Assembly: GCF_022869805.1 (NCBI RefSeq)
Contig: NZ_CP094974.1
Span: forward strand, 2,852,001-2,916,000
Direction of reading: 5' to 3'
Source of the DNA: Halosolutus halophilus
GTDB lineage: Archaea; Halobacteriota; Halobacteria; Halobacteriales; Natrialbaceae
Length of the DNA stretch: 64,000 nucleotides
Shown: one piece after another, positions 1-64,000 of the stretch
How the letters are laid out: every line of letters begins with the position of its first letter
Position numbering within the stretch: position 1 is the stretch's first letter
The notes under the pieces: model-generated
What the model saw: the letters and a program-made list of their open reading frames with translations, nothing else
Database searches by the model: none
Told to the model about the DNA's origin: nothing
Position numbers and translations under genes: made by a program

Positions 1-96
1 GTCCCGAAACTGAGTCTCTACAGCATCCTTCGGCTGCTCGAACGGGAGAACCTGGTTCGAAAACAGGGGGAGGAATACCGAATTTCGGACGCGTGA
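1..96 (+). CDS. C-terminal end of a winged-helix DNA-binding protein (partial)
   Basis: An open frame enters from the left edge and stops at TGA 94-96. The visible 31 residues read like the end of a winged helix: a recognition-helix-like stretch (SLYSILRLLERENLV) and then a wing ending RISDA. The 5' part lies outside the window, so the regulator class cannot be named. PadR- or MarR-like regulators and haloarchaeal HTH proteins all fit. Confidence 0.6.
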   Translation, partial: VPKLSLYSILRLLERENLVRKQGEEYRISDA

Positions 97-248
97 CGGG
101 CGTCTCACGACAGTTCGTCGCTCCTTCCGAAATCGCCAGTCTGAGCTGAAGAACCAGTTTCGGGACGGAACCAGTTACGGGGCAGTCGGGCAGCCAGGAC
201 GAACCCTCGGAGATGGGCACCCGGGTCCGGACTCCGGGCCCGGAGCTC

Positions 249-521
249 TCAATCGGCTGCCGTTCCGTCGGTCCGGACGCCCTCGGAGAGCGTGTACGCT
301 CCACCGGTACACTGCCGGATCTCGCCGTCCTGCTGGAGCGTATAACAGTGGCGCTCGACCGTGACCGGGTGCTCATCGAGGGAGGCTGCAAGGTCCGGAA
401 TCGTCGCTGGTTGGGACTCGTCGAGAACGTCGAGGATCAGTTCCCGGTCGATCGTGTCGGTGTCTCCCATAGGGGTCTCGTTCGAGAGTTCTCGAACACG
501 ATCATCAACCGTTCGCCGCAT
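249..521 (-). CDS. Small HTH protein downstream of the ArsA/Get3 gene
   Basis: The frame gives 90 residues from ATG 521, or 73 from the second ATG at 470 (MGDTDTID). The core has a winged-helix pattern: IDRELILDVLDE, then a turn (ATIPDLAASLDEHPVTVERH), then a hydrophobic strand and YTLSEG. It is probably a small DNA-binding or adaptor protein. It lies 97 bases downstream of the Get3/ArsA gene on the same strand and may be co-transcribed with it. The start is undecided because neither ATG has a clear Shine-Dalgarno. The longer Arg-rich frame upstream is not credible protein. The target is unknown. Confidence 0.6.
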   Translation of the reverse strand: MRRTVDDRVRELSNETPMGDTDTIDRELILDVLDESQPATIPDLAASLDEHPVTVERHCYTLQQDGEIRQCTGGAYTLSEGVRTDGTAAD

Positions 522-618
522 TCCCAGTTGTCGAGAACGGTCCCGTAGTGAGTCGTCGAGAGCGGTTACCCCCTGTCGTCGTCGATCGACGAGGACGAGG
601 CGATCACGTCCCGGCCCG

Positions 619-1779
619 CTACCGGAGACAGGCCGCGACGACCTCGAGCATCCCCTCGCCGCGGACTTCGTCCGCGAACAGCGGGACGCGCCGAACGTCG
701 GTCCCACGGAAGAGTTCCTGCGCTTCGGCGAGTGCGGTTTGCTGGACGTCCCAGCGTCGCTGGCAAAACTCGCAGTCGTCGAGGTTCGGCTGCAGGAACT
801 CGCCCTCGACGTCGTCGGTGACGTTCGAGAGCGGTTCCATGACCCGATTGACGACGACCGTCCCGACCGGAATGTCGAACTCCCGGAGTTGCTGGCGCAG
901 GCGCTTCGACTCGACGACGCTCATCTCCTCGGGGACCATGACGATCCGGAAGTCGGTCCGGGCCGGGTCCCGTAACGCGGCCCGCAACCGTTCGATCCGC
1001 TCGCGCAACTCCTGGAGATCCTCGAGATCGGCCTCCTCCTCGGGCGGTTCCTGCCCGCCGAACATCCCCTTCATCCCCTCGATCATTCCGCCGATTCGCT
1101 GGCGAAACTGAAGGATCCGGCCCATCATCGAGTCCATCATCTCGGGAAGTCGGAGCAGGCGAAGCGTGTGACCCGTCGGCGCCGTGTCGACGATCACCCG
1201 ATCGAACCGGGGGTCGTCCATGTACTCGAGCAGTAGTTGCATCGCGGCCGCTTCGTCCGCACCGGGCATCGCGCCGCCGAAGACCGCGTCCATCGGCGAC
1301 TCCTCGCCGAGCATCTCGCCGAGTCCACCGAGGGCCTCCTCGCCCTGCGCGGCGAAGGCCGCTTTCCCTTGCTCCATCGCGTGCTCGGGATCGATCTCGG
1401 CACCGTAGAGCGGGACGTCCTCGCGAATGCGGCCCGGTTCGGCGGGGACGTCGGTCTCGAACGTATCGGACAGCGAGTGTGCTGGATCCGTCGAGACGAC
1501 GAGCGTGCGAGTGCCGCCGCGGGCGCTGTCCAGCGCCGTCGCGGCCGCCATCGTGGTCTTCCCGACGCCGCCCTTCCCGCCGTAGAGTACGTACTCGGGC
1601 CCGTCGATCGGCTCGTCCGATGGCTCGACGTCGATTCGTTCGCGGTCCTCCGTTCCCTCGACGGCGTCCGTCGGCGTCACCTCGATCGTGTGCGCACCGT
1701 CGTCCGCGTCGGTCTCGCCATCGTCTCGCGTCTCGTCCGAACCTTCCTCGTCGACCGGCTCGACGTCGATTCCACTCAT
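619..1779 (-). CDS. ArsA/Get3 family ATPase
   Basis: The 386-residue protein has an acidic N-terminal extension of about 60 residues and then a deviant Walker A, GGKGGVGKT (about 67-75), typical of the SIMIBI class. STDPAHSLSD follows (switch I region), and VDTAPTGHTLRLLRLP gives the Walker B/switch II region. Methionine-rich helices in the middle (MMDSMMGRILQF) resemble the Get3 client-binding groove. A CEFC pair near the C terminus matches the Get3 zinc-binding CxxC. In archaea this family is thought to chaperone tail-anchored membrane proteins. No arsenic genes are nearby, so a Get3-like role is more likely than arsenite efflux, but that is inference. Confidence 0.9.
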   Translation of the reverse strand: MSGIDVEPVDEEGSDETRDDGETDADDGAHTIEVTPTDAVEGTEDRERIDVEPSDEPIDGPEYVLYGGKGGVGKTTMAAATALDSARGGTRTLVVSTDPAHSLSDTFETDVPAEPGRIREDVPLYGAEIDPEHAMEQGKAAFAAQGEEALGGLGEMLGEESPMDAVFGGAMPGADEAAAMQLLLEYMDDPRFDRVIVDTAPTGHTLRLLRLPEMMDSMMGRILQFRQRIGGMIEGMKGMFGGQEPPEEEADLEDLQELRERIERLRAALRDPARTDFRIVMVPEEMSVVESKRLRQQLREFDIPVGTVVVNRVMEPLSNVTDDVEGEFLQPNLDDCEFCQRRWDVQQTALAEAQELFRGTDVRRVPLFADEVRGEGMLEVVAACLR

Positions 1780-1864
1780 ACGGGCCGATTCCCGGTCCGG
1801 ACAGGAGTATTCGTCGGTCTTTCCCCGATCGATCGGACCGTGAACCGCTGACGATCCTGACCTA

Positions 1865-1923
1865 TGATACCCTTATACACTGAGTCTAACTATTATATTG
1901 CCTTACCCATTAATGTGTTTAAG
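1865..1923 (+). promoter_or_regulatory. AT-rich promoter region before the zinc-ribbon gene
   Basis: An AT-rich island in a GC-rich background holds several TATA-like elements, including cttatacac, tattatattg and gtttaag. The last lies about 25 bases before GTG 1947, as expected for a leaderless archaeal transcript. Which element is used cannot be read from sequence alone. Confidence 0.45.
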
Positions 1924-1946
1924 AGCTAACCTTATTCGCGTGGAGC

Positions 1947-2261
1947 GTGTCGATCGACGTGAAGACCGCCGACCACGATTTCGTCGATATCCCCCTTACA
2001 GAACCCATGACACCCCGACTCACACAGCGACCCGCGGACGAACTGGCGGACCGGAGAGCCATCGAACCGTTCCCCTACGGATCCGATCGAACCGGGTTCC
2101 TCCCGACCGCGTCAGCCCGCGGCGTGCTCCGGTCGCGGGATCCAGCCGGCCCGATCGGCACTGCCGGCTCGACCGACTGTCCGAACTGTGGATGCGAGAC
2201 GATCGACGGCGCAGGGCTGTTCGCCTGCACGGACTGCGAGTGGACCGGGACGCTCCGCTAA
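1947..2261 (+). CDS. Small zinc-ribbon protein
   Basis: This 104-residue protein (GTG start) or 84-residue protein (ATG 2007, MTPRLTQRP) ends in a single zinc ribbon, CPNCGCE-x8-CTDCEW. The GTG is preceded by TGGAG and sits about 25 bases after a TATA-like element, but the residues it adds are not distinctive, so the start is open. Small C-terminal zinc ribbons of this kind are common in haloarchaea and mostly uncharacterised. Its function is unknown. Confidence 0.65.
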   Translation: MSIDVKTADHDFVDIPLTEPMTPRLTQRPADELADRRAIEPFPYGSDRTGFLPTASARGVLRSRDPAGPIGTAGSTDCPNCGCETIDGAGLFACTDCEWTGTLR

Positions 2262-2381
2262 CGCGCGAACAGCAGGCCTGCATCGACGCCGGGCCGAGAG
2301 TCGTGGGTCCCGACGGCGGTTCCAGCGGGCCTGCGGAGAACGACCACAGCGTTATCCCGCTTATTCCCGTGTACACACGGT

Positions 2382-2780
2382 ATGGGAGATACGAAAAAGG
2401 GTCGAGACAAACAAGCCCGCGACGCGGAGAACCGCCAGCGAGAGCGGGAACTCGAAGAGGCCCGTGACCGCGGTGACGAAGCCGAACCCCGTGACGAACG
2501 GGACGAGACCCAGCGCGGGGACGACGAGATCCAGCACGAGGCGGGCGACGATCCGGACCCACGTCGCGAGTGTCACCGTCGCGGCTGCACCGAACCGGCG
2601 ACGTTCCGCGTCCTCGAACGATACCAGGAAGAGACCGGTCACGGTGCCGTCGAGGCGGAGGCAGTCCTGTGTCGAGACCACACCGCCGAAGAGAACCCCA
2701 CGAACCTCGATGGCGTCTACGCGGACTACGTGTTCCTGGTCGAGCCCATTCCGGAGACGGGGAACGCGGACGCAGCCTGA
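2382..2780 (+). CDS. Conserved haloarchaeal protein with Cys/His motif
   Basis: I do not recognise a named family for this 132-residue protein. The first 60 residues are highly charged and probably helical or disordered (Lys/Arg/Glu-rich, repeated R-E-R-E). The C-terminal half is folded and carries C-x4-C (CHRRGC) and C-x2-H (CRDH), a possible four-ligand zinc site, ending in a VYADYVFLVEP strand. The acidic, high-GC coding pattern supports a real gene. It lies 60 bases before a UspA gene on the same strand. Confidence 0.7.
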   Translation: MGDTKKGRDKQARDAENRQRERELEEARDRGDEAEPRDERDETQRGDDEIQHEAGDDPDPRRECHRRGCTEPATFRVLERYQEETGHGAVEAEAVLCRDHTAEENPTNLDGVYADYVFLVEPIPETGNADAA

Positions 2781-2840
2781 CCCCTCCGTGGTCCAGAATC
2801 CAGAAGCGGGGTTCATATGCTAGCTGGGTGTACGAGTACC

Positions 2841-3248
2841 GTGACTCGGACCGCGTTGCTGGTGCCGATCCGCTATCCACCGAACACGGCCAGCGTGCAG
2901 ACAGTAACCCACGCGATCGACCTCGCCGAGGGATTCGACGATGCCCATCTGTTCATCCTGCACGTGAACGCCCTCCACAAGGGCGGAGACATCGATCGAA
3001 CGGAACTCCGTCGAGCCGTCGAGGACGAGATCGATCCACCCGAAAACGCGACCTGTCACGTCCGGGATGCGTTCTTGATCGAAAAAGCGATTCTCGACGA
3101 GGCCGCCCAGCAGGACGTCGACTACGTCGTCATCGGGGAATCGATGCGGTCGCGATGGCGCCGACTGCTGGCCGACCGCCTCGGCGTCGGCATCGATCTC
3201 GAAACGGTCCTCCACAGCCAGCTAAACGCCGAACTCGTCGTCAGTTAG
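2841..3248 (+). CDS. UspA-family universal stress protein
   Basis: From GTG 2841 the protein is 135 residues and opens with the UspA first strand, TRTALLVPIRYP. It continues through FILHVNALH and VDYVVIGES and ends with ELVVS. The usual nucleotide-binding G-x2-G-x9-GS motif is degenerate (GESMRSRWRRLLADRLG), so ATP binding is doubtful. An upstream in-frame ATG at 2817 would add an atypical LAGCTST extension, so the GTG is preferred. The role in stress response is inferred from the family. Confidence 0.75.
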   Translation: MTRTALLVPIRYPPNTASVQTVTHAIDLAEGFDDAHLFILHVNALHKGGDIDRTELRRAVEDEIDPPENATCHVRDAFLIEKAILDEAAQQDVDYVVIGESMRSRWRRLLADRLGVGIDLETVLHSQLNAELVVS

Positions 3249-3319
3249 CGTCCGGGTGGGTCGCCACTGTAACGACGACTCGTGAAGTGAGCCGACTCGA
3301 TCCCCGGCGATCGACTCCG

Positions 3320-4420
3320 CTAGTCGAAATACGACGCCAGCCGATCGGCCGCCTCCTCGACGCGCGGCGTGACGAGCGCGAACCGGAGCCAGTCGGCCCG
3401 CGAATCGCCGAAGGCCTCGCCGGGCATGCCGGCCACGCCCGCCTCGTCGATCAGTTGCTCGACGTTCGCGAGCGTCCCCGGGTAGCCGTCGAAGCGAGCC
3501 ATCACGTAGAATCCGCCCTGTGGCGTGGTGTACTCCGCACCCGCCGCGTCGAGGGCGTCGGTGAACGTGGCGACCCGATCGGCGAGCAGGTCCCGATTGC
3601 GCTCGTAGTAGTCGGGGCCGGTCTCGCGGAGGGCCCGCAGGACGGCGTACTGCGCGGGCCGGCTTCCGGCGACGTTGACCAGCATGTGGCGGCTCCTGGC
3701 GTTCTCGACGAGACGTGGCGGGAAGACGGCGTAGCCGACCCGGAAGCCGGTGATCGCCAACGACTTCGAGAACGCGTTGGTGACGATGCGGTGGTCCGAG
3801 TCGAACTGGAGCGCGCTCGTGAATCGGCCCGAAAGGTCGTAGTGGTCGTACACCTCGTCGCTGATCAGGATCGCGTCGTACTCCTCGGCGATCGCGACGA
3901 GTTCCCGGACCGTCTCCTCGGGGTAGACCGCACCTGTCGGGTTGTTCGGCGAGTTGACGACGATCGCGGCCGTCTCCTCGCTCGCGGCCGCCCGGACCTC
4001 GGCCGGATCGAGTTGCCCCGTCTCGTCGGCAGTCACGTAGGACTGGGTCCCGCCGAGTAGCGTCGTCTTGCCGGGATAGTAGGGGTAGACGGGGTCGGGA
4101 AGCAGGATCTCCCGGCCCCGATCGCGCTCGAGTGCGCGCGCCATCGCGAGGTAGTTCGCCTCGCCGGCCCCGTTCGTGATCACGACCTGTTCGACGGCGA
4201 CCCCGCGCCGAGCGGCGATCTCCTCGCGCAGTTCGCGAAGCCCCTCGCTGGGCGGATACTGGAACCGATCGGAGTCGAAGTCGGCGTAGTCGTGAAGCCC
4301 CGCCCGGAGCGCTTCCGGGGGGTCCCAGTCGGGGTTGCCACTCACCATGTCGACGACGTCGCGATCCGCCTGTGCCGCGTACTCCATCACGTGAAAGAAC
4401 AGCGGCGTCTCGTACTCCAT
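3320..4420 (-). CDS. Class I/II PLP-dependent aminotransferase
   Basis: The 366-residue protein is a complete fold-type I aminotransferase. NSPNNPTG (about 156-163) is the fold-I substrate/cofactor loop, SDEVYDHY (about 187) holds the PLP-pyridine Asp, and AFSKSLAITGFRVGY places the Schiff-base lysine at about 219. The C-terminal domain has the Arg that normally grips the substrate carboxylate (DWLRFAL). Start ATG 4420 gives the usual family N terminus; upstream frame is Arg-rich antisense of the next gene. The substrate could be aspartate, an aromatic amino acid or another; sequence reading alone does not decide. It is divergent from the CinA gene. Confidence 0.88.
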   Translation of the reverse strand: MEYETPLFFHVMEYAAQADRDVVDMVSGNPDWDPPEALRAGLHDYADFDSDRFQYPPSEGLRELREEIAARRGVAVEQVVITNGAGEANYLAMARALERDRGREILLPDPVYPYYPGKTTLLGGTQSYVTADETGQLDPAEVRAAASEETAAIVVNSPNNPTGAVYPEETVRELVAIAEEYDAILISDEVYDHYDLSGRFTSALQFDSDHRIVTNAFSKSLAITGFRVGYAVFPPRLVENARSRHMLVNVAGSRPAQYAVLRALRETGPDYYERNRDLLADRVATFTDALDAAGAEYTTPQGGFYVMARFDGYPGTLANVEQLIDEAGVAGMPGEAFGDSRADWLRFALVTPRVEEAADRLASYFD

Positions 4421-4522
4421 GTCCGGTACTGGGCGGGCCGGTACCGTCGTTCTTTCGTCACGGAGCGACTCGTCGTCACTATCCACGTCGCTTACAACCC
4501 GACAGCGCGTCCGGTAGCACGT

Positions 4523-5044
4523 ATGAACGACGACATCGATCGCGATCAGCCGATGGACGTCGCCGACGCGCTCAGGGACCGCGACGAAACCCTGGCCGTC
4601 GCGGAGTCCTGTACCGGCGGGTTGATCGGCGCGGCGATCACCGCCGTGCCGGGCGCGAGCGACTACTTCGATTCGGGGCTGACGACCTACGCGTACGACG
4701 CCAAGCGCCGCCACCTCGGCGTCAGCCGCGAGGCGCTGGACGAACACGGGGCCGTCTCCGAACCCGTCGCGCGCGAGATGGCCCGCGGCGTCAGGGACGT
4801 CACGGACGTCACGTGGGGGGTCGCGACCACCGGCATCGCGGGGCCGACCGGCGGCACCGACCAGAACCCCGTCGGTACCGTCTACATCGGCGTCGCCTAC
4901 GCCGGGCCGTGGGGCTCGGAGACCTCCGCCTGCACCGTCTCCCGCTACGAGTTCGACGGCGATCGGGCCGCCGTCCGGGCGAAAACCGTCGACCAGGCGC
5001 TCGCGGATCTACTCTCGGCCATCGACGACCGAGACCGCGCGTAA
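4523..5044 (+). CDS. pncC: CinA C-terminal domain protein (NMN amidase, PncC type)
   Basis: The 173-residue protein is a stand-alone CinA C-terminal domain. It has the signature AVAESCTGGLIGAAIT, then SGLTTYAYDAKRRHLGV and the conserved GVATTGIAGPTGGT. In bacteria this domain deamidates nicotinamide mononucleotide to nicotinate mononucleotide for NAD salvage. The N-terminal MoaB-like domain of full CinA is absent, as in many archaea. ATG 4523 was chosen because family similarity starts soon after; the longer frame is antisense to the aminotransferase. Confidence 0.87.
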   Translation: MNDDIDRDQPMDVADALRDRDETLAVAESCTGGLIGAAITAVPGASDYFDSGLTTYAYDAKRRHLGVSREALDEHGAVSEPVAREMARGVRDVTDVTWGVATTGIAGPTGGTDQNPVGTVYIGVAYAGPWGSETSACTVSRYEFDGDRAAVRAKTVDQALADLLSAIDDRDRA

Positions 5045-5327
5045 GCGCACCCGGTTCCGTCCTGCAGACCCGCAACCAGGCGATTTACCGCCGCGGCGTG
5101 GGTTTCGATTGACGATCGGGGCGGTGCGGATCGGCGTTCGAACCGGTGACGATGGGCGTTCGAATCGATGGGAGCATAGTCTCGGCGCGCCCGCGGGAGG
5201 TCCCCTCGGTCCCGATACGATATCGAAACCCGCTCCGATCGCTACCCTGCCAGCGATCCAAACTGGTTCGACGGGCCGACACTCCAGAGAGAAAACTATT
5301 CGAAAGTCGACTGTCCAGTACCAGTGG

Positions 5328-5813
5328 ATGAACAAGAAAGGTCACGTTCTCAATGCCATCCTGCTGAGTATCGGGCTGGGGTATCTGCTCGAACCGGCGG
5401 GCGATCTGAAAACGTTCGAGACGATGATCGCGATCGGGATCCCGGTCACGCTCGGTGCGCTCTTTCCCGACGTCGACACGGCGTTCGGAAAACATCGAAA
5501 GACGCTGCACAATCTCCCGATGCTCGTCGGCTTCTACGTCTTCCCGTCACTCTTCGGCAACCTCGAGTACGTCTGGATCGGCGTGTTGACACACTACGTG
5601 CTCGACGTGGCGGGCAGCAAACGCGGCATCGCACTGTTCTATCCGGTCTGGAAGAAGGAGTTCGGGCTTCCGATCGGCGTCACCGTCAGCAGTTCGCGCG
5701 CGACGCTCGCGACCGTCCTCGTCACCGCCGGCGAACTCGCTCTCGTCGCGCTGATCGTCTTCGAGGTTCCACAGCGGGGCTTCGACGTGGGGCGGGCGGC
5801 GCTCGGAATCTAG
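5328..5813 (+). CDS. Membrane-bound metal-dependent hydrolase, YdjM/DUF457 type
   Basis: The 161-residue integral membrane protein opens with KKGHVLNAILLSIGLGYLL and continues TLGALFPDVDTAFGKHRKTLHNLP. These match the YdjM/DUF457 pattern of a His near the N terminus plus a PDxD...H..RxxxHN site after the first helix. About four hydrophobic segments are visible. A later LTHYVLDV motif supplies further ligand candidates. The family is annotated as inner-membrane hydrolases, but substrates are poorly defined. A GTG overlaps one codon before the chosen ATG. Confidence 0.75.
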   Translation: MNKKGHVLNAILLSIGLGYLLEPAGDLKTFETMIAIGIPVTLGALFPDVDTAFGKHRKTLHNLPMLVGFYVFPSLFGNLEYVWIGVLTHYVLDVAGSKRGIALFYPVWKKEFGLPIGVTVSSSRATLATVLVTAGELALVALIVFEVPQRGFDVGRAALGI

Positions 5814-5858
5814 CCGCCCGACGGCCTGAGGTGGGAACTGGATCGGGGCCACTCCCGA

Positions 5859-6590
5859 TCACAGCTCGTAGGCCATCATCACCTCGTCGACGTGCTCGCC
5901 GTCGATCGTGTAGTGGTTCCGGCGGATCGCCTCCGTGTCCCAGCCGTGCATCGTCAGGAACTCGAGCGCGTCGTCGTTGACGACCGGAATACTGTTGTAG
6001 ACTTTCCGGTAGCCGTTCGCCTCGGCCCACTCGATACCGCGGTGGAGAAGTTTGCTTCCGATTCCGTGGCCGCGATAGGCCTCCTTCACTCCGACGGTTT
6101 GCTGTGCGGTTCCCTGTACCTGCTCGACCTGTGGCAGGTCGAGGTGAGTCCAGCCGACGACGTTGCCGTCGACGGTCGCGACGAAGAACATCCTGGATTT
6201 CACGGTGTTGTGCCTGTTCACCGCGTTCTCGTAGAGGAGTTCCGCGGCGATCGTCTCGGCGACGACGTACGTCTCCTCGGACGTCACGTCACGGATGGTC
6301 TCGACGAGCCCCTCGAAATCCCGCTGGCGCGCCGGCCGGACAGTGAACTCGAAGCCGTTCTGTTCGTACGTCTCGATGGCCCCGAACTCGAGTGCGAGCT
6401 GTAACGTCCCGTCGTCTTCCGTGAGGTAGCCGTCAGCCGTTAGCGCCTCGAGGTGCGTTTCGAACTCCGACGCCGGGAGTTCGACGACCTGCCGTAGTTT
6501 GTGGCGTTTCACGGTTCCGTGGCGTTCCACGTACTCGTAGATCCGTTTGCGGTCTTCCGACGAAAACGCCGGTCGCTCAATCGCGCCCAT
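5859..6590 (-). CDS. GNAT acetyltransferase with N-terminal winged helix
   Basis: The 243-residue protein has two parts. Residues about 10-65 form a winged-helix-like domain (DRKRIYEYVERHGTVKRHKLRQ). Residues about 80-243 form a GNAT fold with FTVRPARQRDFEGL, VVGWTHLDLP and the acetyl-CoA loop AYRGHGIGSKLL (the Q/R-x-x-G-x-G/A element). The HTH-GNAT fusion suggests either a regulator with enzymatic activity or an acetyltransferase acting on a nucleic-acid-associated target. The acceptor is unknown. Confidence 0.82.
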   Translation of the reverse strand: MGAIERPAFSSEDRKRIYEYVERHGTVKRHKLRQVVELPASEFETHLEALTADGYLTEDDGTLQLALEFGAIETYEQNGFEFTVRPARQRDFEGLVETIRDVTSEETYVVAETIAAELLYENAVNRHNTVKSRMFFVATVDGNVVGWTHLDLPQVEQVQGTAQQTVGVKEAYRGHGIGSKLLHRGIEWAEANGYRKVYNSIPVVNDDALEFLTMHGWDTEAIRRNHYTIDGEHVDEVMMAYEL

Positions 6591-6754
6591 AAACTCCGTA
6601 CGACAACGAGTCGCTTAGTGTTTGTCTATCGGTACCAATTACCATAGTCTATCGACGCCGATCGCACCGGCCGGCGACGTCGAGAGCGGGTAGACAGGAA
6701 CGGTCGATCGTTCGACGCGAGAATTCGCGGGCACAACGGCTGACGGACGCCGAA

Positions 6755-7699
6755 TCAGCGGCGATTCGGCGTCCACTCCTCGCACGCGTCCATGTCGTCC
6801 ATCGCCGAGTCGTGTCGGGCGCAGTAGGGGACCATTCCCGAGGACGAGCGGACGTACTCGAAGTGACTGCAGTTGCCACAGTATCGATCGGTGAGTTCGT
6901 CCGCCGTCTCCGGCGTATCGACGGCTTTCGCGCCGCGGCTGTCGCCGCCGATCGGGGACGAGACGTCCGTCGTCGTCGATCCGCCGTCGCTGGTCGCCGC
7001 GCCGTTGGGACCGGCGAGTCTCGATCGGCGACCGGAGGCTGCGCCTCCGCCCGTCCCTGTTCGCGACTGCCCGCCACTCCCGATGGAAGGTGCGGCCGCG
7101 TCGGACTCGTTCGTCTGCGTCTCCACGTCACCGTCGGGCGTTCCGCCGAGGAACCCCACGCCGCCGAGTCCCCCCGTGTCGCCGCTCTCGTCGACCTCGA
7201 CGATCGTCTGGTTGTGGCGGGTGACGTTCATCTCGAGCATGCCGCCGGGGTCGTTCCGGGTCTTGAAGTTGACGATCGCGGCGAACAGACACCAGATCGC
7301 GATAACGAGCCCGAGCAGGTAGATCGCGGACACTTCCAGCGTAAGGTCCTGCCCGTATCCCCGCCAGTGGTCGGGGTAGGCGTGCCAGAAGAGGGCGACG
7401 CCGAGCAGGCAGAGGCTCGAACTGATCGCGGCGGCCGCTCGGACGCGACGACCCGCCGGCAACACGACGAAGACTCCGACGAGTGTAGCCGGGACGCCGA
7501 CCCCGGCCAGCACCCCCGCGGCACGCACGGCGGCGTAGTGATCGCCGACGTACGCCACGAACAGATCGGTTGTCGCCACGAGCACGGCCACGACCGCGAG
7601 TATCGCGCCGAGACAGACGAGGGCCGTCCCCGCGTACAGCCGCCGGAGGCTCGCTCCCTCCCGTGCGGCCCCGTCGTAAACCTCCGTCAGGCTAGTCAT
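6755..7699 (-). CDS. Haloarchaeal membrane protein with C-terminal zinc ribbon
   Basis: The 314-residue protein has four hydrophobic helices in its first about 150 residues. A Gly/Ser/Thr-rich linker follows (about 185-265), then a C-terminal module CGNCSHFEY-x10-CARH...CEEW that looks like a zinc-binding knuckle. I recognise the type as a conserved haloarchaeal protein of unknown function. ATG 7699 is preferred over 7726 because MTSLTEVYDGAAREG looks like a native N terminus. The linker's composition suggests a cytoplasmic tether. Confidence 0.7.
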   Translation of the reverse strand: MTSLTEVYDGAAREGASLRRLYAGTALVCLGAILAVVAVLVATTDLFVAYVGDHYAAVRAAGVLAGVGVPATLVGVFVVLPAGRRVRAAAAISSSLCLLGVALFWHAYPDHWRGYGQDLTLEVSAIYLLGLVIAIWCLFAAIVNFKTRNDPGGMLEMNVTRHNQTIVEVDESGDTGGLGGVGFLGGTPDGDVETQTNESDAAAPSIGSGGQSRTGTGGGAASGRRSRLAGPNGAATSDGGSTTTDVSSPIGGDSRGAKAVDTPETADELTDRYCGNCSHFEYVRSSSGMVPYCARHDSAMDDMDACEEWTPNRR

Positions 7700-7825
7700 G
7701 CGAGCGTATTCACGCTCGGACCACAAAACGGTATGTCAGACACGTTTCGTCAAAGAGAGAGGATCGGCTCGTGGCCGACCCCGGGAAACGAAAGCTTGAA
7801 TCGCCACGCTCGAGAACCACCGCCT

Positions 7826-8113
7826 ATGAGCGACGAGGACGACGAGGCGGAGCCGGCCGTATCACTCGGAGAGCAGACCCCCGTCGAGGGGGCACCCCTC
7901 GCCCGCGTGACGTCACGACTGACCTGGCCGAAAGAGAAGAGCGAAGTCGATCGGCTCGAGGGCGACAGCGTGATCCGGACCCCCGACGGCCCCCGAGAGC
8001 TGTCGGCCGTGCTCGAGGAGATCGACGAGACGTACTTCCAGCGTCACCAGGAGTTCGAGCGACACGTCCGCCAGGTCGTCGGCACCGGGCCAATCCCGAC
8101 CGCAGACGAGTGA
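7826..8113 (+). CDS. Small acidic haloarchaeal protein, unknown function
   Basis: The 95-residue protein has an acidic head (MSDEDDEAEP) and a folded core with TWPKEKSEVDRL, VIRTPDGPRELSAVLEEI and YFQRHQEFERHVRQVVG. It has no Cys or membrane segment. It ends 6 bases before the GTG of the CPBP gene, so the two are probably co-transcribed. I do not recognise a family. Confidence 0.7.
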   Translation: MSDEDDEAEPAVSLGEQTPVEGAPLARVTSRLTWPKEKSEVDRLEGDSVIRTPDGPRELSAVLEEIDETYFQRHQEFERHVRQVVGTGPIPTADE

Positions 8114-8119
8114 CGAACC

Positions 8120-8818
8120 GTGGCCACTGAAGAGGACCGGACGCTGAGTGGCTGGGCGCGCGCCCAGTTCGACCGGCTCTCCTGGTTCCAGAAGTCGTTG
8201 CTGACCGGGGCCGTCCTGACGGCTGTGTGGATGCAGGTCGTCCCCGGCGAACTCGGCCGCCGGGCGATCGTCGACAGCGTCCTGCTCATCGGCGGCCCGC
8301 TTGCGCTCGGGTTCTCGCAGGGCAGACACATCGGCTGGACCGTCGACCGCGTCGCGGTCCGGAACGCGGTCCTGCTCGCGATGTTCGTGCTCCCCTTCTA
8401 TCTCGTCGGATCGACGCTGCCGACCATCCGGACGTTCTACCCGATGTGGGAGACCTCGGCCGCGCCGGCCGAGTTTCTCCCCCACGCAGTGAAGCTCTTC
8501 GCGCTCGCACTGGCCGCCGAGACCTACTACCGGGGACTGCTCTGCGTCGGGGTCAGGGAGATCGGGTTCAAGGCGGTGTTCATCAGCCCCGTCGTCTACA
8601 TGATCCACCACTCCTCGAAACCCCCGATCGAGTTCCTGCTGTCGGGGCCGACCGACGTCCTCTTCGGAGCGGTCGACTACGAGTCGAACTCCATCCTCCC
8701 GTCGGTGATCGCCCACGGCGCCGGCCTCGTCCTGCTGGACTGGCTCGTGTTGCACGACCCGCTGTTCGATCCGCTCCCGTACCTGCAGTATCTCGAGTGG
8801 CTGCCGCTCCCGCTGTGA
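8120..8818 (+). CDS. CPBP/Rce1-type intramembrane protease homologue with altered motif 1
   Basis: The 232-residue polytopic membrane protein shows the CPBP (Abi/Rce1) layout: AAETYYRGLL in a mid-protein helix, VVYMIHHSSKP, and VIAHGAGLVLLDW near the end. In canonical members motif 1 is EExxxR. Here the first Glu is Ala (AETYYR), although the second Glu, the Arg and both His motifs remain. Activity may therefore be lost or altered. The start is GTG 8120, directly after the preceding small gene. Confidence 0.75.
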   Translation: MATEEDRTLSGWARAQFDRLSWFQKSLLTGAVLTAVWMQVVPGELGRRAIVDSVLLIGGPLALGFSQGRHIGWTVDRVAVRNAVLLAMFVLPFYLVGSTLPTIRTFYPMWETSAAPAEFLPHAVKLFALALAAETYYRGLLCVGVREIGFKAVFISPVVYMIHHSSKPPIEFLLSGPTDVLFGAVDYESNSILPSVIAHGAGLVLLDWLVLHDPLFDPLPYLQYLEWLPLPL

Positions 8819-8892
8819 GTTCGGGGACGGCGACCGGTCTCCGATCGGCGATCGAGGGCCAGTTCGGATTCTGGCCGATAACGTACGGAATC

Positions 8893-8907
8893 AATAGGTA
8901 TTTTACG
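8893..8907 (+). promoter_or_regulatory. TATA-box region of the RDD gene
   Basis: The element aggtattttacg lies in a locally AT-rich patch about 30 bases before ATG 8935, the spacing expected for a TATA box of a leaderless or short-leader haloarchaeal transcript. Confidence 0.45.
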
Positions 8908-8934
8908 TCTGGATTAACCAGTCGAAATACCGAA

Positions 8935-9375
8935 ATGAGTCGGCGGAACATCGGACGCCACGACTACGCTGGATTGCTCGAACGCGGGATCGCGTGGTTC
9001 GTCGACGGCATCGCGCTTTTCGTCATCGCGATCGTCGTGCTGATCCCGCTTCTCGTGACGAGCGGCGGGCCAGAGAGCGCACGGGGAATCGAGGGGCTGG
9101 CCGCGCTGTTCGGCCTGTTCCTGTCGACCGTGTATTACGCCGGGTCGGAAGCGAAGTGGGGACAGACGCCCGGGAAGATGCTGGTGAGGATTCGCGTCGT
9201 CCGCACCGACGGACGCGGCTGCACGGGCGCGGAGGCGGTGCTCCGCAATATCACGAAGGTGCTCGGCGGCGGCGCGTTTCTATCGGTCATCGTCGCCATC
9301 GTTCTCATTCTGGCGACGGAAGAGAACCAGCGCCTGGGCGACCTCATCGGGGAGACGATCGTCGTCAACGTCTAG
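8935..9375 (+). CDS. RDD-family membrane protein
   Basis: The 146-residue protein carries the RDD signature in degenerate form: RGIAWFVDGIALFVIAIVV (R...D in helix 1), a second hydrophobic helix, then the conserved WGQTPGKMLVRIRVVRTDG loop, and a last helix followed by QRLGDLIGETIVV. RDD proteins are small membrane proteins, some proposed as transporters. The sequence does not define a substrate. Confidence 0.85.
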   Translation: MSRRNIGRHDYAGLLERGIAWFVDGIALFVIAIVVLIPLLVTSGGPESARGIEGLAALFGLFLSTVYYAGSEAKWGQTPGKMLVRIRVVRTDGRGCTGAEAVLRNITKVLGGGAFLSVIVAIVLILATEENQRLGDLIGETIVVNV

Positions 9376-9497
9376 CTCGAATCGGTCGGGAGAACGACCG
9401 ACCGGCGTCGACCGATCGGTCGAAACTCGGCACCACCCCCGAACTCCGGGCCCGTCCCACAGCCACTGTTATGCACCCCCCGCCCGATGTGTCACGT

Positions 9498-9962
9498 ATG
9501 AGCCTTCCCATCGACCCGGCGGCGATCGATCCCGACGAGTACGGCGAGAAACAGGCGGTCCTCGAGATGGACCACGAGGAGGCGATAGAACACGTCCGCG
9601 AGGTGTGTCTCGACGTCGGTTTCGGCATCCCCGTCGAGTTCTCGCCCTCGGAGTTGCTGAACGAGAAAGTCGACGCCGATCGGGACCCGTACTACGTTCT
9701 CGGGGCCTGTAACCCCGCAATCGCCGACAGAGCGCTCGACGAGACGATGCGCATGGGCGGACTCTTCCCGTGTAACGTGATCGTCTGGGAGGAAGAGCCT
9801 GGCCGCCAGCGGGTCTACCACGTCTCGATCATGAAAATCGCCCGCCTGCTCGGCATCGCGCCGGACAACGAGGCGTGGGCGGATATCATCGATACCACCG
9901 GCGAACTCACCGAAGAGACCTTCGCAAAACTCGATTCGGTCGAGACCGAGGTCACGGACTGA
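9498..9962 (+). CDS. DUF302-family protein
   Basis: The 154-residue soluble protein has the DUF302 pattern: DHEEAIEHVREVCLDVGFGI, the strand YYVLGACNPAIADRALD (family consensus LGxCNPxxA), and MGGLFPCNVIVWEE. The domain occurs in many prokaryotes and its biochemical role is unclear. ATG 9498 (MSLPIDPAAID) is chosen because the family domain begins shortly after it; MHPPPD upstream is less likely. Confidence 0.85.
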   Translation: MSLPIDPAAIDPDEYGEKQAVLEMDHEEAIEHVREVCLDVGFGIPVEFSPSELLNEKVDADRDPYYVLGACNPAIADRALDETMRMGGLFPCNVIVWEEEPGRQRVYHVSIMKIARLLGIAPDNEAWADIIDTTGELTEETFAKLDSVETEVTD

Positions 9963-10019
9963 CGGCCCGCGAGGATCGGGACCCGCGATCGGCGTTCGCA
10001 CCTGTTGCCACTGCTACCC

Positions 10020-10030
10020 CGCCTTTTAGG
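10020..10030 (+). promoter_or_regulatory. TATA-like element before the PHP gene
   Basis: The short T-rich element ccttttagg lies about 30 bases before GTG 10056 in otherwise GC-rich sequence, consistent with a basal archaeal promoter. Confidence 0.35.
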
Positions 10031-10055
10031 ACGGCCGACGGCGTACCGGGAACCG

Positions 10056-10835
10056 GTGACACTGCACGCGGACTTTCACGTCCACTCGAACTACTCCGAT
10101 GGACAATCTCTCCCCGAGATGGTCGCGGCAGCCGAACGCGCGGGACTCGACGCCGTCGGGATCACCGATCACTGCAACGTCTCGGCCCGATCGGTGCCGA
10201 TGCAGGCCAAGCGAGAACTCGGGTTCAACCTCGATCTGACGTACGAGCGACGACGAGACGCGCTAGACCGGTTACGAGCGGCGGCCGACGTCTCGATCTA
10301 CGACGGCGTCGAACTCGACTACGATCCTCGGGACGAACCCGAACTCGAGACGTTCGTCGACGAGGCCGGGTTCGATTACACCATCGGTAGCGTTCACGAA
10401 CTCGACGGCGAGTGCATCTTCGACCGATCGTCCTTCGCCGACTGCACCGAGGCCGAACGCCGGACGCTCGTCGACGACTACTACCACAAGATCGTCGCTC
10501 TCCTCGAGTTCGACGCGTTCGACGTCCTCGGCCACGTCGACGCGATCGAGCGAACGCCGGAACTGCGCGGCTACGCGGGCACCGAGCACTACGAGCGCGT
10601 CGCCGACGCCCTCGTCGAGTCGTCGACGGTGCCGGAGATCAACGCCGGGACGGTGACCGTGGAGTACGGGAAGTACCACCCCGCGCCGGAGTTTCTCGAG
10701 GTCCTTCGCGACCGTGACGTTCAGTTCGTCCCCGGCACCGACGCCCACCGGCCCGACGAAGTCCTCGATCGAGTCCCGCTGCTCGCGGACCGGTTCGCCG
10801 AGGTCGGACTCGAGTCGACGTCGCCGGTGGCCTGA
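10056..10835 (+). CDS. PHP-domain phosphoesterase (histidinol-phosphatase-like)
   Basis: The 259-residue protein is a complete PHP domain. It has DFHVHSNYSDG near the N terminus (HxHxxxSDG), GITDHCN, a metal-ligand Glu in DGVELDY, GSVHELD, LGHVDAIER and the terminal GTDAHRP. These are the metal ligands of HisK-type histidinol phosphatases and related polymerase-associated PHP enzymes. Histidinol phosphatase is the most common annotation, but another phosphate-ester substrate is possible. The start is GTG 10056; an upstream ATG in frame (10005) would place the TATA-like element inside the gene. Confidence 0.85.
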   Translation: MTLHADFHVHSNYSDGQSLPEMVAAAERAGLDAVGITDHCNVSARSVPMQAKRELGFNLDLTYERRRDALDRLRAAADVSIYDGVELDYDPRDEPELETFVDEAGFDYTIGSVHELDGECIFDRSSFADCTEAERRTLVDDYYHKIVALLEFDAFDVLGHVDAIERTPELRGYAGTEHYERVADALVESSTVPEINAGTVTVEYGKYHPAPEFLEVLRDRDVQFVPGTDAHRPDEVLDRVPLLADRFAEVGLESTSPVA

Positions 10836-10970
10836 TCCGCCGGTCGCGCCCCACACCGGTGACAGGCGACGGACTCCGAACGGGAACTCGGGATGCCCGG
10901 GGTCGACACTCGCCTCCGGTTAGCACGCCGAAATGTCAACGTTTACGTACGTGAGGGGCGAGATCGGAAT

Positions 10971-12083
10971 ATGGACATTCGAACGACATTTTTCGCCCTC
11001 CTGCTCGTCGCCCTGGGGGCCATCACGATCCTGATGATCGCCCCGCTGTTGCAGTACGTGATGGCCGCCTGCCTCCTCGCGTTCGTGCTCTATCCCGCCC
11101 ACGAGCGACTTCGAGCGCGTATCGGCTCGCGCCCGTCGGCGTTCGTCATCACCGGTTTCGCGGTCGTGGCTGCGGTGGTTCCGACCCTCTACGTTTCGAT
11201 CGTCATTCTCCAGACGACGATTTCGTATCTCGACGGGTTCGACGACACGGTCGTCATCGAATCGCTCAGGGAGGTGGCACTCCAGATCGGCGTCGACGAC
11301 GAGGCGTTCGGCGTGGTACGCGAGCAGGTCATCGCCGAAATCGAGGGCTCGGTCGCGAGCGCCGTCGAAACGGTCCTCCGCGAGATCGTCGGCCTCCTGA
11401 ACGCCAGCATCCGGATGAGCGTCGGCCTGCTGGTCCTCGTGTTCGTCCTCTACTACCTGCTCCTCGACGGGGCCACGTTCGTCGCCTGGCTCGCCGACGT
11501 CATCCCGCTCGAGAACGACATTCGCGACGAGTTGTTCACGGAGGTCGAGACCGTGACCCGGGCCGTGATCCAGAGTCACGTCCTCGTCGCGGTGGTCGAG
11601 GGCCTCCTCGGCGGGTTCGGATTCTACCTGCTCGGCGTGCCAAACGTCGCGCTGTGGACGGTCGTCATGATCGTCGTCTCGTTCTTGCCGGCGATCGGGA
11701 TCTGGCTCGTCTGGGCCCCTGCCGTCGTCTATCTCGTGACCGCGGACGAGTTGGTCGCCGGGCTGGTGCTGCTGGCGTACGGGCTGACCGTCCTGTCGAT
11801 CGTCGACAACTACCTGCGGGCGGTTTTCGTCGATCACGGAACGGGTCTCCACCGTGCCGTCGTCCTCGTCGGCGTCATCGGCGGGATCTACCTGCTCGGC
11901 ATCATGGGGCTGTTCCTCGGTCCGGTCGTTCTCGCCGTGTTCAAGGCCGGGCTCAACGTCTTCAACAAGACGGCCCTTGCGAGTGGCGATCCACAGGTCG
12001 AGCCAACGGCGACACCGGTACCGGACACCGAGAGCAGGACGTCTGATCCGGACGGGGAGAACGCAGCCGCAGTCTCCGAGTAG
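10971..12083 (+). CDS. AI-2E/PerM-family permease (first of two in the window)
   Basis: The 370-residue integral membrane protein shows the PerM/YdiK layout: paired helices at the N terminus, an approximately 100-residue soluble loop, and clustered C-terminal helices. These include FLPAIGIWLVWAPAVVYL and the LxGPxxLAVFKA ending typical of the family. Members export or exchange small molecules; autoinducer-2 export is shown only for a few and should not be assumed here. The acidic tail (about 345-370) is haloarchaea-like. ATG 10971 opens with MDIRTTFFALLLVALG, matching family starts. Confidence 0.87.
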   Translation: MDIRTTFFALLLVALGAITILMIAPLLQYVMAACLLAFVLYPAHERLRARIGSRPSAFVITGFAVVAAVVPTLYVSIVILQTTISYLDGFDDTVVIESLREVALQIGVDDEAFGVVREQVIAEIEGSVASAVETVLREIVGLLNASIRMSVGLLVLVFVLYYLLLDGATFVAWLADVIPLENDIRDELFTEVETVTRAVIQSHVLVAVVEGLLGGFGFYLLGVPNVALWTVVMIVVSFLPAIGIWLVWAPAVVYLVTADELVAGLVLLAYGLTVLSIVDNYLRAVFVDHGTGLHRAVVLVGVIGGIYLLGIMGLFLGPVVLAVFKAGLNVFNKTALASGDPQVEPTATPVPDTESRTSDPDGENAAAVSE

Positions 12084-12089
12084 GTCGCC

Positions 12090-12284
12090 TCAGCCGCGAT
12101 CCTCGATCGTCTCGGGATCGTCGTCGTCCGCGTCTGTCCGCTCCGCGATTCGCCGATCGATGTCGGACTGGAGGACCCCGGAGACGATCGCGAGGGCGGC
12201 GACGACGAAGATCGGGACCCCGACGAGGAGGACGAGCATCGCTAGTACCGCGAGGAACTCGGAACTGACCAGCGCGGGCCACAT
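12090..12284 (-). CDS. Small membrane protein, unknown function
   Basis: The 64-residue-scale protein (from ATG 12284) has one or two hydrophobic helices (EFLAVLAMLVLLVGVPIFVVAALAI, split by a Gly-Val-Pro kink) and a strongly acidic tail ending DDDDPETIEDRG. It converges with the AI-2E gene and lies downstream of the next small membrane gene on the same strand. The family is unknown. Confidence 0.6.
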   Translation of the reverse strand: MWPALVSSEFLAVLAMLVLLVGVPIFVVAALAIVSGVLQSDIDRRIAERTDADDDDPETIEDRG

Positions 12285-12402
12285 ACGACCGCAAACGGGT
12301 TCGACCGGCTTAGGCACCGGGGATCGAAGACGCCGCCCGTATCGAGGTCCCGACGCAGCGGGCTACGTCGACGCCCGGAGACGCCGGCCGGCCGCTCCTC
12401 GA

Positions 12403-12663
12403 TCAGTCCTCGTCGCGGTCGCGATCGGCCTCGAGGTGTTCGATGCGACGTTCGAGGGACGTCACCCGTCGTTCGAGTGCGGCGACGTCGCCGTCGGCCG
12501 GTGCAGGCGCTCCGGTGCCGTCGTCGCCGCCGCGAGTCAGAATCCAGATCACGGCTCCGATACCGACGACCGGAACGAGGACGAAAAGCAGAACGAACAG
12601 GAGGATCAGGAGTTCGGGACCACCGGGCGCACCCGGAACGAAGAGGGGAACGAGCGGAACCAT
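12403..12663 (-). CDS. Small single-pass membrane protein with coiled coil
   Basis: The 86-residue protein starts MVPLVPLFVPGAPGGPELL, continues with a hydrophobic helix of about 25 residues, and ends in a short heptad-like coiled coil (VAALERRVTSLERRIEHLEADRD). The GxPGGPELL start resembles Tat-A-like or other haloarchaeal small membrane proteins, but the TatA hinge (FGxxKLPE) is absent, so I do not call it TatA. The coiled coil suggests oligomerisation. Confidence 0.65.
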   Translation of the reverse strand: MVPLVPLFVPGAPGGPELLILLFVLLFVLVPVVGIGAVIWILTRGGDDGTGAPAPADGDVAALERRVTSLERRIEHLEADRDRDED

Positions 12664-12740
12664 ACTGGCGTTCGAGCACGCGTCACCAAAAGTGTTCACA
12701 CACTGATCCGAATCCGATCGTCGATCCCGACCCCGGCGGG

Positions 12741-14042
12741 CTACCCGTCCCTCGAGAACGCCGAGAGATTTGACTGGACCGCCGCCGCGAGTTCGGACTT
12801 GCGCTGGAGTCGCTGATAGGAGACCGGCAACTGCGTCGCGACCTCCGCTACCGCTCCGTGGAACGTCTCGGCCTCGCCGTACTCGCCCTCGAACGCGTTG
12901 CGCACGCTCTCGCGAACCTGCCAGACGCCGACCGGTGCCCAGTAGTCGTCGCTCACCTCCCGCAACACCAGACACTTCGCCTGTCGGCCGATCGACGCGA
13001 GGTACTCGAGGACGCCGAGTCGGGCGGCGTAGTACGCGCCGGCGGTTTCCTCGACGTAGCTCGATCGGCCCTCGTATCCTTCGCTCGCGCTCGCGAGCCA
13101 GACGTCGTCGCCCGGATCGGGGTTCCAGATACTGCCGGGCGCTTTCATCTCGACGAGTTCGAACTCCCAGTTACCGGGCGCGAGAACGACCCAGTAGCGG
13201 TTCCCCATGTACTCGTTGGCCCAGACCTGGACCTCGTCGATGCTCGACTCGGTCCGGATGCGCCCGCGAAGGAACTGCCCGATCGTGTCGTCGACGGCGG
13301 TGATCGACCACCGCGTCGGCACGAGGCGGCGCTGGTCGGTCTCGCCGAGCGCACCGGCCGAGAGGATCGAGTTGATCTCGTAGACGTCGAAGCCGCGCCG
13401 GTAGAGGTAGGTCATCGCACCCTGGGCCTGCCAGTCGTCGTCCTCTAAGGTCTTCTTGACGGGTCTGGGGACGTGCGGGTTCTCCCGCAACTCGGCGTTC
13501 CGGGCGTTCGCCCGTGGACCGCGGGGCGTCGCGACGTCGGTCCCCGCGTCGAGGCCGAGATCCGGCGCGTCGTCGAGGCCGATCTCCAGATCGACCGGCC
13601 GATCGGCGATCGCGACCTCGCGCTGGACGCCGACGAAGCCGTTCCAGGCGTCGTGAACCGACGGCGTCAGTCTGCTCGCGATGCTCGGCGAGTCGACGTT
13701 CGCGCGTTTGTTCGAGTTCAAAAGCCCAGTTCGGCGCTGCAAGACGTCGTCGATCGCGTACCCCTGCCGGTACCACTCCCCGTCGGTGACGTACTCCTCG
13801 GCCGCCGCCTCGTCGCCGACGGGTGAGAGCAGTCCCACGGGAATGTTGGGGTAGTTCGATCGCCCGACGAAGATCGAGGGTGCGGTCGACCCGACGAGCG
13901 TGTCGCCGCTGACCGCGTCGTCGAACCGTTGCTCGAACTCCGCGAGGTGGTCCGTGATCGCGTACGACTTCTCCTTCGCGAGACGCCGTCGCTCGGCCTC
14001 CTCGTCCGGTTCGAGTTCCTCGATGTAGTCGTCGAGGCGCAT
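12741..14042 (-). CDS. nreA: DNA repair protein NreA
   Basis: The 433-residue protein matches archaeal Nre proteins: TAPSIFVGRSNYPNIPVGLLSP near the N terminus, the SPS...VQREVA region, a central DDWQAQG, and a C-terminal QSNLSAFSRDG. The last is a PCNA-interacting (PIP) motif, Q-x2-L-x2-F. The NreB-type N-terminal zinc finger is absent. In Haloferax volcanii NreA acts with UvrABC in repairing mitomycin C damage in a PCNA-dependent way (established for the family). It is transcribed away from the long intergenic region. Confidence 0.9.
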   Translation of the reverse strand: MRLDDYIEELEPDEEAERRRLAKEKSYAITDHLAEFEQRFDDAVSGDTLVGSTAPSIFVGRSNYPNIPVGLLSPVGDEAAAEEYVTDGEWYRQGYAIDDVLQRRTGLLNSNKRANVDSPSIASRLTPSVHDAWNGFVGVQREVAIADRPVDLEIGLDDAPDLGLDAGTDVATPRGPRANARNAELRENPHVPRPVKKTLEDDDWQAQGAMTYLYRRGFDVYEINSILSAGALGETDQRRLVPTRWSITAVDDTIGQFLRGRIRTESSIDEVQVWANEYMGNRYWVVLAPGNWEFELVEMKAPGSIWNPDPGDDVWLASASEGYEGRSSYVEETAGAYYAARLGVLEYLASIGRQAKCLVLREVSDDYWAPVGVWQVRESVRNAFEGEYGEAETFHGAVAEVATQLPVSYQRLQRKSELAAAVQSNLSAFSRDG

Positions 14043-14327
14043 TCACTGGCTGTAGGAGCGGCCCGGGTTTGAATGTTGAGTTCCGGCCGGCGTCCGCGCC
14101 CGAGACCAGACTCCGGATTTGCCTCTCCTGATTCGCCTTCGAGAACGCTATGTGCATCGACACGTGAGCGAGCCAGCGATCGAAGCGAACCGCTCGATCG
14201 GCGCTCGATCGGACGTTCTGTACGTATCGAGTACGGCACGAAGTCAGAGGCAGAGGTCCGGACGGGCGTTCCACCACCGAACCTCGGTTCGCCATTTCGG
14301 CCGGACCGTAAAGTATCCGGACGCGTA

Positions 14328-14344
14328 TTTTCTGGCTCAGAAAA
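14328..14344. repeat. Perfect inverted repeat (7-base arms, 3-base loop)
   Basis: The sequence TTTTCTG-GCT-CAGAAAA is a perfect palindrome within an AT-richer patch. It could be an operator or a small hairpin; it is about 290 bases from either flanking start codon, which argues against a core-promoter operator. Confidence 0.6.
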
Positions 14345-14378
14345 CGCTGGCGGGCCCGTGAAGTCGGCGCTACCGCTA

Positions 14379-14477
14379 CTCCGGGTTACTGGCTGACGTC
14401 TGCTCCCGGGTTACTGGTTGACGTCTGCTTCCGAGTCACTGGGCAATTTCTGCTTCCGAGTTCCCGGGCGACTTCTG
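14379..14477. repeat. Four imperfect tandem repeats of 24-25 bases
   Basis: Four consecutive units begin at 14379, 14403, 14428 and 14453 and follow the pattern CTYCCGRGTTACTGG-n-TGACGTCTG. Units 1 and 2 are almost identical, while units 3 and 4 have diverged. A fifth partial unit (CTCCCTGG) follows. The array lies in noncoding DNA upstream of the zinc-finger/EF-1 beta operon. Confidence 0.75.
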
Positions 14478-14587
14478 CTCCCTGGTTTCGACGCCCCGCG
14501 GGCCCTGCAGTAGGTCGCGATCGACCCCACCGAGGTCCGATCGCTGCCACCCGTGGCCGTGGTGGTCCACCGAATTCTGCTATCGAG

Positions 14588-14598
14588 TAGTTTAAAAA
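14588..14598 (+). promoter_or_regulatory. TATA box of the zinc-finger/EF-1 beta operon
   Basis: The element agtttaaaaac lies about 28 bases before ATG 14621, which fits a leaderless transcript. A purine-rich GGGAAGAGGTGGGT just before ATG could also act as a ribosome-binding site if transcription starts earlier. Confidence 0.6.
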
Positions 14599-14620
14599 CG
14601 GCGGGCGGGAAGAGGTGGGT

Positions 14621-14800
14621 ATGAGTACGACGGACGACCGCGAGACGCGTTCCTGTGTCTCCTGCGGGATCAACATCGCTGGCACGAACGCCGCCGCGTT
14701 CAAGTGTCCCGACTGCGGGCACCAGATCTACCGCTGTGCCAAGTGCCGCAAGCAGAGCAACCTCTACGAGTGCCCCGACTGCGGATTCACCGGCCCGTAA
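14621..14800 (+). CDS. 59-residue zinc-finger protein (HVO_2753 type)
   Basis: The protein carries four CxxC-type pairs: CVSCG, CPDCGH, CAKCR and CPDCGF, enough for two zinc ribbons. Its sequence ([16 protein letters not shown] and [12 protein letters not shown]) corresponds to the conserved archaeal small zinc-finger family that includes Haloferax volcanii HVO_2753, which has been linked to swarming and biofilm formation. Twelve bases separate its stop from the EF-1 beta start, so the two genes are almost surely one operon, suggesting a translation-related role. Confidence 0.88.
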
Positions 14801-14812
14801 GGTGTTCGAACG

Positions 14813-15079
14813 ATGGGAAAAGTAGCTGCCAAAATCAAGGTCATGCCGGACAGCCCCGAAATCGACCTGGACGCACTCCAGGAACGCCTCGAGAGTGCCC
14901 TCCCCGAGGGTGCCAAGATCAACGGCGTCGAACGTGAGGAGGTCGCGTTCGGCCTCGTCGCACTCTACCCGACCGTGATCGTCCCGGACGGCGCTGGCGG
15001 CACGGAGACCGTCGAGGAGAACTTCACGGACGTCGAGGGCGTCGAGAGCGTCGGCGTCGAGAACGTCGGCCGGATCTAG
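14813..15079 (+). CDS. ef1b: Translation elongation factor 1 beta (aEF-1B)
   Basis: The 88-residue protein matches archaeal EF-1 beta: [19 protein letters not shown] at the start, [15 protein letters not shown] in the middle, and the final [15 protein letters not shown]. It catalyses GDP/GTP exchange on EF-1 alpha. It is the second gene of the operon with the small zinc-finger protein. Confidence 0.93.
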
Positions 15080-15154
15080 CGGGAGCCCTTTTTCGCCGAC
15101 TTCGAACAGTTCCGCGAGCGGCGGCGCTCGCGTCAGTTCGTTTCCACGGAGTCT

Positions 15155-15200
15155 ATCGAACCGCGTTCGCGAGGCCGATCGAACCGCGTTCGCGGGACCG
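15155..15200. repeat. Direct tandem duplication of 23 bases
   Basis: ATCGAACCGCGTTCGCG followed by AGGCCG (15155-15177) is repeated immediately as the same 17 bases followed by GGACCG (15178-15200). It lies in noncoding DNA between EF-1 beta and the halocyanin fragment and looks like a recent slippage or unequal-exchange product. Confidence 0.8.
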
Positions 15201-15224
15201 ATCGCGACCGGTGAGCAGGCGCGA

Positions 15225-15473
15225 TCAGTGGTCGTGGTCGTTTCCGTCGTCGTCGTGACCGCCGTCGTGCTCGTGGGACTGCTCCCCGTTCTCGAGGACC
15301 GCACGAACCTCGTCGTTGAACCGTTCGAGCTGTTCGACGGCTTCCGCGGGGAGGTCGTCGTCCGGCGCGGTCAGCCCGGGCTGGTCGGCGGGGTCCGGTC
15401 GGCCGACCACGACGCTCCCGACCATCCCCTCGTCCTCGTGTGGGGTACAGGCGCGAGTATTAATACTGGTCAT
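15225..15473 (-). pseudogene. C-terminal remnant of a halocyanin-like blue copper protein
   Basis: The frame reads ACTPHEDEGMVGSVVVG, which is the end of a plastocyanin/halocyanin domain carrying three of the four type 1 copper ligands (Cys, His, Met as C-x2-H-x4-M). The usual preceding beta strands with the first His ligand and the signal peptide are missing, and no trace of them is found up to the neighbouring gene at 15609. The tail is rich in His and Asp (SHEHDGGHDDDGNDHDH). In-frame ATGs at 15473 or 15536 could still allow a short product, but it could not form a normal copper site. Confidence 0.6.
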
Positions 15474-15608
15474 GATACAGTAGTCGAAATCCGGAGTCAG
15501 CGGCGGTTTCGATCGAAATCCGTCTTCAGAAAACACGTATCACCATTTCGTACGATTACTCGTCGTAATCAGACCCGGGGCCGAGACCGGGACGGCGGTC
15601 ACACCCTT

Positions 15609-16283
15609 CTAGTCGATCGATCGCTTCGATTCGGGATCGACGGCCGCGAGATACTGCTCCAGCAGGTCTGGGAACTCCCGGCCGCGGAGGTAGCGCAGGC
15701 CGAAGTCCTCGGTCCAGTCGATGATGCCCTTGTCCTCGGTGACGACGCCCGCGTCGAGTTCTCGGGCGAGGATCAGGAGGTCGAAGTCCTCGCGGGAGTC
15801 GAGCACACCGGTGCGCATCGCGCCGCGGTACTTGTCCCGCAGGTCCGAGATCACGGCGTCGACTTCGGTCTTGTGCTCGTGCTCGTCGAGCGGTTCGTCG
15901 GCGCTTCGTTCGGCGCGCCGGACCGCCTCCTCCGAGACGCGCAGGCCGCGGTTGACCCGATCGCTCATCTCGTCGACGAACGTGTAGACGACGTTCGCGG
16001 GGATCGAAATCTCGTACCGATCGGGGTGTTTGCGGATGACCCACGTGTTGAGCAGCGCGAACGTCTCGTCGCTGATGCCCCGGTCGGCAAGCATCGTCGT
16101 CAACTCGTCGTGGATCGTCGGCGGCACGTAACAGGAGATACCGAGGTTGAGGCGGGCGTTCGCGATCAACTCGAGCAGTCGGCACACGGCGTCCTCGATC
16201 GACTCGTCGTCCGCCCGGATCTCCTCGGTGATAAACAGCGACGTGTCGAGGACGAACCGCTGTTTGAACGCCTCGCTGGACAT
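15609..16283 (-). CDS. RNA ligase partner protein / HARP-type PIN nuclease
   Basis: The 224-residue protein is a PIN-like domain of the UPF0278/RNA-ligase-partner family: [10 protein letters not shown] at the N terminus, [12 protein letters not shown], and the acidic cluster [22 protein letters not shown]. This family includes HARPs, homologues of the Aquifex protein-only RNase P, which trim tRNA 5' leaders. In Haloferax volcanii the HARP is not the main RNase P. The gene is divergent from the Rnl3-type RNA ligase at 16926, with one unknown gene between, in line with the family's name. Confidence 0.88.
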
Positions 16284-16358
16284 GATCGACGATAGGGGCC
16301 GAACCGGGAAATAAGTAGGTCTCGGGCGGCCAGGGTAGCAGCGATCGACGGCGGCTCG

Positions 16359-16799
16359 TTACGGGTCGTCCGTCTGGGGCCCTTTCGCGCCGAGATCGGC
16401 CTCGGAGATCATCTCGGCCCCGGTCGGGGAGAGGTCGACGGTCACGTCGCCGGGAACGGCCTTGCTGATCTCGTCCACGTTGCCGGCGAGCACCGTCAGG
16501 ATGTCCTGCGGATCGACGTAGATGAGCATGTTGCCGTCCTGGCCTTCCGTCACGAGCTGGAGGTCGTTCAGGACGACCTGGTTCTCCTGGATCGACGCGG
16601 AGACGACGGGCAGCGAGGCCGGTTTTCCGGGCTCGTCCTCCCGGACTTTCCGGATGTGAACTGCGTCGAGGTCGATGACCTCCTTGTACTCCTTGATCCG
16701 CTCGGCGCAGTCGACCATGTCGTTGATCACCTGCGTCCGCTTCTCGTTGCCGTGGTCCCCGTCGAGACAGTGCTGGCAGACGCGGAGTTCGATCTGCAT
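16359..16799 (-). CDS. Conserved haloarchaeal protein with N-terminal CxxC
   Basis: The 146-residue protein opens with RVCQHCLDGDHGNEKRTQVINDMV. The CxxC and nearby His could bind metal. The remainder is a mixed alpha/beta acidic domain with VYVDPQDILTVL-like strands (LIYVDPQDILTVLAG). The gene lies between the HARP gene (same strand, downstream) and the divergent RNA ligase, so it may belong to the same RNA-processing transcript. I do not recognise a family. Confidence 0.7.
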   Translation of the reverse strand: MQIELRVCQHCLDGDHGNEKRTQVINDMVDCAERIKEYKEVIDLDAVHIRKVREDEPGKPASLPVVSASIQENQVVLNDLQLVTEGQDGNMLIYVDPQDILTVLAGNVDEISKAVPGDVTVDLSPTGAEMISEADLGAKGPQTDDP

Positions 16800-16925
16800 G
16801 CGGACGAGTAGACACTCGACGCCGATGAGAATTCCGCTTCGCCGATCGGGATGCCGGATCACGGATCTGCGGACCCGCGCCGGTCGGGGCGTGATTCTTC
16901 CGTCGGCGCGGTGTATCTCCGGTCG

Positions 16926-18044
16926 ATGAGTGATACCGAGTACCACAAACAGCTCGGGATCGGGAAATCGGCGTTCGACTCGCTCACGGAGCACATGGAG
17001 GATCGACGCTACGACGGGGTCGAGTACCGTCACGTTCCGGACTACCGTCGCGGCGTCGAGCGCGGCACCGCGTTGATCGCGGGCGAGGTCGTCCGGGGAT
17101 TTCCCAAGATCCCGCGCACGCTCGTCCTCGAGACGGGGATCCCGAACTGGTTCGACGACGAGGTCGTCGTCGAGGAGAAATTGAACGGCTACAACGTCCG
17201 GTTCGCCCGGATCGACGGCGACGTCCTCGCGTTCTCGCGGAGCGGCATGGTCTGTCCGTTCACGACCAGGTTCGTCGATCGCCTCGTCGATCTCGAACCG
17301 CTCTTCGACGCGTATCCGGAGGCGATGGTCTGTGGCGAGATGATCGGCCCGGAGAACCCCTACACCGTACACGACTACCCCGACGTCGACTCGCTGGCGT
17401 TCCGGGCGTTCGACTGGCGCGATCGACAGTCCGGCGATCCGCTTCCGGTCGACGAACGGCGGGAGCGGTACGACCGATTCGATATCCCACAGACGCGGTA
17501 CTTCGGCAGCTACGACGTCGACGACGCGGCCGGCGAGGTCGGTCGGCTCGTCCGCGAACTCGACGCCGAGGACCGGGAGGGCGTCGTGATGAAATCACCC
17601 GACGGCACCGAGCAATTGAAGTACACGACGTCGGCCGCGAACCGGGGGGACCTCGCATACGCCTTCTCGCTTCCGTTCGATTACGGGCAGGCGTTCATGT
17701 TCCGCCGGCTCATCCGCGAGGCGTTCCAGACGATCGAGTGGGACGAGTCCGCGGACGAAGCCACGGACCGCGCACACGAACTGGGCGAGGCGATCCTCCT
17801 CTCGATGCGCGACAGCATCGAGACCGTGGAAGCGGGCGAGACGGTCGGTGAACGTCACACCGTCCGGGCCAGCGCGGAGACGATCGACGTCCTCTTCGAG
17901 CATCTCCGGGGACAGGGACTCCGGATCGAGGTCGAGGCCGATCGGCGCGAGGACGGGGACCGGGTCGTCACGTTCTGCAAGCGGACGCAGGCGACGAACG
18001 ACAAGATCCGGAACTATCTCGATGGCCACGTCGTCCAGGAGTAG
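16926..18044 (+). CDS. ATP-dependent RNA ligase, Rnl3 family
   Basis: The 372-residue protein shows nucleotidyltransferase motifs in order: KLNGYNVR with the AMP-accepting lysine at about 85, a motif III region (VCGEMIGPENPY), motif IV (EGVVMKSPDG) and motif V (EQLKYTT). A C-terminal helical domain follows, as in the homodimeric Methanothermobacter/Pyrococcus ligases. Family members seal or circularise single-stranded RNA through adenylylated intermediates. The natural substrate in haloarchaea is not settled. Start ATG 16926 lies about 127 bases from the divergent gene. Confidence 0.9.
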   Translation: MSDTEYHKQLGIGKSAFDSLTEHMEDRRYDGVEYRHVPDYRRGVERGTALIAGEVVRGFPKIPRTLVLETGIPNWFDDEVVVEEKLNGYNVRFARIDGDVLAFSRSGMVCPFTTRFVDRLVDLEPLFDAYPEAMVCGEMIGPENPYTVHDYPDVDSLAFRAFDWRDRQSGDPLPVDERRERYDRFDIPQTRYFGSYDVDDAAGEVGRLVRELDAEDREGVVMKSPDGTEQLKYTTSAANRGDLAYAFSLPFDYGQAFMFRRLIREAFQTIEWDESADEATDRAHELGEAILLSMRDSIETVEAGETVGERHTVRASAETIDVLFEHLRGQGLRIEVEADRREDGDRVVTFCKRTQATNDKIRNYLDGHVVQE

Positions 18045-18105
18045 GTGACGAAACTGAGGAAGTATACGACGAGGCTGGGGATGACGCCAGCGATCGCGGG
18101 AGGCC

Positions 18106-18789
18106 TCAACTCCGGAGATTCTCGTGAATTTCCTCGATTCGTTCGCTCCCCGCGTCGACGTAGCCGCCGTGATAGCACAGCGTGTGTTCGACGTCGCGTT
18201 CGGCGAGTCGACCGACGGATTCCGTGGCACGGCTCAGGTCCGCCGTGAACTCGGGTTTCGGTCCCTCGAGCGGAGCGGCCCCGTCGGCGACGAGCGCGTC
18301 ACCGGCGATCAGCAACCCGTCCTCGGGGAACGAGAGCGAGACGTGCCCCGGCGTGTGCCCGGGGGTCGCGACGACCTCCATCGGTCCCGCGAGCGTCGGA
18401 ATTCGGACTCCGTCCGCGAGTTCGATGTCCACCTCGACCGGTTCGTACCGGTCGCCGTCGCCCTTGATCGGTTCCCGATCGCCCCTGACGTACGGTGCCT
18501 CGTCGCGATGGGTCGCGACGACTGCGTCGACGCGATCGAGCACCGCCGTCAGCCCGCCGACGTGGTCGCCGTCGTGGTGTGTGCAGACGATCAGCCAGAC
18601 GTCCGTGAGCGCGTATCCGAGATTCTGCAGGTGGACCTCGAGCGAATCCACTGCACGCTGCGGTCCGACGTCGATCAACACTAGCCCGCGATCGGTCTCG
18701 ACGACGGACGGCGTGATCGTCAGTTGGCGACCGCCGTACTCGACGTCGATCGGCAGTGCGTGAACGCCAGCTTCGTCGTGGTCGTGCAT
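18106..18789 (-). CDS. MBL-fold metallo-hydrolase
   Basis: The 227-residue protein carries the metallo-beta-lactamase HxHxDH variant THHDGDHVGG, then ATPGHTPGH, AGDALV and the final YHGGYVDAG. The first His-x-His is replaced by H-H-x-D-x-D-H (HHDGDH), which is common among hydrolase members. Substrate could be a thioester, lactone or phosphoester; glyoxalase II and lactonase subfamilies are close alternatives. ATG 18789 fits the family N terminus, and upstream frame lacks similarity. Confidence 0.85.
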   Translation of the reverse strand: MHDHDEAGVHALPIDVEYGGRQLTITPSVVETDRGLVLIDVGPQRAVDSLEVHLQNLGYALTDVWLIVCTHHDGDHVGGLTAVLDRVDAVVATHRDEAPYVRGDREPIKGDGDRYEPVEVDIELADGVRIPTLAGPMEVVATPGHTPGHVSLSFPEDGLLIAGDALVADGAAPLEGPKPEFTADLSRATESVGRLAERDVEHTLCYHGGYVDAGSERIEEIHENLRS

Positions 18790-19027
18790 ACGACACCGTT
18801 CGTCGGGGACCGAGAAAGGCTTGGGTTCTCTTCCGAGTCGTTCGCCGAGCCTCGTCACCGAACGGTCGCGGGTCCGGACCGGCGTGCAGCGGACGGTCGA
18901 TCGTCGATCCAGCCGGAGCCATCGTTCGTTCAATTCAAACGGGTTACAACGCCCTCGCTGTGTACATTCGTCGACTATCCGGGACAAAATTGAATATCTT
19001 CCAGCCGCAACCACGAGGCACCGTCCC

Positions 19028-19249
19028 ATGAGTCAGAACGTCACACTGGAACCGGTCGACGACGTTTCGGAGGACTCCACCGTCTGTCACTACGACGAGT
19101 TGAGCGAAGCGGCGAAAGAACAGTTCCCGATCCTCACCGACGATGGTCGCCGGAACGACCACGTCGACGTCGACGACGATACCATCGACGGATTGCGACG
19201 GTGTGACTTCGTCAAATACACCGACTACTACGCAATTTCGGTGAACTGA
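19028..19249 (+). CDS. Small acidic haloarchaeal protein
   Basis: The 73-residue protein contains VCHYDELSEAAKEQFPILT and ends with DFVKYTDYYAISVN. The pattern 'HYDELSEAAKxxFP' occurs in a group of small conserved haloarchaeal proteins whose function is unknown. The single Cys-x-Tyr region alone does not define a metal site. It has its own start after a 240-base spacer from the divergent MBL gene. Confidence 0.7.
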   Translation: MSQNVTLEPVDDVSEDSTVCHYDELSEAAKEQFPILTDDGRRNDHVDVDDDTIDGLRRCDFVKYTDYYAISVN

Positions 19250-19415
19250 ACGCTCTCGATCGGAATCCGCTTCTGGGGGCGCTCCCGTCGGGGTGCGCCG
19301 ATTCACACACTCGTCGACGTCAGTCGCTACTGCGCCTTCAGGACCGCTATCACCGTCTCGTCCTCCCCGGCCGCTCCAGTTCGGCCTGTATTGCGCCACT
19401 ATTTTCCTTCGATAG

Positions 19416-19434
19416 TTTTAATAATATTATATAC
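19416..19434 (+). promoter_or_regulatory. Strong TATA region of the terpene-synthase-like gene
   Basis: The stretch tttaataatattatatac is the most AT-rich of the neighbourhood and includes a perfect 10-base palindrome, ATAATATTAT. Its first part lies about 28 bases before GTG 19449, as expected for a leaderless transcript. The palindrome may serve as a regulator site or may be simply the TATA box. Confidence 0.6.
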
Positions 19435-19448
19435 GAAGAGTTTCGTAC

Positions 19449-20444
19449 GTGACGAGCGAACACCTCCAATCAGAACCCGCCGGACGAGACGAACCGGTTG
19501 CCGCAGTTCGCCAGCAGGACCTCCCCGAATCGATCGTCCCACTGCTCGAAGAGTACGACGACGCCATCGGGAACAGGGATCCGTACCTCTGGCGGTGGCT
19601 CACCCATCTCTTCCCGCAGTTCACGCTCTCGTGCGTCGCCGACGACCACGCCGAGCGCGCCCAGGACGCGAAACTGCTCTCGTCGCTGTTCGTCACCGTC
19701 GTCGACGACATCGCCGAGAAACGCGGCGATCGGGCCACGTTCGAAGAGGCGATCAAGATCCCGTTCGACTACTGTCGTGCCGATCCGGACCGGCGCGGCG
19801 TCGATGCCGAAGCGATTCGATTTCTCCGGACCGTCTGGACGGAGTTCTCGACGACGATCGAGGACAGCCCCCGCCTCGGGGAATTCGGCGACGTCCTGCA
19901 GTTCGACCTGCGACAGGTCCTGCAAGCGATCGAGTACGCGAGACTGGCCGGGTCACACCTCGAACTCGTCTCGGAGCGGGACCTCTGGCGGCACGACGTC
20001 CACAACATGATGGTCTTCGTCTACGCGGACCTCGACCTCGTGAACGCGCCGTCGTTCGACGCGAGCGAACTCGGGGCGCTACGGCGACTGGTTCGGCACA
20101 CGGAGCGGATGGCCCGGATCTGCAACTGGCTCGTTACCTGGGAGCGAGAACTCACCGAGGGAGACCCCATCTCGGGGGTCGTCATCCGCGCGCTCGAGGC
20201 CGGCATTGTCTCAGTCGATCAGCTTCGAGCCGTTCAGTCGTCACCCGCCCCGGAGACCGTCGACCCGGTGATCGAGGCGGTCAGGGACAGCGATATCGAC
20301 GCCCAGTTCCTCGCGCGCTGGCAGGACGAGTACGACGAGGCGGTGACGCTCGACGCCGACCTCGACTCCGTCGACGTGGACGCCTATCTCGCGGCCTTCG
20401 AGCGAATCCTGGTCTATCACGTCGAGAGCGACGGCCTGCTGTGA
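19449..20444 (+). CDS. Class I terpene synthase-like protein
   Basis: I do not know a named haloarchaeal family, but the 331-residue all-helical protein shows both metal motifs of class I terpene cyclases. VVDDIAEK places a DDxxE at about 86-90. CNWLVTWERELTEGD gives the N-x3-T-x3-E triad at about 226, 230 and 234. The spacing of about 140 residues is that of bacterial cyclases such as pentalenene synthase. Arg 181 lies about 45 residues before the triad, where the diphosphate-sensor Arg usually sits. The C-terminal RY pair is not evident. A prenyl diphosphate substrate is inferred. The start is GTG 19449 with a strong leaderless promoter; no prenyltransferase or P450 gene lies beside it. Confidence 0.7.
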   Translation: MTSEHLQSEPAGRDEPVAAVRQQDLPESIVPLLEEYDDAIGNRDPYLWRWLTHLFPQFTLSCVADDHAERAQDAKLLSSLFVTVVDDIAEKRGDRATFEEAIKIPFDYCRADPDRRGVDAEAIRFLRTVWTEFSTTIEDSPRLGEFGDVLQFDLRQVLQAIEYARLAGSHLELVSERDLWRHDVHNMMVFVYADLDLVNAPSFDASELGALRRLVRHTERMARICNWLVTWERELTEGDPISGVVIRALEAGIVSVDQLRAVQSSPAPETVDPVIEAVRDSDIDAQFLARWQDEYDEAVTLDADLDSVDVDAYLAAFERILVYHVESDGLL

Positions 20445-20533
20445 GTCGGATCACCGCTCGAGACGCCGGAGGGGACCTCGAACGTCGAACCACCGGTTCG
20501 TTCCGGGCCGATCGCGTCCGTCCCCGACGGTGA

Positions 20534-21697
20534 CTACCCGAGCGCGCGCTCGATCGCGGCGTCGAGGTCGGCGATCAGGTCGTCGACGTGCTCGATGCCG
20601 ACGCTCACCCGAATGAGGCTATCCGTCAGACCGGCCTCGAGACGCTCCTCGCGCGGGATCGCGGCGTGAGTCATCGGCGCGGGCTGTTCGATCAGACTCT
20701 CCACGCCGCCGAGACTCTCTGCCAGCGTGAAGACCTCGGTGTTCGAGACGACCGCGCTCGCCTCCTCGAGACTCGCGTCGAGTTCGAAACTCAGCATGCC
20801 GCCGAAGTCGTCCATCTGCTCGCGGGCGATCTCGTGGCCGGGATGTGAATCGAGGCCCGGATAGTAGACCCGATCGACGTCGGGGTGGTCGTCGAGCCAG
20901 TCGGCGATGCCGCGGGCGTTCTCGCAGTGGCGGTCCATGCGGACGGGCAGCGTCTTGGTCCCCCGGAGCACGAGGAACGACTCGAACGGGCCGGGCGTCG
21001 CGCCGACGGAGTTCTGGTAGAAGCCGAACCGCTCGTCCAGATCCGCGTCGTTCGTCAGCAGCGCGCCGCCGACGACGTCGGAGTGACCGCCGAGGTACTT
21101 GGTCAGCGAGTGCGAGACGACGTCGGCCCCGAGATCGAGCGGTCGCTGGAGGTACGGCGTCGCGAACGTGTTGTCGATCGCACAGAGCGCGTCGTTCGCG
21201 TGGGCGAGTTCGGCCGCGCCCTCGATGTCGACGATCGACATGAGCGGATTGGTGGGCGTCTCGAGCCAGAGCAGTTCCGTCTCCGGCCTGAACGCCGACT
21301 CGATCTCGTCGAGGTCGGTCATGTCGACGAACGAGAACTCGAGGTCGTAGTCCTCGTACACCTGTGTGAAGATGCGATGGGTGCCGCCGTAGACGTCGGT
21401 GCCCGTCACCACGTGGTCACCCGCCTCGAGCAGGTTGAGGACGGTGTTGATCGACGCCATGCCGCTCGAGAAACAGCGGCCGTGGTCGGCGTTCTCGAGG
21501 CTCGCGAGGTTCTCCTCGAGGTCGGTCCGGGTCGGGTTCCCCGTCCGCGAGTACTCGTAGCCGCGGTGGTCGCCGGGGGCGTCCTGTTCGTACGTCGAGT
21601 TGGCGAAGATCGGTGTCATCAGCGCCCCCGTCTCCTCGTCGGGCTCCTGGCCGGCGTGGATCGATCGAGTCTCGATCCGGAACTGGTCGTCGTCCAT
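20534..21697 (-). CDS. metB: Cystathionine gamma-synthase/lyase-type PLP enzyme
   Basis: The 387-residue protein is a typical trans-sulfuration enzyme. It has YEYSRTGNPTR near 48-57, SSGMASIN, a LWLETPTNPL region, and SHSLTKYLGGHSD, which places the PLP lysine at about 200. The C-terminal GGVESLIEQPAPMTHA contains the residues that separate synthases from lyases only weakly, so the direction (cystathionine synthesis, cystathionine cleavage or O-acylhomoserine sulfhydrylation) stays open. It is convergent with the terpene-synthase-like gene and divergent from the methanethiol oxidase gene. Confidence 0.88.
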   Translation of the reverse strand: MDDDQFRIETRSIHAGQEPDEETGALMTPIFANSTYEQDAPGDHRGYEYSRTGNPTRTDLEENLASLENADHGRCFSSGMASINTVLNLLEAGDHVVTGTDVYGGTHRIFTQVYEDYDLEFSFVDMTDLDEIESAFRPETELLWLETPTNPLMSIVDIEGAAELAHANDALCAIDNTFATPYLQRPLDLGADVVSHSLTKYLGGHSDVVGGALLTNDADLDERFGFYQNSVGATPGPFESFLVLRGTKTLPVRMDRHCENARGIADWLDDHPDVDRVYYPGLDSHPGHEIAREQMDDFGGMLSFELDASLEEASAVVSNTEVFTLAESLGGVESLIEQPAPMTHAAIPREERLEAGLTDSLIRVSVGIEHVDDLIADLDAAIERALG

Positions 21698-21828
21698 ACG
21701 CGGGCCGAGGCGGCGGAGGTAAGTTATACTGACGACTCTGCCGCAAGGGGTCGCTCACCGAGTATCGACCCGCCCTTTACTCCGGGGGACGGGTCCGTAG
21801 AAAACAGGACTGAAGGTTTGCAAATGTG

Positions 21829-21847
21829 TTTCTATAATATTTATTTA
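21829..21847 (+). promoter_or_regulatory. TATA region of the methanethiol oxidase gene
   Basis: The AT-rich run ttctataatatttatttat ends about 27 bases before ATG 21874, a strong haloarchaeal TATA box with leaderless spacing. Confidence 0.65.
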
Positions 21848-21873
21848 TGTAGTCCAGCCGCGTATCGTACCGT

Positions 21874-23265
21874 ATGGGCTCTAGCTCAGAACACCACAGC
21901 CACGCCCACGGCGAACACGAGCACCATGCCAGCGACGTGGGCTATGCAACGCCGCAAGCCGCCATCGAGCAGGCGGCCCGCGAGACCATCGGGTACGTGT
22001 CGGCCCTCTACGTCGGGACGGACCTCGACGCCCGCGACATGCTGACGGTCGTCGACCTCGACCCCGACTCGGAGACGTACTGCGAGATCATCGATCGGAT
22101 CGAGATGCCGGTCCAGGGCGACGAACTCCACCACTTCGGCTGGAACGCCTGTTCCTCGTCCTGCCACGTCGAGGGCGCACAGCGGCGGTACCTCGTCGTT
22201 CCCGGCAACCGATCGTCCCGGATCCACATCGTCGACACCGACGACCGCGAGAACCCCGAACTCGTGAAGGTGATCGAACCCGAGGAGGTATTCGAACACG
22301 ACCTCTCGGCGCCCCACACCGTCCACTGCATCCCGGACGAGAAGATCATGATCAGCATGCTCGGGAACGCGGACGGCGACCTCCCGGGGGGCTTCCTCCT
22401 CCTCGATTCGGACTTCGAGGTCGAGGGTCGCTGGGACACGCCCGGCGACATCGAGATGAACTACGACTTCTGGTACCAGCCGCGCCGGAACGTGATGGTC
22501 TCGAGCGAGTGGGCTGCACCCGCGACCTACCAGCCGGGATTCGATCTCGAGGACGTCGAAGCCGGAAAGTACGGCCAGAAGCTCCACTTCTGGAACTGGG
22601 AAGACCGGACGGTGGAGCAGACGATCGATCTCGGCGAAGAAGGGATGGTCCCGCTCGAGGTGCGGTTCCTGCACAGCCCTGACTCCGACCACGCCTACGT
22701 CGGCGCTGCGCTCTCGTCGAACATGTTCCACCTGTACAAGGAGGACGGGGAATGGCAGGCAAGCAAGGTTATCGACGTCGAACCGCGCGAGCACGAGGAC
22801 TGGGACATGCCGGTCCCCGGCCTCATCACCGACGTCGTGATCTCGATGGACGATCAGTACCTGTTCTTCTCGAACTGGCTCCACGGGGAGGTCCGCATGT
22901 ACGACATCTCCGACCGGACGAACCCACGACTGGTCGACACGGTCTCCGTCGGCGGCCTCTTCAGCGATCGCCAGGAGGTGAACGGGCGGACGATCAACGC
23001 CGGCCCGCAGATGCTCCAGCTCTCGCTGGACGGCGAGCGCCTCTACTTCACGACGTCGCTGTACTCGACCTGGGACAACCAGTTCTTCCCCGCGGAGGGC
23101 GAGGAGGGCTCGGTCATGCTGAAAGTCGACGTCGATCCCCGCAAGGGGACGATGAGGCTCGACGAGGACTTCCTCGTCGACTTCGGCGAGCTCCCCGACG
23201 GGCCCGCTCGTGCCCACGAGATCCGGTGGCCCGAGGGCGACTGCACCAGCGACATCTGGATGTGA
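21874..23265 (+). CDS. mtoX: Methanethiol oxidase / selenium-binding protein SBP56 family
   Basis: The 463-residue protein is close to human SELENBP1 along its length: DELHHFGWNACSSSC, SSRIHIVDT, LSAPHTVHC, GGFLLLDSDFEV, NYDFWYQPR, FSNWLHGEVRMYDISD, GGPQMLQLSLDG-type (AGPQMLQLSLDGERLY) and the terminal GDCTSDIWM. This family oxidises methanethiol to formaldehyde, H2S and H2O2 in a copper-dependent reaction. The N terminus is His-rich (EHHSHAHGEHEHH), which may help bind metal; there is no signal peptide, so it is probably cytoplasmic. The stop almost abuts the start of the ZIP-like permease gene. Confidence 0.92.
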   Translation: MGSSSEHHSHAHGEHEHHASDVGYATPQAAIEQAARETIGYVSALYVGTDLDARDMLTVVDLDPDSETYCEIIDRIEMPVQGDELHHFGWNACSSSCHVEGAQRRYLVVPGNRSSRIHIVDTDDRENPELVKVIEPEEVFEHDLSAPHTVHCIPDEKIMISMLGNADGDLPGGFLLLDSDFEVEGRWDTPGDIEMNYDFWYQPRRNVMVSSEWAAPATYQPGFDLEDVEAGKYGQKLHFWNWEDRTVEQTIDLGEEGMVPLEVRFLHSPDSDHAYVGAALSSNMFHLYKEDGEWQASKVIDVEPREHEDWDMPVPGLITDVVISMDDQYLFFSNWLHGEVRMYDISDRTNPRLVDTVSVGGLFSDRQEVNGRTINAGPQMLQLSLDGERLYFTTSLYSTWDNQFFPAEGEEGSVMLKVDVDPRKGTMRLDEDFLVDFGELPDGPARAHEIRWPEGDCTSDIWM

Positions 23266-23266
23266 C

Positions 23267-24103
23267 GTGCACCGAACAGCCCGCCTCGAACGAATTCGCC
23301 CGCCCCGGACGACCGTCGTCGCGATAGCCATCGCACTCGTCGCCCTCTCGATCGGGCCGGCCGTCGCCAGTGCCCACGAGACGGGAGCGAGCGCACAGGG
23401 CCACGGAGCCACGGTGCCGTTCCTCGCGGCGATCGGCCTTTCGACCCTGCTCAGCGTCGCGATCGGCCTCGGAGCGGTGCGAGGCTTCCGGTCGAAACTC
23501 GCTTGCGATCCCGCCTCCGATCCGGATCGCGACCACGAGCACGGTGACGGCGCGGCGACCCGGATCGTGACGTCGGTCCTGCTGATCCTCCTCGGACTCC
23601 TGGCGCTGCTGTCGGTCGTCGGTCAGTACGCGGCCGTCGCGATCGGCGGCGGACTCCTGGGCGGCACGGTCGCGTGGGCCGGTCGCGCCCGGGGCGTCTC
23701 GCCGCACGACGGCTGTGCCGACGCCGCGTTCGGCGCGATCGCGCTCCACCGATCGGTCGAAGGCGTCCTTGTCGCGGGGGTCTACGTCGCGAGCGCCGCG
23801 CTCGGCCTGGTCGGCTTGGCGGTCCTGACGGTGCACGCGATCGGCGAGACCGTCGCGATCGGCGGCCTGTACGCACCGGTCGGTCGGGGCTGGGCGATCG
23901 GGAGCGTCACCGGAGTTAACCTCGGGTTCCTCGCCGGAGCGCTCGTCGGACGGTACCTCATCGGCGTCGTCTCGCCGCCGATCGCGACGGTCGTCCTTGC
24001 CGGCGTCGGCGGGGTGCTTCTCGTGACGGGTATCACCGAACTCCGCGCGTCGACGCTTCGACGGGGTCGTCGACTCGACGGGGCAATGCCGGGCCCGGAA
24101 TAG
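23267..24103 (+). CDS. ZIP-like membrane protein coupled to SBP56
   Basis: From GTG 23267, one base after the SBP56 stop, the 278-residue protein has an N-terminal hydrophobic segment ending ASAHETG (possible signal or first helix). About seven further helices follow, with a His-rich loop (DRDHEHGD) near 88-94. Two helices carry ZIP-like metal motifs: ALHRSVEGVL (H161...E165-G) and TVHAIGETVAIGG (H190...E194). These resemble the HNxxEG and HExPEG motifs of ZIP metal transporters but are divergent. Linkage to a copper-dependent oxidase suggests metal supply, although a sulfur-compound role cannot be excluded. Confidence 0.7.
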   Translation: MHRTARLERIRPPRTTVVAIAIALVALSIGPAVASAHETGASAQGHGATVPFLAAIGLSTLLSVAIGLGAVRGFRSKLACDPASDPDRDHEHGDGAATRIVTSVLLILLGLLALLSVVGQYAAVAIGGGLLGGTVAWAGRARGVSPHDGCADAAFGAIALHRSVEGVLVAGVYVASAALGLVGLAVLTVHAIGETVAIGGLYAPVGRGWAIGSVTGVNLGFLAGALVGRYLIGVVSPPIATVVLAGVGGVLLVTGITELRASTLRRGRRLDGAMPGPE

Positions 24104-24189
24104 CAGGGAAGCCGATCGCCTCGCCCGTCAGCGATTGGCGATCGGATCCGGGGCGTCCCGGTTCCCGACCGCGACGACGGCGGAACGTG

Positions 24190-24200
24190 CGTTTTATAAC
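24190..24200 (+). promoter_or_regulatory. TATA box before rpl21e
   Basis: The element cgttttataac lies about 30 bases upstream of ATG 24229 and is the likely promoter of the rpl21e-rpoF operon. Confidence 0.6.
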
Positions 24201-24228
24201 CATCACCAAGTAAGAGGGGCGTACGACT

Positions 24229-24537
24229 ATGCCGAAATCTAATGGCCCTCGTCAGGGAACCCGGAACAAACTTTCCAACGATCCCCGAGACCGCGGGGGA
24301 TCGCCGCCGCAGCGAGCGATCCAGGAGTACGACGTCGGACAGAAGGTCCACCTGAAGATCGACCCGAGCGTCCCGGACGGCCGCTTCCACCCGCGTTTCG
24401 ACGGTCACACCGGCGAGGTCGTCGGGAAACAGGGGAAGGCGTTCAAGATCGAGATCAACGACCGCGGCAAGGCCAAGACGCTCATCGTGACCGCTGCCCA
24501 CCTGCGTGCCCAGGACCAGGACCAGGTCGACGTCTGA
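24229..24537 (+). CDS. rpl21e: 50S ribosomal protein L21e
   Basis: The 102-residue protein matches archaeal L21e: [39 protein letters not shown], the [19 protein letters not shown] loop, and [12 protein letters not shown]. It belongs to the large ribosomal subunit. It heads the conserved archaeal cluster followed by rpoF, DUF655 and rsmA. Confidence 0.96.
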
Positions 24538-24547
24538 GCCAGGACCC

Positions 24548-24904
24548 ATGACGATCTTCAAAGAGATCGTCGACGAGGAGTTCCTGACGGTCTCGGAAAC
24601 GAAGGAGCTGCTCGCCGACATCGAAGCCGAACGCGCACTGGACGAGGACCGCGAGCTGCGCTACGAACTCGCACGAGCGATCGAACACGTCAACCGGTTC
24701 ACCACGCTCGAACCCGAGGAGGCACAGGCGCTGGTCGACGACCTGCAGGAACTCGAGAAGGTCGACGAACCGACGGCGTACAAGATCGGGAACCTCCTGC
24801 CGCGCGACCGGGACGAACTTCGATCGGTGTACGCACAGCAACGGTACTCGCTGTCAGGGGACGAACTCGACGAGATTCTCAACATCGTCGCGCAGTATCG
24901 CTAA
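24548..24904 (+). CDS. rpoF: DNA-directed RNA polymerase subunit F (Rpb4-like)
   Basis: The 118-residue protein has the Rpb4/RpoF pattern: VTV-SETKELL-type (FLTVSETKELLADI) start, a helical middle, and the C-terminal HRDC-like LPRDRDELRSVYAQ...LDEILNIVAQY. It forms the stalk of archaeal RNA polymerase with RpoE. It starts 10 bases after the rpl21e stop; ATG 24548 is chosen because upstream frame lies in the rpl21e gene. Confidence 0.93.
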   Translation: MTIFKEIVDEEFLTVSETKELLADIEAERALDEDRELRYELARAIEHVNRFTTLEPEEAQALVDDLQELEKVDEPTAYKIGNLLPRDRDELRSVYAQQRYSLSGDELDEILNIVAQYR

Positions 24905-25213
24905 GAGCGACCTCGTTCGGAGCCGCTGGTTCTACGATCGCTGGCCCGTCTGCAGGTACCGCTCCACCGTGATCGAACGGGTCGAGAACCGGAGACGTCG
25001 GTAGTGGTCAGTATTCGAGGGAAATATCGGCGAACGGGCCGCACTGCGTAACGCCGAATTTCGGGCTACCGTTTCGATCTGAATCCGATCGTCATCAGAG
25101 ACGATGTAGAAGTACGCCGCGTCGTCGGAGTGACCCGGGCACTCGAACTGGAGTCTTCGGACCGGAGGATCGGTCCGATAGTTTGACTGAAGCGGGAGCG
25201 AAAGGACGAACGA
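24905..25213. other. Intergenic stretch between rpoF and mgtC-like gene
   Basis: No gene is supported in these 309 bases. A short open frame near 25052-25186 has acidic, coding-like composition (RFDLNPIVIRDDVEV) but no start codon, so it may be a decayed fragment. The region marks the point where the rpl21e-rpoF-DUF655 cluster is interrupted. Confidence 0.6.
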
Positions 25214-26470
25214 ATGGTCGACCCGACTACCGAGCCACTGTTAGTGCTCGTCTCGCGTATCGCTGTGGCGTTCGGTATCGGGGCACTCATCGGACTGGAG
25301 CGGGAACGAAGCGAATCCGGCGGGACGTTCGCAGGCAGTCGCACGTTCCCGTTGTTCGCCATCTTCGGGGCGCTCGTTCAGGCGTTCTTTCCGGACCTGC
25401 TTCCCGTCGCACTGATCGCTCTCGCCCTTCCGCTGACCGTGGCGTACGGCGGAAAGATCATGACGGAAGGTGATCTCGGGTTGACGACCCTGACCGCCGC
25501 ACTCCTCACCGTCGTCCTCGGAGCGCTGGCGACCCACTCACACCGTGGAATGGTGCTCTCGATCATCGCGGGCGGCGTCGTCACGGCCCTCCTCTCCGCC
25601 AAGGGGACGATTCACGGATTCGTCGATCGGATCGACGAGAGCGAACGACGGGCCTCGGTCAAATTCGTTCTCGTCGTGTTGGTCGTCCTCCCGCTGCTCC
25701 CCGATCGCGAACTCGCTGTCCTGTTCGGGCTCAATCCGCGGTTTGTCTGGCTCATGGTCGTCTTCGTCACCGGGTTGAGTTTCGTCGCCTACGTCCTGAG
25801 CCGGACCGTCGGTGCCGAGCGCGGCATCGCGTTAACCGGGGTTCTCGGCGGGTTCGTTTCCTCGACTGCGACGACGGTTTCGATGGCCGAACGATCGACG
25901 GACGCCCCCTCGCTCTATCGAATCTGTGCGTTCTCGACGGTCATCGCGTCGATCGTGATGTTTCCACGGGCGGCAGTCGAAATCGCGGTCGTCAATCCGG
26001 CGTTGCTCCCCCACGTCGCGGTTCCACTTGGTGCGATGACGGTGACTGGCACCCTCGTGGCCGGCCTCGTCTACTGGCGGTCTACCCCGGAGTCCGCGAT
26101 CGAGACCGACGTCGAAAACCCGTTCCGGTTGCGACCCGCGCTATTCTTCGGGGTCGTCTTCGCCGGGGTCTTGCTGGTGTCCGAGTCCGCACACTCGTGG
26201 GTCGGTGCGTCCGGCGTCTACGTGACGGCGTTTCTCTCGGGGCTCGCCGACGTCGACGCGATCTCGATCACGTTGAGCAGACTCGCGGCGGAGGGAGCGA
26301 TCTCCCAGCAGGTAGCGACGACGGGGATCGTCATCGGGGCGATCGCGAACACCCTCGTCAAAGCAGGGCTCGCGTGGCTGCTCGGAACGCGACGCCTCGC
26401 ACTCCTGGTAACGGCGATACTCGGGGTCGTCTCGGTCGTCGGCCTCGGATTCGCTCTCGTACAGTTCTGA
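25214..26470 (+). CDS. MgtC/SapB domain fused to DUF4010 membrane protein
   Basis: The 418-residue protein has about a dozen hydrophobic helices. The N-terminal part carries the MgtC/SapB signature: FGIGALIGLERERSESGGTFAGSRTF and TVAYGGKIMTEGDLGLTTLTAALL. The C-terminal half (about 185-418) has the DUF4010 pattern, including GGFVSSTATTVSMAERS and SGLADVDAISITLSRLA. MgtC proteins affect Mg2+ homeostasis and ATP synthase regulation in bacteria; the function of this fusion is unknown. It lies inside an otherwise conserved informational gene cluster. Confidence 0.87.
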   Translation: MVDPTTEPLLVLVSRIAVAFGIGALIGLERERSESGGTFAGSRTFPLFAIFGALVQAFFPDLLPVALIALALPLTVAYGGKIMTEGDLGLTTLTAALLTVVLGALATHSHRGMVLSIIAGGVVTALLSAKGTIHGFVDRIDESERRASVKFVLVVLVVLPLLPDRELAVLFGLNPRFVWLMVVFVTGLSFVAYVLSRTVGAERGIALTGVLGGFVSSTATTVSMAERSTDAPSLYRICAFSTVIASIVMFPRAAVEIAVVNPALLPHVAVPLGAMTVTGTLVAGLVYWRSTPESAIETDVENPFRLRPALFFGVVFAGVLLVSESAHSWVGASGVYVTAFLSGLADVDAISITLSRLAAEGAISQQVATTGIVIGAIANTLVKAGLAWLLGTRRLALLVTAILGVVSVVGLGFALVQF

Positions 26471-26575
26471 TCGACCACGGCGCCGGGCGGCAGTCGAACG
26501 TCGAAAACGAGAGGCGCCGGTCTCCGTTGAGAGCGGGCCGACTCTTTAAGTACGCCGTCACCGTATCGACAACTA

Positions 26576-27166
26576 ATGAGCGAAGCCGACAGCGACGAGA
26601 TGGACGTTCGGCGTGCGGTCGTGTTGGACTACCTCGCACACGGACTGTCGGACGACGGCCGTCCGCAGTACGAGAAGTCACCGGCAGGGTACGCGCTGGG
26701 GGTCGAGGACTTCCGACTCTATCAGGTTGCGTTCGACGAGGACGAACGGCTGACGATCGGCAGCGAGGTCGTGGTCGAACCGCCCGAGGAGCGCGACGTC
26801 GTCACCGAGGCCCACCGCGTCGAGTACGCGGACCTCTCCTCGGGTGCCCAGTCGGAACTGGAGTACGTCGTCGCCGACCTCGTCGAGGAGAACGAGGAGC
26901 GGTTCGTCGACTTCTACAACGACGCCCAGCCGATCACGCTGCGACTCCACCAGTTGAACCTCCTGCCGGGAATCGGGAAGAAGCTCCGGAACAGCATCCT
27001 CGACGAGCGCAAGCGCAAGCGCTTCGAGAACTTCGAGGACCTCACCGATCGGGTCTCGGGGCTGCACGATCCCGACGAGATCCTCGTCGAACGCATCCTG
27101 GAGGAACTGCGCGACGACGATCTGAAGTACCAGACGTTCGTCGGGCGGCGCGAACAGACGCAATAA
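26576..27166 (+). CDS. DUF655 family helix-hairpin-helix protein
   Basis: The 196-residue protein matches archaeal DUF655: DVRRAVVLDYLAHG at the start, a small OB-like middle (GSEVVVEPPEERDVV), and a helix-hairpin-helix LNLLPGIGKKLRNSIL near 125-140 for nucleic-acid binding. It lies between rpoF and rsmA in many archaea, suggesting a role in RNA metabolism, but its biochemistry is unknown. Confidence 0.9.
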   Translation: MSEADSDEMDVRRAVVLDYLAHGLSDDGRPQYEKSPAGYALGVEDFRLYQVAFDEDERLTIGSEVVVEPPEERDVVTEAHRVEYADLSSGAQSELEYVVADLVEENEERFVDFYNDAQPITLRLHQLNLLPGIGKKLRNSILDERKRKRFENFEDLTDRVSGLHDPDEILVERILEELRDDDLKYQTFVGRREQTQ

Positions 27167-27364
27167 GAAGGGGGCGCCAGCCAACGGTTCTGCTAATCGT
27201 CTCTCGGACCGGTAGTGAACGACGGTACAGTTCATGAACCGACGACACAGTATAGCCCCGATAGCAGCAATCATTTTGATAGATACTCGGCCGGCGTCGC
27301 AGACGATCGCACCGCCGACGTCGAAGACGGTGCGTTTACACCCGTTCCGTCCCAAGCGCCGGCA

Positions 27365-28201
27365 ATGAGAGATCCAGACGGACTGATCGCCCGGGCGGGC
27401 GTGCGCGGCGATCCCGACCGCGATCAGCACTTCCTCGTCGACGATCGCGTCCTCGATCGACTGCCGACCTATCTCGAGGCGATCGACGCCGACGCGAGCC
27501 ACGTCCTCGAGATCGGCGGCGGGACTGGCGCGCTGACCGATCGGCTGCTCGCGGTCGCCGACGAGGTCACCGTCGTCGAGCGCGATCGTGATCTCGCGGC
27601 CTTCCTGCGGGAAGAGTTCGCCGACGCGATCGACGCGGGACGGCTGACGGTGATCGAGGGCGACGCCCTCGAGGTCGACCTCCCCGCGTTCACCGCGTCG
27701 GTGTCGAACCTGCCCTACGGCGTCTCGAGCGAGATTACCTTTCGACTGCTCCCCGAAGGGCGGCCGCTCGTCCTGATGTTCCAGCGAGAGTTCGCCGAGC
27801 GGATGGTCGCCGATCCCGGAACCGCCGAGTACGGGCGGCTCTCGGTCTCGACGCAGCACTACGCGGCACCGGAACTCGTCGAGACGGTGCCGAAGGAGGC
27901 GTTCTCGCCGCCGCCGGCGGTCGAGAGCGCGGTGGTCAGACTGATCCCGCGCGACCCGGACTACGAGATCGGCGACGAGGAGTTCTTCCTGCGGTTCGTC
28001 AAGGCGCTGTTCACCCAGCGCCGGAAGACGGTCCGGAACGGCATCCGGAACACGGCCCACATCACGGGACTCGACGATCCCGACGCGGTCGTCGACGCGG
28101 CGGACGACGAACTGCTGCAGAAACGACCGGACGCGATGGCTCCCGCCGAGTTCGCGGCGCTGGCCACGCTGGCGATCGAGGTCGGTGAGCCGACGGCGTG
28201 A
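27365..28201 (+). CDS. rsmA: 16S rRNA dimethyladenosine transferase RsmA (KsgA/Dim1)
   Basis: The 278-residue protein has the KsgA motifs in order: DQHFLVDD, LEIGGGTGALTDRL (SAM-binding, about 48-62), VVERDRDL, VIEGDAL and the catalytic NLPYGVSSEI (about 115). It dimethylates two adjacent adenines near the 3' end of 16S rRNA. ATG 27365 is preferred; the in-frame GTG at 27215 would add 50 residues without family similarity. Confidence 0.93.
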   Translation: MRDPDGLIARAGVRGDPDRDQHFLVDDRVLDRLPTYLEAIDADASHVLEIGGGTGALTDRLLAVADEVTVVERDRDLAAFLREEFADAIDAGRLTVIEGDALEVDLPAFTASVSNLPYGVSSEITFRLLPEGRPLVLMFQREFAERMVADPGTAEYGRLSVSTQHYAAPELVETVPKEAFSPPPAVESAVVRLIPRDPDYEIGDEEFFLRFVKALFTQRRKTVRNGIRNTAHITGLDDPDAVVDAADDELLQKRPDAMAPAEFAALATLAIEVGEPTA

Positions 28202-28292
28202 TCGCACCTGTCAACTGATCGACCCCGACCGGCCCTGACCGACGGATACTCAAAGCTGCACGAACGAATCGATCGACAGATCACACAGATTC

Positions 28293-29501
28293 ATGACCGT
28301 CGTCCTGACGGGGCTCGACTGGCTGTCGGAGACCATCGATTCGCAACCCCTCCGGCTCGCGGTGACCTTCGCGGCCGTCGGGTTCCTGGTAGCCGTGTTG
28401 CTCTTTTCCCGCTGGCTGCAGGCGTGGCTCAACGAGCGCACGCGGCCGCTGTACAGCGACATCGTCACGATGGCCGTGCTCACCGCGGGCTGCGTCGTGA
28501 GTCTCGGCGTCGTCGTCGGCGTCTGGGGCCAGACCGAGACCCTGCAGACCACCTACCAGAACTACGGGCTCGACAGCAACGCGATCGCCCGGTCGATCGT
28601 CACGTTCATCCTCCTCGTCGCGACGTTCATCGTCACGCGGTTCGTCCGGCGCGTGATCGCGGAGATCCTCGGCTCGGCCGCGGCGGTGACCGACCACCAG
28701 CGCGAGGTCACGCACCGCCTCTCGCAGGTGATCATCTGGTCGGTGGCGCTCGTCGTAATCCTCGGAGTCTGGGTCGACGACCTCGGCGGACTGCTGGTCG
28801 GGGCCGGCTTCCTCGGGATCGTCGTCGGTATGGCCGCGCGCCAGACGCTCGGGACGATGCTCGCCGGCTTCGTCCTGATGTTCGCCCGGCCGTTCGAGAT
28901 CGGCGACTGGATCGAGATCGAGGACGAGGAGGGGATCGTCACCGACATTTCGATCGTCAACACCCGCCTCAAGTCCTTCGACGGCGAGTACATCATGATC
29001 CCCAACGACGTCATCGCCTCGAGTACGGTGACGAACCGATCGAAACGGGGACGGCTCCGCATCGAAGTCGAGGTCGGCGTCGACTACGGGACGGACGTCG
29101 ATCGGGCCGCAGCGCTCGCCGAGGACGCGGTCGGGGACATCGATCTGGTTCTCGACGCACCGTCGCCGGGGGTCGTCGCCAAGACGTTCGGCGACTCGGC
29201 GGTGGTGCTCGGGGTCCGGTTCTGGATCGACAGGCCGAGTGCACGCCGCCACTGGCGGGCACGGACCGCCGCGATCAACGCGATCAAGCGGGCCTTCGAG
29301 GACGAGGGGGTGAAGATCCCCTATCCGCAGCGCGAACTCTCCGGCCGCGCCGAAACCGGCGGGTTCCGGATCGCGGACGGCCCGGAGGATGCGATCGACG
29401 CCCGGGAAGCCGCATCGGAAGGCAACGGCACCGCGTCCAGGACGGACGGCGACGGCCCCGAATCCGAGAGCCGCCAGATGGCACCATCGGGGGGTGAGTA
29501 G
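28293..29501 (+). CDS. MscS-family mechanosensitive channel
   Basis: The 402-residue protein has several N-terminal helices, then the MscS pore helix and beta domain: LLVGAGFLGIVVGMAARQTLGTMLAGFVL, RPFEIGDWIEIEDEEGIVTDIS and TRLKSFDGEYIMIPNDVI. A low-complexity acidic tail (about 355-402) is added. It would open under hypo-osmotic shock to release solutes, relevant to a halophile. Its stop directly abuts the HemK gene start. Confidence 0.9.
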   Translation: MTVVLTGLDWLSETIDSQPLRLAVTFAAVGFLVAVLLFSRWLQAWLNERTRPLYSDIVTMAVLTAGCVVSLGVVVGVWGQTETLQTTYQNYGLDSNAIARSIVTFILLVATFIVTRFVRRVIAEILGSAAAVTDHQREVTHRLSQVIIWSVALVVILGVWVDDLGGLLVGAGFLGIVVGMAARQTLGTMLAGFVLMFARPFEIGDWIEIEDEEGIVTDISIVNTRLKSFDGEYIMIPNDVIASSTVTNRSKRGRLRIEVEVGVDYGTDVDRAAALAEDAVGDIDLVLDAPSPGVVAKTFGDSAVVLGVRFWIDRPSARRHWRARTAAINAIKRAFEDEGVKIPYPQRELSGRAETGGFRIADGPEDAIDAREAASEGNGTASRTDGDGPESESRQMAPSGGE

Positions 29502-30074
29502 ATGGATCTCCAGGACCGGCGAGGGCTCGAACGCGACGTGTACCAGCCCGCCGAGGACTCGGCGCTGCTGGCCGAGACCGCCTCCGAACGGCTCGACGAC
29601 GACGCGCTCGTGCTGGAGGTCGGCACCGGATCGGGCTACGTCGCGAGCCGGATCGCCGAGGAAACCGGCGCCCGCGTGATCGCCTCGGACCTGAACCCAC
29701 GCGCCGTCCGGCAGGCCCGCGGCGAGGGCGTCGAGACGGTCCGGGCGGACCTCGTCGAACCCTTCGCGGCCGAGTCGTTCGACGCGGTGGCGTTCAACCC
29801 GCCCTACCTGCCGACGGATCCCGACAACGAGTGGGACGACTGGATGGAACGCGCCCTCTCGGGGGGCGAAGACGGCCGGGCCGTCATCGATCCGTTCCTC
29901 GCGACCGTCGGCCGCGTGCTGGCACCCGACGGCGTCGTCTACCTGCTCGTCAGCAGCCTCACCGGCGTCGACGACGTGGTCGAGCGCGCGGGCGAGGAGG
30001 GGTTCAGCGCCGTCGCCGTCGCCGACGAGTCGTTCCCGTTCGAGACGCTGACGGTGCTCGAATTGCTGCGCTGA
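29502..30074 (+). CDS. HemK2/Mtq2-type release factor glutamine methyltransferase
   Basis: The 190-residue protein has VYQPAEDSALLAE, the SAM motif LEVGTGSGYVASRI (about 38-51) and the catalytic NPPYLPTD (about 99-106). This is the short HemK2-type enzyme that methylates the GGQ glutamine of aRF1 together with Trm112 in archaea and eukaryotes. It starts immediately after the MscS stop (no spacer) and completes the conserved archaeal cluster. Confidence 0.88.
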   Translation: MDLQDRRGLERDVYQPAEDSALLAETASERLDDDALVLEVGTGSGYVASRIAEETGARVIASDLNPRAVRQARGEGVETVRADLVEPFAAESFDAVAFNPPYLPTDPDNEWDDWMERALSGGEDGRAVIDPFLATVGRVLAPDGVVYLLVSSLTGVDDVVERAGEEGFSAVAVADESFPFETLTVLELLR

Positions 30075-30119
30075 CCCGGGTCCGAAGATATTTGTCGGTT
30101 CGCTCGGAACGTCGGGAAT

Positions 30120-31337
30120 ATGTCTCCGTCACGACGCGCCCTCCTGACGAGCGTCGGTGCCGCGAGCGCGACGATCGCGGGGTGTTCGGAACTCTCGCGA
30201 GAGGTAACGACGCCCGATCCCGACGAGCCGCCGGAGTCGGGCGTCGACGAACTTCCGGACCCGGACGGCCACGTATACGGCGCGAACGGCGAGTGGTCGA
30301 CGTTCGGCTGTAACGCCGCCCACACCCGGGCGGTCGCCGACGGCGAAGCGCCGGTCGACGGAGTGACCGAGCGCTGGCGGGTAGAAGTCGCACATTCTGC
30401 CTATCAGGAACCCGTCGTCGCGGACGATCGCGTCTACTTCCTCGACGTGGACACGCTCCGGGTCTTCGACGCTGACGACGGCGAGGAACGCTGGACGATC
30501 GCCAGCGTCGATTCCCCGCCGCTGCTCTGGGACGGCGTCGCCTACGTTTCCATCGGCGACGCGGTTCGCGCGATCGATTCCGAGAGCGGCGAGACGCTGT
30601 GGGAGCGCACGTTCGAGACGCCGGGCCGGGTGGCGACACCGGCCACGTACGACGGGTCTGCGCTGATCTGTGGGGTGGGCGAGCAAGTCGTCTCGCTCGA
30701 TCCCGAGAACGGCGACGTCCAGTGGCGACGGGACGTCTTCGGACAGGTGATCGATCACGCCGCGATCGTTATGGGATACTCCTGGATCGTCGCCACGGAG
30801 GCCGGGATGGTCTACGCCCTCGGCGACGACGGCCGCGGCAGGAGGCGGTGGCAACTTCCCGCGGAGCCGATGTCTCCCCCGACCGTCGACAGCGACACGG
30901 TCTACGTCAACTGTTGGAACGGAAGTACGTACGCGCTGGCGATGGGCGCGGATGCGGACACCGCGGATGGCATCCAGTGGTCGATCGAGACCGGCTCGGC
31001 ACAACGCGGGATCGCCCTCGCCGACGGCGTCGTCTTCGTCAACGGCCGATCGCTCCAGGCCATCAGTTCGGGGTCCGGAACCCGATACTGGGAGTACGAG
31101 ATCGGCGACTGGCAGCACACCGCGCCGGCGTTCGGTCGCGACACCCTGTTCGTCGGCGGCGATCGGCTCCGGGCTCTCGATCCGACGCCCGGCGACGGTC
31201 CGGATGGCGGGCCGGCACTCCGATTCGATCGGGAATTCGCCGGTCGGGTCGGGCCCGGGCCGGTCCTGGACGACGGGACGCTGTACCTCGTCGCGGAGGT
31301 CGACGACGAGACGTACGCGCTACTGGCGCTCGATTGA
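30120..31337 (+). CDS. Tat-exported lipoprotein with PQQ-like beta-propeller
   Basis: The 405-residue protein opens with a Tat signal (SRRALLTSVG) and a lipobox ending AGC at about 21, so it is probably a lipid-anchored extracellular protein. The rest consists of repeated W-x-N-type blades such as ERWRVEV, DDGEERWTIA, SGETLWERT and NGDVQWRRD, typical of an eight-bladed PQQ-like propeller (BamB type). Catalytic PQQ-dehydrogenase residues are not evident. Binding or scaffolding at the cell surface is likely. Confidence 0.85.
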   Translation: MSPSRRALLTSVGAASATIAGCSELSREVTTPDPDEPPESGVDELPDPDGHVYGANGEWSTFGCNAAHTRAVADGEAPVDGVTERWRVEVAHSAYQEPVVADDRVYFLDVDTLRVFDADDGEERWTIASVDSPPLLWDGVAYVSIGDAVRAIDSESGETLWERTFETPGRVATPATYDGSALICGVGEQVVSLDPENGDVQWRRDVFGQVIDHAAIVMGYSWIVATEAGMVYALGDDGRGRRRWQLPAEPMSPPTVDSDTVYVNCWNGSTYALAMGADADTADGIQWSIETGSAQRGIALADGVVFVNGRSLQAISSGSGTRYWEYEIGDWQHTAPAFGRDTLFVGGDRLRALDPTPGDGPDGGPALRFDREFAGRVGPGPVLDDGTLYLVAEVDDETYALLALD

Positions 31338-31465
31338 CATTCCCGCCTCAGGACGGAGCGTTCTCCTCGCACTTCCGTACGAGACCGTCGGTCGGCGTAC
31401 CGCGTGCACTACTACCGGAACCGCCGCCACCGTCCTGAAGGAATTACTACTGCGTATTAGACGGG

Positions 31466-31481
31466 ATGGAAAATATTAAGC
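31466..31481 (+). promoter_or_regulatory. TATA region of the metE-like pair
   Basis: The AT-rich element gaaaatattaag lies about 33 bases before ATG 31509. The 170-base spacer upstream also holds an AT-rich patch (gaattactactgcgtattag), where a methionine-responsive regulator could bind; no defined motif is recognised. Confidence 0.5.
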
Positions 31482-31508
31482 GTCGGTATAGCCTAGCCCG
31501 CCTCACGA

Positions 31509-32537
31509 ATGACTGATTACGTCTCGACCACGCCGGGGCTCTATCCACTCCCGGACTGGGCGAAAGACGACCTCTCGAACCTCAAGGGTCACCAGAAACA
31601 CGATCTCGTCAGCGGCGACGAGGGCGAGGAGATCACCGCGACCTACGAGGCGGCCCGCGAGGAAGTGATCGACGTACAGCAGGAGGCGGGGCTCGATCGG
31701 ATCGTCGAAGGGCAACTCCGCTGGGACGACATGCTCGCCCATCCGCTGGCCGTCCACGACGCCGTCGAAACGCGCGGAATCGTCCGCTACTACGACAACA
31801 ACAACTTCTACCGGGAACCCGTCGTTCGGGGCGACCTCGGCTTCTCCGGTGACGTCGCCGGTGAACTCGAGTCGGCGGCGGAACTGGCCGACGGCGACGA
31901 CCTGCAGGCCGTCCTCCCCGGCCCGTACTCGCTGGCCGATCTCGCCACCGACGAACACTACGGCGACGAGGCCGCGTTCCTCGACGCGATCGCCGACTTC
32001 CTCGCGGGAGAGGTCGACGCCTTCCCCGCCCACGAGACGCTGTTCCTGCTCGAACCCTCGCTCGTCGAGTCGGCCCCCGAGGACGGCGTCGACGGGGCGG
32101 CTGCTGCCGCCGGACCAGAGCGCGCCAGCGAGGCGATCGATCGGGTCGCGGGCGCGACCGACGCCGACGTCGTCGTCCAGCCCTACTGGGGTGCACTCGA
32201 GGAAAAGGTCTACGCGCACCTGCTCGACGCCGATATCGACGCGGTCGGCTTCGACTTCGTCGCGAACCGGGACGACAACCTCTACAACATCCAGGAGTAC
32301 GGCGCGACCGACGGCGTCTCGCTGGGGCTCGCCGACGGGCAGAACACGCTCGTCGAGGACCCCGAAGCGATCCGCGACCGGGTCGACTGGGTGTACGATC
32401 AGCTTCCCGTCACGGAGTTCGAGACGGTCTACCTGACCACGAACACGGAGACGTTCTACCTACCCTACGGCAAGTTCGAGGAGAAACTCGAGGCGCTCGG
32501 AGAAGCCGCGGACCTCGCGGAGGTGAAAGCAGCATGA
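31509..32537 (+). CDS. MetE-like protein lacking zinc ligands (first of pair)
   Basis: The 342-residue protein is a TIM-barrel MetE/UROD-superfamily member: TTPGLYPLPDW start, VEGQLRWDDMLAHPL, AVLPGPYSLADLA, and the terminal VYLTTNTETFYLPY. Unlike its neighbour, it lacks the H-x-C and late Cys zinc ligands; the equivalent of HVC reads QPYWGAL. It is therefore unlikely to bind zinc-thiolate homocysteine alone and may act as the partner or methyl-donor-side subunit. Its stop overlaps the next start (ATGA), which argues for translational coupling and a complex. Confidence 0.82.
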   Translation: MTDYVSTTPGLYPLPDWAKDDLSNLKGHQKHDLVSGDEGEEITATYEAAREEVIDVQQEAGLDRIVEGQLRWDDMLAHPLAVHDAVETRGIVRYYDNNNFYREPVVRGDLGFSGDVAGELESAAELADGDDLQAVLPGPYSLADLATDEHYGDEAAFLDAIADFLAGEVDAFPAHETLFLLEPSLVESAPEDGVDGAAAAAGPERASEAIDRVAGATDADVVVQPYWGALEEKVYAHLLDADIDAVGFDFVANRDDNLYNIQEYGATDGVSLGLADGQNTLVEDPEAIRDRVDWVYDQLPVTEFETVYLTTNTETFYLPYGKFEEKLEALGEAADLAEVKAA

Positions 32538-33610
32538 GCACCAACGAAAACAAAGATCAGTTCCGACAGCCCGATCACGACAACGACCACTTCCTGCTGA
32601 CGACCGTCGTCGGCTCCTACCCGAAGCCCAAGTGGCTCAACCGGGCGAAAGAGCTCTACGAGGACGAGGAGAGCGACTTCGACGAGGAGGACTGGCAGGA
32701 AGCCAAAGACGACGCCGCCCGCCTCATCACGAACGAACACGAACGCGCCGGACTCGACGCCGTCGTCGACGGCGAGATGCGGCGCAACGAGATGGTCGAG
32801 TTCTTCGCCCACCGCATCGAGGGCTACGAGTTCAACGGCCCCGTCAAGGTCTGGGGACACAACTACTTCGACAAGCCGAGCGTCGTCAGCGAGGTCGAGT
32901 ACGACGAAAACTGGCTCGTCGACGAGTACGAGTTTACCGCCAGCACCACCGACCGCCCCGTGAAGGTCCCGATCACGGGCCCCTACACCCTCGCGAGCTG
33001 GTCGTTCAACGAGGCCTACGACGAGGACGAGGAACTCGCCTACGACCTCGCCGACCTCGTCAACGAGGAGATCGAGAAGCTCGTCGACGCCGGTGCCCGG
33101 TACATCCAGATCGACGAGCCCGCGCTCGCGACCACGCCCGACGACCACGCCATCGTCGGCGAGGCGCTCGAACACATCGTCGCCGACATTCCCGAGGAAG
33201 TCCGCATCGGCCTCCACGTCTGTTACGGCGACTACTCTCGCATCTACCCCGAGATGCTCGAGTTCCCGGTCGACGAGTTCGACCTCGAACTCGCCAACGG
33301 CGACTACGAGCAACTGGACGTGTTCAAGGACCCCGCGTTCGATAAAGACCTGGCGCTCGGCGTCTGCGACGTCCACGTTGCCGAGGTCGAATCCGTCGAG
33401 CAGATGGAAGAAAACATCAAGAAGGGACTGGAAGTCGTCCCGCCGGAACAACTCGTCGTCTCGCCCGACTGCGGCGTGAAGCTGCTCCCGCGCGAGGTCG
33501 CCTACGGCAAGATGGAGAACATGGTGCAGGCGGCTCGCAACGTCGAACGGGACCTCGACGAGGGCAATATCGACGTCGAACGCAGTACCGCTGCACCTGC
33601 GGACGACTGA
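32534..33610 (+). CDS. metE: Core-type methionine synthase (MetE C-terminal domain)
   Basis: The 358-residue protein matches the catalytic half of MetE: TTVVGSYPKPKWL at the start, VDGEMRRNEMVEFF, PITGPYTLASWS, YIQIDEPALA, then the zinc-ligand motif GLHVCYGDY (His and Cys) and SPDCGVKLLPR (Cys). It would transfer a methyl group to homocysteine to make methionine. The N-terminal folate-binding half of bacterial MetE is missing, as in other archaeal core enzymes, so the methyl donor is uncertain. It overlaps the upstream MetE-like gene by 4 bases. Confidence 0.9.
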   Translation: MSTNENKDQFRQPDHDNDHFLLTTVVGSYPKPKWLNRAKELYEDEESDFDEEDWQEAKDDAARLITNEHERAGLDAVVDGEMRRNEMVEFFAHRIEGYEFNGPVKVWGHNYFDKPSVVSEVEYDENWLVDEYEFTASTTDRPVKVPITGPYTLASWSFNEAYDEDEELAYDLADLVNEEIEKLVDAGARYIQIDEPALATTPDDHAIVGEALEHIVADIPEEVRIGLHVCYGDYSRIYPEMLEFPVDEFDLELANGDYEQLDVFKDPAFDKDLALGVCDVHVAEVESVEQMEENIKKGLEVVPPEQLVVSPDCGVKLLPREVAYGKMENMVQAARNVERDLDEGNIDVERSTAAPADD

Positions 33611-33674
33611 TCGCGGACGCGACTGCCGATCGCGTTCCCGAAACCATTATCGGGAGTCGATCGAAGGACGCGCC

Positions 33675-34646
33675 ATGAACCGCGAGAACGAGATCCTGGT
33701 CGCCGGCGAGGCGCTGATCGACTTCCTTCCCGAGGAACCCGGCCCGATCGCGGCGGTCGAGGGGTTCGATCGCCGACCCGGCGGCGCACCGGCGAACGTC
33801 GCCGTGGCGCTCGCTCGGCTGGGGGACGCGCCGCTGTTCTGGACGCGCGTCGGTGACGACCCCTTCGGACGATACCTCCACGAAACGCTCGCGGCGTACG
33901 GCCTCCCCGAGCGATTCCTCGAACTCGATCCCGACGCGAAGACCTCGCTCGCGTTCGTCACCCACGACGAGACCGGCGATCGGGAGTTCTCGTTCTACCG
34001 GGACGGGACCGCAGACACCCGCCTCGAGCCGGGCCGGATCGACGACGCCGTGCTCGCGGATCTCGAGTGGATCCACGCCGGCGGCGTGGCGCTCTCAGGC
34101 GGTCGGTCCCGCGAGGCGACCCTCGACCTGCTCGATCGGGCCGCCGACCGCGACTGTACGGTCTCGTTCGACCCGAACGAGCGGCCGGAGCTGTGGCCGG
34201 ACGCGGACACCTACCGGACCGTCGTCCGGGAGGCGCTCTCGAACGTGGACGTGCTGAAAGCGACGGCGGGCGAACTCTCGCGGCTCGGCTTCGAGGGCGA
34301 GTCCGCCGAGGCGATCGCCCGGGATGCGATGGCGGTCGGGCCGGAGGTCGTGTTCGTCACCCGCGGCGACGCGGGTGCGATCGCCGTCGCCGCGGACGAG
34401 ACGTCGTGGGACGGGATCGCGCGTCATCCCGGCTACGATCCCGACGTCGTCGACACGACCGGGGCGGGCGACGCCTTCGTCGCCGGCGCGATCGCGGCAC
34501 TGCGCGAGGGCCGCGATCTGGCCGCGACGCTCTCCTTTGCCAACGCGGTCGGGGCTGCCGCGACGACGGCCGCCGGTGCGATGGCGGCGCTCCCGGATCG
34601 GGAGACCGTCGACTCGATCCGCGAGGGATCGATCGCGGAGGAGTAA
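33675..34646 (+). CDS. PfkB-family carbohydrate kinase (fructokinase-like)
   Basis: The 323-residue protein has the ribokinase pattern: LVAGEALIDFLP, the FDRRPGGAPANVAVALARLG signature 1, SFDPNERPELW, VTRGDAGAIAV and signature 2 DTTGAGDAFVAGAIAAL with the catalytic Asp. The motif GGAPANVA and SFDPN-R-LW resemble fructokinases, but 2-keto-3-deoxysugar kinases are close alternatives. It lies upstream of, but not adjacent to, the sugar ABC module. Confidence 0.88.
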   Translation: MNRENEILVAGEALIDFLPEEPGPIAAVEGFDRRPGGAPANVAVALARLGDAPLFWTRVGDDPFGRYLHETLAAYGLPERFLELDPDAKTSLAFVTHDETGDREFSFYRDGTADTRLEPGRIDDAVLADLEWIHAGGVALSGGRSREATLDLLDRAADRDCTVSFDPNERPELWPDADTYRTVVREALSNVDVLKATAGELSRLGFEGESAEAIARDAMAVGPEVVFVTRGDAGAIAVAADETSWDGIARHPGYDPDVVDTTGAGDAFVAGAIAALREGRDLAATLSFANAVGAAATTAAGAMAALPDRETVDSIREGSIAEE

Positions 34647-34665
34647 TCGCGAGTGCGCTCGCTGT

Positions 34666-35505
34666 TCAGTGCTCCTCGTCGAAAATAAAGAACCGCTCGT
34701 TGCAGGCGGGACAGACGAGTTTCTCCGTAGGCGTCTTCCCGATCGGCGTCACCTCGCCGCAGCAACTCGACTGATTGACGGTCAACTCGCCGTCACAGAG
34801 CGGACACGCCTCGAGGAGCGAACGCAACGGACGGCCGGCGGCGCGACGGATCGCGCCGGACTCGACGCGGGATTCGAGGGCGCGCGCGGCGGCGAGTTCG
34901 GGGATGGCGACCCCCCGTCGGAGCGTGACGGGTTCGACGTCGTCCCCCTCGAGCACCAGGACGGGTCGACCCCAGCCCCGCCTCGTCCGCGCCTCGATCG
35001 ACGGCGGCGTCTGTTCGTCGGCGACCGCAGCGAGCGTGGCGAGGTCGGCCTCGCGCAGCGTCCGCACCTCGCGGCGCCAGTCGTCCTGGAAGTCGGACGA
35101 GAGGTAGATCTCGTCGCCCTCGGCGACGACGGCACCCGCTTCGAGGAGTTCCCCGAGGACCGCTTCGCCGGTCGGTGCAGCAGCGTCCGTGGCCGCGTCC
35201 GACGTGTTGCTCGAATCCGACAGCGACCCCGTCCCGCCGGCTGGCTCACCGTAGTCGAACGATTCGATCGGGAGCGCCGCGACGAGACGAGGTGCGAACC
35301 GCGGCGTGTACGGGACGACGTAGCCACGGAGGGCGATCGCGCCGGCCCCGACGACCGCGATCGCCGCGGCGGCCGTCCGTCGGCCGAGGATCGCAACTGC
35401 GCCGACGAGAACGGACAGCAGGAGACTGTTGGTGACGGTACACGGCCAGCACCGGTTCTCACCGGTGTATTCGGGCCGCCGTACCCGTTCGAGTGGATCG
35501 GTCAT
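34666..35505 (-). CDS. Membrane protein with C-terminal zinc ribbon, unknown function
   Basis: The 279-residue protein begins with a Cys pair (RCWPC) and two hydrophobic segments (about 26-62). A soluble acidic domain follows, and a C-terminal double-Cys module CPLCDGE...CCGE...CPACNERFF. It is of a conserved haloarchaeal type without known role. It converges with the PfkB gene and is divergent from the TrmB region. Confidence 0.7.
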   Translation of the reverse strand: MTDPLERVRRPEYTGENRCWPCTVTNSLLLSVLVGAVAILGRRTAAAAIAVVGAGAIALRGYVVPYTPRFAPRLVAALPIESFDYGEPAGGTGSLSDSSNTSDAATDAAAPTGEAVLGELLEAGAVVAEGDEIYLSSDFQDDWRREVRTLREADLATLAAVADEQTPPSIEARTRRGWGRPVLVLEGDDVEPVTLRRGVAIPELAAARALESRVESGAIRRAAGRPLRSLLEACPLCDGELTVNQSSCCGEVTPIGKTPTEKLVCPACNERFFIFDEEH

Positions 35506-35560
35506 GCGGCGACCGTTTCCCCCGGATCGCCTTGAGTGTGGCGCCAGCGACAGTCTTTTT

Positions 35561-35573
35561 TACAACAGGTGTT
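35561..35573. promoter_or_regulatory. TACA-N5-TGTT operator overlapping the trmB-like promoter
   Basis: TACAACAGGTGTT is the reverse complement, with one end mismatch, of the site at 36951-36963; the shared core ACAACAGGTGT is identical. It directly abuts and overlaps the TATA-like ttatat at 35573-35578. This placement suggests negative autoregulation of the regulator gene. Confidence 0.65.
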
Positions 35574-35587
35574 ATATGCTGTCAAGA

Positions 35588-35701
35588 ATGAGCGAAACGG
35601 AAACGCACAGGCGACGGTCGTATCGCGCCCCCGCGAGCGGGCCCGATCGCCGGATCGGCGGCCGGTACGGTCGATGGACACCCTCGGTCGCGGGGCGGTG
35701 A
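35588..35701 (+). CDS. Possible 37-residue leader peptide before the trmB-like gene
   Basis: An ATG at 35588 opens an Arg-rich frame (MSETETHRRRSYRAPAS...) that ends at TGA 35699-35701, six bases before and in frame with ATG 35708. Its composition is basic and unlike haloarchaeal proteins, so it may simply be untranslated leader. Alternatively it is a short upstream ORF or a nonsense-truncated N-terminal extension of the regulator. Confidence 0.25.
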   Translation: MSETETHRRRSYRAPASGPDRRIGGRYGRWTPSVAGR

Positions 35702-35707
35702 GTCTCG

Positions 35708-36784
35708 ATGGACAGCGACGAACTCACCGAGACGCTGGAGGACGCCGGCCTCTCGCCGTACCAGGCCGACGCGTTCGTGACGCTGCTGGAGTTCGGGTCG
35801 GCGTCGGCGACCGACGTCGCACAGGCCAGTTCGGTGCCCGACCCGCGAATCTACGACGTGCTGCGTGACCTCGAGGACGAGGGGTACATCGAAACCTACG
35901 AACAGGACAGCCTGCACGCACGGGCGCACGACCCGGCGGACGTGCTCGCGGACCTGCGATCGCGCGCCACCCGCTTCGAAACCGCGGCCGACGAGATCGA
36001 GGATCGCTGGAGTCGGCCGGACATCGAGGATCACAGGGTCAGTATCGTCAAGCGGCTCGATACGGTCCTGACGCAGACGGACGAGTTGATCCGGTCGGCC
36101 ACGAACCAGGTCCAGATCGGCCTGACGCCCGCCCAGTTCGCCGACCTCTCGGACGCGCTCGCGGTGGCCACCGGGAACGGCGTCGACGTCAAGGTCTGCC
36201 TGTTCCCGGCGCTGGACGGGAACCCGGAACTCCCGTCGGTCGACGAACTGTCCCGGACGTGTACGGAAGCGCGGTACCGCGACATCCCCTCGCCGTTTCT
36301 CGCGCTGGTCGATCGATCGTGGACGTGTTTCTCGCCGCACGGCAACTCGACGAACGAGTACGGCGTTATCGTCAACGACCGAACCCACTCGTACGTCTTC
36401 CACTGGTACTTCCTGACCTGCCTCTGGGAGGTCCAGGAGACGATCTACTCGGCCCGCCGCGAGGAGCCGCCGCTCACCTACGTCGACCTCCGGCAGTGTC
36501 TTCAGGAGGTCATGCCGCTGCTCGAGGACGACCGGAAAATCGAGGCGACGATCCACGGCTTCGCGACGGACACGGGCCGCGAGGTAACCCGACACGGAAC
36601 GATCGTCGACGCCACGTACGCCGGCATCTCCGCGAGCGACGATCGGGCGACGCCCCTCTCGCAGCTGGCCGGTCAGGCTTCACTGACGGTCGTCGACGAC
36701 GACGAGAGCTTCACCGTCGGCGGCTGGGGCGCGATGATCGAGGACTACGAGGCGGTGCGGATCACGATCGAGTCGATCGAGTGA
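35708..36784 (+). CDS. TrmB-family sugar-responsive transcription regulator
   Basis: The 358-residue protein has an N-terminal TrmB winged helix (about 1-70: LEDAGLSPYQADAFVTLLEFG, VPDPRIYDVLRDLEDEGYIETYE) and a coiled-coil-like linker. A C-terminal TrmB effector domain follows: PLD-like QIGLTPAQFADLSDAL and a terminal beta-rich part, DDDESFTVGGWGAM. Such regulators bind sugars and control transport and central carbon genes. A weak Shine-Dalgarno (GGTGAG) lies just before ATG 35708. The next operon encodes a sugar importer with the same operator, so this is its likely regulator. Confidence 0.9.
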   Translation: MDSDELTETLEDAGLSPYQADAFVTLLEFGSASATDVAQASSVPDPRIYDVLRDLEDEGYIETYEQDSLHARAHDPADVLADLRSRATRFETAADEIEDRWSRPDIEDHRVSIVKRLDTVLTQTDELIRSATNQVQIGLTPAQFADLSDALAVATGNGVDVKVCLFPALDGNPELPSVDELSRTCTEARYRDIPSPFLALVDRSWTCFSPHGNSTNEYGVIVNDRTHSYVFHWYFLTCLWEVQETIYSARREEPPLTYVDLRQCLQEVMPLLEDDRKIEATIHGFATDTGREVTRHGTIVDATYAGISASDDRATPLSQLAGQASLTVVDDDESFTVGGWGAMIEDYEAVRITIESIE

Positions 36785-36950
36785 CCGCTCGGCGACGACG
36801 CGTCGTGTCGCTGTTTTCGGCCGCGTGACCCAGTTCTAGAGGCGTCTTCGCGTCCGTGCGCAGACGGTGGGCCCTGCGAGAACGGTGCGCCGCCGATCCG
36901 TTCAGCGATCCCGACCGTCGTCGTCCGCTGACAGAATAGATCTGGTTAAC

Positions 36951-36963
36951 TACACCTGTTGTA
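36951..36963. promoter_or_regulatory. TACA-N5-TGTA operator before the sugar importer operon
   Basis: TACACCTGTTGTA is a near-perfect inverted repeat centred 25 bases upstream of the TATA box at 36978. Its 12-base core is identical (reverse strand) to the site before the trmB-like gene. In Halobacterium TrmB, sites upstream of the TATA/BRE activate, while overlapping sites repress; by analogy this site would activate the importer. Confidence 0.7.
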
Positions 36964-36975
36964 GTTGATCCATTA

Positions 36976-36987
36976 GGTATAAATACG
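36976..36987 (+). promoter_or_regulatory. TATA box of the sugar importer operon
   Basis: TATAAATA at 36978-36985 is a consensus archaeal TATA box, 25-32 bases before ATG 37010, giving a leaderless transcript. Confidence 0.75.
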
Positions 36988-37009
36988 AATAACCCTCATA
37001 CTCTTTTCT

Positions 37010-38479
37010 ATGAGTGAGAGATACTCACAGGGGAACGAGAACGAAGGCTCGAGCGTCTCGCGACGAACGTTCGTCAAGGCAGCGGGGGCCGGTGGAGCAG
37101 CCGTCGGACTTGCAGGCTGTATCTACGGGAACGAATCGTCCGACGATTCCGTGGTCTGGGGATTCGACCCGAACGCGGCGAACGAAATCGGCGACGAGAT
37201 CGTCGAACTAGTTCAGAACAGCGGCGCAGACGGGGTCGACGTTCGGCTGCAGCCCGGTGACGAAGATACGGGGGCCCGGCGAGAGACGTACACGAACCTG
37301 CTCGAGGCGGGCGAAAGCCAGCCGGATCTGTTCCTGATGGACAACGGGTGGGTGAACATCTTCATCCAGCGCGGTCACATCGCGAACCTGAGCGAAGAAC
37401 TCGACGACGACGAACTCTCGACGGTCGAGGACGAATACTTCGAGGCGTTCACCGCGACGACCCGCGATCCGGACAACGACGATCTGTACGGCGTCCCGAT
37501 GTTTCCGGACTACCCGACGATGCAGTACCGCAAGGACTACGCGCGGGAAGCCGGTTACGGCGAGAGCGACTTCGAGACGTGGGCCACCGAGCCGATGACC
37601 TGGCAGGAGTGGGCCGAGATCACTCAAGAGATCGTCGACGCTTCCGACGCGGAATACGGACTCGCAACCCAGTGGGACCAGTACGAGGGGACGTCCTGTT
37701 GTACGTGGAACGAGGTCATGTCCTCGTTCGGCGGCGCCTACTTCGGCGGGCGCGACAACCTGTTCGGACCCGTCGGCGATCGCCCGGTGACGGTCGACGA
37801 ACCGGAGTTCATCGAAGGGCTCCAGATGATGCGCACGTTCGTCGCCGACGAAGCGGACGAACACACGCTCGAGGACGAGTACCCGCTCGGCGTCGCCACC
37901 CCGGACATCACCTCCTGGGCGGAAGAAGACGCGCGCGAGGCCATTCTCAACGGGCAGGCAGCCATGCAGCGCAACTGGCCCTACGCCATCAACCTGAACA
38001 CCTCCGACGCGGACGATCCGATCCCGGTCGAGGACTACGGCGCGATGCCGATTCCGTACGCCGTGACCGAAGACGAGGCCAACCAGCCGGGTACCGGCGG
38101 GACGACGTCTGCTCTCGGCGGCTGGCACCTGGTGCTTAATCCCAACTCCGAACGCAAGGAAGAAGCGCTCGAGGTCATCCGTGCGACGATGACTGACGAT
38201 TTCAACCTCGGAATGTGGGACCTCTGGGGCTGGATCCCGCCGAAGCCCGCCCTCTTCGATACTGACGAAGTCAAGCAGGCCGAACCGATGGGCAATTACA
38301 TGGAAACGCTCCGTGTCGCCGGGGAGAACGCGATGGCACGTCCCGTGACGTCGGTCTGGCCGGACGAGTCCAGCCGCATCGCGGAAGAAGTCAACCTCGC
38401 AGTCGCAGGAGAAAAGAGTCCAGACGACGCTGCCGCCGATCTCCAGGAAGGGCTTGAAAATATCGAAGCACAAGGATGA
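37010..38479 (+). CDS. Sugar ABC transporter substrate-binding lipoprotein
   Basis: The 489-residue protein has a Tat signal (SRRTFVKAAGAGGAAVG) with a lipobox LAGC near residue 37, so it is an exported, lipid-anchored binding protein. The mature part is a family 1 solute-binding protein: DLFLMDNGWVNIFIQRGHIANL, YGVPMFPDYPTMQYRKDYA and a late AAMQRNWPYAINL. These match oligosaccharide/sugar-binding proteins of the MalE type. The ligand is not defined. It is the first gene of a five-gene operon and overlaps the permease gene by 4 bases. Confidence 0.92.
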   Translation: MSERYSQGNENEGSSVSRRTFVKAAGAGGAAVGLAGCIYGNESSDDSVVWGFDPNAANEIGDEIVELVQNSGADGVDVRLQPGDEDTGARRETYTNLLEAGESQPDLFLMDNGWVNIFIQRGHIANLSEELDDDELSTVEDEYFEAFTATTRDPDNDDLYGVPMFPDYPTMQYRKDYAREAGYGESDFETWATEPMTWQEWAEITQEIVDASDAEYGLATQWDQYEGTSCCTWNEVMSSFGGAYFGGRDNLFGPVGDRPVTVDEPEFIEGLQMMRTFVADEADEHTLEDEYPLGVATPDITSWAEEDAREAILNGQAAMQRNWPYAINLNTSDADDPIPVEDYGAMPIPYAVTEDEANQPGTGGTTSALGGWHLVLNPNSERKEEALEVIRATMTDDFNLGMWDLWGWIPPKPALFDTDEVKQAEPMGNYMETLRVAGENAMARPVTSVWPDESSRIAEEVNLAVAGEKSPDDAAADLQEGLENIEAQG

Positions 38480-39489
38480 GTACCGAAGATAGGACGACCG
38501 GTCCCACACGACAATCGAACCGATCGGGGCCGGTCGTCGCGATCACGCGCTGGATGGAGAACCTCGGCGAGACAGGGTTCGCCTACCTGCTGTTGTCGCC
38601 GGTGATGCTCCTGCTGGGAGCGGTCGCGCTGTATCCGCTTTTGCGGACGTTCGAGCTGTCGATGTACCAGAACGTCCTCACTAACCCGGAGTTCGTCGGG
38701 TTCGAGAACTACGTGCAAATGTTCACTGGCGCGGCCGATCCGCGGTTCCCCGGATCGACCACGTTCCTCCCGGGTGTCAGCACCAGCGGTAGCTTCCCGT
38801 TCGTCCACTTCGACGGGTTGCTCCGGAGCGCGCTCGCAGTGACGCTCATCTTCACCGTCGTGAGCGTCTTCTTCGAGACGCTCATCGGCTTCGGGCAGGC
38901 GCTGGTGTTGGACCAGGACTTCCGTGGCCGCCGGTGGGTCCGCGCCGCGATCATCATCCCGTGGGCGATTCCGATCGTCATCCAGGGTATGATCTTCTAT
39001 CTGATGTTCCACCCGACCGCCGGGTTCCTCGTGGAACCGCTGGCGGACTGGGGACTCGTCGCGCCGACCAATACCCTCAACGATCCGATAAGTTCGCTGT
39101 TGATCATCACGGTCGCGGACATCTGGAAGACGTCGGCGTTCATGGCGTTGCTCATCCTCGCCGGCCTCCAGAGCATCGATCGGAGCCTCTACGACGTGGC
39201 GAAAGTCGCCGGCGCGACCAAGTGGCAGGAATTCAAGCTGATCACGTTCCCGCTGGTCCTGCCGGCGCTCGGCGTCGCAATCCTGTTCCGGACGATCGAC
39301 GCGATGCGGATCTACGGGCTCATCGACTCGGTGTCGGGTTGTACGACCGTTCCGTCGCTGTCGTGTATGGTCGTCGCGACGTTCAACACGAACCGCGGCC
39401 TCGCGTCCGCGATCGCGTTCGTCACGGCCGGAATCATCGGTATCGCCGTGCTGGGCGTCATCTACCAGCAGTACAAGGAGGGACTCTGA
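38476..39489 (+). CDS. Sugar ABC transporter permease (MalF/UgpA type)
   Basis: The 337-residue protein has six predicted helices and the EAA coupling loop VAKVAGATKWQEFKLITFPLVLPAL in its last third (given here in part: AKVAGATKWQEFKLITFP). An insert of about 30 residues (GAADPRFPGSTTF) after helix 1 is on the outside. It pairs with the next permease. Confidence 0.92.
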   Translation: MSTEDRTTGPTRQSNRSGPVVAITRWMENLGETGFAYLLLSPVMLLLGAVALYPLLRTFELSMYQNVLTNPEFVGFENYVQMFTGAADPRFPGSTTFLPGVSTSGSFPFVHFDGLLRSALAVTLIFTVVSVFFETLIGFGQALVLDQDFRGRRWVRAAIIIPWAIPIVIQGMIFYLMFHPTAGFLVEPLADWGLVAPTNTLNDPISSLLIITVADIWKTSAFMALLILAGLQSIDRSLYDVAKVAGATKWQEFKLITFPLVLPALGVAILFRTIDAMRIYGLIDSVSGCTTVPSLSCMVVATFNTNRGLASAIAFVTAGIIGIAVLGVIYQQYKEGL

Positions 39490-39490
39490 G

Positions 39491-40498
39491 ATGGCGACTG
39501 CTTCCGAACCACCGGCGCAGTCGACCGACGACGACCTGGGGCCACTCGACCGGTGGACTCGCGGCGTCGTCAACGATCCCGAGAAACGCAGCCGGCTGTA
39601 CAGGGCACTGTTCTACGTCGTGATGGCGTTTTTCCTCGTGACGACGTTGTTCCCGTTCTACTGGCTGCTGGTGCTGGCGCTGACCCCGAGCGGCCTGATT
39701 CGACGCGGTAACTGGGACGTGGCCGTACCCCTCCTCGGCGAGGTACCGTTCCCGAGGCCACAGGGGTTCAACGTCGTGGCCTTCGTGGAGGTGTTCCAGC
39801 AGGTTCCGTTCCACCTCTACGTGTTCAACAGCTTCGTGCTCGCGACGGCGACGACGATCATCGTCCTGGTCCTCGCGAGCCTTGCTGGGTACGTCTTCGG
39901 ACGGCTCGAGTTCCCCGGCCGCGGGGCCATGATGCTCGCCATCCTGGCGATCTCGTACTTCCCGCCGGCGGCGTTCCTGATCCCGCTGTTCGAAGCGTTC
40001 CTCGGGAACCCGCTCGTCGTCCCATTCCTCGGGGTCGAACTGTTCGCGCCGCCGCGGCTGGTCAACACGCCGGGGTCGATGATCATGCCCTTCAGCGCGC
40101 TGTTCCTGCCGCTGTCGATTTTCATCCTCACCACGTTCTACTCGCAGATTCCGGACGGGCTCGAGGATGCGGCACGCGTCGAGGGAACGACCAGACTGGG
40201 CGCGCTGTTCCGGGTGATCATGCCGCTGTCGGCACCCGGCGTCGCGACCGCCGCCGTGTTGACGTTCATCGCCGTGTACAACGAGTACTTCTTCAGCTCG
40301 ATCATGGCGCTGCAGAACGAGCCCTCCCAGTGGTCGCCGCTGGTGGGCGGTATCCTCAGCTACCAGACCCAGTACACAACGGATTTCAATCTGATGGCAG
40401 CAGCGAGTATCGTCGGCGTGTTGCCGATGTTGATCCTCGTCGTGGTCGCACAGGAAAAGATCGTCAGCGGACTGACTGAAGGAGCACTCAAGGAGTAA
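39491..40498 (+). CDS. Sugar ABC transporter permease (MalG/UgpE type)
   Basis: The 335-residue protein is the second permease, with six helices and the EAA loop LEDAARVEGTTRLGALFRVI. It begins one base after the upstream stop. With its neighbour it forms the membrane channel of the importer. Confidence 0.92.
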   Translation: MATASEPPAQSTDDDLGPLDRWTRGVVNDPEKRSRLYRALFYVVMAFFLVTTLFPFYWLLVLALTPSGLIRRGNWDVAVPLLGEVPFPRPQGFNVVAFVEVFQQVPFHLYVFNSFVLATATTIIVLVLASLAGYVFGRLEFPGRGAMMLAILAISYFPPAAFLIPLFEAFLGNPLVVPFLGVELFAPPRLVNTPGSMIMPFSALFLPLSIFILTTFYSQIPDGLEDAARVEGTTRLGALFRVIMPLSAPGVATAAVLTFIAVYNEYFFSSIMALQNEPSQWSPLVGGILSYQTQYTTDFNLMAAASIVGVLPMLILVVVAQEKIVSGLTEGALKE

Positions 40499-40500
40499 CT

Positions 40501-41712
40501 ATGGCACGCGTAACACTCGATAACGTCACGAAACGCTACGAAGACGTCGTCGCCGTCGACGAGATGAATCTCGACATCGAAGACGGCGAGTTCGTCTGTC
40601 TCGTCGGTCCCTCGGGCTGTGGCAAGTCGACGACGATGGAGACCATCGCCGGTCTCACGAAACCGACGGAGGGGACGATCCACATCGGAGACAGGGACGT
40701 CACGACCCTCCCGCCGAAAGACCGCGGGGTCTCGATGGTCTTCCAGAACATCGCGCTGTTCCCGCACATGGACGTCTACGAGAACATCTCGTTCGGCCTC
40801 CGGCTACGGAAGTACGACAAGGACGAGATCGATCGCCGGGTCGAACAGGCGTCCGACATCGTCCAGCTCGAGGGGATGCTCGATCGGGAACCGAACGAAC
40901 TCTCGGGCGGCCAGCAACAGCGGGTCGCGATCGCTCGCGCGATCGTCCGCGAACCCGACGTCTTCCTGATGGACGAACCGCTGGCGAACCTCGACGCGAA
41001 GCTGCGCGTCCACATGCGAACCGAACTCCAGCGGCTCCACAAGCAACTGGACACGACCATCATCTACGTCACGCACGACCAGGCCGAGGCGATGACCATG
41101 TCCGATCGGATCGCGGTCATCAACGCCGGCGAACTGCAGCAGATCGATCCGCCGCTGACCTGTTACAACGAGCCGGCGAACCTGTTCGTGGCCGGCTTCA
41201 TCGGCTCGCCGTCGATGAACTTCGTCGAGGGCGAACTGGCCGGCAGCGGGCTCGAGACCGATCACTTCGACCTCGAGTTCGATCCCGGCGACCTGGAGTC
41301 CGTCGACGACGGAATCACGATGGGAATCCGGCCCGAGGACATCTACCTCGAGCGGAACGCCGACGCCGTCGAGAGCAGTTCGGAGATAATCGAGGCGCGA
41401 ACCGACGTCCTCGAGCCGATGGGTGACGAAATCTTCGTCTACCTCTCGCTCGACGGCGCGAGCAGCGAGATGATGACCAGCAACGAGGCCTCCGCCGCGT
41501 CGAACCAGTTGCTGATGAGCGTCGATCCGGACACCGACATCGCGGAAGACGAACCCGTGTCGGTCGTCCTCGATCGATCGAAGATTCACCTGTTCGAGAC
41601 GGCCCCGGGAGAGGCGATCACGCACGGCATCGCGGACCTGTCGGCCCGGCAGCTTGCGGGTGGCAACGCGGAGGCCGCGGCGGAAGCCGAATCCGGTGGC
41701 CAGCATGAGTAG
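40501..41712 (+). CDS. Sugar ABC transporter ATPase (MsmX/UgpC/MalK type)
   Basis: The 403-residue protein has Walker A GPSGCGKST (about 38-46), signature LSGGQQQR, Walker B VFLMDEPLANLDAK and the H-loop YVTHDQAEAM. A C-terminal TOBE/regulatory domain (about 240-370: GIRPEDIYL) is typical of CUT1 ATPases. A tail rich in Ala/Glu is added. Its end overlaps the start of a tiny membrane protein gene by 8 bases. Confidence 0.94.
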   Translation: MARVTLDNVTKRYEDVVAVDEMNLDIEDGEFVCLVGPSGCGKSTTMETIAGLTKPTEGTIHIGDRDVTTLPPKDRGVSMVFQNIALFPHMDVYENISFGLRLRKYDKDEIDRRVEQASDIVQLEGMLDREPNELSGGQQQRVAIARAIVREPDVFLMDEPLANLDAKLRVHMRTELQRLHKQLDTTIIYVTHDQAEAMTMSDRIAVINAGELQQIDPPLTCYNEPANLFVAGFIGSPSMNFVEGELAGSGLETDHFDLEFDPGDLESVDDGITMGIRPEDIYLERNADAVESSSEIIEARTDVLEPMGDEIFVYLSLDGASSEMMTSNEASAASNQLLMSVDPDTDIAEDEPVSVVLDRSKIHLFETAPGEAITHGIADLSARQLAGGNAEAAAEAESGGQHE

Positions 41713-41908
41713 CCTCGTGCCGATCGTCTACTACGGCGGGCTGACGGTCCTGTTTTTCTTCTGGATCTACGGGATCGTCTCGTTCGCCCTCGACGTGAAG
41801 AACAAGATCCTCCCGGGAATCAGACAGTATCGGCGCAACAGACACCGACGCAACCGACAGCAGGAACACGACAATGAGCGACAGGAGAACGAAGAGCAGT
41901 TGTACTGA
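41705..41908 (+). CDS. Small membrane protein overlapping the ABC ATPase gene
   Basis: The 67-residue protein has one transmembrane helix (about 4-28: YYGGLTVLFFFWIYGIVSFAL), then a basic stretch (RQYRRNRHRRNRQQ) and an acidic end. Basic residues after the helix predict an inside C terminus. It overlaps the ATPase gene in another frame, so it is translationally coupled to the importer, but is not a known ABC subunit. It might stabilise or regulate the transporter. Confidence 0.7.
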   Translation: MSSLVPIVYYGGLTVLFFFWIYGIVSFALDVKNKILPGIRQYRRNRHRRNRQQEHDNERQENEEQLY

Positions 41909-41998
41909 GCGCAGCGGCGGTCCCCGCGCGCAGCGAACGACGATCGGAGACGTCGATCGAGCGGAGTCGGCCGAACGTAACGAGTCAGTGGAGGATCG

Positions 41999-43081
41999 AT
42001 GACGTCGGGAGCGCCATCCGTCCGGACCGGCATCGTCGGGCTCGGAAACATCGGCCAGCACCACGCCGATCGACTCGCGGAACTCGGCGTCCCCCTCGTG
42101 GGCGGGATGGACGTCTCGGCCGAGGCGCGCGACCGATTCGCCGATCGCTACGGCGTCGAGACCTACGCGGATCACCACCGCCTCTTCGACGACATCGACG
42201 CCGTCGTGATCACGACCCCCAACAAGTTCCACGAGGAGTACGCCGTCGAGGCCTTCGATCGCGACCTGCACGTCCTCCTCGAGAAGCCGCTCGCCCACTC
42301 GATCGAGAGCGCCGAACGGATCGCCGACGCGGCCGCGGACGCCGACAGTACGTGCATGGTCGGGTTCAACAACCGGTTCCGGAACACGGTCCGACTGCTC
42401 CGGGAGCGGATCGATCGCGGCGACCTCGGCGAGGTGACCCACGTCGAGGCGAATTACGTCCGTCGGCGCGGCGTACCCGGTCGCGGATCGTGGTTCACCC
42501 GACGCGAAATCTCCGGTGGCGGCGCGCTCATCGACCTCGGCGTCCACGCGATCGACCTCGCGCTGTACCTGCTCGGCGACCCCGACGTCCAAGAGGCCTC
42601 CGGCGTCACCCGATCCGAGTTCGGCTCACGCGAGGACTACGCGTACCTCGAGATGTGGGGCGACGACAGCGGCCCGGGTGCGTTCGACGTCGACGACTCA
42701 GCGAGCGCGTTCGTTCGCTGTGCGGGCAACCGGACGATCTCGCTCGAGGTCGCGTGGGCGACGAACCGGCCGCCGACCCACGAGTTCGTCATCCGCGGGA
42801 CGGAGGCCGCCGCCCGGTTCGACCTCATGGAGAACGAACTCACGCTCCACTCGGCGAGTTCCGACGGGACGGACCACTTCGTGGACGCGACCATCGAACC
42901 TCGCGAGAACGACCCGCACGCGGCCGAACAGCGAGCGTTCTTCGAAGCGATCGACGCCGGGCGCGAGGACGGCAGCGGCGTCGAGGAGGCGCTGACCGTC
43001 CAGCGGATCGTCGACGCGATCTACCGATCGAGCGCCGAGGGACACACGGTATCGCTGGAGAAGCGACTCCAGGAGGTCTGA
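41999..43081 (+). CDS. Gfo/Idh/MocA-family oxidoreductase (first)
   Basis: The 360-residue protein has the Rossmann motif GIVGLGNIGQHHADRLAEL, the EKPLAHS motif for NAD(P) and catalysis (about 98-104), and a C-terminal beta-sheet dimer domain (GGALIDLGVHAIDLALYLLG). Members oxidise sugars or polyols such as myo-inositol, glucose or 1,5-anhydro sugars. Position after the importer suggests it acts on the imported substrate. An 18-90 base spacer separates it from the small membrane gene. Confidence 0.9.
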   Translation: MTSGAPSVRTGIVGLGNIGQHHADRLAELGVPLVGGMDVSAEARDRFADRYGVETYADHHRLFDDIDAVVITTPNKFHEEYAVEAFDRDLHVLLEKPLAHSIESAERIADAAADADSTCMVGFNNRFRNTVRLLRERIDRGDLGEVTHVEANYVRRRGVPGRGSWFTRREISGGGALIDLGVHAIDLALYLLGDPDVQEASGVTRSEFGSREDYAYLEMWGDDSGPGAFDVDDSASAFVRCAGNRTISLEVAWATNRPPTHEFVIRGTEAAARFDLMENELTLHSASSDGTDHFVDATIEPRENDPHAAEQRAFFEAIDAGREDGSGVEEALTVQRIVDAIYRSSAEGHTVSLEKRLQEV

Positions 43082-43131
43082 CTCGGACTCCGGACGGGCC
43101 GATCCGGAGACTCCAGGAGGTCTGACCCGGA
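43065..43131. repeat. Duplicated 23-base segment at the end of the oxidoreductase gene
   Basis: GACTCCAGGAGGTCTGAC plus TCGGA (43065-43087), covering the last codons and stop, recurs as the same 18 bases plus CCGGA at 43109-43131 with 21 bases between. The downstream copy is noncoding. Confidence 0.8.
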
Positions 43132-43299
43132 GACGGAGGCCCCGATCGGCTTCGGCGCGACCGTCGGGACGGAACGACGCGACCACCGACTCGGCCCGGA
43201 CTGAAAGCCCGAAAATCGATCCTAGAGCTGCGCTACCCGTCAAATTGTACGATTTTCCAGCACTGGATTTATGGTCGGTGATGCCGTCGGATTCACCGT

Positions 43300-44268
43300 A
43301 TGGATATCGGCGTTCACACCCCGCCACTGGCGGACGAATCGCTCGAAGGCGCACTGGAGTACCTCTCGAACATCGGCGTCGACGCGATCGAACCGGGCGT
43401 CGGCGGCTATCCCGGCGACGACCACCTCGTCCGCGACGACTATCTCGACGACGAGGACGCCCAGGCGAACCTTCACGGCCTGCTCGACGAGTACGGGATG
43501 CACGTTAGCGCGCTCGCGACGCACAACAACCCGCTGCACCCGGACGACGATCGGGCCGACGAGGCCGACGCGGAACTTCGGGAGGCGATCGAACTCGCCG
43601 ACCAGCTCGACGTGAATACGGTCACCTGCTTCTCGGGACTGCCCGCCGGCGGTCCGGACGACGAGGTCCCGAACTGGATCACGGCCCCGTGGCCGCCGGA
43701 ACACGCCGAGGCCCACGAGTACCAGTGGGAGGTCGCGGTCGACTACTGGACCGACCTCGCGGCGTTCGCGGACGACCGCGGCGTCGATCTGGCGATCGAG
43801 ATGCACCCGAACATGCTGGTCTACGAGCCCCACGGGATGGCCCGGCTGCGCGAGGCGACCAACGAGCGCGTCGGCGCGAACTTCGACCCCTCACACCTCT
43901 ACTGGCAGGGCATCTCGATCACCGACGCGATCCGCTTTCTCGGCGAGCGCGACGCCATCCACCACTTCCACGCGAAGGACACCCGAATCTACGAGGAACA
44001 GGCCCGAGAGAAGGGGGTCCTCGACACGACCGCGTACGACGACGAACCGAACCGCTCGTGGCTGTTCCGATCGGTCGGCTACGGCCACGACGAGTCCCAC
44101 TGGAAGGACCTCGTCTCGACCCTGCGGATGGTCGGCTACGACGGCACGCTGAGCATCGAGCACGAGGACTCGCTGACCAGTTCCCGCGAGGGACTCGAGA
44201 AGGCCGTCGAACTGCTCGATCGGGCTCTGTTCCGGGAACAGCCCGGGGAAGCCTACTGGGCCGAGTAG
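43300..44268 (+). CDS. Sugar phosphate isomerase/epimerase-type TIM barrel
   Basis: The 322-residue protein belongs to the AP endonuclease 2/xylose-isomerase-like barrel: GVHTPPLADESLEGAL, DAIEPGVGGYPGDDHL, LAIEMHPNMLVYEP, GANFDPSHLYWQG, HFHAKDTRIY and LSIEHEDSL, which carry the metal-binding Glu, Asp, His and Glu. Homologues often act with Gfo/Idh enzymes in inositol or 3-keto-sugar catabolism. The start ATG 43300 follows AT-rich sequence (attgtacgatttt). Confidence 0.88.
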   Translation: MDIGVHTPPLADESLEGALEYLSNIGVDAIEPGVGGYPGDDHLVRDDYLDDEDAQANLHGLLDEYGMHVSALATHNNPLHPDDDRADEADAELREAIELADQLDVNTVTCFSGLPAGGPDDEVPNWITAPWPPEHAEAHEYQWEVAVDYWTDLAAFADDRGVDLAIEMHPNMLVYEPHGMARLREATNERVGANFDPSHLYWQGISITDAIRFLGERDAIHHFHAKDTRIYEEQAREKGVLDTTAYDDEPNRSWLFRSVGYGHDESHWKDLVSTLRMVGYDGTLSIEHEDSLTSSREGLEKAVELLDRALFREQPGEAYWAE

Positions 44269-44294
44269 GGAATACACGTCTTTCTCTCTGCCCG

Positions 44295-45593
44295 TCACGT
44301 CACCTCGTCGCCGACGTCTGCGTTCTCGTAGTCGCGATTCGTGAGAACCTCTCGAAGCTGCTCCGTGAACTCCCAGACGTCGACGAAGCGAGTGTACAGC
44401 GGTGCCGGACAGACTCGAACGATATTCGGCGGGCGGAAGTCGACGACGATGCCGCGCTCGCGGAGGGTTTCGCTGACACGTTCCGCCTCGGGGTGTTCGA
44501 TTGCCACGTGGCCGCCCCGCTCGTCCGGGGCCCGCGGTGTAGCGATCGAACAGTCCAGATCCGCGAGCCGGTCGTCGACGAGCGCGATGAGATACGAGGT
44601 CAGCGCGAGCGACTTGGCTCGAATCGCGTCGATACCGGCCTCGTCGACGAGCTCGAGCACCCCGGCGAGGGGCGCGGCACTGAACACCGGGACGGTCCCG
44701 ATCTGCCACGCCCCGGCCGAATCGGCGGGCGTGAACCGCTCGCGCAGTTCGAACTGGGTTTCCTTCTCGTGTCCCCACCACCCCGCCAGCGCCGGGGTCG
44801 TACCGAAGTGACGGTCGTTGACGTACAGTCCGGCGATCGCACCCGGTCCGGCGTTGAGGTACTTGTAGTGACACCAGACCGCGAAGTCGACGCCGACGTC
44901 CGAGAGGTCGTGCGGGACGACGCCGACCGAGTGTGCGAGGTCGAACCCGGCGAGTGCGTTCCGTTCGTGGGCCGCACTGGTGATGCGCTCGATATCGAGC
45001 AGTTGTCCGCTTCGATAGAGCACCGACGGCATGAACACGATGCCGACCTCGTGGTCGTCTACCGCGGCAACGATGTCAGCCTCCGCGATCGTGCGGCCGT
45101 CTCGGCTCTCGACGACGTGGAGGTGTTCGTCCGGATCGTACCCGCGCTGGCGCAACTGTGCACGGATCGCGTAGTGGTCGGTCGGGAAGTCGAGTTCGTT
45201 GACCAGAATCCCCGGCGGGCGGTCCCCTCGAGCGTCCAGAAACGTGCCGACGAGCGTGTGGATGTTGACCGTCGTGGAATTTGCGACGACCACCTCCTCG
45301 CCGTCGGCACCGACCAGCGGCGCGAGGTCGTCTCCGAGCGACTCGCCGTACCAGAACCAGGGCCGGCCCGCGTCCGTCCATCCCCTGATACCGAGCTCCC
45401 GCCACTCCTCGACCGCTCGCTCGAGTGCCTGCTCGGCCGCATCCGAGATCGGTCCCAGCGAGTTGCCGTCCAGATAGATGTCGTCCGGAACGTCGAACCG
45501 ATCTTGAAACCCCGAGAGCGGGTCGTCGGCGTCCCGACGGCGGGCGTACGCGACGCCGTCGTCGTGAGTTCGGTCCGGGTCGAAATCGTCCAT
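44295..45593 (-). CDS. kynU: Kynureninase
   Basis: The 432-residue protein matches KynU: IYLDGNSLGP, EWRELGIRGW, NSTTVNIHTLVGTFL, DFPTDHYAI, AGFDLAHSVGVVPHDL, and WCHYKYLNAGPGAIAGLYV with the PLP lysine. It hydrolyses L-kynurenine (or 3-hydroxykynurenine) to anthranilate (or 3-hydroxyanthranilate) and alanine. Tryptophan dioxygenase is not in the window. A divergent alpha/beta hydrolase lies 195 bases away and could supply kynurenine from its formyl ester. Confidence 0.92.
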   Translation of the reverse strand: MDDFDPDRTHDDGVAYARRRDADDPLSGFQDRFDVPDDIYLDGNSLGPISDAAEQALERAVEEWRELGIRGWTDAGRPWFWYGESLGDDLAPLVGADGEEVVVANSTTVNIHTLVGTFLDARGDRPPGILVNELDFPTDHYAIRAQLRQRGYDPDEHLHVVESRDGRTIAEADIVAAVDDHEVGIVFMPSVLYRSGQLLDIERITSAAHERNALAGFDLAHSVGVVPHDLSDVGVDFAVWCHYKYLNAGPGAIAGLYVNDRHFGTTPALAGWWGHEKETQFELRERFTPADSAGAWQIGTVPVFSAAPLAGVLELVDEAGIDAIRAKSLALTSYLIALVDDRLADLDCSIATPRAPDERGGHVAIEHPEAERVSETLRERGIVVDFRPPNIVRVCPAPLYTRFVDVWEFTEQLREVLTNRDYENADVGDEVT

Positions 45594-45788
45594 GGGGTAC
45601 GGTTGGACGGGTCCGACTGAAACGTTTCGACGTCCGCACGCTCACTGGTATCGTACTCACGGAACTCGTCCTTCCGTCCCCGTGGGGTTGCGGGGTGGTG
45701 GGCACCGACGACACGCGTCACTCGTCGCGCTCCGACTGCCTCGACACGATGGGAACCGCTAATTGGGAGTCGGTACGTGGAACGGCGT

Positions 45789-46754
45789 ATGGATCGAGAC
45801 GCAGCCGACGAACTGGACCCGCAGTTCGCCGACGTTCTCCGGGAGGGCCGGGTAGCCGACCTCCCTCCGTGGCACAGCATGTCCGTCGCCGAAGCGCGGC
45901 GCGTCGAAGACGAGGCGTTTTCGGCGGGAACCGGGCCACCCGTCGAGGAGGTCGTCGGCCGGCGTATCGACGGACCCGGCGGTGACCTTTCCCTGCGGAT
46001 CTACTGGCCCGAAACGCCGGCCGAGGCGACGAACGGTTCCCTGCCGGCGCTGGTCTTCTGTCACGGCGGCGGCTGGGTCCTCGGCACGCTCGATTCCGCC
46101 GACGACCTCTGCCGGGAGTTCGCGACGCGCGTCGGTTCGGTGGTGATTTCGGTCGACTACCGACTGGCACCCGAGCATCCGTTTCCCGCGGCCGTCGAAG
46201 ACGCCTGGGCCGCCCTCGAGTGGACGCGCGACAACGCCGATTCGATCGGCGTTGATCCCGATCGCCTGGGCGTCGCGGGGACCAGCGCCGGGGGCGGCCT
46301 CGCCGCCGCAGTCGCGCTCCGAGCGCGCGATCGAGACGTTTCGCTGGCTGCGCAGGTGCTCTGTTATCCGATCCTCGACCGCGATTTCGACGCTCGATCG
46401 TACCGCGAGCACGCCGACGCCGTGCTCCTCTCTCGCGCGGATATGGAGTGGTTCTGGGAGCAGTACCTCGCGGATCCCACCGACGCCGACGATCCGCTCG
46501 CAGCGCCGTTGCGCGCCGAGACGCTTGCAGGCTGTCCGCCCGCCGTGATCGCAACTGCCGGTCACGACGTACTCCGGTCCGAGGGAGTCGCGTACGCCGA
46601 CCGACTGGAAGCGGCCGGCGTCGAGACCCACCACTTCCACTATCCGTCGCTCGCGCACGGATTTCTGAGCCTCACCGACGACGTCGACCGCGCCGCGGTC
46701 GCGATAGACGAGATAACCACCGCGATCGGAGGGAACGGGTCGTCGTTGCTGTGA
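45789..46754 (+). CDS. Alpha/beta hydrolase, HSL/acetyl-esterase type
   Basis: The 321-residue protein has the oxyanion-hole motif CHGGGWVLG, then SVDYRLAPEHPFPAAVEDAWAALEW, the nucleophile GTSAGGG, an Asp region (TAGHDVL) and the terminal catalytic His (LAHGFL). These place it in the hormone-sensitive-lipase group. It may be a carboxylesterase, or, given the neighbouring kynureninase, an arylformamidase. Start ATG 45789 is preferred to a GTG four codons upstream. Confidence 0.88.
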   Translation: MDRDAADELDPQFADVLREGRVADLPPWHSMSVAEARRVEDEAFSAGTGPPVEEVVGRRIDGPGGDLSLRIYWPETPAEATNGSLPALVFCHGGGWVLGTLDSADDLCREFATRVGSVVISVDYRLAPEHPFPAAVEDAWAALEWTRDNADSIGVDPDRLGVAGTSAGGGLAAAVALRARDRDVSLAAQVLCYPILDRDFDARSYREHADAVLLSRADMEWFWEQYLADPTDADDPLAAPLRAETLAGCPPAVIATAGHDVLRSEGVAYADRLEAAGVETHHFHYPSLAHGFLSLTDDVDRAAVAIDEITTAIGGNGSSLL

Positions 46755-46835
46755 CGTTTCGGCTCTCGAGACGTCGGCATTTCCGCTTTCGAGACATATC
46801 CGGACACGAACTCGATCGTCGGGACGAAAACTTCT

Positions 46836-46851
46836 AACTATAGCTGTTGTG
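46836..46851. promoter_or_regulatory. Degenerate TACA-N5-TGTA-like operator at the distal oxidoreductase
   Basis: AACTATAGCTGTTGTG aligns with AACTACACCTGTTGTA of the importer operator at 13 of 16 positions, including CTGTTGT. It overlaps the TATA-like ctaactata, about 12-27 bases before ATG 46863, a position that would favour repression. Confidence 0.5.
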
Positions 46852-46862
46852 AACGAATACAC

Positions 46863-47981
46863 ATGACGCTCGAAGTCGGCGTACTCGGCTATCGGTTCAT
46901 GGGGAAAGCTCACGCAAACGCCCTCTCTCGGCTCCCGATGTTCTTCCCGGACGCCCCGGACGTCGAGCGGAGCGTGCTCGTCGGCCGCGACGAAGAGGCA
47001 CTGCGCGAGGCGGCGGATCGACTCGGGTTCGACTCGATCGCGACCGACTGGGAACCCGTCGTCGACGACGTCGACGTCTTCTACAATCTCGGGCCGAACC
47101 ACGTCCACGCCGAGCCCTCGATCGCCGCGCTCGAGGCCGGCACGCCGGTTTTCTGCGAGAAGCCGCTCGCGCCGACCCTCGAGGACGCCCGGCGGATGAC
47201 CGACGCCGCCCGCGACGCCGGCGTCACGAACGGTACTGCGTTCAACTACCGATTCGTCCCCGCGATCCGGTACGCGAAAGGGCTGCTCGACGACGGCGAA
47301 CTCGGGGAGATCCACCACGTCCGCGGGCGGTACCTCCAGGACTGGCTCGTCGATCCCGACGCCCCGTGGTCGTGGCGCAACGACGAGGTGATGGCCGGTT
47401 CCGGCGCGCTCGGCGACCTCGGCGCGCACACGGTCGACCTGCTTCGCTTCCTCGTCGGCGACGACGACCTCGCGGGCGAGATGGAGCGCGTGAGCGGCCA
47501 CTTACAGACCTTCGTCGATAAACGACCGGTGGAGGGCAGCGACGAAACTCGCCCCGTCACCGTCGACGACGCCTACTCCGCGCAGGTCGCGTTCGAAAAC
47601 GGCGCGATGGGAACCCTCGAGGCCTCGCGCTTCGCGAACGGCCACAAGAACGACCACACGATCGAGATCCACGGCTCGAAAGGCAGTCTCAGGTTCTCGC
47701 TCGAACGCCTGAACGAACTCGAACTCCTGCGGGAGGGTGATCGAGGCTACGAGACGATCCTCGTCACGGACGCGGACGACCCCTACGTCGACCACTGGTG
47801 GCCGCCGGGCCACGTCATCGGCTGGGAGCACACCTTCGTCCACGAGAACTACGAGTTCCTGAGCGCGGTCGCCGCCGAGGAGGACTTCGCGCCGAGCTTC
47901 GAAGACGGTCTCGACGCCCAGCGCGTACTCGCGGCGATCGAGGAGAGCGACGAGCGCGGCGAGTGGGTCTCGATCGAGTAG
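46863..47981 (+). CDS. Gfo/Idh/MocA-family oxidoreductase (second)
   Basis: The 372-residue protein has VGVLGYRFMGKAHANAL (Rossmann), FCEKPLAPTLEDARRM and a dimer domain with NDEVMAGSGALGDLGAHTVDLLRFL. The family's usual catalytic Asp/His pair is present in GDLGAHTVDL. It differs from the first oxidoreductase in length and surface loops, so the two are not recent duplicates. The distal operator suggests that it belongs to the same sugar regulon. Confidence 0.9.
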   Translation: MTLEVGVLGYRFMGKAHANALSRLPMFFPDAPDVERSVLVGRDEEALREAADRLGFDSIATDWEPVVDDVDVFYNLGPNHVHAEPSIAALEAGTPVFCEKPLAPTLEDARRMTDAARDAGVTNGTAFNYRFVPAIRYAKGLLDDGELGEIHHVRGRYLQDWLVDPDAPWSWRNDEVMAGSGALGDLGAHTVDLLRFLVGDDDLAGEMERVSGHLQTFVDKRPVEGSDETRPVTVDDAYSAQVAFENGAMGTLEASRFANGHKNDHTIEIHGSKGSLRFSLERLNELELLREGDRGYETILVTDADDPYVDHWWPPGHVIGWEHTFVHENYEFLSAVAAEEDFAPSFEDGLDAQRVLAAIEESDERGEWVSIE

Positions 47982-48088
47982 CGACCGGTTCGATCCGACC
48001 GCGTCGAGGCCGATTCTCCCTGATTTCTCTGCTTCGGATCGGTTTCGTCGTGCAATACGCGGTCATCTCACTGGCAACGCTCAGCGCA

Positions 48089-49180
48089 TCACTCGGAGAG
48101 GAGCGTGCTCGCGAGGACGGGGAATCGCCGGTGGGAAAAATGTACCGCGAGCACGACGACGATCGGGCCGAGAAACAGGCCGTACCAGCCGAACGCCAGC
48201 GTCCCGAGGAAGTACCCGAGGAGGACGAGCCCCATGTGAATCCCGCTTCGTGCGGAGAGTAACGACCGGGCGAAGAAGTCAGGTACGGTGTCGACGACGG
48301 TGAACGAGAGGAGGAAAAACACGATCGGCTGCCAGAGCGGCGTGGGGGTCGCAAGCGACAGGACGAAGAGGTACAGCCCGTACGGCACGTAGACGATTTT
48401 CATTCCGACGGCCGGGATCAGCGTCCCGATACCGATCAGAAAGGCGAGCAACACCGGCGTGGCGACGACCTGGCCGCCCGACGCGAACAGGTTCAGCGCC
48501 ACGTAGGTACCGGCGGCGATGACGGCCGCCACCCCGACGATTGCGAGGTTGCCGACGAAAATCGTCTCGAGGTCGTCGTCGACGGCCTCGAGGAACGAGA
48601 CGATATTCTCGTCGTGGTCGACGCTCCGTGAGAACCACCGTCGAAGCTTCGAGTCGTCTCGCAGCAGGTAAAAGAGGAACGTGATCATGAGGAAGAACCG
48701 CACGAGGATCCCGAAGACGGATCCGGCGATCGACGAGAGCGGGCCGAGAGCGCCCGGAAGCCCCTGTTGGAGCGCAGCGGCGATCGATTGGCCAGTGTCC
48801 GAGGCGAGCGCCTCCCGAAAGCGGTCCACGTCCCCCTCGCGAGCCACCGAGAGGTACGGATCGAGGGCCGACCGGTAGGTCTCGAGGTCGCTCGCGGCGA
48901 GGAACTGGTCGAGTTCGCGAAGCGCCACGAGCCCCGCGTAGCCGACGACGGCCATCATCGGGAGAACGACGAGCAGGATCGTGATCGAGGCCGTGACGTT
49001 CGGATGGCCGACGCGACGATCGAGCAGGCGGTTGAGTGGACGGGTAGCGTAGTAGAGGAAGATCGCGAAGAGCAGGGTCCCGAGGTAGCTGTAGAGGGCG
49101 AATCCGATCGCGACGGCAATGGCCAGACCGAGACCTGTCCAGATGGCACGGCGGCCGTTCCACCCGTGGAACGCGCACAT
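48089..49180 (-). CDS. AI-2E/PerM-family permease (second)
   Basis: The 363-residue protein has the same layout as the first PerM-type permease at 10971: paired N-terminal helices, a soluble middle of about 90 residues, then clustered helices. It has LIPAVGMKIVYVPYGLYLFVL and the end LGTLAFGWYGLFLGPIVVVLAVHF. The substrate is unknown. ATG 49180 begins MCAFHGWNGRRAIW; upstream in-frame residues look spurious. Confidence 0.85.
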   Translation of the reverse strand: MCAFHGWNGRRAIWTGLGLAIAVAIGFALYSYLGTLLFAIFLYYATRPLNRLLDRRVGHPNVTASITILLVVLPMMAVVGYAGLVALRELDQFLAASDLETYRSALDPYLSVAREGDVDRFREALASDTGQSIAAALQQGLPGALGPLSSIAGSVFGILVRFFLMITFLFYLLRDDSKLRRWFSRSVDHDENIVSFLEAVDDDLETIFVGNLAIVGVAAVIAAGTYVALNLFASGGQVVATPVLLAFLIGIGTLIPAVGMKIVYVPYGLYLFVLSLATPTPLWQPIVFFLLSFTVVDTVPDFFARSLLSARSGIHMGLVLLGYFLGTLAFGWYGLFLGPIVVVLAVHFSHRRFPVLASTLLSE

Positions 49181-49329
49181 GGTCCGTAAACGAGGGCGCG
49201 CAGCAAAAGCGACCGGCGTGACACTGCACGCAGTTGCAGGGGCCTTCGGGTGCACGTCACGAGCGCGGGGTTCTGCTACGCCCAGCGTCGCCGTACCCAG
49301 GTTCACGCAGTCGCGTCGGCCGGCGTCGC

Positions 49330-49578
49330 TCACCCGGATTCGACGCGGACGACGTTGTGGATCTCGTCGTAGCGGACGCTCCCTTCGTCGAGCGGCTGTC
49401 CGTCGAGTTCGAGGTAGCCGGGTTCGATCCCCGTCACTGTTCCGCTGTGTTCGGGATCGTCCGCCCCCGTTCGATCGGCCTCCCAGACCTGGACCTCGTC
49501 ACCGACCTCGACGTGTTCGGCGACGAGTTCGGCGATCTGTTGCTCGTCCAGATGCGGTGGTATCGTGAGTTCGGTCAT
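49330..49578 (-). CDS. Small acidic beta-rich haloarchaeal protein
   Basis: The 82-residue protein has a helix PPHLDEQQIAELVAEHV and then strands VGDEVQVWEAD, GTVTGIEPGYLELDG and VRYDEIHNVVRV. It looks like a small SH3- or OB-type barrel. No family is recognised. It lies 149 bases upstream of the AI-2E gene on the same strand. Confidence 0.7.
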   Translation of the reverse strand: MTELTIPPHLDEQQIAELVAEHVEVGDEVQVWEADRTGADDPEHSGTVTGIEPGYLELDGQPLDEGSVRYDEIHNVVRVESG

Positions 49579-49791
49579 CCGTAGCGTCCGGACGTCGACC
49601 GCCACGCCATTAGGGATAGTGCTGGCAATCGCGACCCTCGTGGTGATCGTCCCCGCGTGAGCGCGGGAGGTGCACGGCGGGAGCACAAACAGCGAGTGAT
49701 CGGCGCGCGAAAACCACACTGATCCCCCGATCGTCGCCGCCCGTCCTCCCGTTCACGACGGTTTTTGTGGGAGAACGCCCAATGGAGGCCC

Positions 49792-51024
49792 ATGAAAATC
49801 ATCAAGGATAGCGTCCACGACCACATCCAGGTCGAGGGTGTGGCACGGGACCTCATCGATACGCCGGCCGTCCAGCGACTCCGGCGGATCAGCCAGCTGG
49901 GGACCGTCTCGCTCGTCTACCCCTCTGCCAACCACACCCGCTTCGAGCACAGCCTCGGCGTCTATCACCTCGCGTGTGCGGGCCTCGAGCAGCTCGGTAT
50001 CGAGGGAACACAGGCCGAGCGCGTCCACGCGGCCGCGCTCCTGCACGACGTGGGCCACGGCCCGTTCAGTCACAACCTCGAGTCGCTGACCCACCGCCGG
50101 ACGGGCCGCTACCACGACGACGTCCACGACCTCCTCGACGAAGGGCAGGTCGGCGACGTCCTGCGGAATCACGACCTCGATCCCGACGCGGTCGCCGACC
50201 TCGTCGCGGGCGATGGCCGGTTCGGGCAACTGGTCTCCGGCGAACTCGACGTCGATCGGATGGACTACCTCGTCCGGGACGCCCACCACACTGGCGTTCC
50301 GTACGGAACGATCGACACGGGCCGGCTGGTCCGGGAACTGACGTTCGCCGACGGCGAACTCGTCCTCGACGAGGGAAACGTCCAGACCGCCGAGAGCCTG
50401 CTGGTCGCCCGGGCGCTGATGAATCCGACCGTCTACAGCCACAGCGTCGCCCGGATCAGCAAGGCGATGCTCCGTCGCGCGGCCGAACGGCTGCTCGAGG
50501 CCCCCGACGCCGACGTCGACGCCGCCACCCTCCAGCGGATGGACGATCACGACCTGATCGTCGCGCTCCGATCGTGTGACGAGACGGGCGAGTTCTCGCG
50601 ACGGCTCGACCAGCGGGACCTGTTCAAGCGGGCGGTGTGGGCCGAGATGGACGACGTGCCGGGCGGGATCATCGAGGCCGACCACGAGGCGATACGGGCG
50701 TTCGAGCGCGACATCGCGAGCGAGGCAGCCGTCGATCCCGAGGCGGTGATCCTCGACGTTCCGAGTCGACCGTCGATGACGGAGTCGACGTCGCGCGTGA
50801 TGGTCAACGGCGAGATTCGGCCCCTCGAACACCAGTCGCCGCTGGTCGGGGCGCTCCGGGCCGCCCAGTACTCGCAGTGGCGGCTGGGCGTCTACTCGCC
50901 GGCCGAGGTGCGCGATCGGGTCGGCCGGGCCGCCGTCTCCGTGCTCGGTCTCGACATCGAGGGGGCGCTGGTGAGCGAGGTCCGGGACGGGCTGGACGCG
51001 ACGCTGGACCAGTTCGTCGAGTGA
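49792..51024 (+). CDS. HD-domain phosphohydrolase (dGTPase/SAMHD1-like)
   Basis: The 410-residue protein starts MKIIKDSVHDHIQVEG and shows the HD motif set: HTRFEHSLGVYHLA, LLHDVGHGPFSH and DVDRMDYLVRDAHHTG. These match archaeal and bacterial HD proteins related to dNTP triphosphohydrolases, so dNTP-pool control is a reasonable but unproven role. The ATG is preceded by GGAGG (49784-49788), one of few strong Shine-Dalgarno sequences in the window. Confidence 0.88.
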   Translation: MKIIKDSVHDHIQVEGVARDLIDTPAVQRLRRISQLGTVSLVYPSANHTRFEHSLGVYHLACAGLEQLGIEGTQAERVHAAALLHDVGHGPFSHNLESLTHRRTGRYHDDVHDLLDEGQVGDVLRNHDLDPDAVADLVAGDGRFGQLVSGELDVDRMDYLVRDAHHTGVPYGTIDTGRLVRELTFADGELVLDEGNVQTAESLLVARALMNPTVYSHSVARISKAMLRRAAERLLEAPDADVDAATLQRMDDHDLIVALRSCDETGEFSRRLDQRDLFKRAVWAEMDDVPGGIIEADHEAIRAFERDIASEAAVDPEAVILDVPSRPSMTESTSRVMVNGEIRPLEHQSPLVGALRAAQYSQWRLGVYSPAEVRDRVGRAAVSVLGLDIEGALVSEVRDGLDATLDQFVE

Positions 51025-51074
51025 TCGGCGGCGGGCGACCGCGTCCGCCGATCGGCTCCGGTCACGCGTCGCGG

Positions 51075-51374
51075 TCAGTCCTCCGCCCAGTAGTAGAGTT
51101 CCTCGCGCGGAGCACCGCAGTCCGGACACTCGGGGGGTAACTCGTCCTCGATCCGGCCCAGTTCGCCGCACTCCCAGCACCGCCACATAACGTAGTCCTT
51201 CCCGGTGATGTCTCGAGCCTCGCCGATGGTCTTCTCGGGGGACGCGTCGGGCGCGAGCACGTAGAACCCGTCGTCGTCGACGCCGCGGACGGTGCCGAGT
51301 TCCGTTCCGTCGTCGTCGTAGACCGTCTGGCCAACCGTGACGCCAGCAAACAGGTGGTCGTCCCGTTGACTCAT
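51075..51374 (-). CDS. Rubredoxin-like zinc-ribbon protein
   Basis: The 99-residue protein has an N-terminal PRC-barrel-like segment (VTVGQTVYDDDGTELGTVRGVD) and a C-terminal CWECGELG...CPDCGAPREELYYWAED. The two CxxC pairs and aromatic tail resemble rubrerythrin-type rubredoxin domains, so zinc or iron binding is expected. It converges with the HD gene. The role is unknown. Confidence 0.78.
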   Translation of the reverse strand: MSQRDDHLFAGVTVGQTVYDDDGTELGTVRGVDDDGFYVLAPDASPEKTIGEARDITGKDYVMWRCWECGELGRIEDELPPECPDCGAPREELYYWAED

Positions 51375-51575
51375 ACTCGAATGTGTGGTATGGTCACGCA
51401 TAGTCGTTACCCACGGCTCTCCTCCCGCGACAGGTCAGTCCGTGAATGCGAACGCCGGGCCCGTTCTCGATCGGCCGGTTGGCGCAGCGGTTCTCGGACA
51501 ATCGATTCGGGGTCGATCCCGCGACCGACGATCCGACCCCGAACCGTTGAAGGGACTCCCCACGAACACTCCTCC

Positions 51576-52598
51576 ATGGAACGAACGGGGACGATACTGC
51601 GAGGGCGGGACTTCGACCCCGTCGAAGGACGACTCGTCGTGGACGACGACGGCCGAATCGAGGCCATCGAGGAGGAGTCGGTCGACGGCACCGACGTCAT
51701 CGTCCCGGCGTTCGTCAACGCTCACACCCACATCGGCGACTCGATCGCCAAGGAAGCCGGCGGCGGACTCTCCCTCGAGGACCTGGTCGCTCCGCCGGAC
51801 GGGTTGAAACACCGGCTGCTCCGGGCGGCCTCCCGCGAGGAACTGGTCACCGGGATGCGCCGCTCGCTCCGGTTCATGCAACGCGGCGGGACGGCAGCCT
51901 GCCTCGATTTCCGCGAGGGTGACGTCGTCGGCGTCCGGATGCTCGAGGAGGCCGCCGACGGCCTCGACGTCGAGGCGCTCGCGTTCGCCCGGGGTTCGAT
52001 CGACGCCATGCACGAGGGGGCCGGCTTCGGTGCGAGCGGTGCCAACGACGACAGGTTCGATCGGGAACGGGCGGCGACTCGGGAGGCAGGAAAGCCGTTC
52101 GGGATCCACGCCGGCGAGGTCGATTCGAGCGACGTCGATCCGGCGCTGGACCTCGAACCGGACTTCCTGGTGCACGTGGTCCATCCCGAGCCGGATCACC
52201 TGGACCGGGTGGCCGAGCAGGACGTCCCGATCGTCGTCTGTCCCCGATCGAACCTCGTGACCGACGTCGGCTTCCCACCCGTCGACGAACTCGCCGAGCG
52301 GACGACGCTCGCGCTCGGTACGGACAACGTGATGCTCAACTCGCCGTCGATGTTCCGGGAGATGGAGTTCGTCGCGAAGTGTTCCGACCTGCCGGCCGAG
52401 GAAATCCTCCGGATGGCCACGATCAACGGTGCCGAACTCGCGAACCTCGAGTACGGCGTTCTCGAACCGGGACGCGAGGCCGAATTCCTGGTTCTCGACG
52501 GGGACTCGGACAACCTCGCCGGGGCACGGGACCCGGTCCGGGCCGTCGTCCGGCGTGCCGGCGTCGACGACGTCAGCGAGGTCGTGTTCGGGGGCTGA
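51576..52598 (+). CDS. Amidohydrolase superfamily (cytosine-deaminase/chlorohydrolase-like)
   Basis: The 340-residue protein carries the amidohydrolase ligands: AFVNAHTHIGDS (HxH), FGIHAGEVDS (His), VVHPEPDH and LALGTDNVML (Asp). A C-terminal beta strand returns to the small sandwich (GREAEFLVLDGD). The arrangement fits aminohydrolases such as guanine or S-adenosylhomocysteine deaminases; the substrate is not evident. Start ATG 51576 lies right after a short G-rich region. Confidence 0.87.
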   Translation: MERTGTILRGRDFDPVEGRLVVDDDGRIEAIEEESVDGTDVIVPAFVNAHTHIGDSIAKEAGGGLSLEDLVAPPDGLKHRLLRAASREELVTGMRRSLRFMQRGGTAACLDFREGDVVGVRMLEEAADGLDVEALAFARGSIDAMHEGAGFGASGANDDRFDRERAATREAGKPFGIHAGEVDSSDVDPALDLEPDFLVHVVHPEPDHLDRVAEQDVPIVVCPRSNLVTDVGFPPVDELAERTTLALGTDNVMLNSPSMFREMEFVAKCSDLPAEEILRMATINGAELANLEYGVLEPGREAEFLVLDGDSDNLAGARDPVRAVVRRAGVDDVSEVVFGG

Positions 52599-52691
52599 CG
52601 GGGTGGTACTCGGCCCGCCCGGACCTATCGTCGCTGCTACACGTTCACGTAACGTTATGCCCGTGGGTGCGGTATGATATCTAGTAACAAG

Positions 52692-53168
52692 ATGTACGAC
52701 TGTATCCTCGTCCCGACCGACGGGTCGGAAGAGGGCGAGTACGCCCTCGAGTACGCGTTCGACCTCGCGCGCGCCCACGACGCAACGGTTCGCGTGCTGT
52801 ACGTCGTCAACGTCGCCGGCTACGGCGGCCTTCCCATGGAGACGGCGTGGGAAGGGATCAGCGACGCACTGTACACGGAAGGCGAAGGCGCCGTTGAACG
52901 AGCCAAGGAACTCGCACCGGACGACGTCGAAGTCGAAACCAGCGTGCGCGAGGGGGCACCGAGTCGAACGATCATCGAACGGGCGGCCCCCGAGAACTGC
53001 GATCTCGTCGTGATGGGCACCCACGGCCGCGGCGGCATCGATCGACTCCTCCTGGGGAGCGTCGCGGAACGGGTCGTCCGCCGGGCCGACGTCCCCGTGC
53101 TTACGGTCCGGGTCGGCGACGAGAAAGGCGACGAGGCGGCCGAACGGTCACCCGTCGCCGTCGAGTAA
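52692..53168 (+). CDS. UspA-family universal stress protein (second)
   Basis: The 158-residue protein has a full ATP-binding set: ILVPTDGSEEGEYALEYAF at the start and GTHGRGGIDRLLLGSVAERVVRRADVPVLTV (G-x2-G-x9-GS, quoted in part: THGRGGIDRLLLGSVAERV). Unlike the first UspA protein, this one should bind nucleotide. ATG 52692 follows TATA-like agtaacaag; an alternative ATG lies at 52674. Confidence 0.88.
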   Translation: MYDCILVPTDGSEEGEYALEYAFDLARAHDATVRVLYVVNVAGYGGLPMETAWEGISDALYTEGEGAVERAKELAPDDVEVETSVREGAPSRTIIERAAPENCDLVVMGTHGRGGIDRLLLGSVAERVVRRADVPVLTVRVGDEKGDEAAERSPVAVE

Positions 53169-53292
53169 GGGCGAGTTCTCCGCGGGACGCGTCGCGCCGT
53201 CGATACGCACAGCGTCGGCGTCGGTCTGTACTCCGGTCGGCGGAGGTCGTAGTACGGGGCCACGAGCGACCGTCGCAGCGACGCGCGTGGTC

Positions 53293-53463
53293 TCAGAGTT
53301 CCTCGATATATGGCGCGACGTCTTCGTCGGTGACGTCCCGCCCATGGACGTCCTTCAGGTGGGACCGTGCAGCCTCGTATATCGACTCCTCGAACTCGCT
53401 GTAGACGACCACGTCGCAGTCGGCGACGTCGTGGCATTCGAATCGATACCGTTCCGTGACCAT
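53293..53463 (-). CDS. DUF1059 small protein
   Basis: The 56-residue protein matches DUF1059: YRFECHDVADCDVVVYSEFEE, then AARSHLKDVHG. The spacing of two Cys (C-x5-C) and two His (HLKDVH) is typical and suggests metal binding. ATG 53463 gives the normal family length. Confidence 0.85.
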   Translation of the reverse strand: MVTERYRFECHDVADCDVVVYSEFEESIYEAARSHLKDVHGRDVTDEDVAPYIEEL

Positions 53464-53568
53464 GTGAAATCGAGTAGCGCAAACATCATGTACCTGCTGC
53501 TTACGGGGGACGGTTCGTCCCAGTGCCGGCGTTGAAGCATTTGTATTCCGGCCTCGATTGAACGACGT

Positions 53569-54342
53569 ATGGTGGCGACGGGGACGAGTATCTCGGTTCT
53601 CGCTGGTGGAGTGACCGCGCTGATCGCCGTCTTTCTCACGTTTTACTTGCGGAATCAGTGGCAGGAGATCCAGTCCCTCCGGGCGATGCAGACGGAACTC
53701 GACCAGAACGGCGAACGGGTGCGGGAACTCGCCGATCTCCTCACTGACGACCTGCAACGCCAGCAGGTCGACCTGCCCGTCGAGGTGCCACCGGGAACGA
53801 GGATGGAGATCCGGTACGTCGTCTCGTTTCCCAGTTCCCTCTCGACCACCGCGTTCGAACAGTTGAAACACACTGGCATGTTCCTCCGGCTCTCGCCCGA
53901 GATTCGCCGTTCGTTGTTCGAGTTGTACGATACCGTCGATCGGATCAACCGGTTGCGCCAGCACAGAGAACGGATTCACTTCGACGATATCGGGAACGTA
54001 CACATCGTGATCGATCCGACCGAACTCGACGTCGACCCGGGCACGTCCGTCACCGAAGACGACCTCTCGGAAGAAACCCGACGACGGTTGGCGGACCTCC
54101 GACAGATGCGGCGAGCCATGAAGGGCGTGAATCGGTCGATATTGCGCCTCATCGCCTCGATCTCCTCGCCGGAGCTAATCGAAGAACTCGACCTGGAACC
54201 GTTCGCCGAGACCGATCGCAGTCGAGAGCCACGCCGGGGCTCGCGGATCGAGTCACCGAGTTCCGACGGGGTCGATCTCGAGGAGATGCGATCGATCCTG
54301 CGCGACGTCGAGCGGGACTTGGTCTGGTCCCGGTTCATGTAA
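53569..54342 (+). CDS. Membrane-anchored coiled-coil protein, unknown function
   Basis: The 257-residue protein has one N-terminal helix (about 8-27: LAGGVTALIAVFLTFYLR), an adjacent amphipathic coiled-coil region (QWQEIQSLRAMQTELDQNG) and a mixed soluble domain with two Arg/Glu-rich helices. I do not recognise a family. It is divergent from the DUF1059 gene and converges with birA. Confidence 0.65.
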   Translation: MVATGTSISVLAGGVTALIAVFLTFYLRNQWQEIQSLRAMQTELDQNGERVRELADLLTDDLQRQQVDLPVEVPPGTRMEIRYVVSFPSSLSTTAFEQLKHTGMFLRLSPEIRRSLFELYDTVDRINRLRQHRERIHFDDIGNVHIVIDPTELDVDPGTSVTEDDLSEETRRRLADLRQMRRAMKGVNRSILRLIASISSPELIEELDLEPFAETDRSREPRRGSRIESPSSDGVDLEEMRSILRDVERDLVWSRFM

Positions 54343-54375
54343 GTCGGTGCCCGAACGCCGGACGAACCCGCACCG

Positions 54376-55311
54376 TCAGACCGGGCGGAGGTGCTCGCAG
54401 TCGCCCGCGGAGACGGTCTCCCGTCCGTCGTCGGTCTCGACGACGAGCGCACCCGAGTCGGTCACGTCGATCGCCTCCCCCACGAGGTCGCCGGTCGGCC
54501 GATCGATCCGCACCCGCTGGCCGAGCGTCAGCGCGTGCTCGCGCCAGGCCGGCACGACCGACTCGAGGTCCGATCGGTACCGGTCGAACGCCTCCAGAAG
54601 TCGTTGGACGAAGCGCCGGCGATCGACGTCGCCGGCCTCGGCGCGGATACTGGTGGCCGTCTCGGGCAGATCGTCGGCGTCGATATTCGCGTTGACGCCG
54701 ATCCCGACGACGAGCCACTCGACACGGTCCGTCTCCCCTTCCATCTCCGTGAGGATGCCCGCGAGTTTCCGGTAGTCGGTCCCGTCGATCGGGACGATCA
54801 CGTCGTTCGGCCACTTGATCCGCGCGTCGACGCCCGCCTCGCGGGCCGCCTGCGTGATCGCGACCGAGGCGGCGAGCGTGTACAGCGGCGCCCTCGCCGG
54901 CGTGATCGCCGGTCGCGAGACGACGCTTACCCAGACACCACCCGAGGGGGAGGACCACTCGCGTTCGAGGCGGCCGCGCCCGCCGGTCTGCTCGTCAGCG
55001 AGGACGGCGACGTCCGCGGCCCCCTCCGCCGCCAGTTCGCGCGCCCGATCGTTCGTGTTCCCGATCGAGTCGTGGTACTCGATCGTGAACGGTGCGTCGA
55101 GTCCGTACTCGACCGCCGGGCCGTTGTAGGCCGTGACCCCGGCGAGGTCGTAGCCGTCGGGACCGCTCTCGATCTCGAAGCCAGCCTCGCGGAGCGCCTC
55201 GATGTGCTTCCAGACGGCCGCTCGCGAGACGTCCAGTTCGGCGGCCAGTTCCGGGCCCGATAGCGGCCCGTCGCCGATCGCCGCGAGGATCGCCCGTCGC
55301 GTCTCGTTCAT
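54376..55311 (-). CDS. birA: Biotin-protein ligase BirA with HTH domain
   Basis: The 311-residue protein has an N-terminal winged helix (about 1-55: LSGPELAAELDVSRAAVWKHIEAL), then the ligase core: EQTGGRGRLEREWSSPSGG, the catalytic IKWPNDV and LVVGIGVNAN. A C-terminal SH3-like domain (TGDLVGEAIDVTDSGALVV) closes it. It attaches biotin to carboxylase carrier proteins and probably also represses transcription. Confidence 0.93.
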   Translation of the reverse strand: MNETRRAILAAIGDGPLSGPELAAELDVSRAAVWKHIEALREAGFEIESGPDGYDLAGVTAYNGPAVEYGLDAPFTIEYHDSIGNTNDRARELAAEGAADVAVLADEQTGGRGRLEREWSSPSGGVWVSVVSRPAITPARAPLYTLAASVAITQAAREAGVDARIKWPNDVIVPIDGTDYRKLAGILTEMEGETDRVEWLVVGIGVNANIDADDLPETATSIRAEAGDVDRRRFVQRLLEAFDRYRSDLESVVPAWREHALTLGQRVRIDRPTGDLVGEAIDVTDSGALVVETDDGRETVSAGDCEHLRPV

Positions 55312-55464
55312 AGGCTCGCAAGGGGGCCGCTCGTACTTCAATCGGGAGGAATTCGCGATCGATCGTCCCGATCTCCCGACCTGTTTGCTCTCCAGCCGAT
55401 CCCTAGGCTTTTCGGGACCGGTAACGCAGGTCCGAGTACGGGGTGTCGTACGCTAACATCACTC

Positions 55465-55635
55465 ATGAAAATAGGCGATATCTGTACCGTCTGTGAGACC
55501 CGCATAGACGATGCAGAGATCGACGTCTGCGAGACGTGCGGGCGCGAACTCCACGAACCGTGTGAAGAATACAGGACCACCTTCGACTGCCGTCACTGCG
55601 CGGACGAGACGGCAATCGGGGCGGTCGAGTTCTGA
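55465..55635 (+). CDS. 56-residue C4HC3 zinc-finger protein (PHD/RING-like spacing)
   Basis: This gene is short but clear: ATG 55465 to TGA 55633-55635. Its eight ligands are C7, C10, C22, C25, H30, C33, C42 and C45, a C-x2-C-x11-C-x2-C-x4-H-x2-C-x8-C-x2-C pattern. This is the PHD/RING cross-brace order with a short last loop, ending after the last CxxC with about 11 residues. The protein is acidic, as expected in haloarchaea. No partner is obvious; birA is upstream on the opposite strand. Confidence 0.75.
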   Translation: MKIGDICTVCETRIDDAEIDVCETCGRELHEPCEEYRTTFDCRHCADETAIGAVEF

Positions 55636-55780
55636 GCAACGCCGTTCTTTTGCGTGCGAGTGGCGAACGCTGCAGGCCTCGGGTCTTGACCGTGAGAACC
55701 CCCCTCGCTCGATCGCTTCGAACGCGAGCGGGGCCGACCCGCGATGGAAACCGGGCCGCGAGTCGGTATCGACGGACCGA

Positions 55781-57727
55781 TCACGGTCCGCGACCTCGAA
55801 TGGCCTCGTCGTCGACGTCACCTTTCATCACGAAGTGGTCCCAGGCCGCCGCGACGGGCAATTCGAGGAGTTCGCCGTCGTCCTCGTACCCGTACCACGA
55901 TTCGTCCGGGTCGAACCCGCCGAACACCCGAACGTCCTGGTCGCCGCGACCCGCAGCGAGTTGCTGTAACCGTTCGGTGGGGAAACTGACCCACAGATCG
56001 TCGTCCTCGAGGTCGGTACGGGTCGCGTCCAGACGTTCGCCGTTCTGGTTCACCGCGTAGAACGACTCGCCTTCGATAGCAGTCTGGCTCTCGGGCGCGT
56101 CGAAGCGGACGCTCGTCCGACCGCGACGGCGTACCAGGTCCGTGAGGGAGTCGACGTCCTCGTCGACCCGTTGGATGCGATGGTCGACGGAGGGCGATAC
56201 CGCGCCCTTCTCTTCGAGCATCTCGAGGGTGATGAACCCGAGGAAGTCGTCGGACTCGTGGATCACCTCGGCGTCGTCGAACTCGTCGAATCCGGCGACG
56301 TAGTCGTTCGTCGTGAACGTGTACGTCGCCTCCCGGTCGAGGGGCGCACCCTGCACGTAGACGTTCTCGACCGACCCGTCACCGAAGTGGCCGGTCCACT
56401 CGTACTGGACGCCGCCGACCTGGACGGACTGCTGTGCACCGAACGCGGACCACGGGAGCGCCGCGATCTGACTCTCGAGGATCTCTTCGACGGTGCTCCC
56501 GTCGACTTCCATGGTGACGATCGTGTTGGGGAAGGGAAGCACGTCGAGCCACGCGAGCCCCGTGATGGGGCCGGGCCCGTACACCCGATTCGATCGGATC
56601 CCGCCGGCGTTCTGCAGTGCGACGTCGACCTGCTCGACGCCGTCGGCGTGTTCCTCGGCGTACTCCATCATGAGGTCACAGATCAGATTCCCCAACTCGC
56701 TCTCCCGCGCGTAGTTGGTGTCGAATCGGGCGTCGAGGGCGACGTCGGAGGCGAAGTACTCTCGACCGTACTCCTCCTCCAGGGCGGTTCGCCAGTCGGC
56801 GACGATCGCGGCCATGCCCTCGTCGGGGTCGAGGTCCGCGGGATCGGGATCGTGTCGGTCCCAGTCCACGAGATTTCCGTCAGCATCGAGCGTGAGTTCG
56901 CCGAGGTGGTCGAACTCGTCGCCGAACTCGCTGATGAGCGTGCCCGCGTGGGTCTCGGGTTCGTCGAAGACGACCTCGGAGTGAGAGCCGACGATCGCGT
57001 CCAGATCGTCGACGGCCTCGGCGATGTCGTAGTGCGTCGAGTGATTCGCGTGCGAGGCGAGGACGACGACGTCGGCACCAGCGTCCCTGAGTGCGGCCGT
57101 CGCCTCCCGGCTCGCCTCGACCGGATCGAGCGCCCGGTAGTCGTCCGGGTAGTCGGTGATGTCGTGGAAGGCACCGACACCGCTGCCGAAGATTCCGAGC
57201 GTAATATCACCGACGTCTCGGGTAATCCACCGTTCCGTCTCCGGAACGGGTTCGTCCTCGGGGGTGAGGAGGTTGGCGACGACCCACGGGAACTCGCTTT
57301 CCGCAAACCGGTCGACGGCCACGTCGATTCCGAAGTCGAACTCGTGATTCCCGGCGCCGACCGCGAGCGGATCCATGTAGTTCAGCGCCTCGATCATGTG
57401 CGCGCCCTCGTAGGCCAGTCCCATGATCGAGGGTGCGATGTCGTCGCCGATCCCGAGGAAGACGGCGTTCTCCCGGGCCGTACGCCGTTTGTCGACGAGA
57501 GTCTGATACCGGGCGATGTCCATCGTCCCGTCGTCGGTCGGATCCCCGAAGCGTCCGTGGAAGTGCGTATCGTGGAGAACGGTTACCGTCGGGTCGGACT
57601 GGGCACTCGCAGTGGTGGTTCCCGCGACCCCGAGTCCGACTGCGATCCCACCGATCGCTCCCGAAAGAACGTTTCGCCGGCCGATCTCGTACGCGTCCGA
57701 ATCGGGTCGGTCCGTGTGCTTTCCCAT
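55781..57727 (-). CDS. Tat-exported 5'-nucleotidase/UshA-type metallophosphoesterase
   Basis: The 648-residue protein has a Tat signal (IGRRNVLSGAIGG...ASA) and the two UshA domains. The calcineurin-like part has VTVLHDTHFHGRF, LGIGDDIAPS, AGNHEFDFG and LASHANHSTHYD, although the first motif reads HDTHFHG rather than the usual NDxHG. The C-terminal 5-nucleotidase domain shows NAGGIRSNRVYGPGPI and TTNDYVAGF. It would dephosphorylate extracellular nucleotides. A further approximately 100-residue C-terminal domain with unknown role follows. Confidence 0.9.
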   Translation of the reverse strand: MGKHTDRPDSDAYEIGRRNVLSGAIGGIAVGLGVAGTTTASAQSDPTVTVLHDTHFHGRFGDPTDDGTMDIARYQTLVDKRRTARENAVFLGIGDDIAPSIMGLAYEGAHMIEALNYMDPLAVGAGNHEFDFGIDVAVDRFAESEFPWVVANLLTPEDEPVPETERWITRDVGDITLGIFGSGVGAFHDITDYPDDYRALDPVEASREATAALRDAGADVVVLASHANHSTHYDIAEAVDDLDAIVGSHSEVVFDEPETHAGTLISEFGDEFDHLGELTLDADGNLVDWDRHDPDPADLDPDEGMAAIVADWRTALEEEYGREYFASDVALDARFDTNYARESELGNLICDLMMEYAEEHADGVEQVDVALQNAGGIRSNRVYGPGPITGLAWLDVLPFPNTIVTMEVDGSTVEEILESQIAALPWSAFGAQQSVQVGGVQYEWTGHFGDGSVENVYVQGAPLDREATYTFTTNDYVAGFDEFDDAEVIHESDDFLGFITLEMLEEKGAVSPSVDHRIQRVDEDVDSLTDLVRRRGRTSVRFDAPESQTAIEGESFYAVNQNGERLDATRTDLEDDDLWVSFPTERLQQLAAGRGDQDVRVFGGFDPDESWYGYEDDGELLELPVAAAWDHFVMKGDVDDEAIRGRGP

Positions 57728-57904
57728 ACACCCTTTGATGCAATTTTTCGGTAAAGTCTTTTTTGACGATTAAAGTATGGATAATGTCGACAGTGCCGGG
57801 CCGTTATCAATAGGTTCGATCGTCGAAAGTGGTGAATACGCGGCCGTGAATCGTGCCTTCTTCGCGGTCGGTCACGCGCGTCGCCGGGCAGTACGGGAAT
57901 CCTC

Positions 57905-58054
57905 TCACTTCGTCTCCCGCTCCGTCCGTTCCCGAACCAACTCGGTGGGGCAGCGTTCGTCGGACTCGTATTCGGCGGCGATTGGTCCGGGTTTCCCGTC
58001 ACCGAACGCCCGCGTCCCGGATCCCCTTCCGCGTAACTGTACGTTGTTCGACAC
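57905..58054 (-). CDS. Possible 49-residue small protein
   Basis: From GTG 58054 the frame reads VSNNVQLRGRGSGTRAFG and ends acidic (ERCPTELVRERTERETK). Third-codon positions are mostly G or C, as in real genes here. No promoter or ribosome-binding site is evident and no family is recognised, so the call is weak. Confidence 0.3.
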   Translation of the reverse strand: MSNNVQLRGRGSGTRAFGDGKPGPIAAEYESDERCPTELVRERTERETK

Positions 58055-58190
58055 AGCGCCGACCCGGATCGATCGTCGACGGTCCACCGTCGAGGGCCGG
58101 CCATCGCGACGCCACCGGATCGTAGTATCGACGCCCGATCGCCGTCCCGCCGGTGCTGATTAGCGGGTGGTAAATCGCTGAACCGTCCAG

Positions 58191-58200
58191 TCAATATAAG
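58191..58200 (+). promoter_or_regulatory. TATA box of the HalOD1 gene
   Basis: The element tcaatataag lies about 35 bases before ATG 58232. Confidence 0.5.
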
Positions 58201-58231
58201 AGGACCGTAACGGAATCCGATACGTAGTTTC

Positions 58232-59056
58232 ATGCCAGCCGACACCCCCCGCTACGTACACCTCGAAGAAGGCCCACCGCTCGGAGGACAGATCGTTCGG
58301 GCTATCTCGTCGATCGTCGACGAGGACCGCGACGAGCTAGCGCCGCTTCACGGGACCATCGATCCGGAGGCGCTGGAGACCGTCGTCCGTGACGAGCCCA
58401 CGCAGTTCGTTTCCGTCGTCTACGAGGGGTTTCACGTGACCATCTTGAACGGGACGCGACTGGTCGTCCGGGACACGGACTCGATTTACGCGGAACTCGC
58501 CGGCGTCTCGAACGTGCTCGTGCCGACGACGGATCGAACCGACGCGTGCACCGAACTCCTGACCCCGTATCCGCCGGAGTGGGAGAACGTTCTCAGCGTC
58601 TCGTTCGACGACCCGACCGTTCATCTCGAGGGCCATCCGGCCGAAACGGGAATCGTCACCGTCGGCGGATTCACCCGCTCTACATCGCAGTCCTCGACGG
58701 CACCGGCTCGAACGTCCGGGGCACCCGACCTCCCGTCGGTCGCCTCGGTCGCGGATCCGACCGACCTGTCGGCGCTCGAATCCGCGATTGCCGATCAGCT
58801 CTCGGCGTGGGAGGGAACCCAGAACCCGACCGTCGTCTGCTTCCACTCGATCACCGAACTGTTACAGCACGTCGATTCGACGGCTGCACGACGGTTTCTC
58901 GAGGCGCTCACTCGGGAAATCAGTGCTGCCGACGCGATCGCACACTACCACGTCGACGCCGACTCCTGTCCCGGGCCCGAGCTGGACGCGCTCGAATCGA
59001 TCGTCGACGTGACCGTCGAACGGGGAGCGACCGACCTCCGAGTCCGAGAGCCCTAG
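58232..59056 (+). CDS. HalOD1 output-domain protein with C-terminal RecA-like domain
   Basis: The 274-residue protein starts with a HalOD1-type output domain (about 15-85: IVRAISSIVDEDRDELAPL, VYEGFHVTILNGTRLVV). A Ser/Thr-rich linker follows (about 150-165) and then a domain of about 110 residues with FHSITELLQHVD and AAARRFLEALTREI-type helices (TAARRFLEALTREISAADAI). That second part resembles the degenerate RecA/KaiC-like domains of haloarchaeal signalling proteins. A signalling or gene-expression output role is inferred. Confidence 0.75.
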   Translation: MPADTPRYVHLEEGPPLGGQIVRAISSIVDEDRDELAPLHGTIDPEALETVVRDEPTQFVSVVYEGFHVTILNGTRLVVRDTDSIYAELAGVSNVLVPTTDRTDACTELLTPYPPEWENVLSVSFDDPTVHLEGHPAETGIVTVGGFTRSTSQSSTAPARTSGAPDLPSVASVADPTDLSALESAIADQLSAWEGTQNPTVVCFHSITELLQHVDSTAARRFLEALTREISAADAIAHYHVDADSCPGPELDALESIVDVTVERGATDLRVREP

Positions 59057-59082
59057 GTATCGTCACCCGACGGGCCCGACGA

Positions 59083-60063
59083 TCAGGCTCGCAGTTCGCG
59101 CAGTTTCTCGCGACCGGGTGCGATCAGTTCGTCGAGAGACGCCGCCAGCGTGCTCTTCGCGTCGGCGGGGTGGAGGTCGCCGGATTCGAGGTCCGCGGCG
59201 AGGGCCTCGTAGGATTCGTAGGTGAGGTCGCCGCCGTACTTCTCGGGTCGCTCGACGGTGATCTCCTCGAACCGCGGGAACACGTGGTACTCGAACAGTT
59301 CGAGCACGGGGTTCTCGAGGTCGCCTTCAGGGTCGCGCGTCGGCGGACAGAACGCCGAGTTGACCTTCTCCTCGAGTTCCGCGGTGGAATCTTCCATCGA
59401 GATTGTCACGCCCTCGCTCGAGGACATCTTCCCCTCGCCGGTGGTGAGGTCGGCGACGATCGGTGTGTGGATGGCGGGCCGAACCTCGTAGTCGAGTTCG
59501 GGAAGCTTCTCGCGGGCGAGCATGTGGACCTTCCGCTGGTCCAGGCCGCCGACCGCGAGGTCGAGGTCGAGGTACTCGATGTCAAGCGCCTGCATCAGCG
59601 GGTAGACGAGGTGGCTCACCTTGGCCGTCTCGTCGCCCTGAATCTCGGCCATCGCACGCTGGGCGCGGTTCATCGTCGTCGAGAGTTCGAGTTCGTGAAG
59701 ATCGAGAGTGTACTCCTCGTCGAGCTGGAACTCGGAGCCGTAGACGAACTCCGACCTCTCCTCGTCGAGGCCGTAGGCGACGAACTGGGCTTTCATCTGC
59801 TCGGCGGTGTCACGGATCTCCTCGAACGTCCCTTTCCCGTTGAGGTAGGCGTGGACGTCCGCGAGCAGGACGACGACGTCCATGCCGGCCTCCTGAAGGT
59901 CGATGAGTTTGTTCGCCGTCAGCAGGTGGCCGAGATGGAGCACGCCGGAGGGCTCGTAGCCGACGTAGACGCGCTTGCCCGCCGGATCCGCGGCGAGATC
60001 GCGAACCTCCTCGTCGGTGACGACCTCCTCGGCGTTTCGCGTGATCAGGTCGTAGGTGTCCAT
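59083..60063 (-). CDS. tyrS: Tyrosyl-tRNA synthetase
   Basis: The 326-residue protein is an archaeal-type TyrRS: VGYEPSGVLHLGHLL (HIGH variant HLGH), YPLMQALDIEYLDLDLAVGG with GGLDQRKVHMLARE, and KMSSSEG (KMSKS variant). It charges tRNA-Tyr. ATG 60063 is chosen because MDTYDLITRN fits archaeal TyrRS starts; upstream frame is not similar. Confidence 0.95.
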   Translation of the reverse strand: MDTYDLITRNAEEVVTDEEVRDLAADPAGKRVYVGYEPSGVLHLGHLLTANKLIDLQEAGMDVVVLLADVHAYLNGKGTFEEIRDTAEQMKAQFVAYGLDEERSEFVYGSEFQLDEEYTLDLHELELSTTMNRAQRAMAEIQGDETAKVSHLVYPLMQALDIEYLDLDLAVGGLDQRKVHMLAREKLPELDYEVRPAIHTPIVADLTTGEGKMSSSEGVTISMEDSTAELEEKVNSAFCPPTRDPEGDLENPVLELFEYHVFPRFEEITVERPEKYGGDLTYESYEALAADLESGDLHPADAKSTLAASLDELIAPGREKLRELRA

Positions 60064-60134
60064 GTGTGGACAAAAGCCGGAGGAGGGATTTATACCTCCT
60101 GAATGCCCGCTCGTCGGGCGGCGACGAGGGGACG

Positions 60135-60431
60135 TCACGTCGCGTGACGAACGGTGGTGGTCCCGTCTTGGGAGACGTGAATCCGGTATCCCCGGTAGGT
60201 GAACTCCAGTTCCGCGTCGGCCGCTGCTGGCGGCGGCGACGAGAAGAGGGCGGCGATCAGCCCGCCGATACAGTCGTAGATCGGTTCGATGTCCGCTGGA
60301 TCGGCGTCTTCGATATCGGCGACGAGTCGTTGACGATCGATCGAAACGACGAGCGGGCCACGGTGTCGAGGAGAAATGGTTGTATTTTTGGTGACGGAGA
60401 AGTACCCCACGTGGTATGGCAACCCATGCAC
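60135..60431 (-). CDS. Small HalOD1-like domain protein
   Basis: The conserved part (about 70 residues) reads VSIDRQRLVADIEDADPADIEPIYDCIGG-type helix (part: ADIEPIYDCIGGLIAAL) and ends FTYRGYRIHVSQDGTTTV, like the stand-alone HalOD1 output domain. The N-terminal start is uncertain: in-frame ATG 60431 or GTG 60410 both overlap or nearly overlap the divergent gene at 60416. It is upstream of tyrS on the same strand. Confidence 0.6.
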   Translation of the reverse strand: MHGLPYHVGYFSVTKNTTISPRHRGPLVVSIDRQRLVADIEDADPADIEPIYDCIGGLIAALFSSPPPAAADAELEFTYRGYRIHVSQDGTTTVRHAT

Positions 60432-60739
60432 CGCAGAACGGTGGCGACGCTGGTGCCGAACTCCCCGACGTCGTCCCGTTTACGCTGCCCCATCTAACGC
60501 GGTTGAGTTGGGAACTGGGATCGCGTGTCGTGGGGGACGACGAGTCGACACTTCACAGCGAGTGGGAGCGGACGGGATCGTCGTGGCTGCTGTCGATCTT
60601 CCGTGTGACAGATAATACCGTCATCCTGAAGGTCCGTACACCTGTCGGACGGGAACGGTTCTACGGCGCTGCTCGATCGGACCTGCAGACGGCCCGCCCA
60701 CGACTCGAGGATTCCCCGTACTGGCACCGTCTCGAGTAA
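60416..60739 (+). CDS. Small haloarchaeal protein, unknown function
   Basis: The 107-residue protein has LPHLTRLSWELGSRVV, a Trp-rich strand (HSEWERTGSSWLLSIFRV), then VILKVRTPVGRERFYGAA and a final PYWHRLE. It is a compact alpha/beta domain without Cys or membrane segments. Its start overlaps the 5' end of the opposite-strand HalOD1-like frame. No family is recognised. Confidence 0.7.
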   Translation: MATHAPQNGGDAGAELPDVVPFTLPHLTRLSWELGSRVVGDDESTLHSEWERTGSSWLLSIFRVTDNTVILKVRTPVGRERFYGAARSDLQTARPRLEDSPYWHRLE

Positions 60740-60861
60740 CCTACCCCGCCTACTCCTCGAAGACGATATGTGAACAGTTGTCCGCGTCGTACCCAGCGAT
60801 ACGAATTCGAGGCCGCGCGATCGCTGGCGGGCCATCGGATCCCCCGGGACACCGAGAGCCT

Positions 60862-61638
60862 TCAGACACCGTTTCGAATCCGGTCTTCCGCGTTCTCGAG
60901 GGCACGCTCTCGATCGAATCCCTCGACGATTCCCCGCAGTTCGTCCTCGTCGGCAGCCGCCAGATCCCGCGCGTGTGCGGTCATGTTCGGCACCGCGCGA
61001 ATGATGTTGTCGACGATCGGTACGTCTGCGACCTGCGGCGATCGCGAGAGGGGATTGAGATCGATCACGATCTCGGTCTTGTTCATCTCGTCTAACGCCT
61101 CCGCCCGATCGCCGTCCTCCAGCGGGACGAGGACGACGTCGGCCGCGTAGATCCCGTCGGCGTCGACTTTCGCGCGCTGGTGGTCGAGGTTCGGGATCCG
61201 GGCGTCGGCCTCCAGCCCCTTGACCGCCTCGGCACCGTGCTCGCGAAGGTGGTCGGCGATCGCCGCGATCCGTTCGGGCGTCCGGTTGAACAGGTTCACC
61301 TCGAGGTCGGCCCCGGTCACCTCGGCGAGGGCGACCATCTCGCCGGGGACGAGCGCCGCCACGTTGCCGTTGATCGAGAGGACCGGCCGATCGGCGAGCA
61401 GCAGGTGCGCGGCGGCCACGCGTTCGGCCTCGTCCGCGCTGGGAATCGTCTCCTCGCCGAGCAGGTAGTCGAAGGCGCTCCCGCGGCCTTCGGCGTGCAT
61501 TCCCTGGAGGTGGGTGATCCCCTTCTCGACGCCCTCCTCGATCCGGTGGCGAGTGAGGAGATCCTGGTATCTGGGGTGGTCCTCCGGGATCTCTTCCTCG
61601 TCCTCGACCTCTGCAGAGACGGTCTCGTAATCGGTCAC
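60862..61638 (-). CDS. 4-phosphopantoate--beta-alanine ligase
   Basis: The 258-residue protein matches the archaeal phosphopantothenate synthetase family (COG1701): EDHPRYQDLLTRHRIEEGVEKGI, MHAEGRGSAFDYLLGE, LSINGNVAALVPGEMV and NLFNRTPERI. The enzyme condenses 4-phosphopantoate with beta-alanine using ATP in archaeal coenzyme A synthesis. The partner pantoate kinase is not in the window. Confidence 0.92.
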   Translation of the reverse strand: MTDYETVSAEVEDEEEIPEDHPRYQDLLTRHRIEEGVEKGITHLQGMHAEGRGSAFDYLLGEETIPSADEAERVAAAHLLLADRPVLSINGNVAALVPGEMVALAEVTGADLEVNLFNRTPERIAAIADHLREHGAEAVKGLEADARIPNLDHQRAKVDADGIYAADVVLVPLEDGDRAEALDEMNKTEIVIDLNPLSRSPQVADVPIVDNIIRAVPNMTAHARDLAAADEDELRGIVEGFDRERALENAEDRIRNGV

Positions 61639-61775
61639 GGTCGTTCACTGGAGGTAGTCGATAAAAAACGGCCCGGTCGCTCGTCGAACGCGTCGGCGCC
61701 GCGAGCGAGTGTCGAAAACGGAACGGGTGAAAACGAGAGTCGTCGGAATCGATTCGCGCCGTCGCGGTCAGGCGA

Positions 61776-63986
61776 TCACTCGGTGAACGTGATCCAGCCC
61801 TCGGGCGCGTGGGCCTTCACGTTGTTCATCGCCTCGCGCGCCTCCGTTCTGGCCTCGTAGGTCTGGGTGCTCTCGGCCATCGAGGTGCCGTACTCGTCGA
61901 CCAGCCGCCACACCCAGCCGTCCTCGTCCTCCGCGCTGTGGAGTTCGAAGGAGACGCTGTCGATCTCGAGGATGCTCGCTTTCTCGATCAGCGAGCGGAC
62001 GTCCTCGATCGCCTCGCGGGCGGCCTCGTTCGAGACGTGGCTCTCGTTGCCGGTCGCGACGGTCCGGCCGTCCTCGTCGAGCAGCCGCCAGCGCCACTCG
62101 TCGTCCTCGTCCGCGACCAGTTCGAACGAGGCGACGTCGAAGTCGACGCGGCCGGCGATCGGCGCGAGATCGCGGACGGTCTCGATGTCGGACATGACCG
62201 CCTCCTTGTTCGACGCCGTGCCGACGCCGCTCGCGATGACCTCGCGGTCCCGATCGACCAGGTCCCACGTCCAGCCCTCGCTGCTGTCGAGGCGGATCGC
62301 GGCCTCTTCGATCGCGAAGATCGGGGCCTCGTCGGCGTGGGCCGTGAGTTCTTCCACGGCCGCGAGTGCGGCGTCGCGGTCGGCGTAGGAGCCGTCCGCG
62401 TCGGCGATTTCCTCGCGGTCCCGATCGAGGAGCCGGAACCGCCACTCGTTGCTGCCGTAGAGCTGGACGGCGACGTCACCGACCGTGTAGGCCTGGGCGG
62501 ACGCGGCCGCCTCGCGGATCGAGTCGATACTGTCGACCAGTTCGTCGCGAGTCGGATGCTCCTCGCCTTCGACGGCGACGGTCTCGCCCGACGGAAGGAC
62601 GAACCGCCAGTGCCAATCGTCGTCCGCGTACGGCTGGAAGATGGCCCGATCCATCGTTCGAACGTTCGAGTCGAGGTGTTCGAGCAGCCGGTTCATCGCC
62701 TCGCGTGCGTCATCGCGAGTCGGGTGGGTCGACGGATCCTCGGCGACGAGTTTGCCGCCCTCGTCGATCAGCCGCCAGCCCCACTCGTCGTCCTCGTTGA
62801 CGAACAGTTCGAACGCCGCGGTCTCGATCTCGAGCAGTTCCGCGTCGGGAGCCTGCTCTTTCAGCGTCATCATCGCCTCCGCGGCCTCGCTCCGGGAGGT
62901 GTGTTCCTCGCCGCTGTCGGCGAGCACGTTGCCGTCCTCGTCGATCAGCCGCCAGCGCCACTCGCCGTCGTCGGCCTCGTACACCTGGAACGCCGCGTTC
63001 TCGAACTCGATGAGGTCCGCCTCGTTGGCCTGTTCGCGGACCCGATCGATCGCGTCCTCCGCCGCCTCGGGACTGCCGCAAGGCTCCCTGCTCCCGGCGA
63101 TGATCTCGCGATCGCTGGTGACGAGTCGCCACTGCCACTCGGTCGTGTCCTCGCCGTCGGCCGCGGCCGTTCCGCCGTCGGTGACCACCGACTGGTCGTT
63201 CGCGCTCATCGACAGGTCGTCGTCCTCGTCGAACGTCAGCTTCTGGGCCGCGGGGAACACCTCGTACTCCGCAGTTTCGATCTCGGCGACGTCCGCGTCG
63301 CGGGCGTTCGTCTGGAGGGCCTCGGCGCGTCGCTCCGAGTCGTCGTGATCGGCCACCCCCTCGGGAGACTGGGCGACGACGTGTTCGTTCTCGTCGACCA
63401 GCCGCCAGTGCCACTCGTCGCGGGACTGGTAGTGCTCGTAGGTCGGTTCGCCGGCGACGGTGATCGCAGCCGATCCGAGTTCCGGGAGCAGCGCCTCGGC
63501 GGCCTCCTCCGCGCCGCGTCGCGAGCCGAACGCGTCGGTACAGGTCGCGACGACGTCGTCCGCGTCGTCGACGATCCGCCACGTCCAGTCGTCCCCTCGC
63601 TCGTGGAGTTCGACGCCGACGTGCTCGATGTCGAGCAGCCGCGCCTGATCGTACCGCTCGGCGAACGTCCGGGCGGCTTCTTCGGCGCGTTCCTGCGTGT
63701 GGTAGCCGTCCTCGCCCGCGGCCAGCGGGTTTCGCTCGTCGTCGACGAGTTTCCAGAACCACTGGTCGCGCTCCTCGGTGTAGGTGAAGGCAGCGTCGTC
63801 GATCTCGATGACGTCGGCCTTCGGGCCCCGGTCCTTCAGAAAGCTCACCGAGTTCTCGGCCGCGTCTCGCTGGTCGAACTCGCCTGCACAGGTGCCGACG
63901 ATGCTGCCGTCGTCGCGGGCGAGCGCCCACTGCCAGGTGCCGTCGCGGCCCTCGTAGAGGCGGAACGCCGAGGTCGTCAGCTCCAT
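61776..63986 (-). CDS. Protein of about twelve DUF1508 (YegP-type) repeats
   Basis: The 736-residue protein is built almost wholly of modules of about 57-60 residues. Each has a strand pair such as FELFVNEDDEWGWRLIDEGG, then a G/A-x-S-x-(E/D)-x-(H/Y) segment, then a helix such as SEAAEAMMTLKEQAPDAE. I count about twelve; module 4 to 5 includes an insert (about 245-280) with low similarity. DUF1508 proteins are usually one or two modules (YegP; HVO_2922-type). Function is unknown. It is fully acidic and near the window's right end, with start ATG at 63986. Confidence 0.85.
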   Translation of the reverse strand: MELTTSAFRLYEGRDGTWQWALARDDGSIVGTCAGEFDQRDAAENSVSFLKDRGPKADVIEIDDAAFTYTEERDQWFWKLVDDERNPLAAGEDGYHTQERAEEAARTFAERYDQARLLDIEHVGVELHERGDDWTWRIVDDADDVVATCTDAFGSRRGAEEAAEALLPELGSAAITVAGEPTYEHYQSRDEWHWRLVDENEHVVAQSPEGVADHDDSERRAEALQTNARDADVAEIETAEYEVFPAAQKLTFDEDDDLSMSANDQSVVTDGGTAAADGEDTTEWQWRLVTSDREIIAGSREPCGSPEAAEDAIDRVREQANEADLIEFENAAFQVYEADDGEWRWRLIDEDGNVLADSGEEHTSRSEAAEAMMTLKEQAPDAELLEIETAAFELFVNEDDEWGWRLIDEGGKLVAEDPSTHPTRDDAREAMNRLLEHLDSNVRTMDRAIFQPYADDDWHWRFVLPSGETVAVEGEEHPTRDELVDSIDSIREAAASAQAYTVGDVAVQLYGSNEWRFRLLDRDREEIADADGSYADRDAALAAVEELTAHADEAPIFAIEEAAIRLDSSEGWTWDLVDRDREVIASGVGTASNKEAVMSDIETVRDLAPIAGRVDFDVASFELVADEDDEWRWRLLDEDGRTVATGNESHVSNEAAREAIEDVRSLIEKASILEIDSVSFELHSAEDEDGWVWRLVDEYGTSMAESTQTYEARTEAREAMNNVKAHAPEGWITFTE

Positions 63987-64000
63987 CAGACCGGCGGAAC

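Follow-up and report, generated by a model that had tools for sequence, protein, structure and literature searches.

Terpene synthases are the enzymes that make ring molecules of the kind found in plant scents. The membranes of archaea are built from isoprenoids, yet to our knowledge few cases are known in which archaea form cyclic terpenes with class I cyclases. The bacterial class I diterpene synthases Sat1646 and Stt4548 carry the arginine that senses the substrate diphosphate in helix H, three residues before the asparagine of the metal-binding triad, and not in helix G; in Sat1646, a linker (Asn182) and an effector (Tyr183) are found at the break in helix G (PMC9814573). Non-canonical classes IB to IF have been described from bacteria and from other organisms (PMC11234867), and archaeal terpenoid biosynthesis is, judged by its title, the subject of Samusevich et al. 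(bioRxiv 10.1101/2024.01.29.577750; cited in PMC12797696).

The gene analyzed here lies in a stretch of 64,000 nucleotides from Halosolutus halophilus (contig NZ_CP094974.1, positions 2,852,001 to 2,916,000), hereafter the window, to which all positions refer unless a locus is named. The initial annotation described its product as a divergent class I terpene synthase-like protein, encoded by a gene that stands alone under a leaderless promoter. The gene and its immediate surroundings are as follows.

18106 to 18792, minus strand: gene for a metallo-beta-lactamase (MBL)-fold hydrolase (PF00753), the divergent neighbour; start inferred from the lengths of homologues.
19417 to 19423, plus strand: TATA-like box TTTAATA, spanning -32 to -26 relative to the GTG.
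19449 to 20444, plus strand: class I terpene synthase-like gene, GTG start, 331 amino acids.

The gene was indeed found to be alone, flanked on the left by the divergent MBL-fold gene and on the right by a cystathionine gamma-synthase-type gene (Cys/Met-metabolism PLP enzyme) in convergent orientation. The TTTAATA box beginning at -32 fits a leaderless start, and a similar box is present in homologues, with TTTA(A/T)3 beginning at -28 to -32 in 14 of 30; its position in the window is consistent with leaderless transcription of the gene. Within the window's clade the MBL-fold gene is kept beside the terpene synthase-like gene. This link (F1) is limited to that one clade and may be plain synteny. 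An acidic ORF of 73 amino acids (19028 to 19249, plus strand), for which no Pfam match was found, lies between the two genes, and a sister genome has a 74-aa ORF at the equivalent place.

By Pfam search, the window protein matched PF19086 (Terpene_syn_C_2) with 24.5 bits compared to a curated cut-off of 23.7. The same domain was detected in all 23 close homologues (E up to 1; best 5.7e-8), 12 of which matched PF03936, and in 35 of 64 diverse family members (E up to 0.01). By hhalign, the profile built from 91 homologues, a set that spans haloarchaea and methanogens, was aligned to a profile of 13 class I synthases that includes annotated selinadiene synthase and 1,8-cineole synthase. By this approach, a score of 57 (P 1.1e-6) was obtained over 223 columns, with the DDxxE of the family placed on DDxxxE of the synthases and the family triad placed on NDxxSxxKE. 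By contrast, 32 unrelated neighbour families used as controls scored 25.7 or less and the reversed family scored 17; when both motifs were masked in the family, the score was still 33 (P 0.002). A separate hhalign run (alignment A6 vs A7) gave P 1.9e-5, and shallow profiles (A1 vs A5, i.e., 23 close homologues vs 8 synthases) gave a non-significant P of 0.038 with the register unchanged. The significance of the profile-profile comparison depends on alignment depth.

Searches of solved structures pointed the same way, as the best PDB matches in two profile searches were terpene synthases. The closest solved chain to the deep family profile was Sat1646, a weak match (E 0.036) in which the triad helix was aligned without gaps. 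When the window protein was used as a single sequence, no useful PDB match was found; its search against NCBIfam gave no match, which counts against the class I synthase reading. Searches of PHROGs, IMG/VR and phage records returned nothing useful. AlphaFold2, run on a two-sequence alignment of the window protein and one relative, gave a low-confidence model with a mean pLDDT of 44.6.

The narrow margin of the single-sequence Pfam match and the weakness of the shallow profile comparison are what a chance resemblance of an unrelated, all-helical protein might produce. Such an origin is nonetheless very improbable, given the scores of the unrelated, reversed and masked hhalign controls, the motif order, spacing and post-triad GD that are kept over the whole family, and the terpene synthases at the top of both PDB profile searches. 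Taken together, these comparisons show a family that, by its sequence relationships, descends from terpene synthases and keeps their putative metal-binding core. The original description as a divergent class I terpene synthase-like protein is borne out by the Pfam match, by the profile-profile alignment with the motifs in register and by the conservation of the ligands, which are located as follows.

19704 to 19718, plus strand: DDxxE metal-binding motif with D86, D87 and E90 (DDIAE), from conservation in 91 homologues.
20124 to 20165, plus strand: triad N226-xxx-T230-xx-R233-E234, then E237-G238-D239, from conservation in 91 homologues.

Both metal motifs were found where they had been placed, the first at residues 86 to 90 and the second at N226, T230 and E234, with 140 residues from D86 to N226. 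Across the 91 homologues, D86 is kept in 88, D87 in all, and E or D at position 90 in 87. The triad is kept to a similar extent, N226 and E234 being present in 91/91 and T230 in 90/91 (serine in the remaining one), and R233 is found in 87 with lysine in 2 more. D239 is likewise present in all 91, and the full set of invariant residues comprises R43, W50, D87, D196, N226, W231, E234 and D239. The stretch after the triad, which had been likened to the cyclase consensus GDxxNxVxxxL, was recovered as EGD at 237 to 239 followed by GVVIRAL. The triad agrees with the consensus (N,D)Dxx(S,T)xx(R/K)(E/D) except at its second position, where W stands instead of D; this NW in place of ND would count against a class I synthase.

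An RY pair is typical of bacterial class I synthases, though some class I synthases are without it. No such pair follows the triad of the window protein, in agreement with the initial annotation, because in the profile alignment the protein ends where selinadiene synthase runs on to RY; this absence counts against the class I synthase reading. The length of the tail is nearly constant among the 91 homologues. The W-xx-(R/E)Y stretch at residues 291 to 295 was considered as an RY pair and rejected, as the profile alignment puts RY past the C-terminus.

An arginine about 45 residues before the second motif had been taken as the likely diphosphate sensor. The position is correct (R181, 45 residues before N226 and at the helix G position), but the role was not upheld, as arginine is found there in only 30 of the 91 homologues. 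Two other sites were instead compared to Sat1646.

20004 to 20009, plus strand: N186-M187, candidates for the linker and effector where helix G breaks, modelled on the Asn182/Tyr183 pair of Sat1646.
20115 to 20117, plus strand: R223, candidate diphosphate sensor within the triad helix, arginine in 85 of 91 homologues and aligned without gaps to Arg220 of Sat1646.

R223 is located exactly three residues before N226 and is replaced by methionine in the Methanosarcina clade. Judged by this conservation and alignment, the diphosphate sensor is more likely to be R223 in the triad helix than R181. N186 and M187 are kept in 75 and 78 of the 91 homologues, respectively, and lie at N-40/-39 compared to N-41/-40 in Sat1646, an offset to the triad asparagine that differs by one residue. 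Since R223 is at N-3 and N186-M187 are near the Sat1646 positions, we propose R223, N186 and M187 as a candidate effector triad.

The gene product is thus probably a class I terpene synthase, Mg2+-dependent and from a divergent archaeal family, with both fold and activity predicted from these sequence comparisons. In such an enzyme, three Mg2+ ions and the substrate diphosphate would be bound by two groups of residues, D86/D87/E90 and N226/T230/E234 (plus R233), with R233 and R223 contacting the diphosphate. Ionisation would be triggered by R223, as the diphosphate sensor, in concert with N186 and M187. The resulting allylic cation would go on to cyclise, or would be quenched, inside a hydrophobic pocket, which would give the putative product. 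With a leaderless transcript of its own, the enzyme would work independently of any obvious gene cluster. As substrate, a linear prenyl diphosphate (GGPP, FPP or GFPP) is predicted. The window genome was found to have three polyprenyl synthetase genes, a possible substrate supply, and to have no match to PF13243 or PF13249 (class II cyclase); these two findings make a linear prenyl diphosphate likelier than CPP, and a CPP route via a class II cyclase was discarded on the latter ground.

The same fold and diphosphate chemistry could also serve another reaction, whether prenyl transfer, hydrolysis to a linear alcohol or condensation. The residues that bind the diphosphate are kept while those that shape cyclisation are unreadable from sequence, and the missing RY pair, like the R43 and W50 that never vary near the N-terminus of the family proteins, would be compatible with a different outcome. 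Weighing against this are the hhalign scores of the family with polyprenyl synthetases (PF00348; 15.7) and with squalene/phytoene synthases (PF00494; 12.6), both within the null range and accompanied by no Pfam match of the window protein to either, although bona fide class I synthases also miss these two families. We consider another reaction quite unlikely and retain a class I terpene synthase as the preferred reading.

The window protein is not isolated but is a member of a family that spans the Halobacteria and some methanogens. Family genes were found in 51 of 125 genomes of the window's taxonomic family and in 119 of 392 genomes of its order (42 of 95 genera), usually as one copy per genome. 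Further relatives were detected in genomes of three more families of the phylum, which we take to be methanogens, one of the genomes presumably being that of Methanosarcina acetivorans C2A. By phylogenetic tree, the window gene groups, with 100/100 support, with the copies from a genus mate and from two further genomes of the same taxonomic family. A pattern scan of genome contigs recovered a single relative, its short exact patterns being too strict. Plasmid-borne homologues bear the RefSeq label "hypothetical protein". Two tandem family copies were observed at one locus (L069, genome G043). The copies from genomes G286, G289, G415 (second copy), G040 and G184 have stop codons or are mere fragments, which suggests recurrent gene loss.

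The genes beside family members were compared to control genes (n = 96) located five places away. Among 99 immediate neighbours at 50 loci, PAS proteins were the most frequent (13), followed by FilR1-type HTH (9) and Bat/HTH_10 (8) proteins, with HalOD1 (4), DUF7344 (3) and TFB (3) being rarer; none of these was among the families with at least two hits in the control genes. For PAS, the enrichment corresponds to a Fisher p of ~0.001, assuming one control hit. Given the relatedness of the loci and the heuristic gene caller, the enrichment of regulators is an indication only. Different kinds of regulator neighbour recur across several clades of the tree, and the Methanosarcina/methanogen homologues (L213, L221, L222 and L226) directly adjoin PAS sensor genes, as identified by eye.

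Other neighbours were of a different type. The second paralogue of genome G059 (L070) is found with UbiA, P450, SnoaL-like and class III aminotransferase genes, an arrangement suggestive of a terpenoid or meroterpenoid biosynthetic cluster, and P450 genes lie near three divergent members (L125 to L127) as well as near L070. A protein of ~175-205 amino acids, for which no Pfam match was found, is encoded next to the terpene synthase-like gene in L125, L126, L127, L122 and L109 and is also near a P450 in several loci; it is present twice in L125.

L125, 10677 to 11201 and 11266 to 11793: recurrent ~175-205-aa protein, two copies.

Near the Halobellus copy, a gene for a prenyltransferase/squalene oxidase repeat protein lies among polysaccharide genes; the protein is without DxDD and was set aside on these grounds. 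The window copy adjoins none of the regulator, P450 or UbiA genes seen beside its relatives, and no pathway genes are nearby, the latter counting against the class I synthase reading.

The enrichment of PAS, FilR1-type HTH, Bat/HTH_10, HalOD1 and DUF7344 genes beside the family, the PAS sensor genes that adjoin the Methanosarcina homologues and the absence of the RY pair would suit a non-catalytic or signalling relative that binds a prenyl diphosphate and Mg2+ and acts as a sensor or as a partner of the neighbouring regulators. A pseudoenzyme would, however, be expected to lose the metal ligands and triad that the 91 homologues retain with few or no exceptions; moreover, one member is within an apparent biosynthetic cluster, and adjacent regulators may simply control the gene. 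A signalling relative is therefore unlikely, and a catalytic class I terpene synthase is still preferred. As a tentative and rather doubtful extension, this may be an old terpene synthase subfamily peculiar to the Halobacteriota and tied to signal transduction, whose product, made on cue from PAS/Bat, HalOD1 or FilR1-type regulators, would act in haloarchaea and Methanosarcina as a signal or as a membrane-active regulator. The regulator neighbours point to a possible role other than in membrane lipids. Since the family is mostly single-copy and occurs in about a third of the sampled haloarchaeal genomes, the question of whether archaea make cyclic terpenes in this way becomes testable, and the relative in the probable M. 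acetivorans C2A adds to this.

When compared to known systems, the family is like the bacterial class I diterpene synthases Sat1646 and Stt4548 (PDB 7e4m, 7e4n and 7e4o) in its DDxxD/E-type motif, its N-xxx-S/T-xx-R-E/D triad, the putative sensor arginine of helix H at Asn-3 and the GD after the triad. These two enzymes use CPP provided by a class II cyclase, whereas the window genome is without a PF13243/PF13249 match. The canonical bacterial PF19086 synthases (selinadiene and 1,8-cineole) match the family over the 223 columns, the two metal motifs falling in register, but they have ND at the start of the triad, a sensor arginine in helix G and a C-terminal RY (invariant R305-Y306, alignment numbering), where the family has NW, a putative helix H sensor arginine and an end before RY. 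The motifs described for classes IB to IF (PMC11234867) also differ from those of the family.

The earlier view that class I cyclases are little known in haloarchaea holds only in part, as canonical ones do exist in some haloarchaea in the form of SRPBCC-terpene synthase fusions. Like the window protein, these fusions represent a class I synthase domain in haloarchaea; unlike the family, they have canonical motifs and a fused SRPBCC domain, and they were not recovered as family members. They were observed on plasmids of Actinarchaeum halophilum (L159) and Halocatena marina (L160) and in genome G047 (L032/L071), annotated as hypothetical or SRPBCC family proteins, and a polyprenyl synthetase gene adjoins the fusion in L159 and L160. 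Compared to all of these systems, the family appears as a variant that combines canonical metal motifs with NW for ND, a putative helix H sensor, no RY pair and, often, a place beside regulators.
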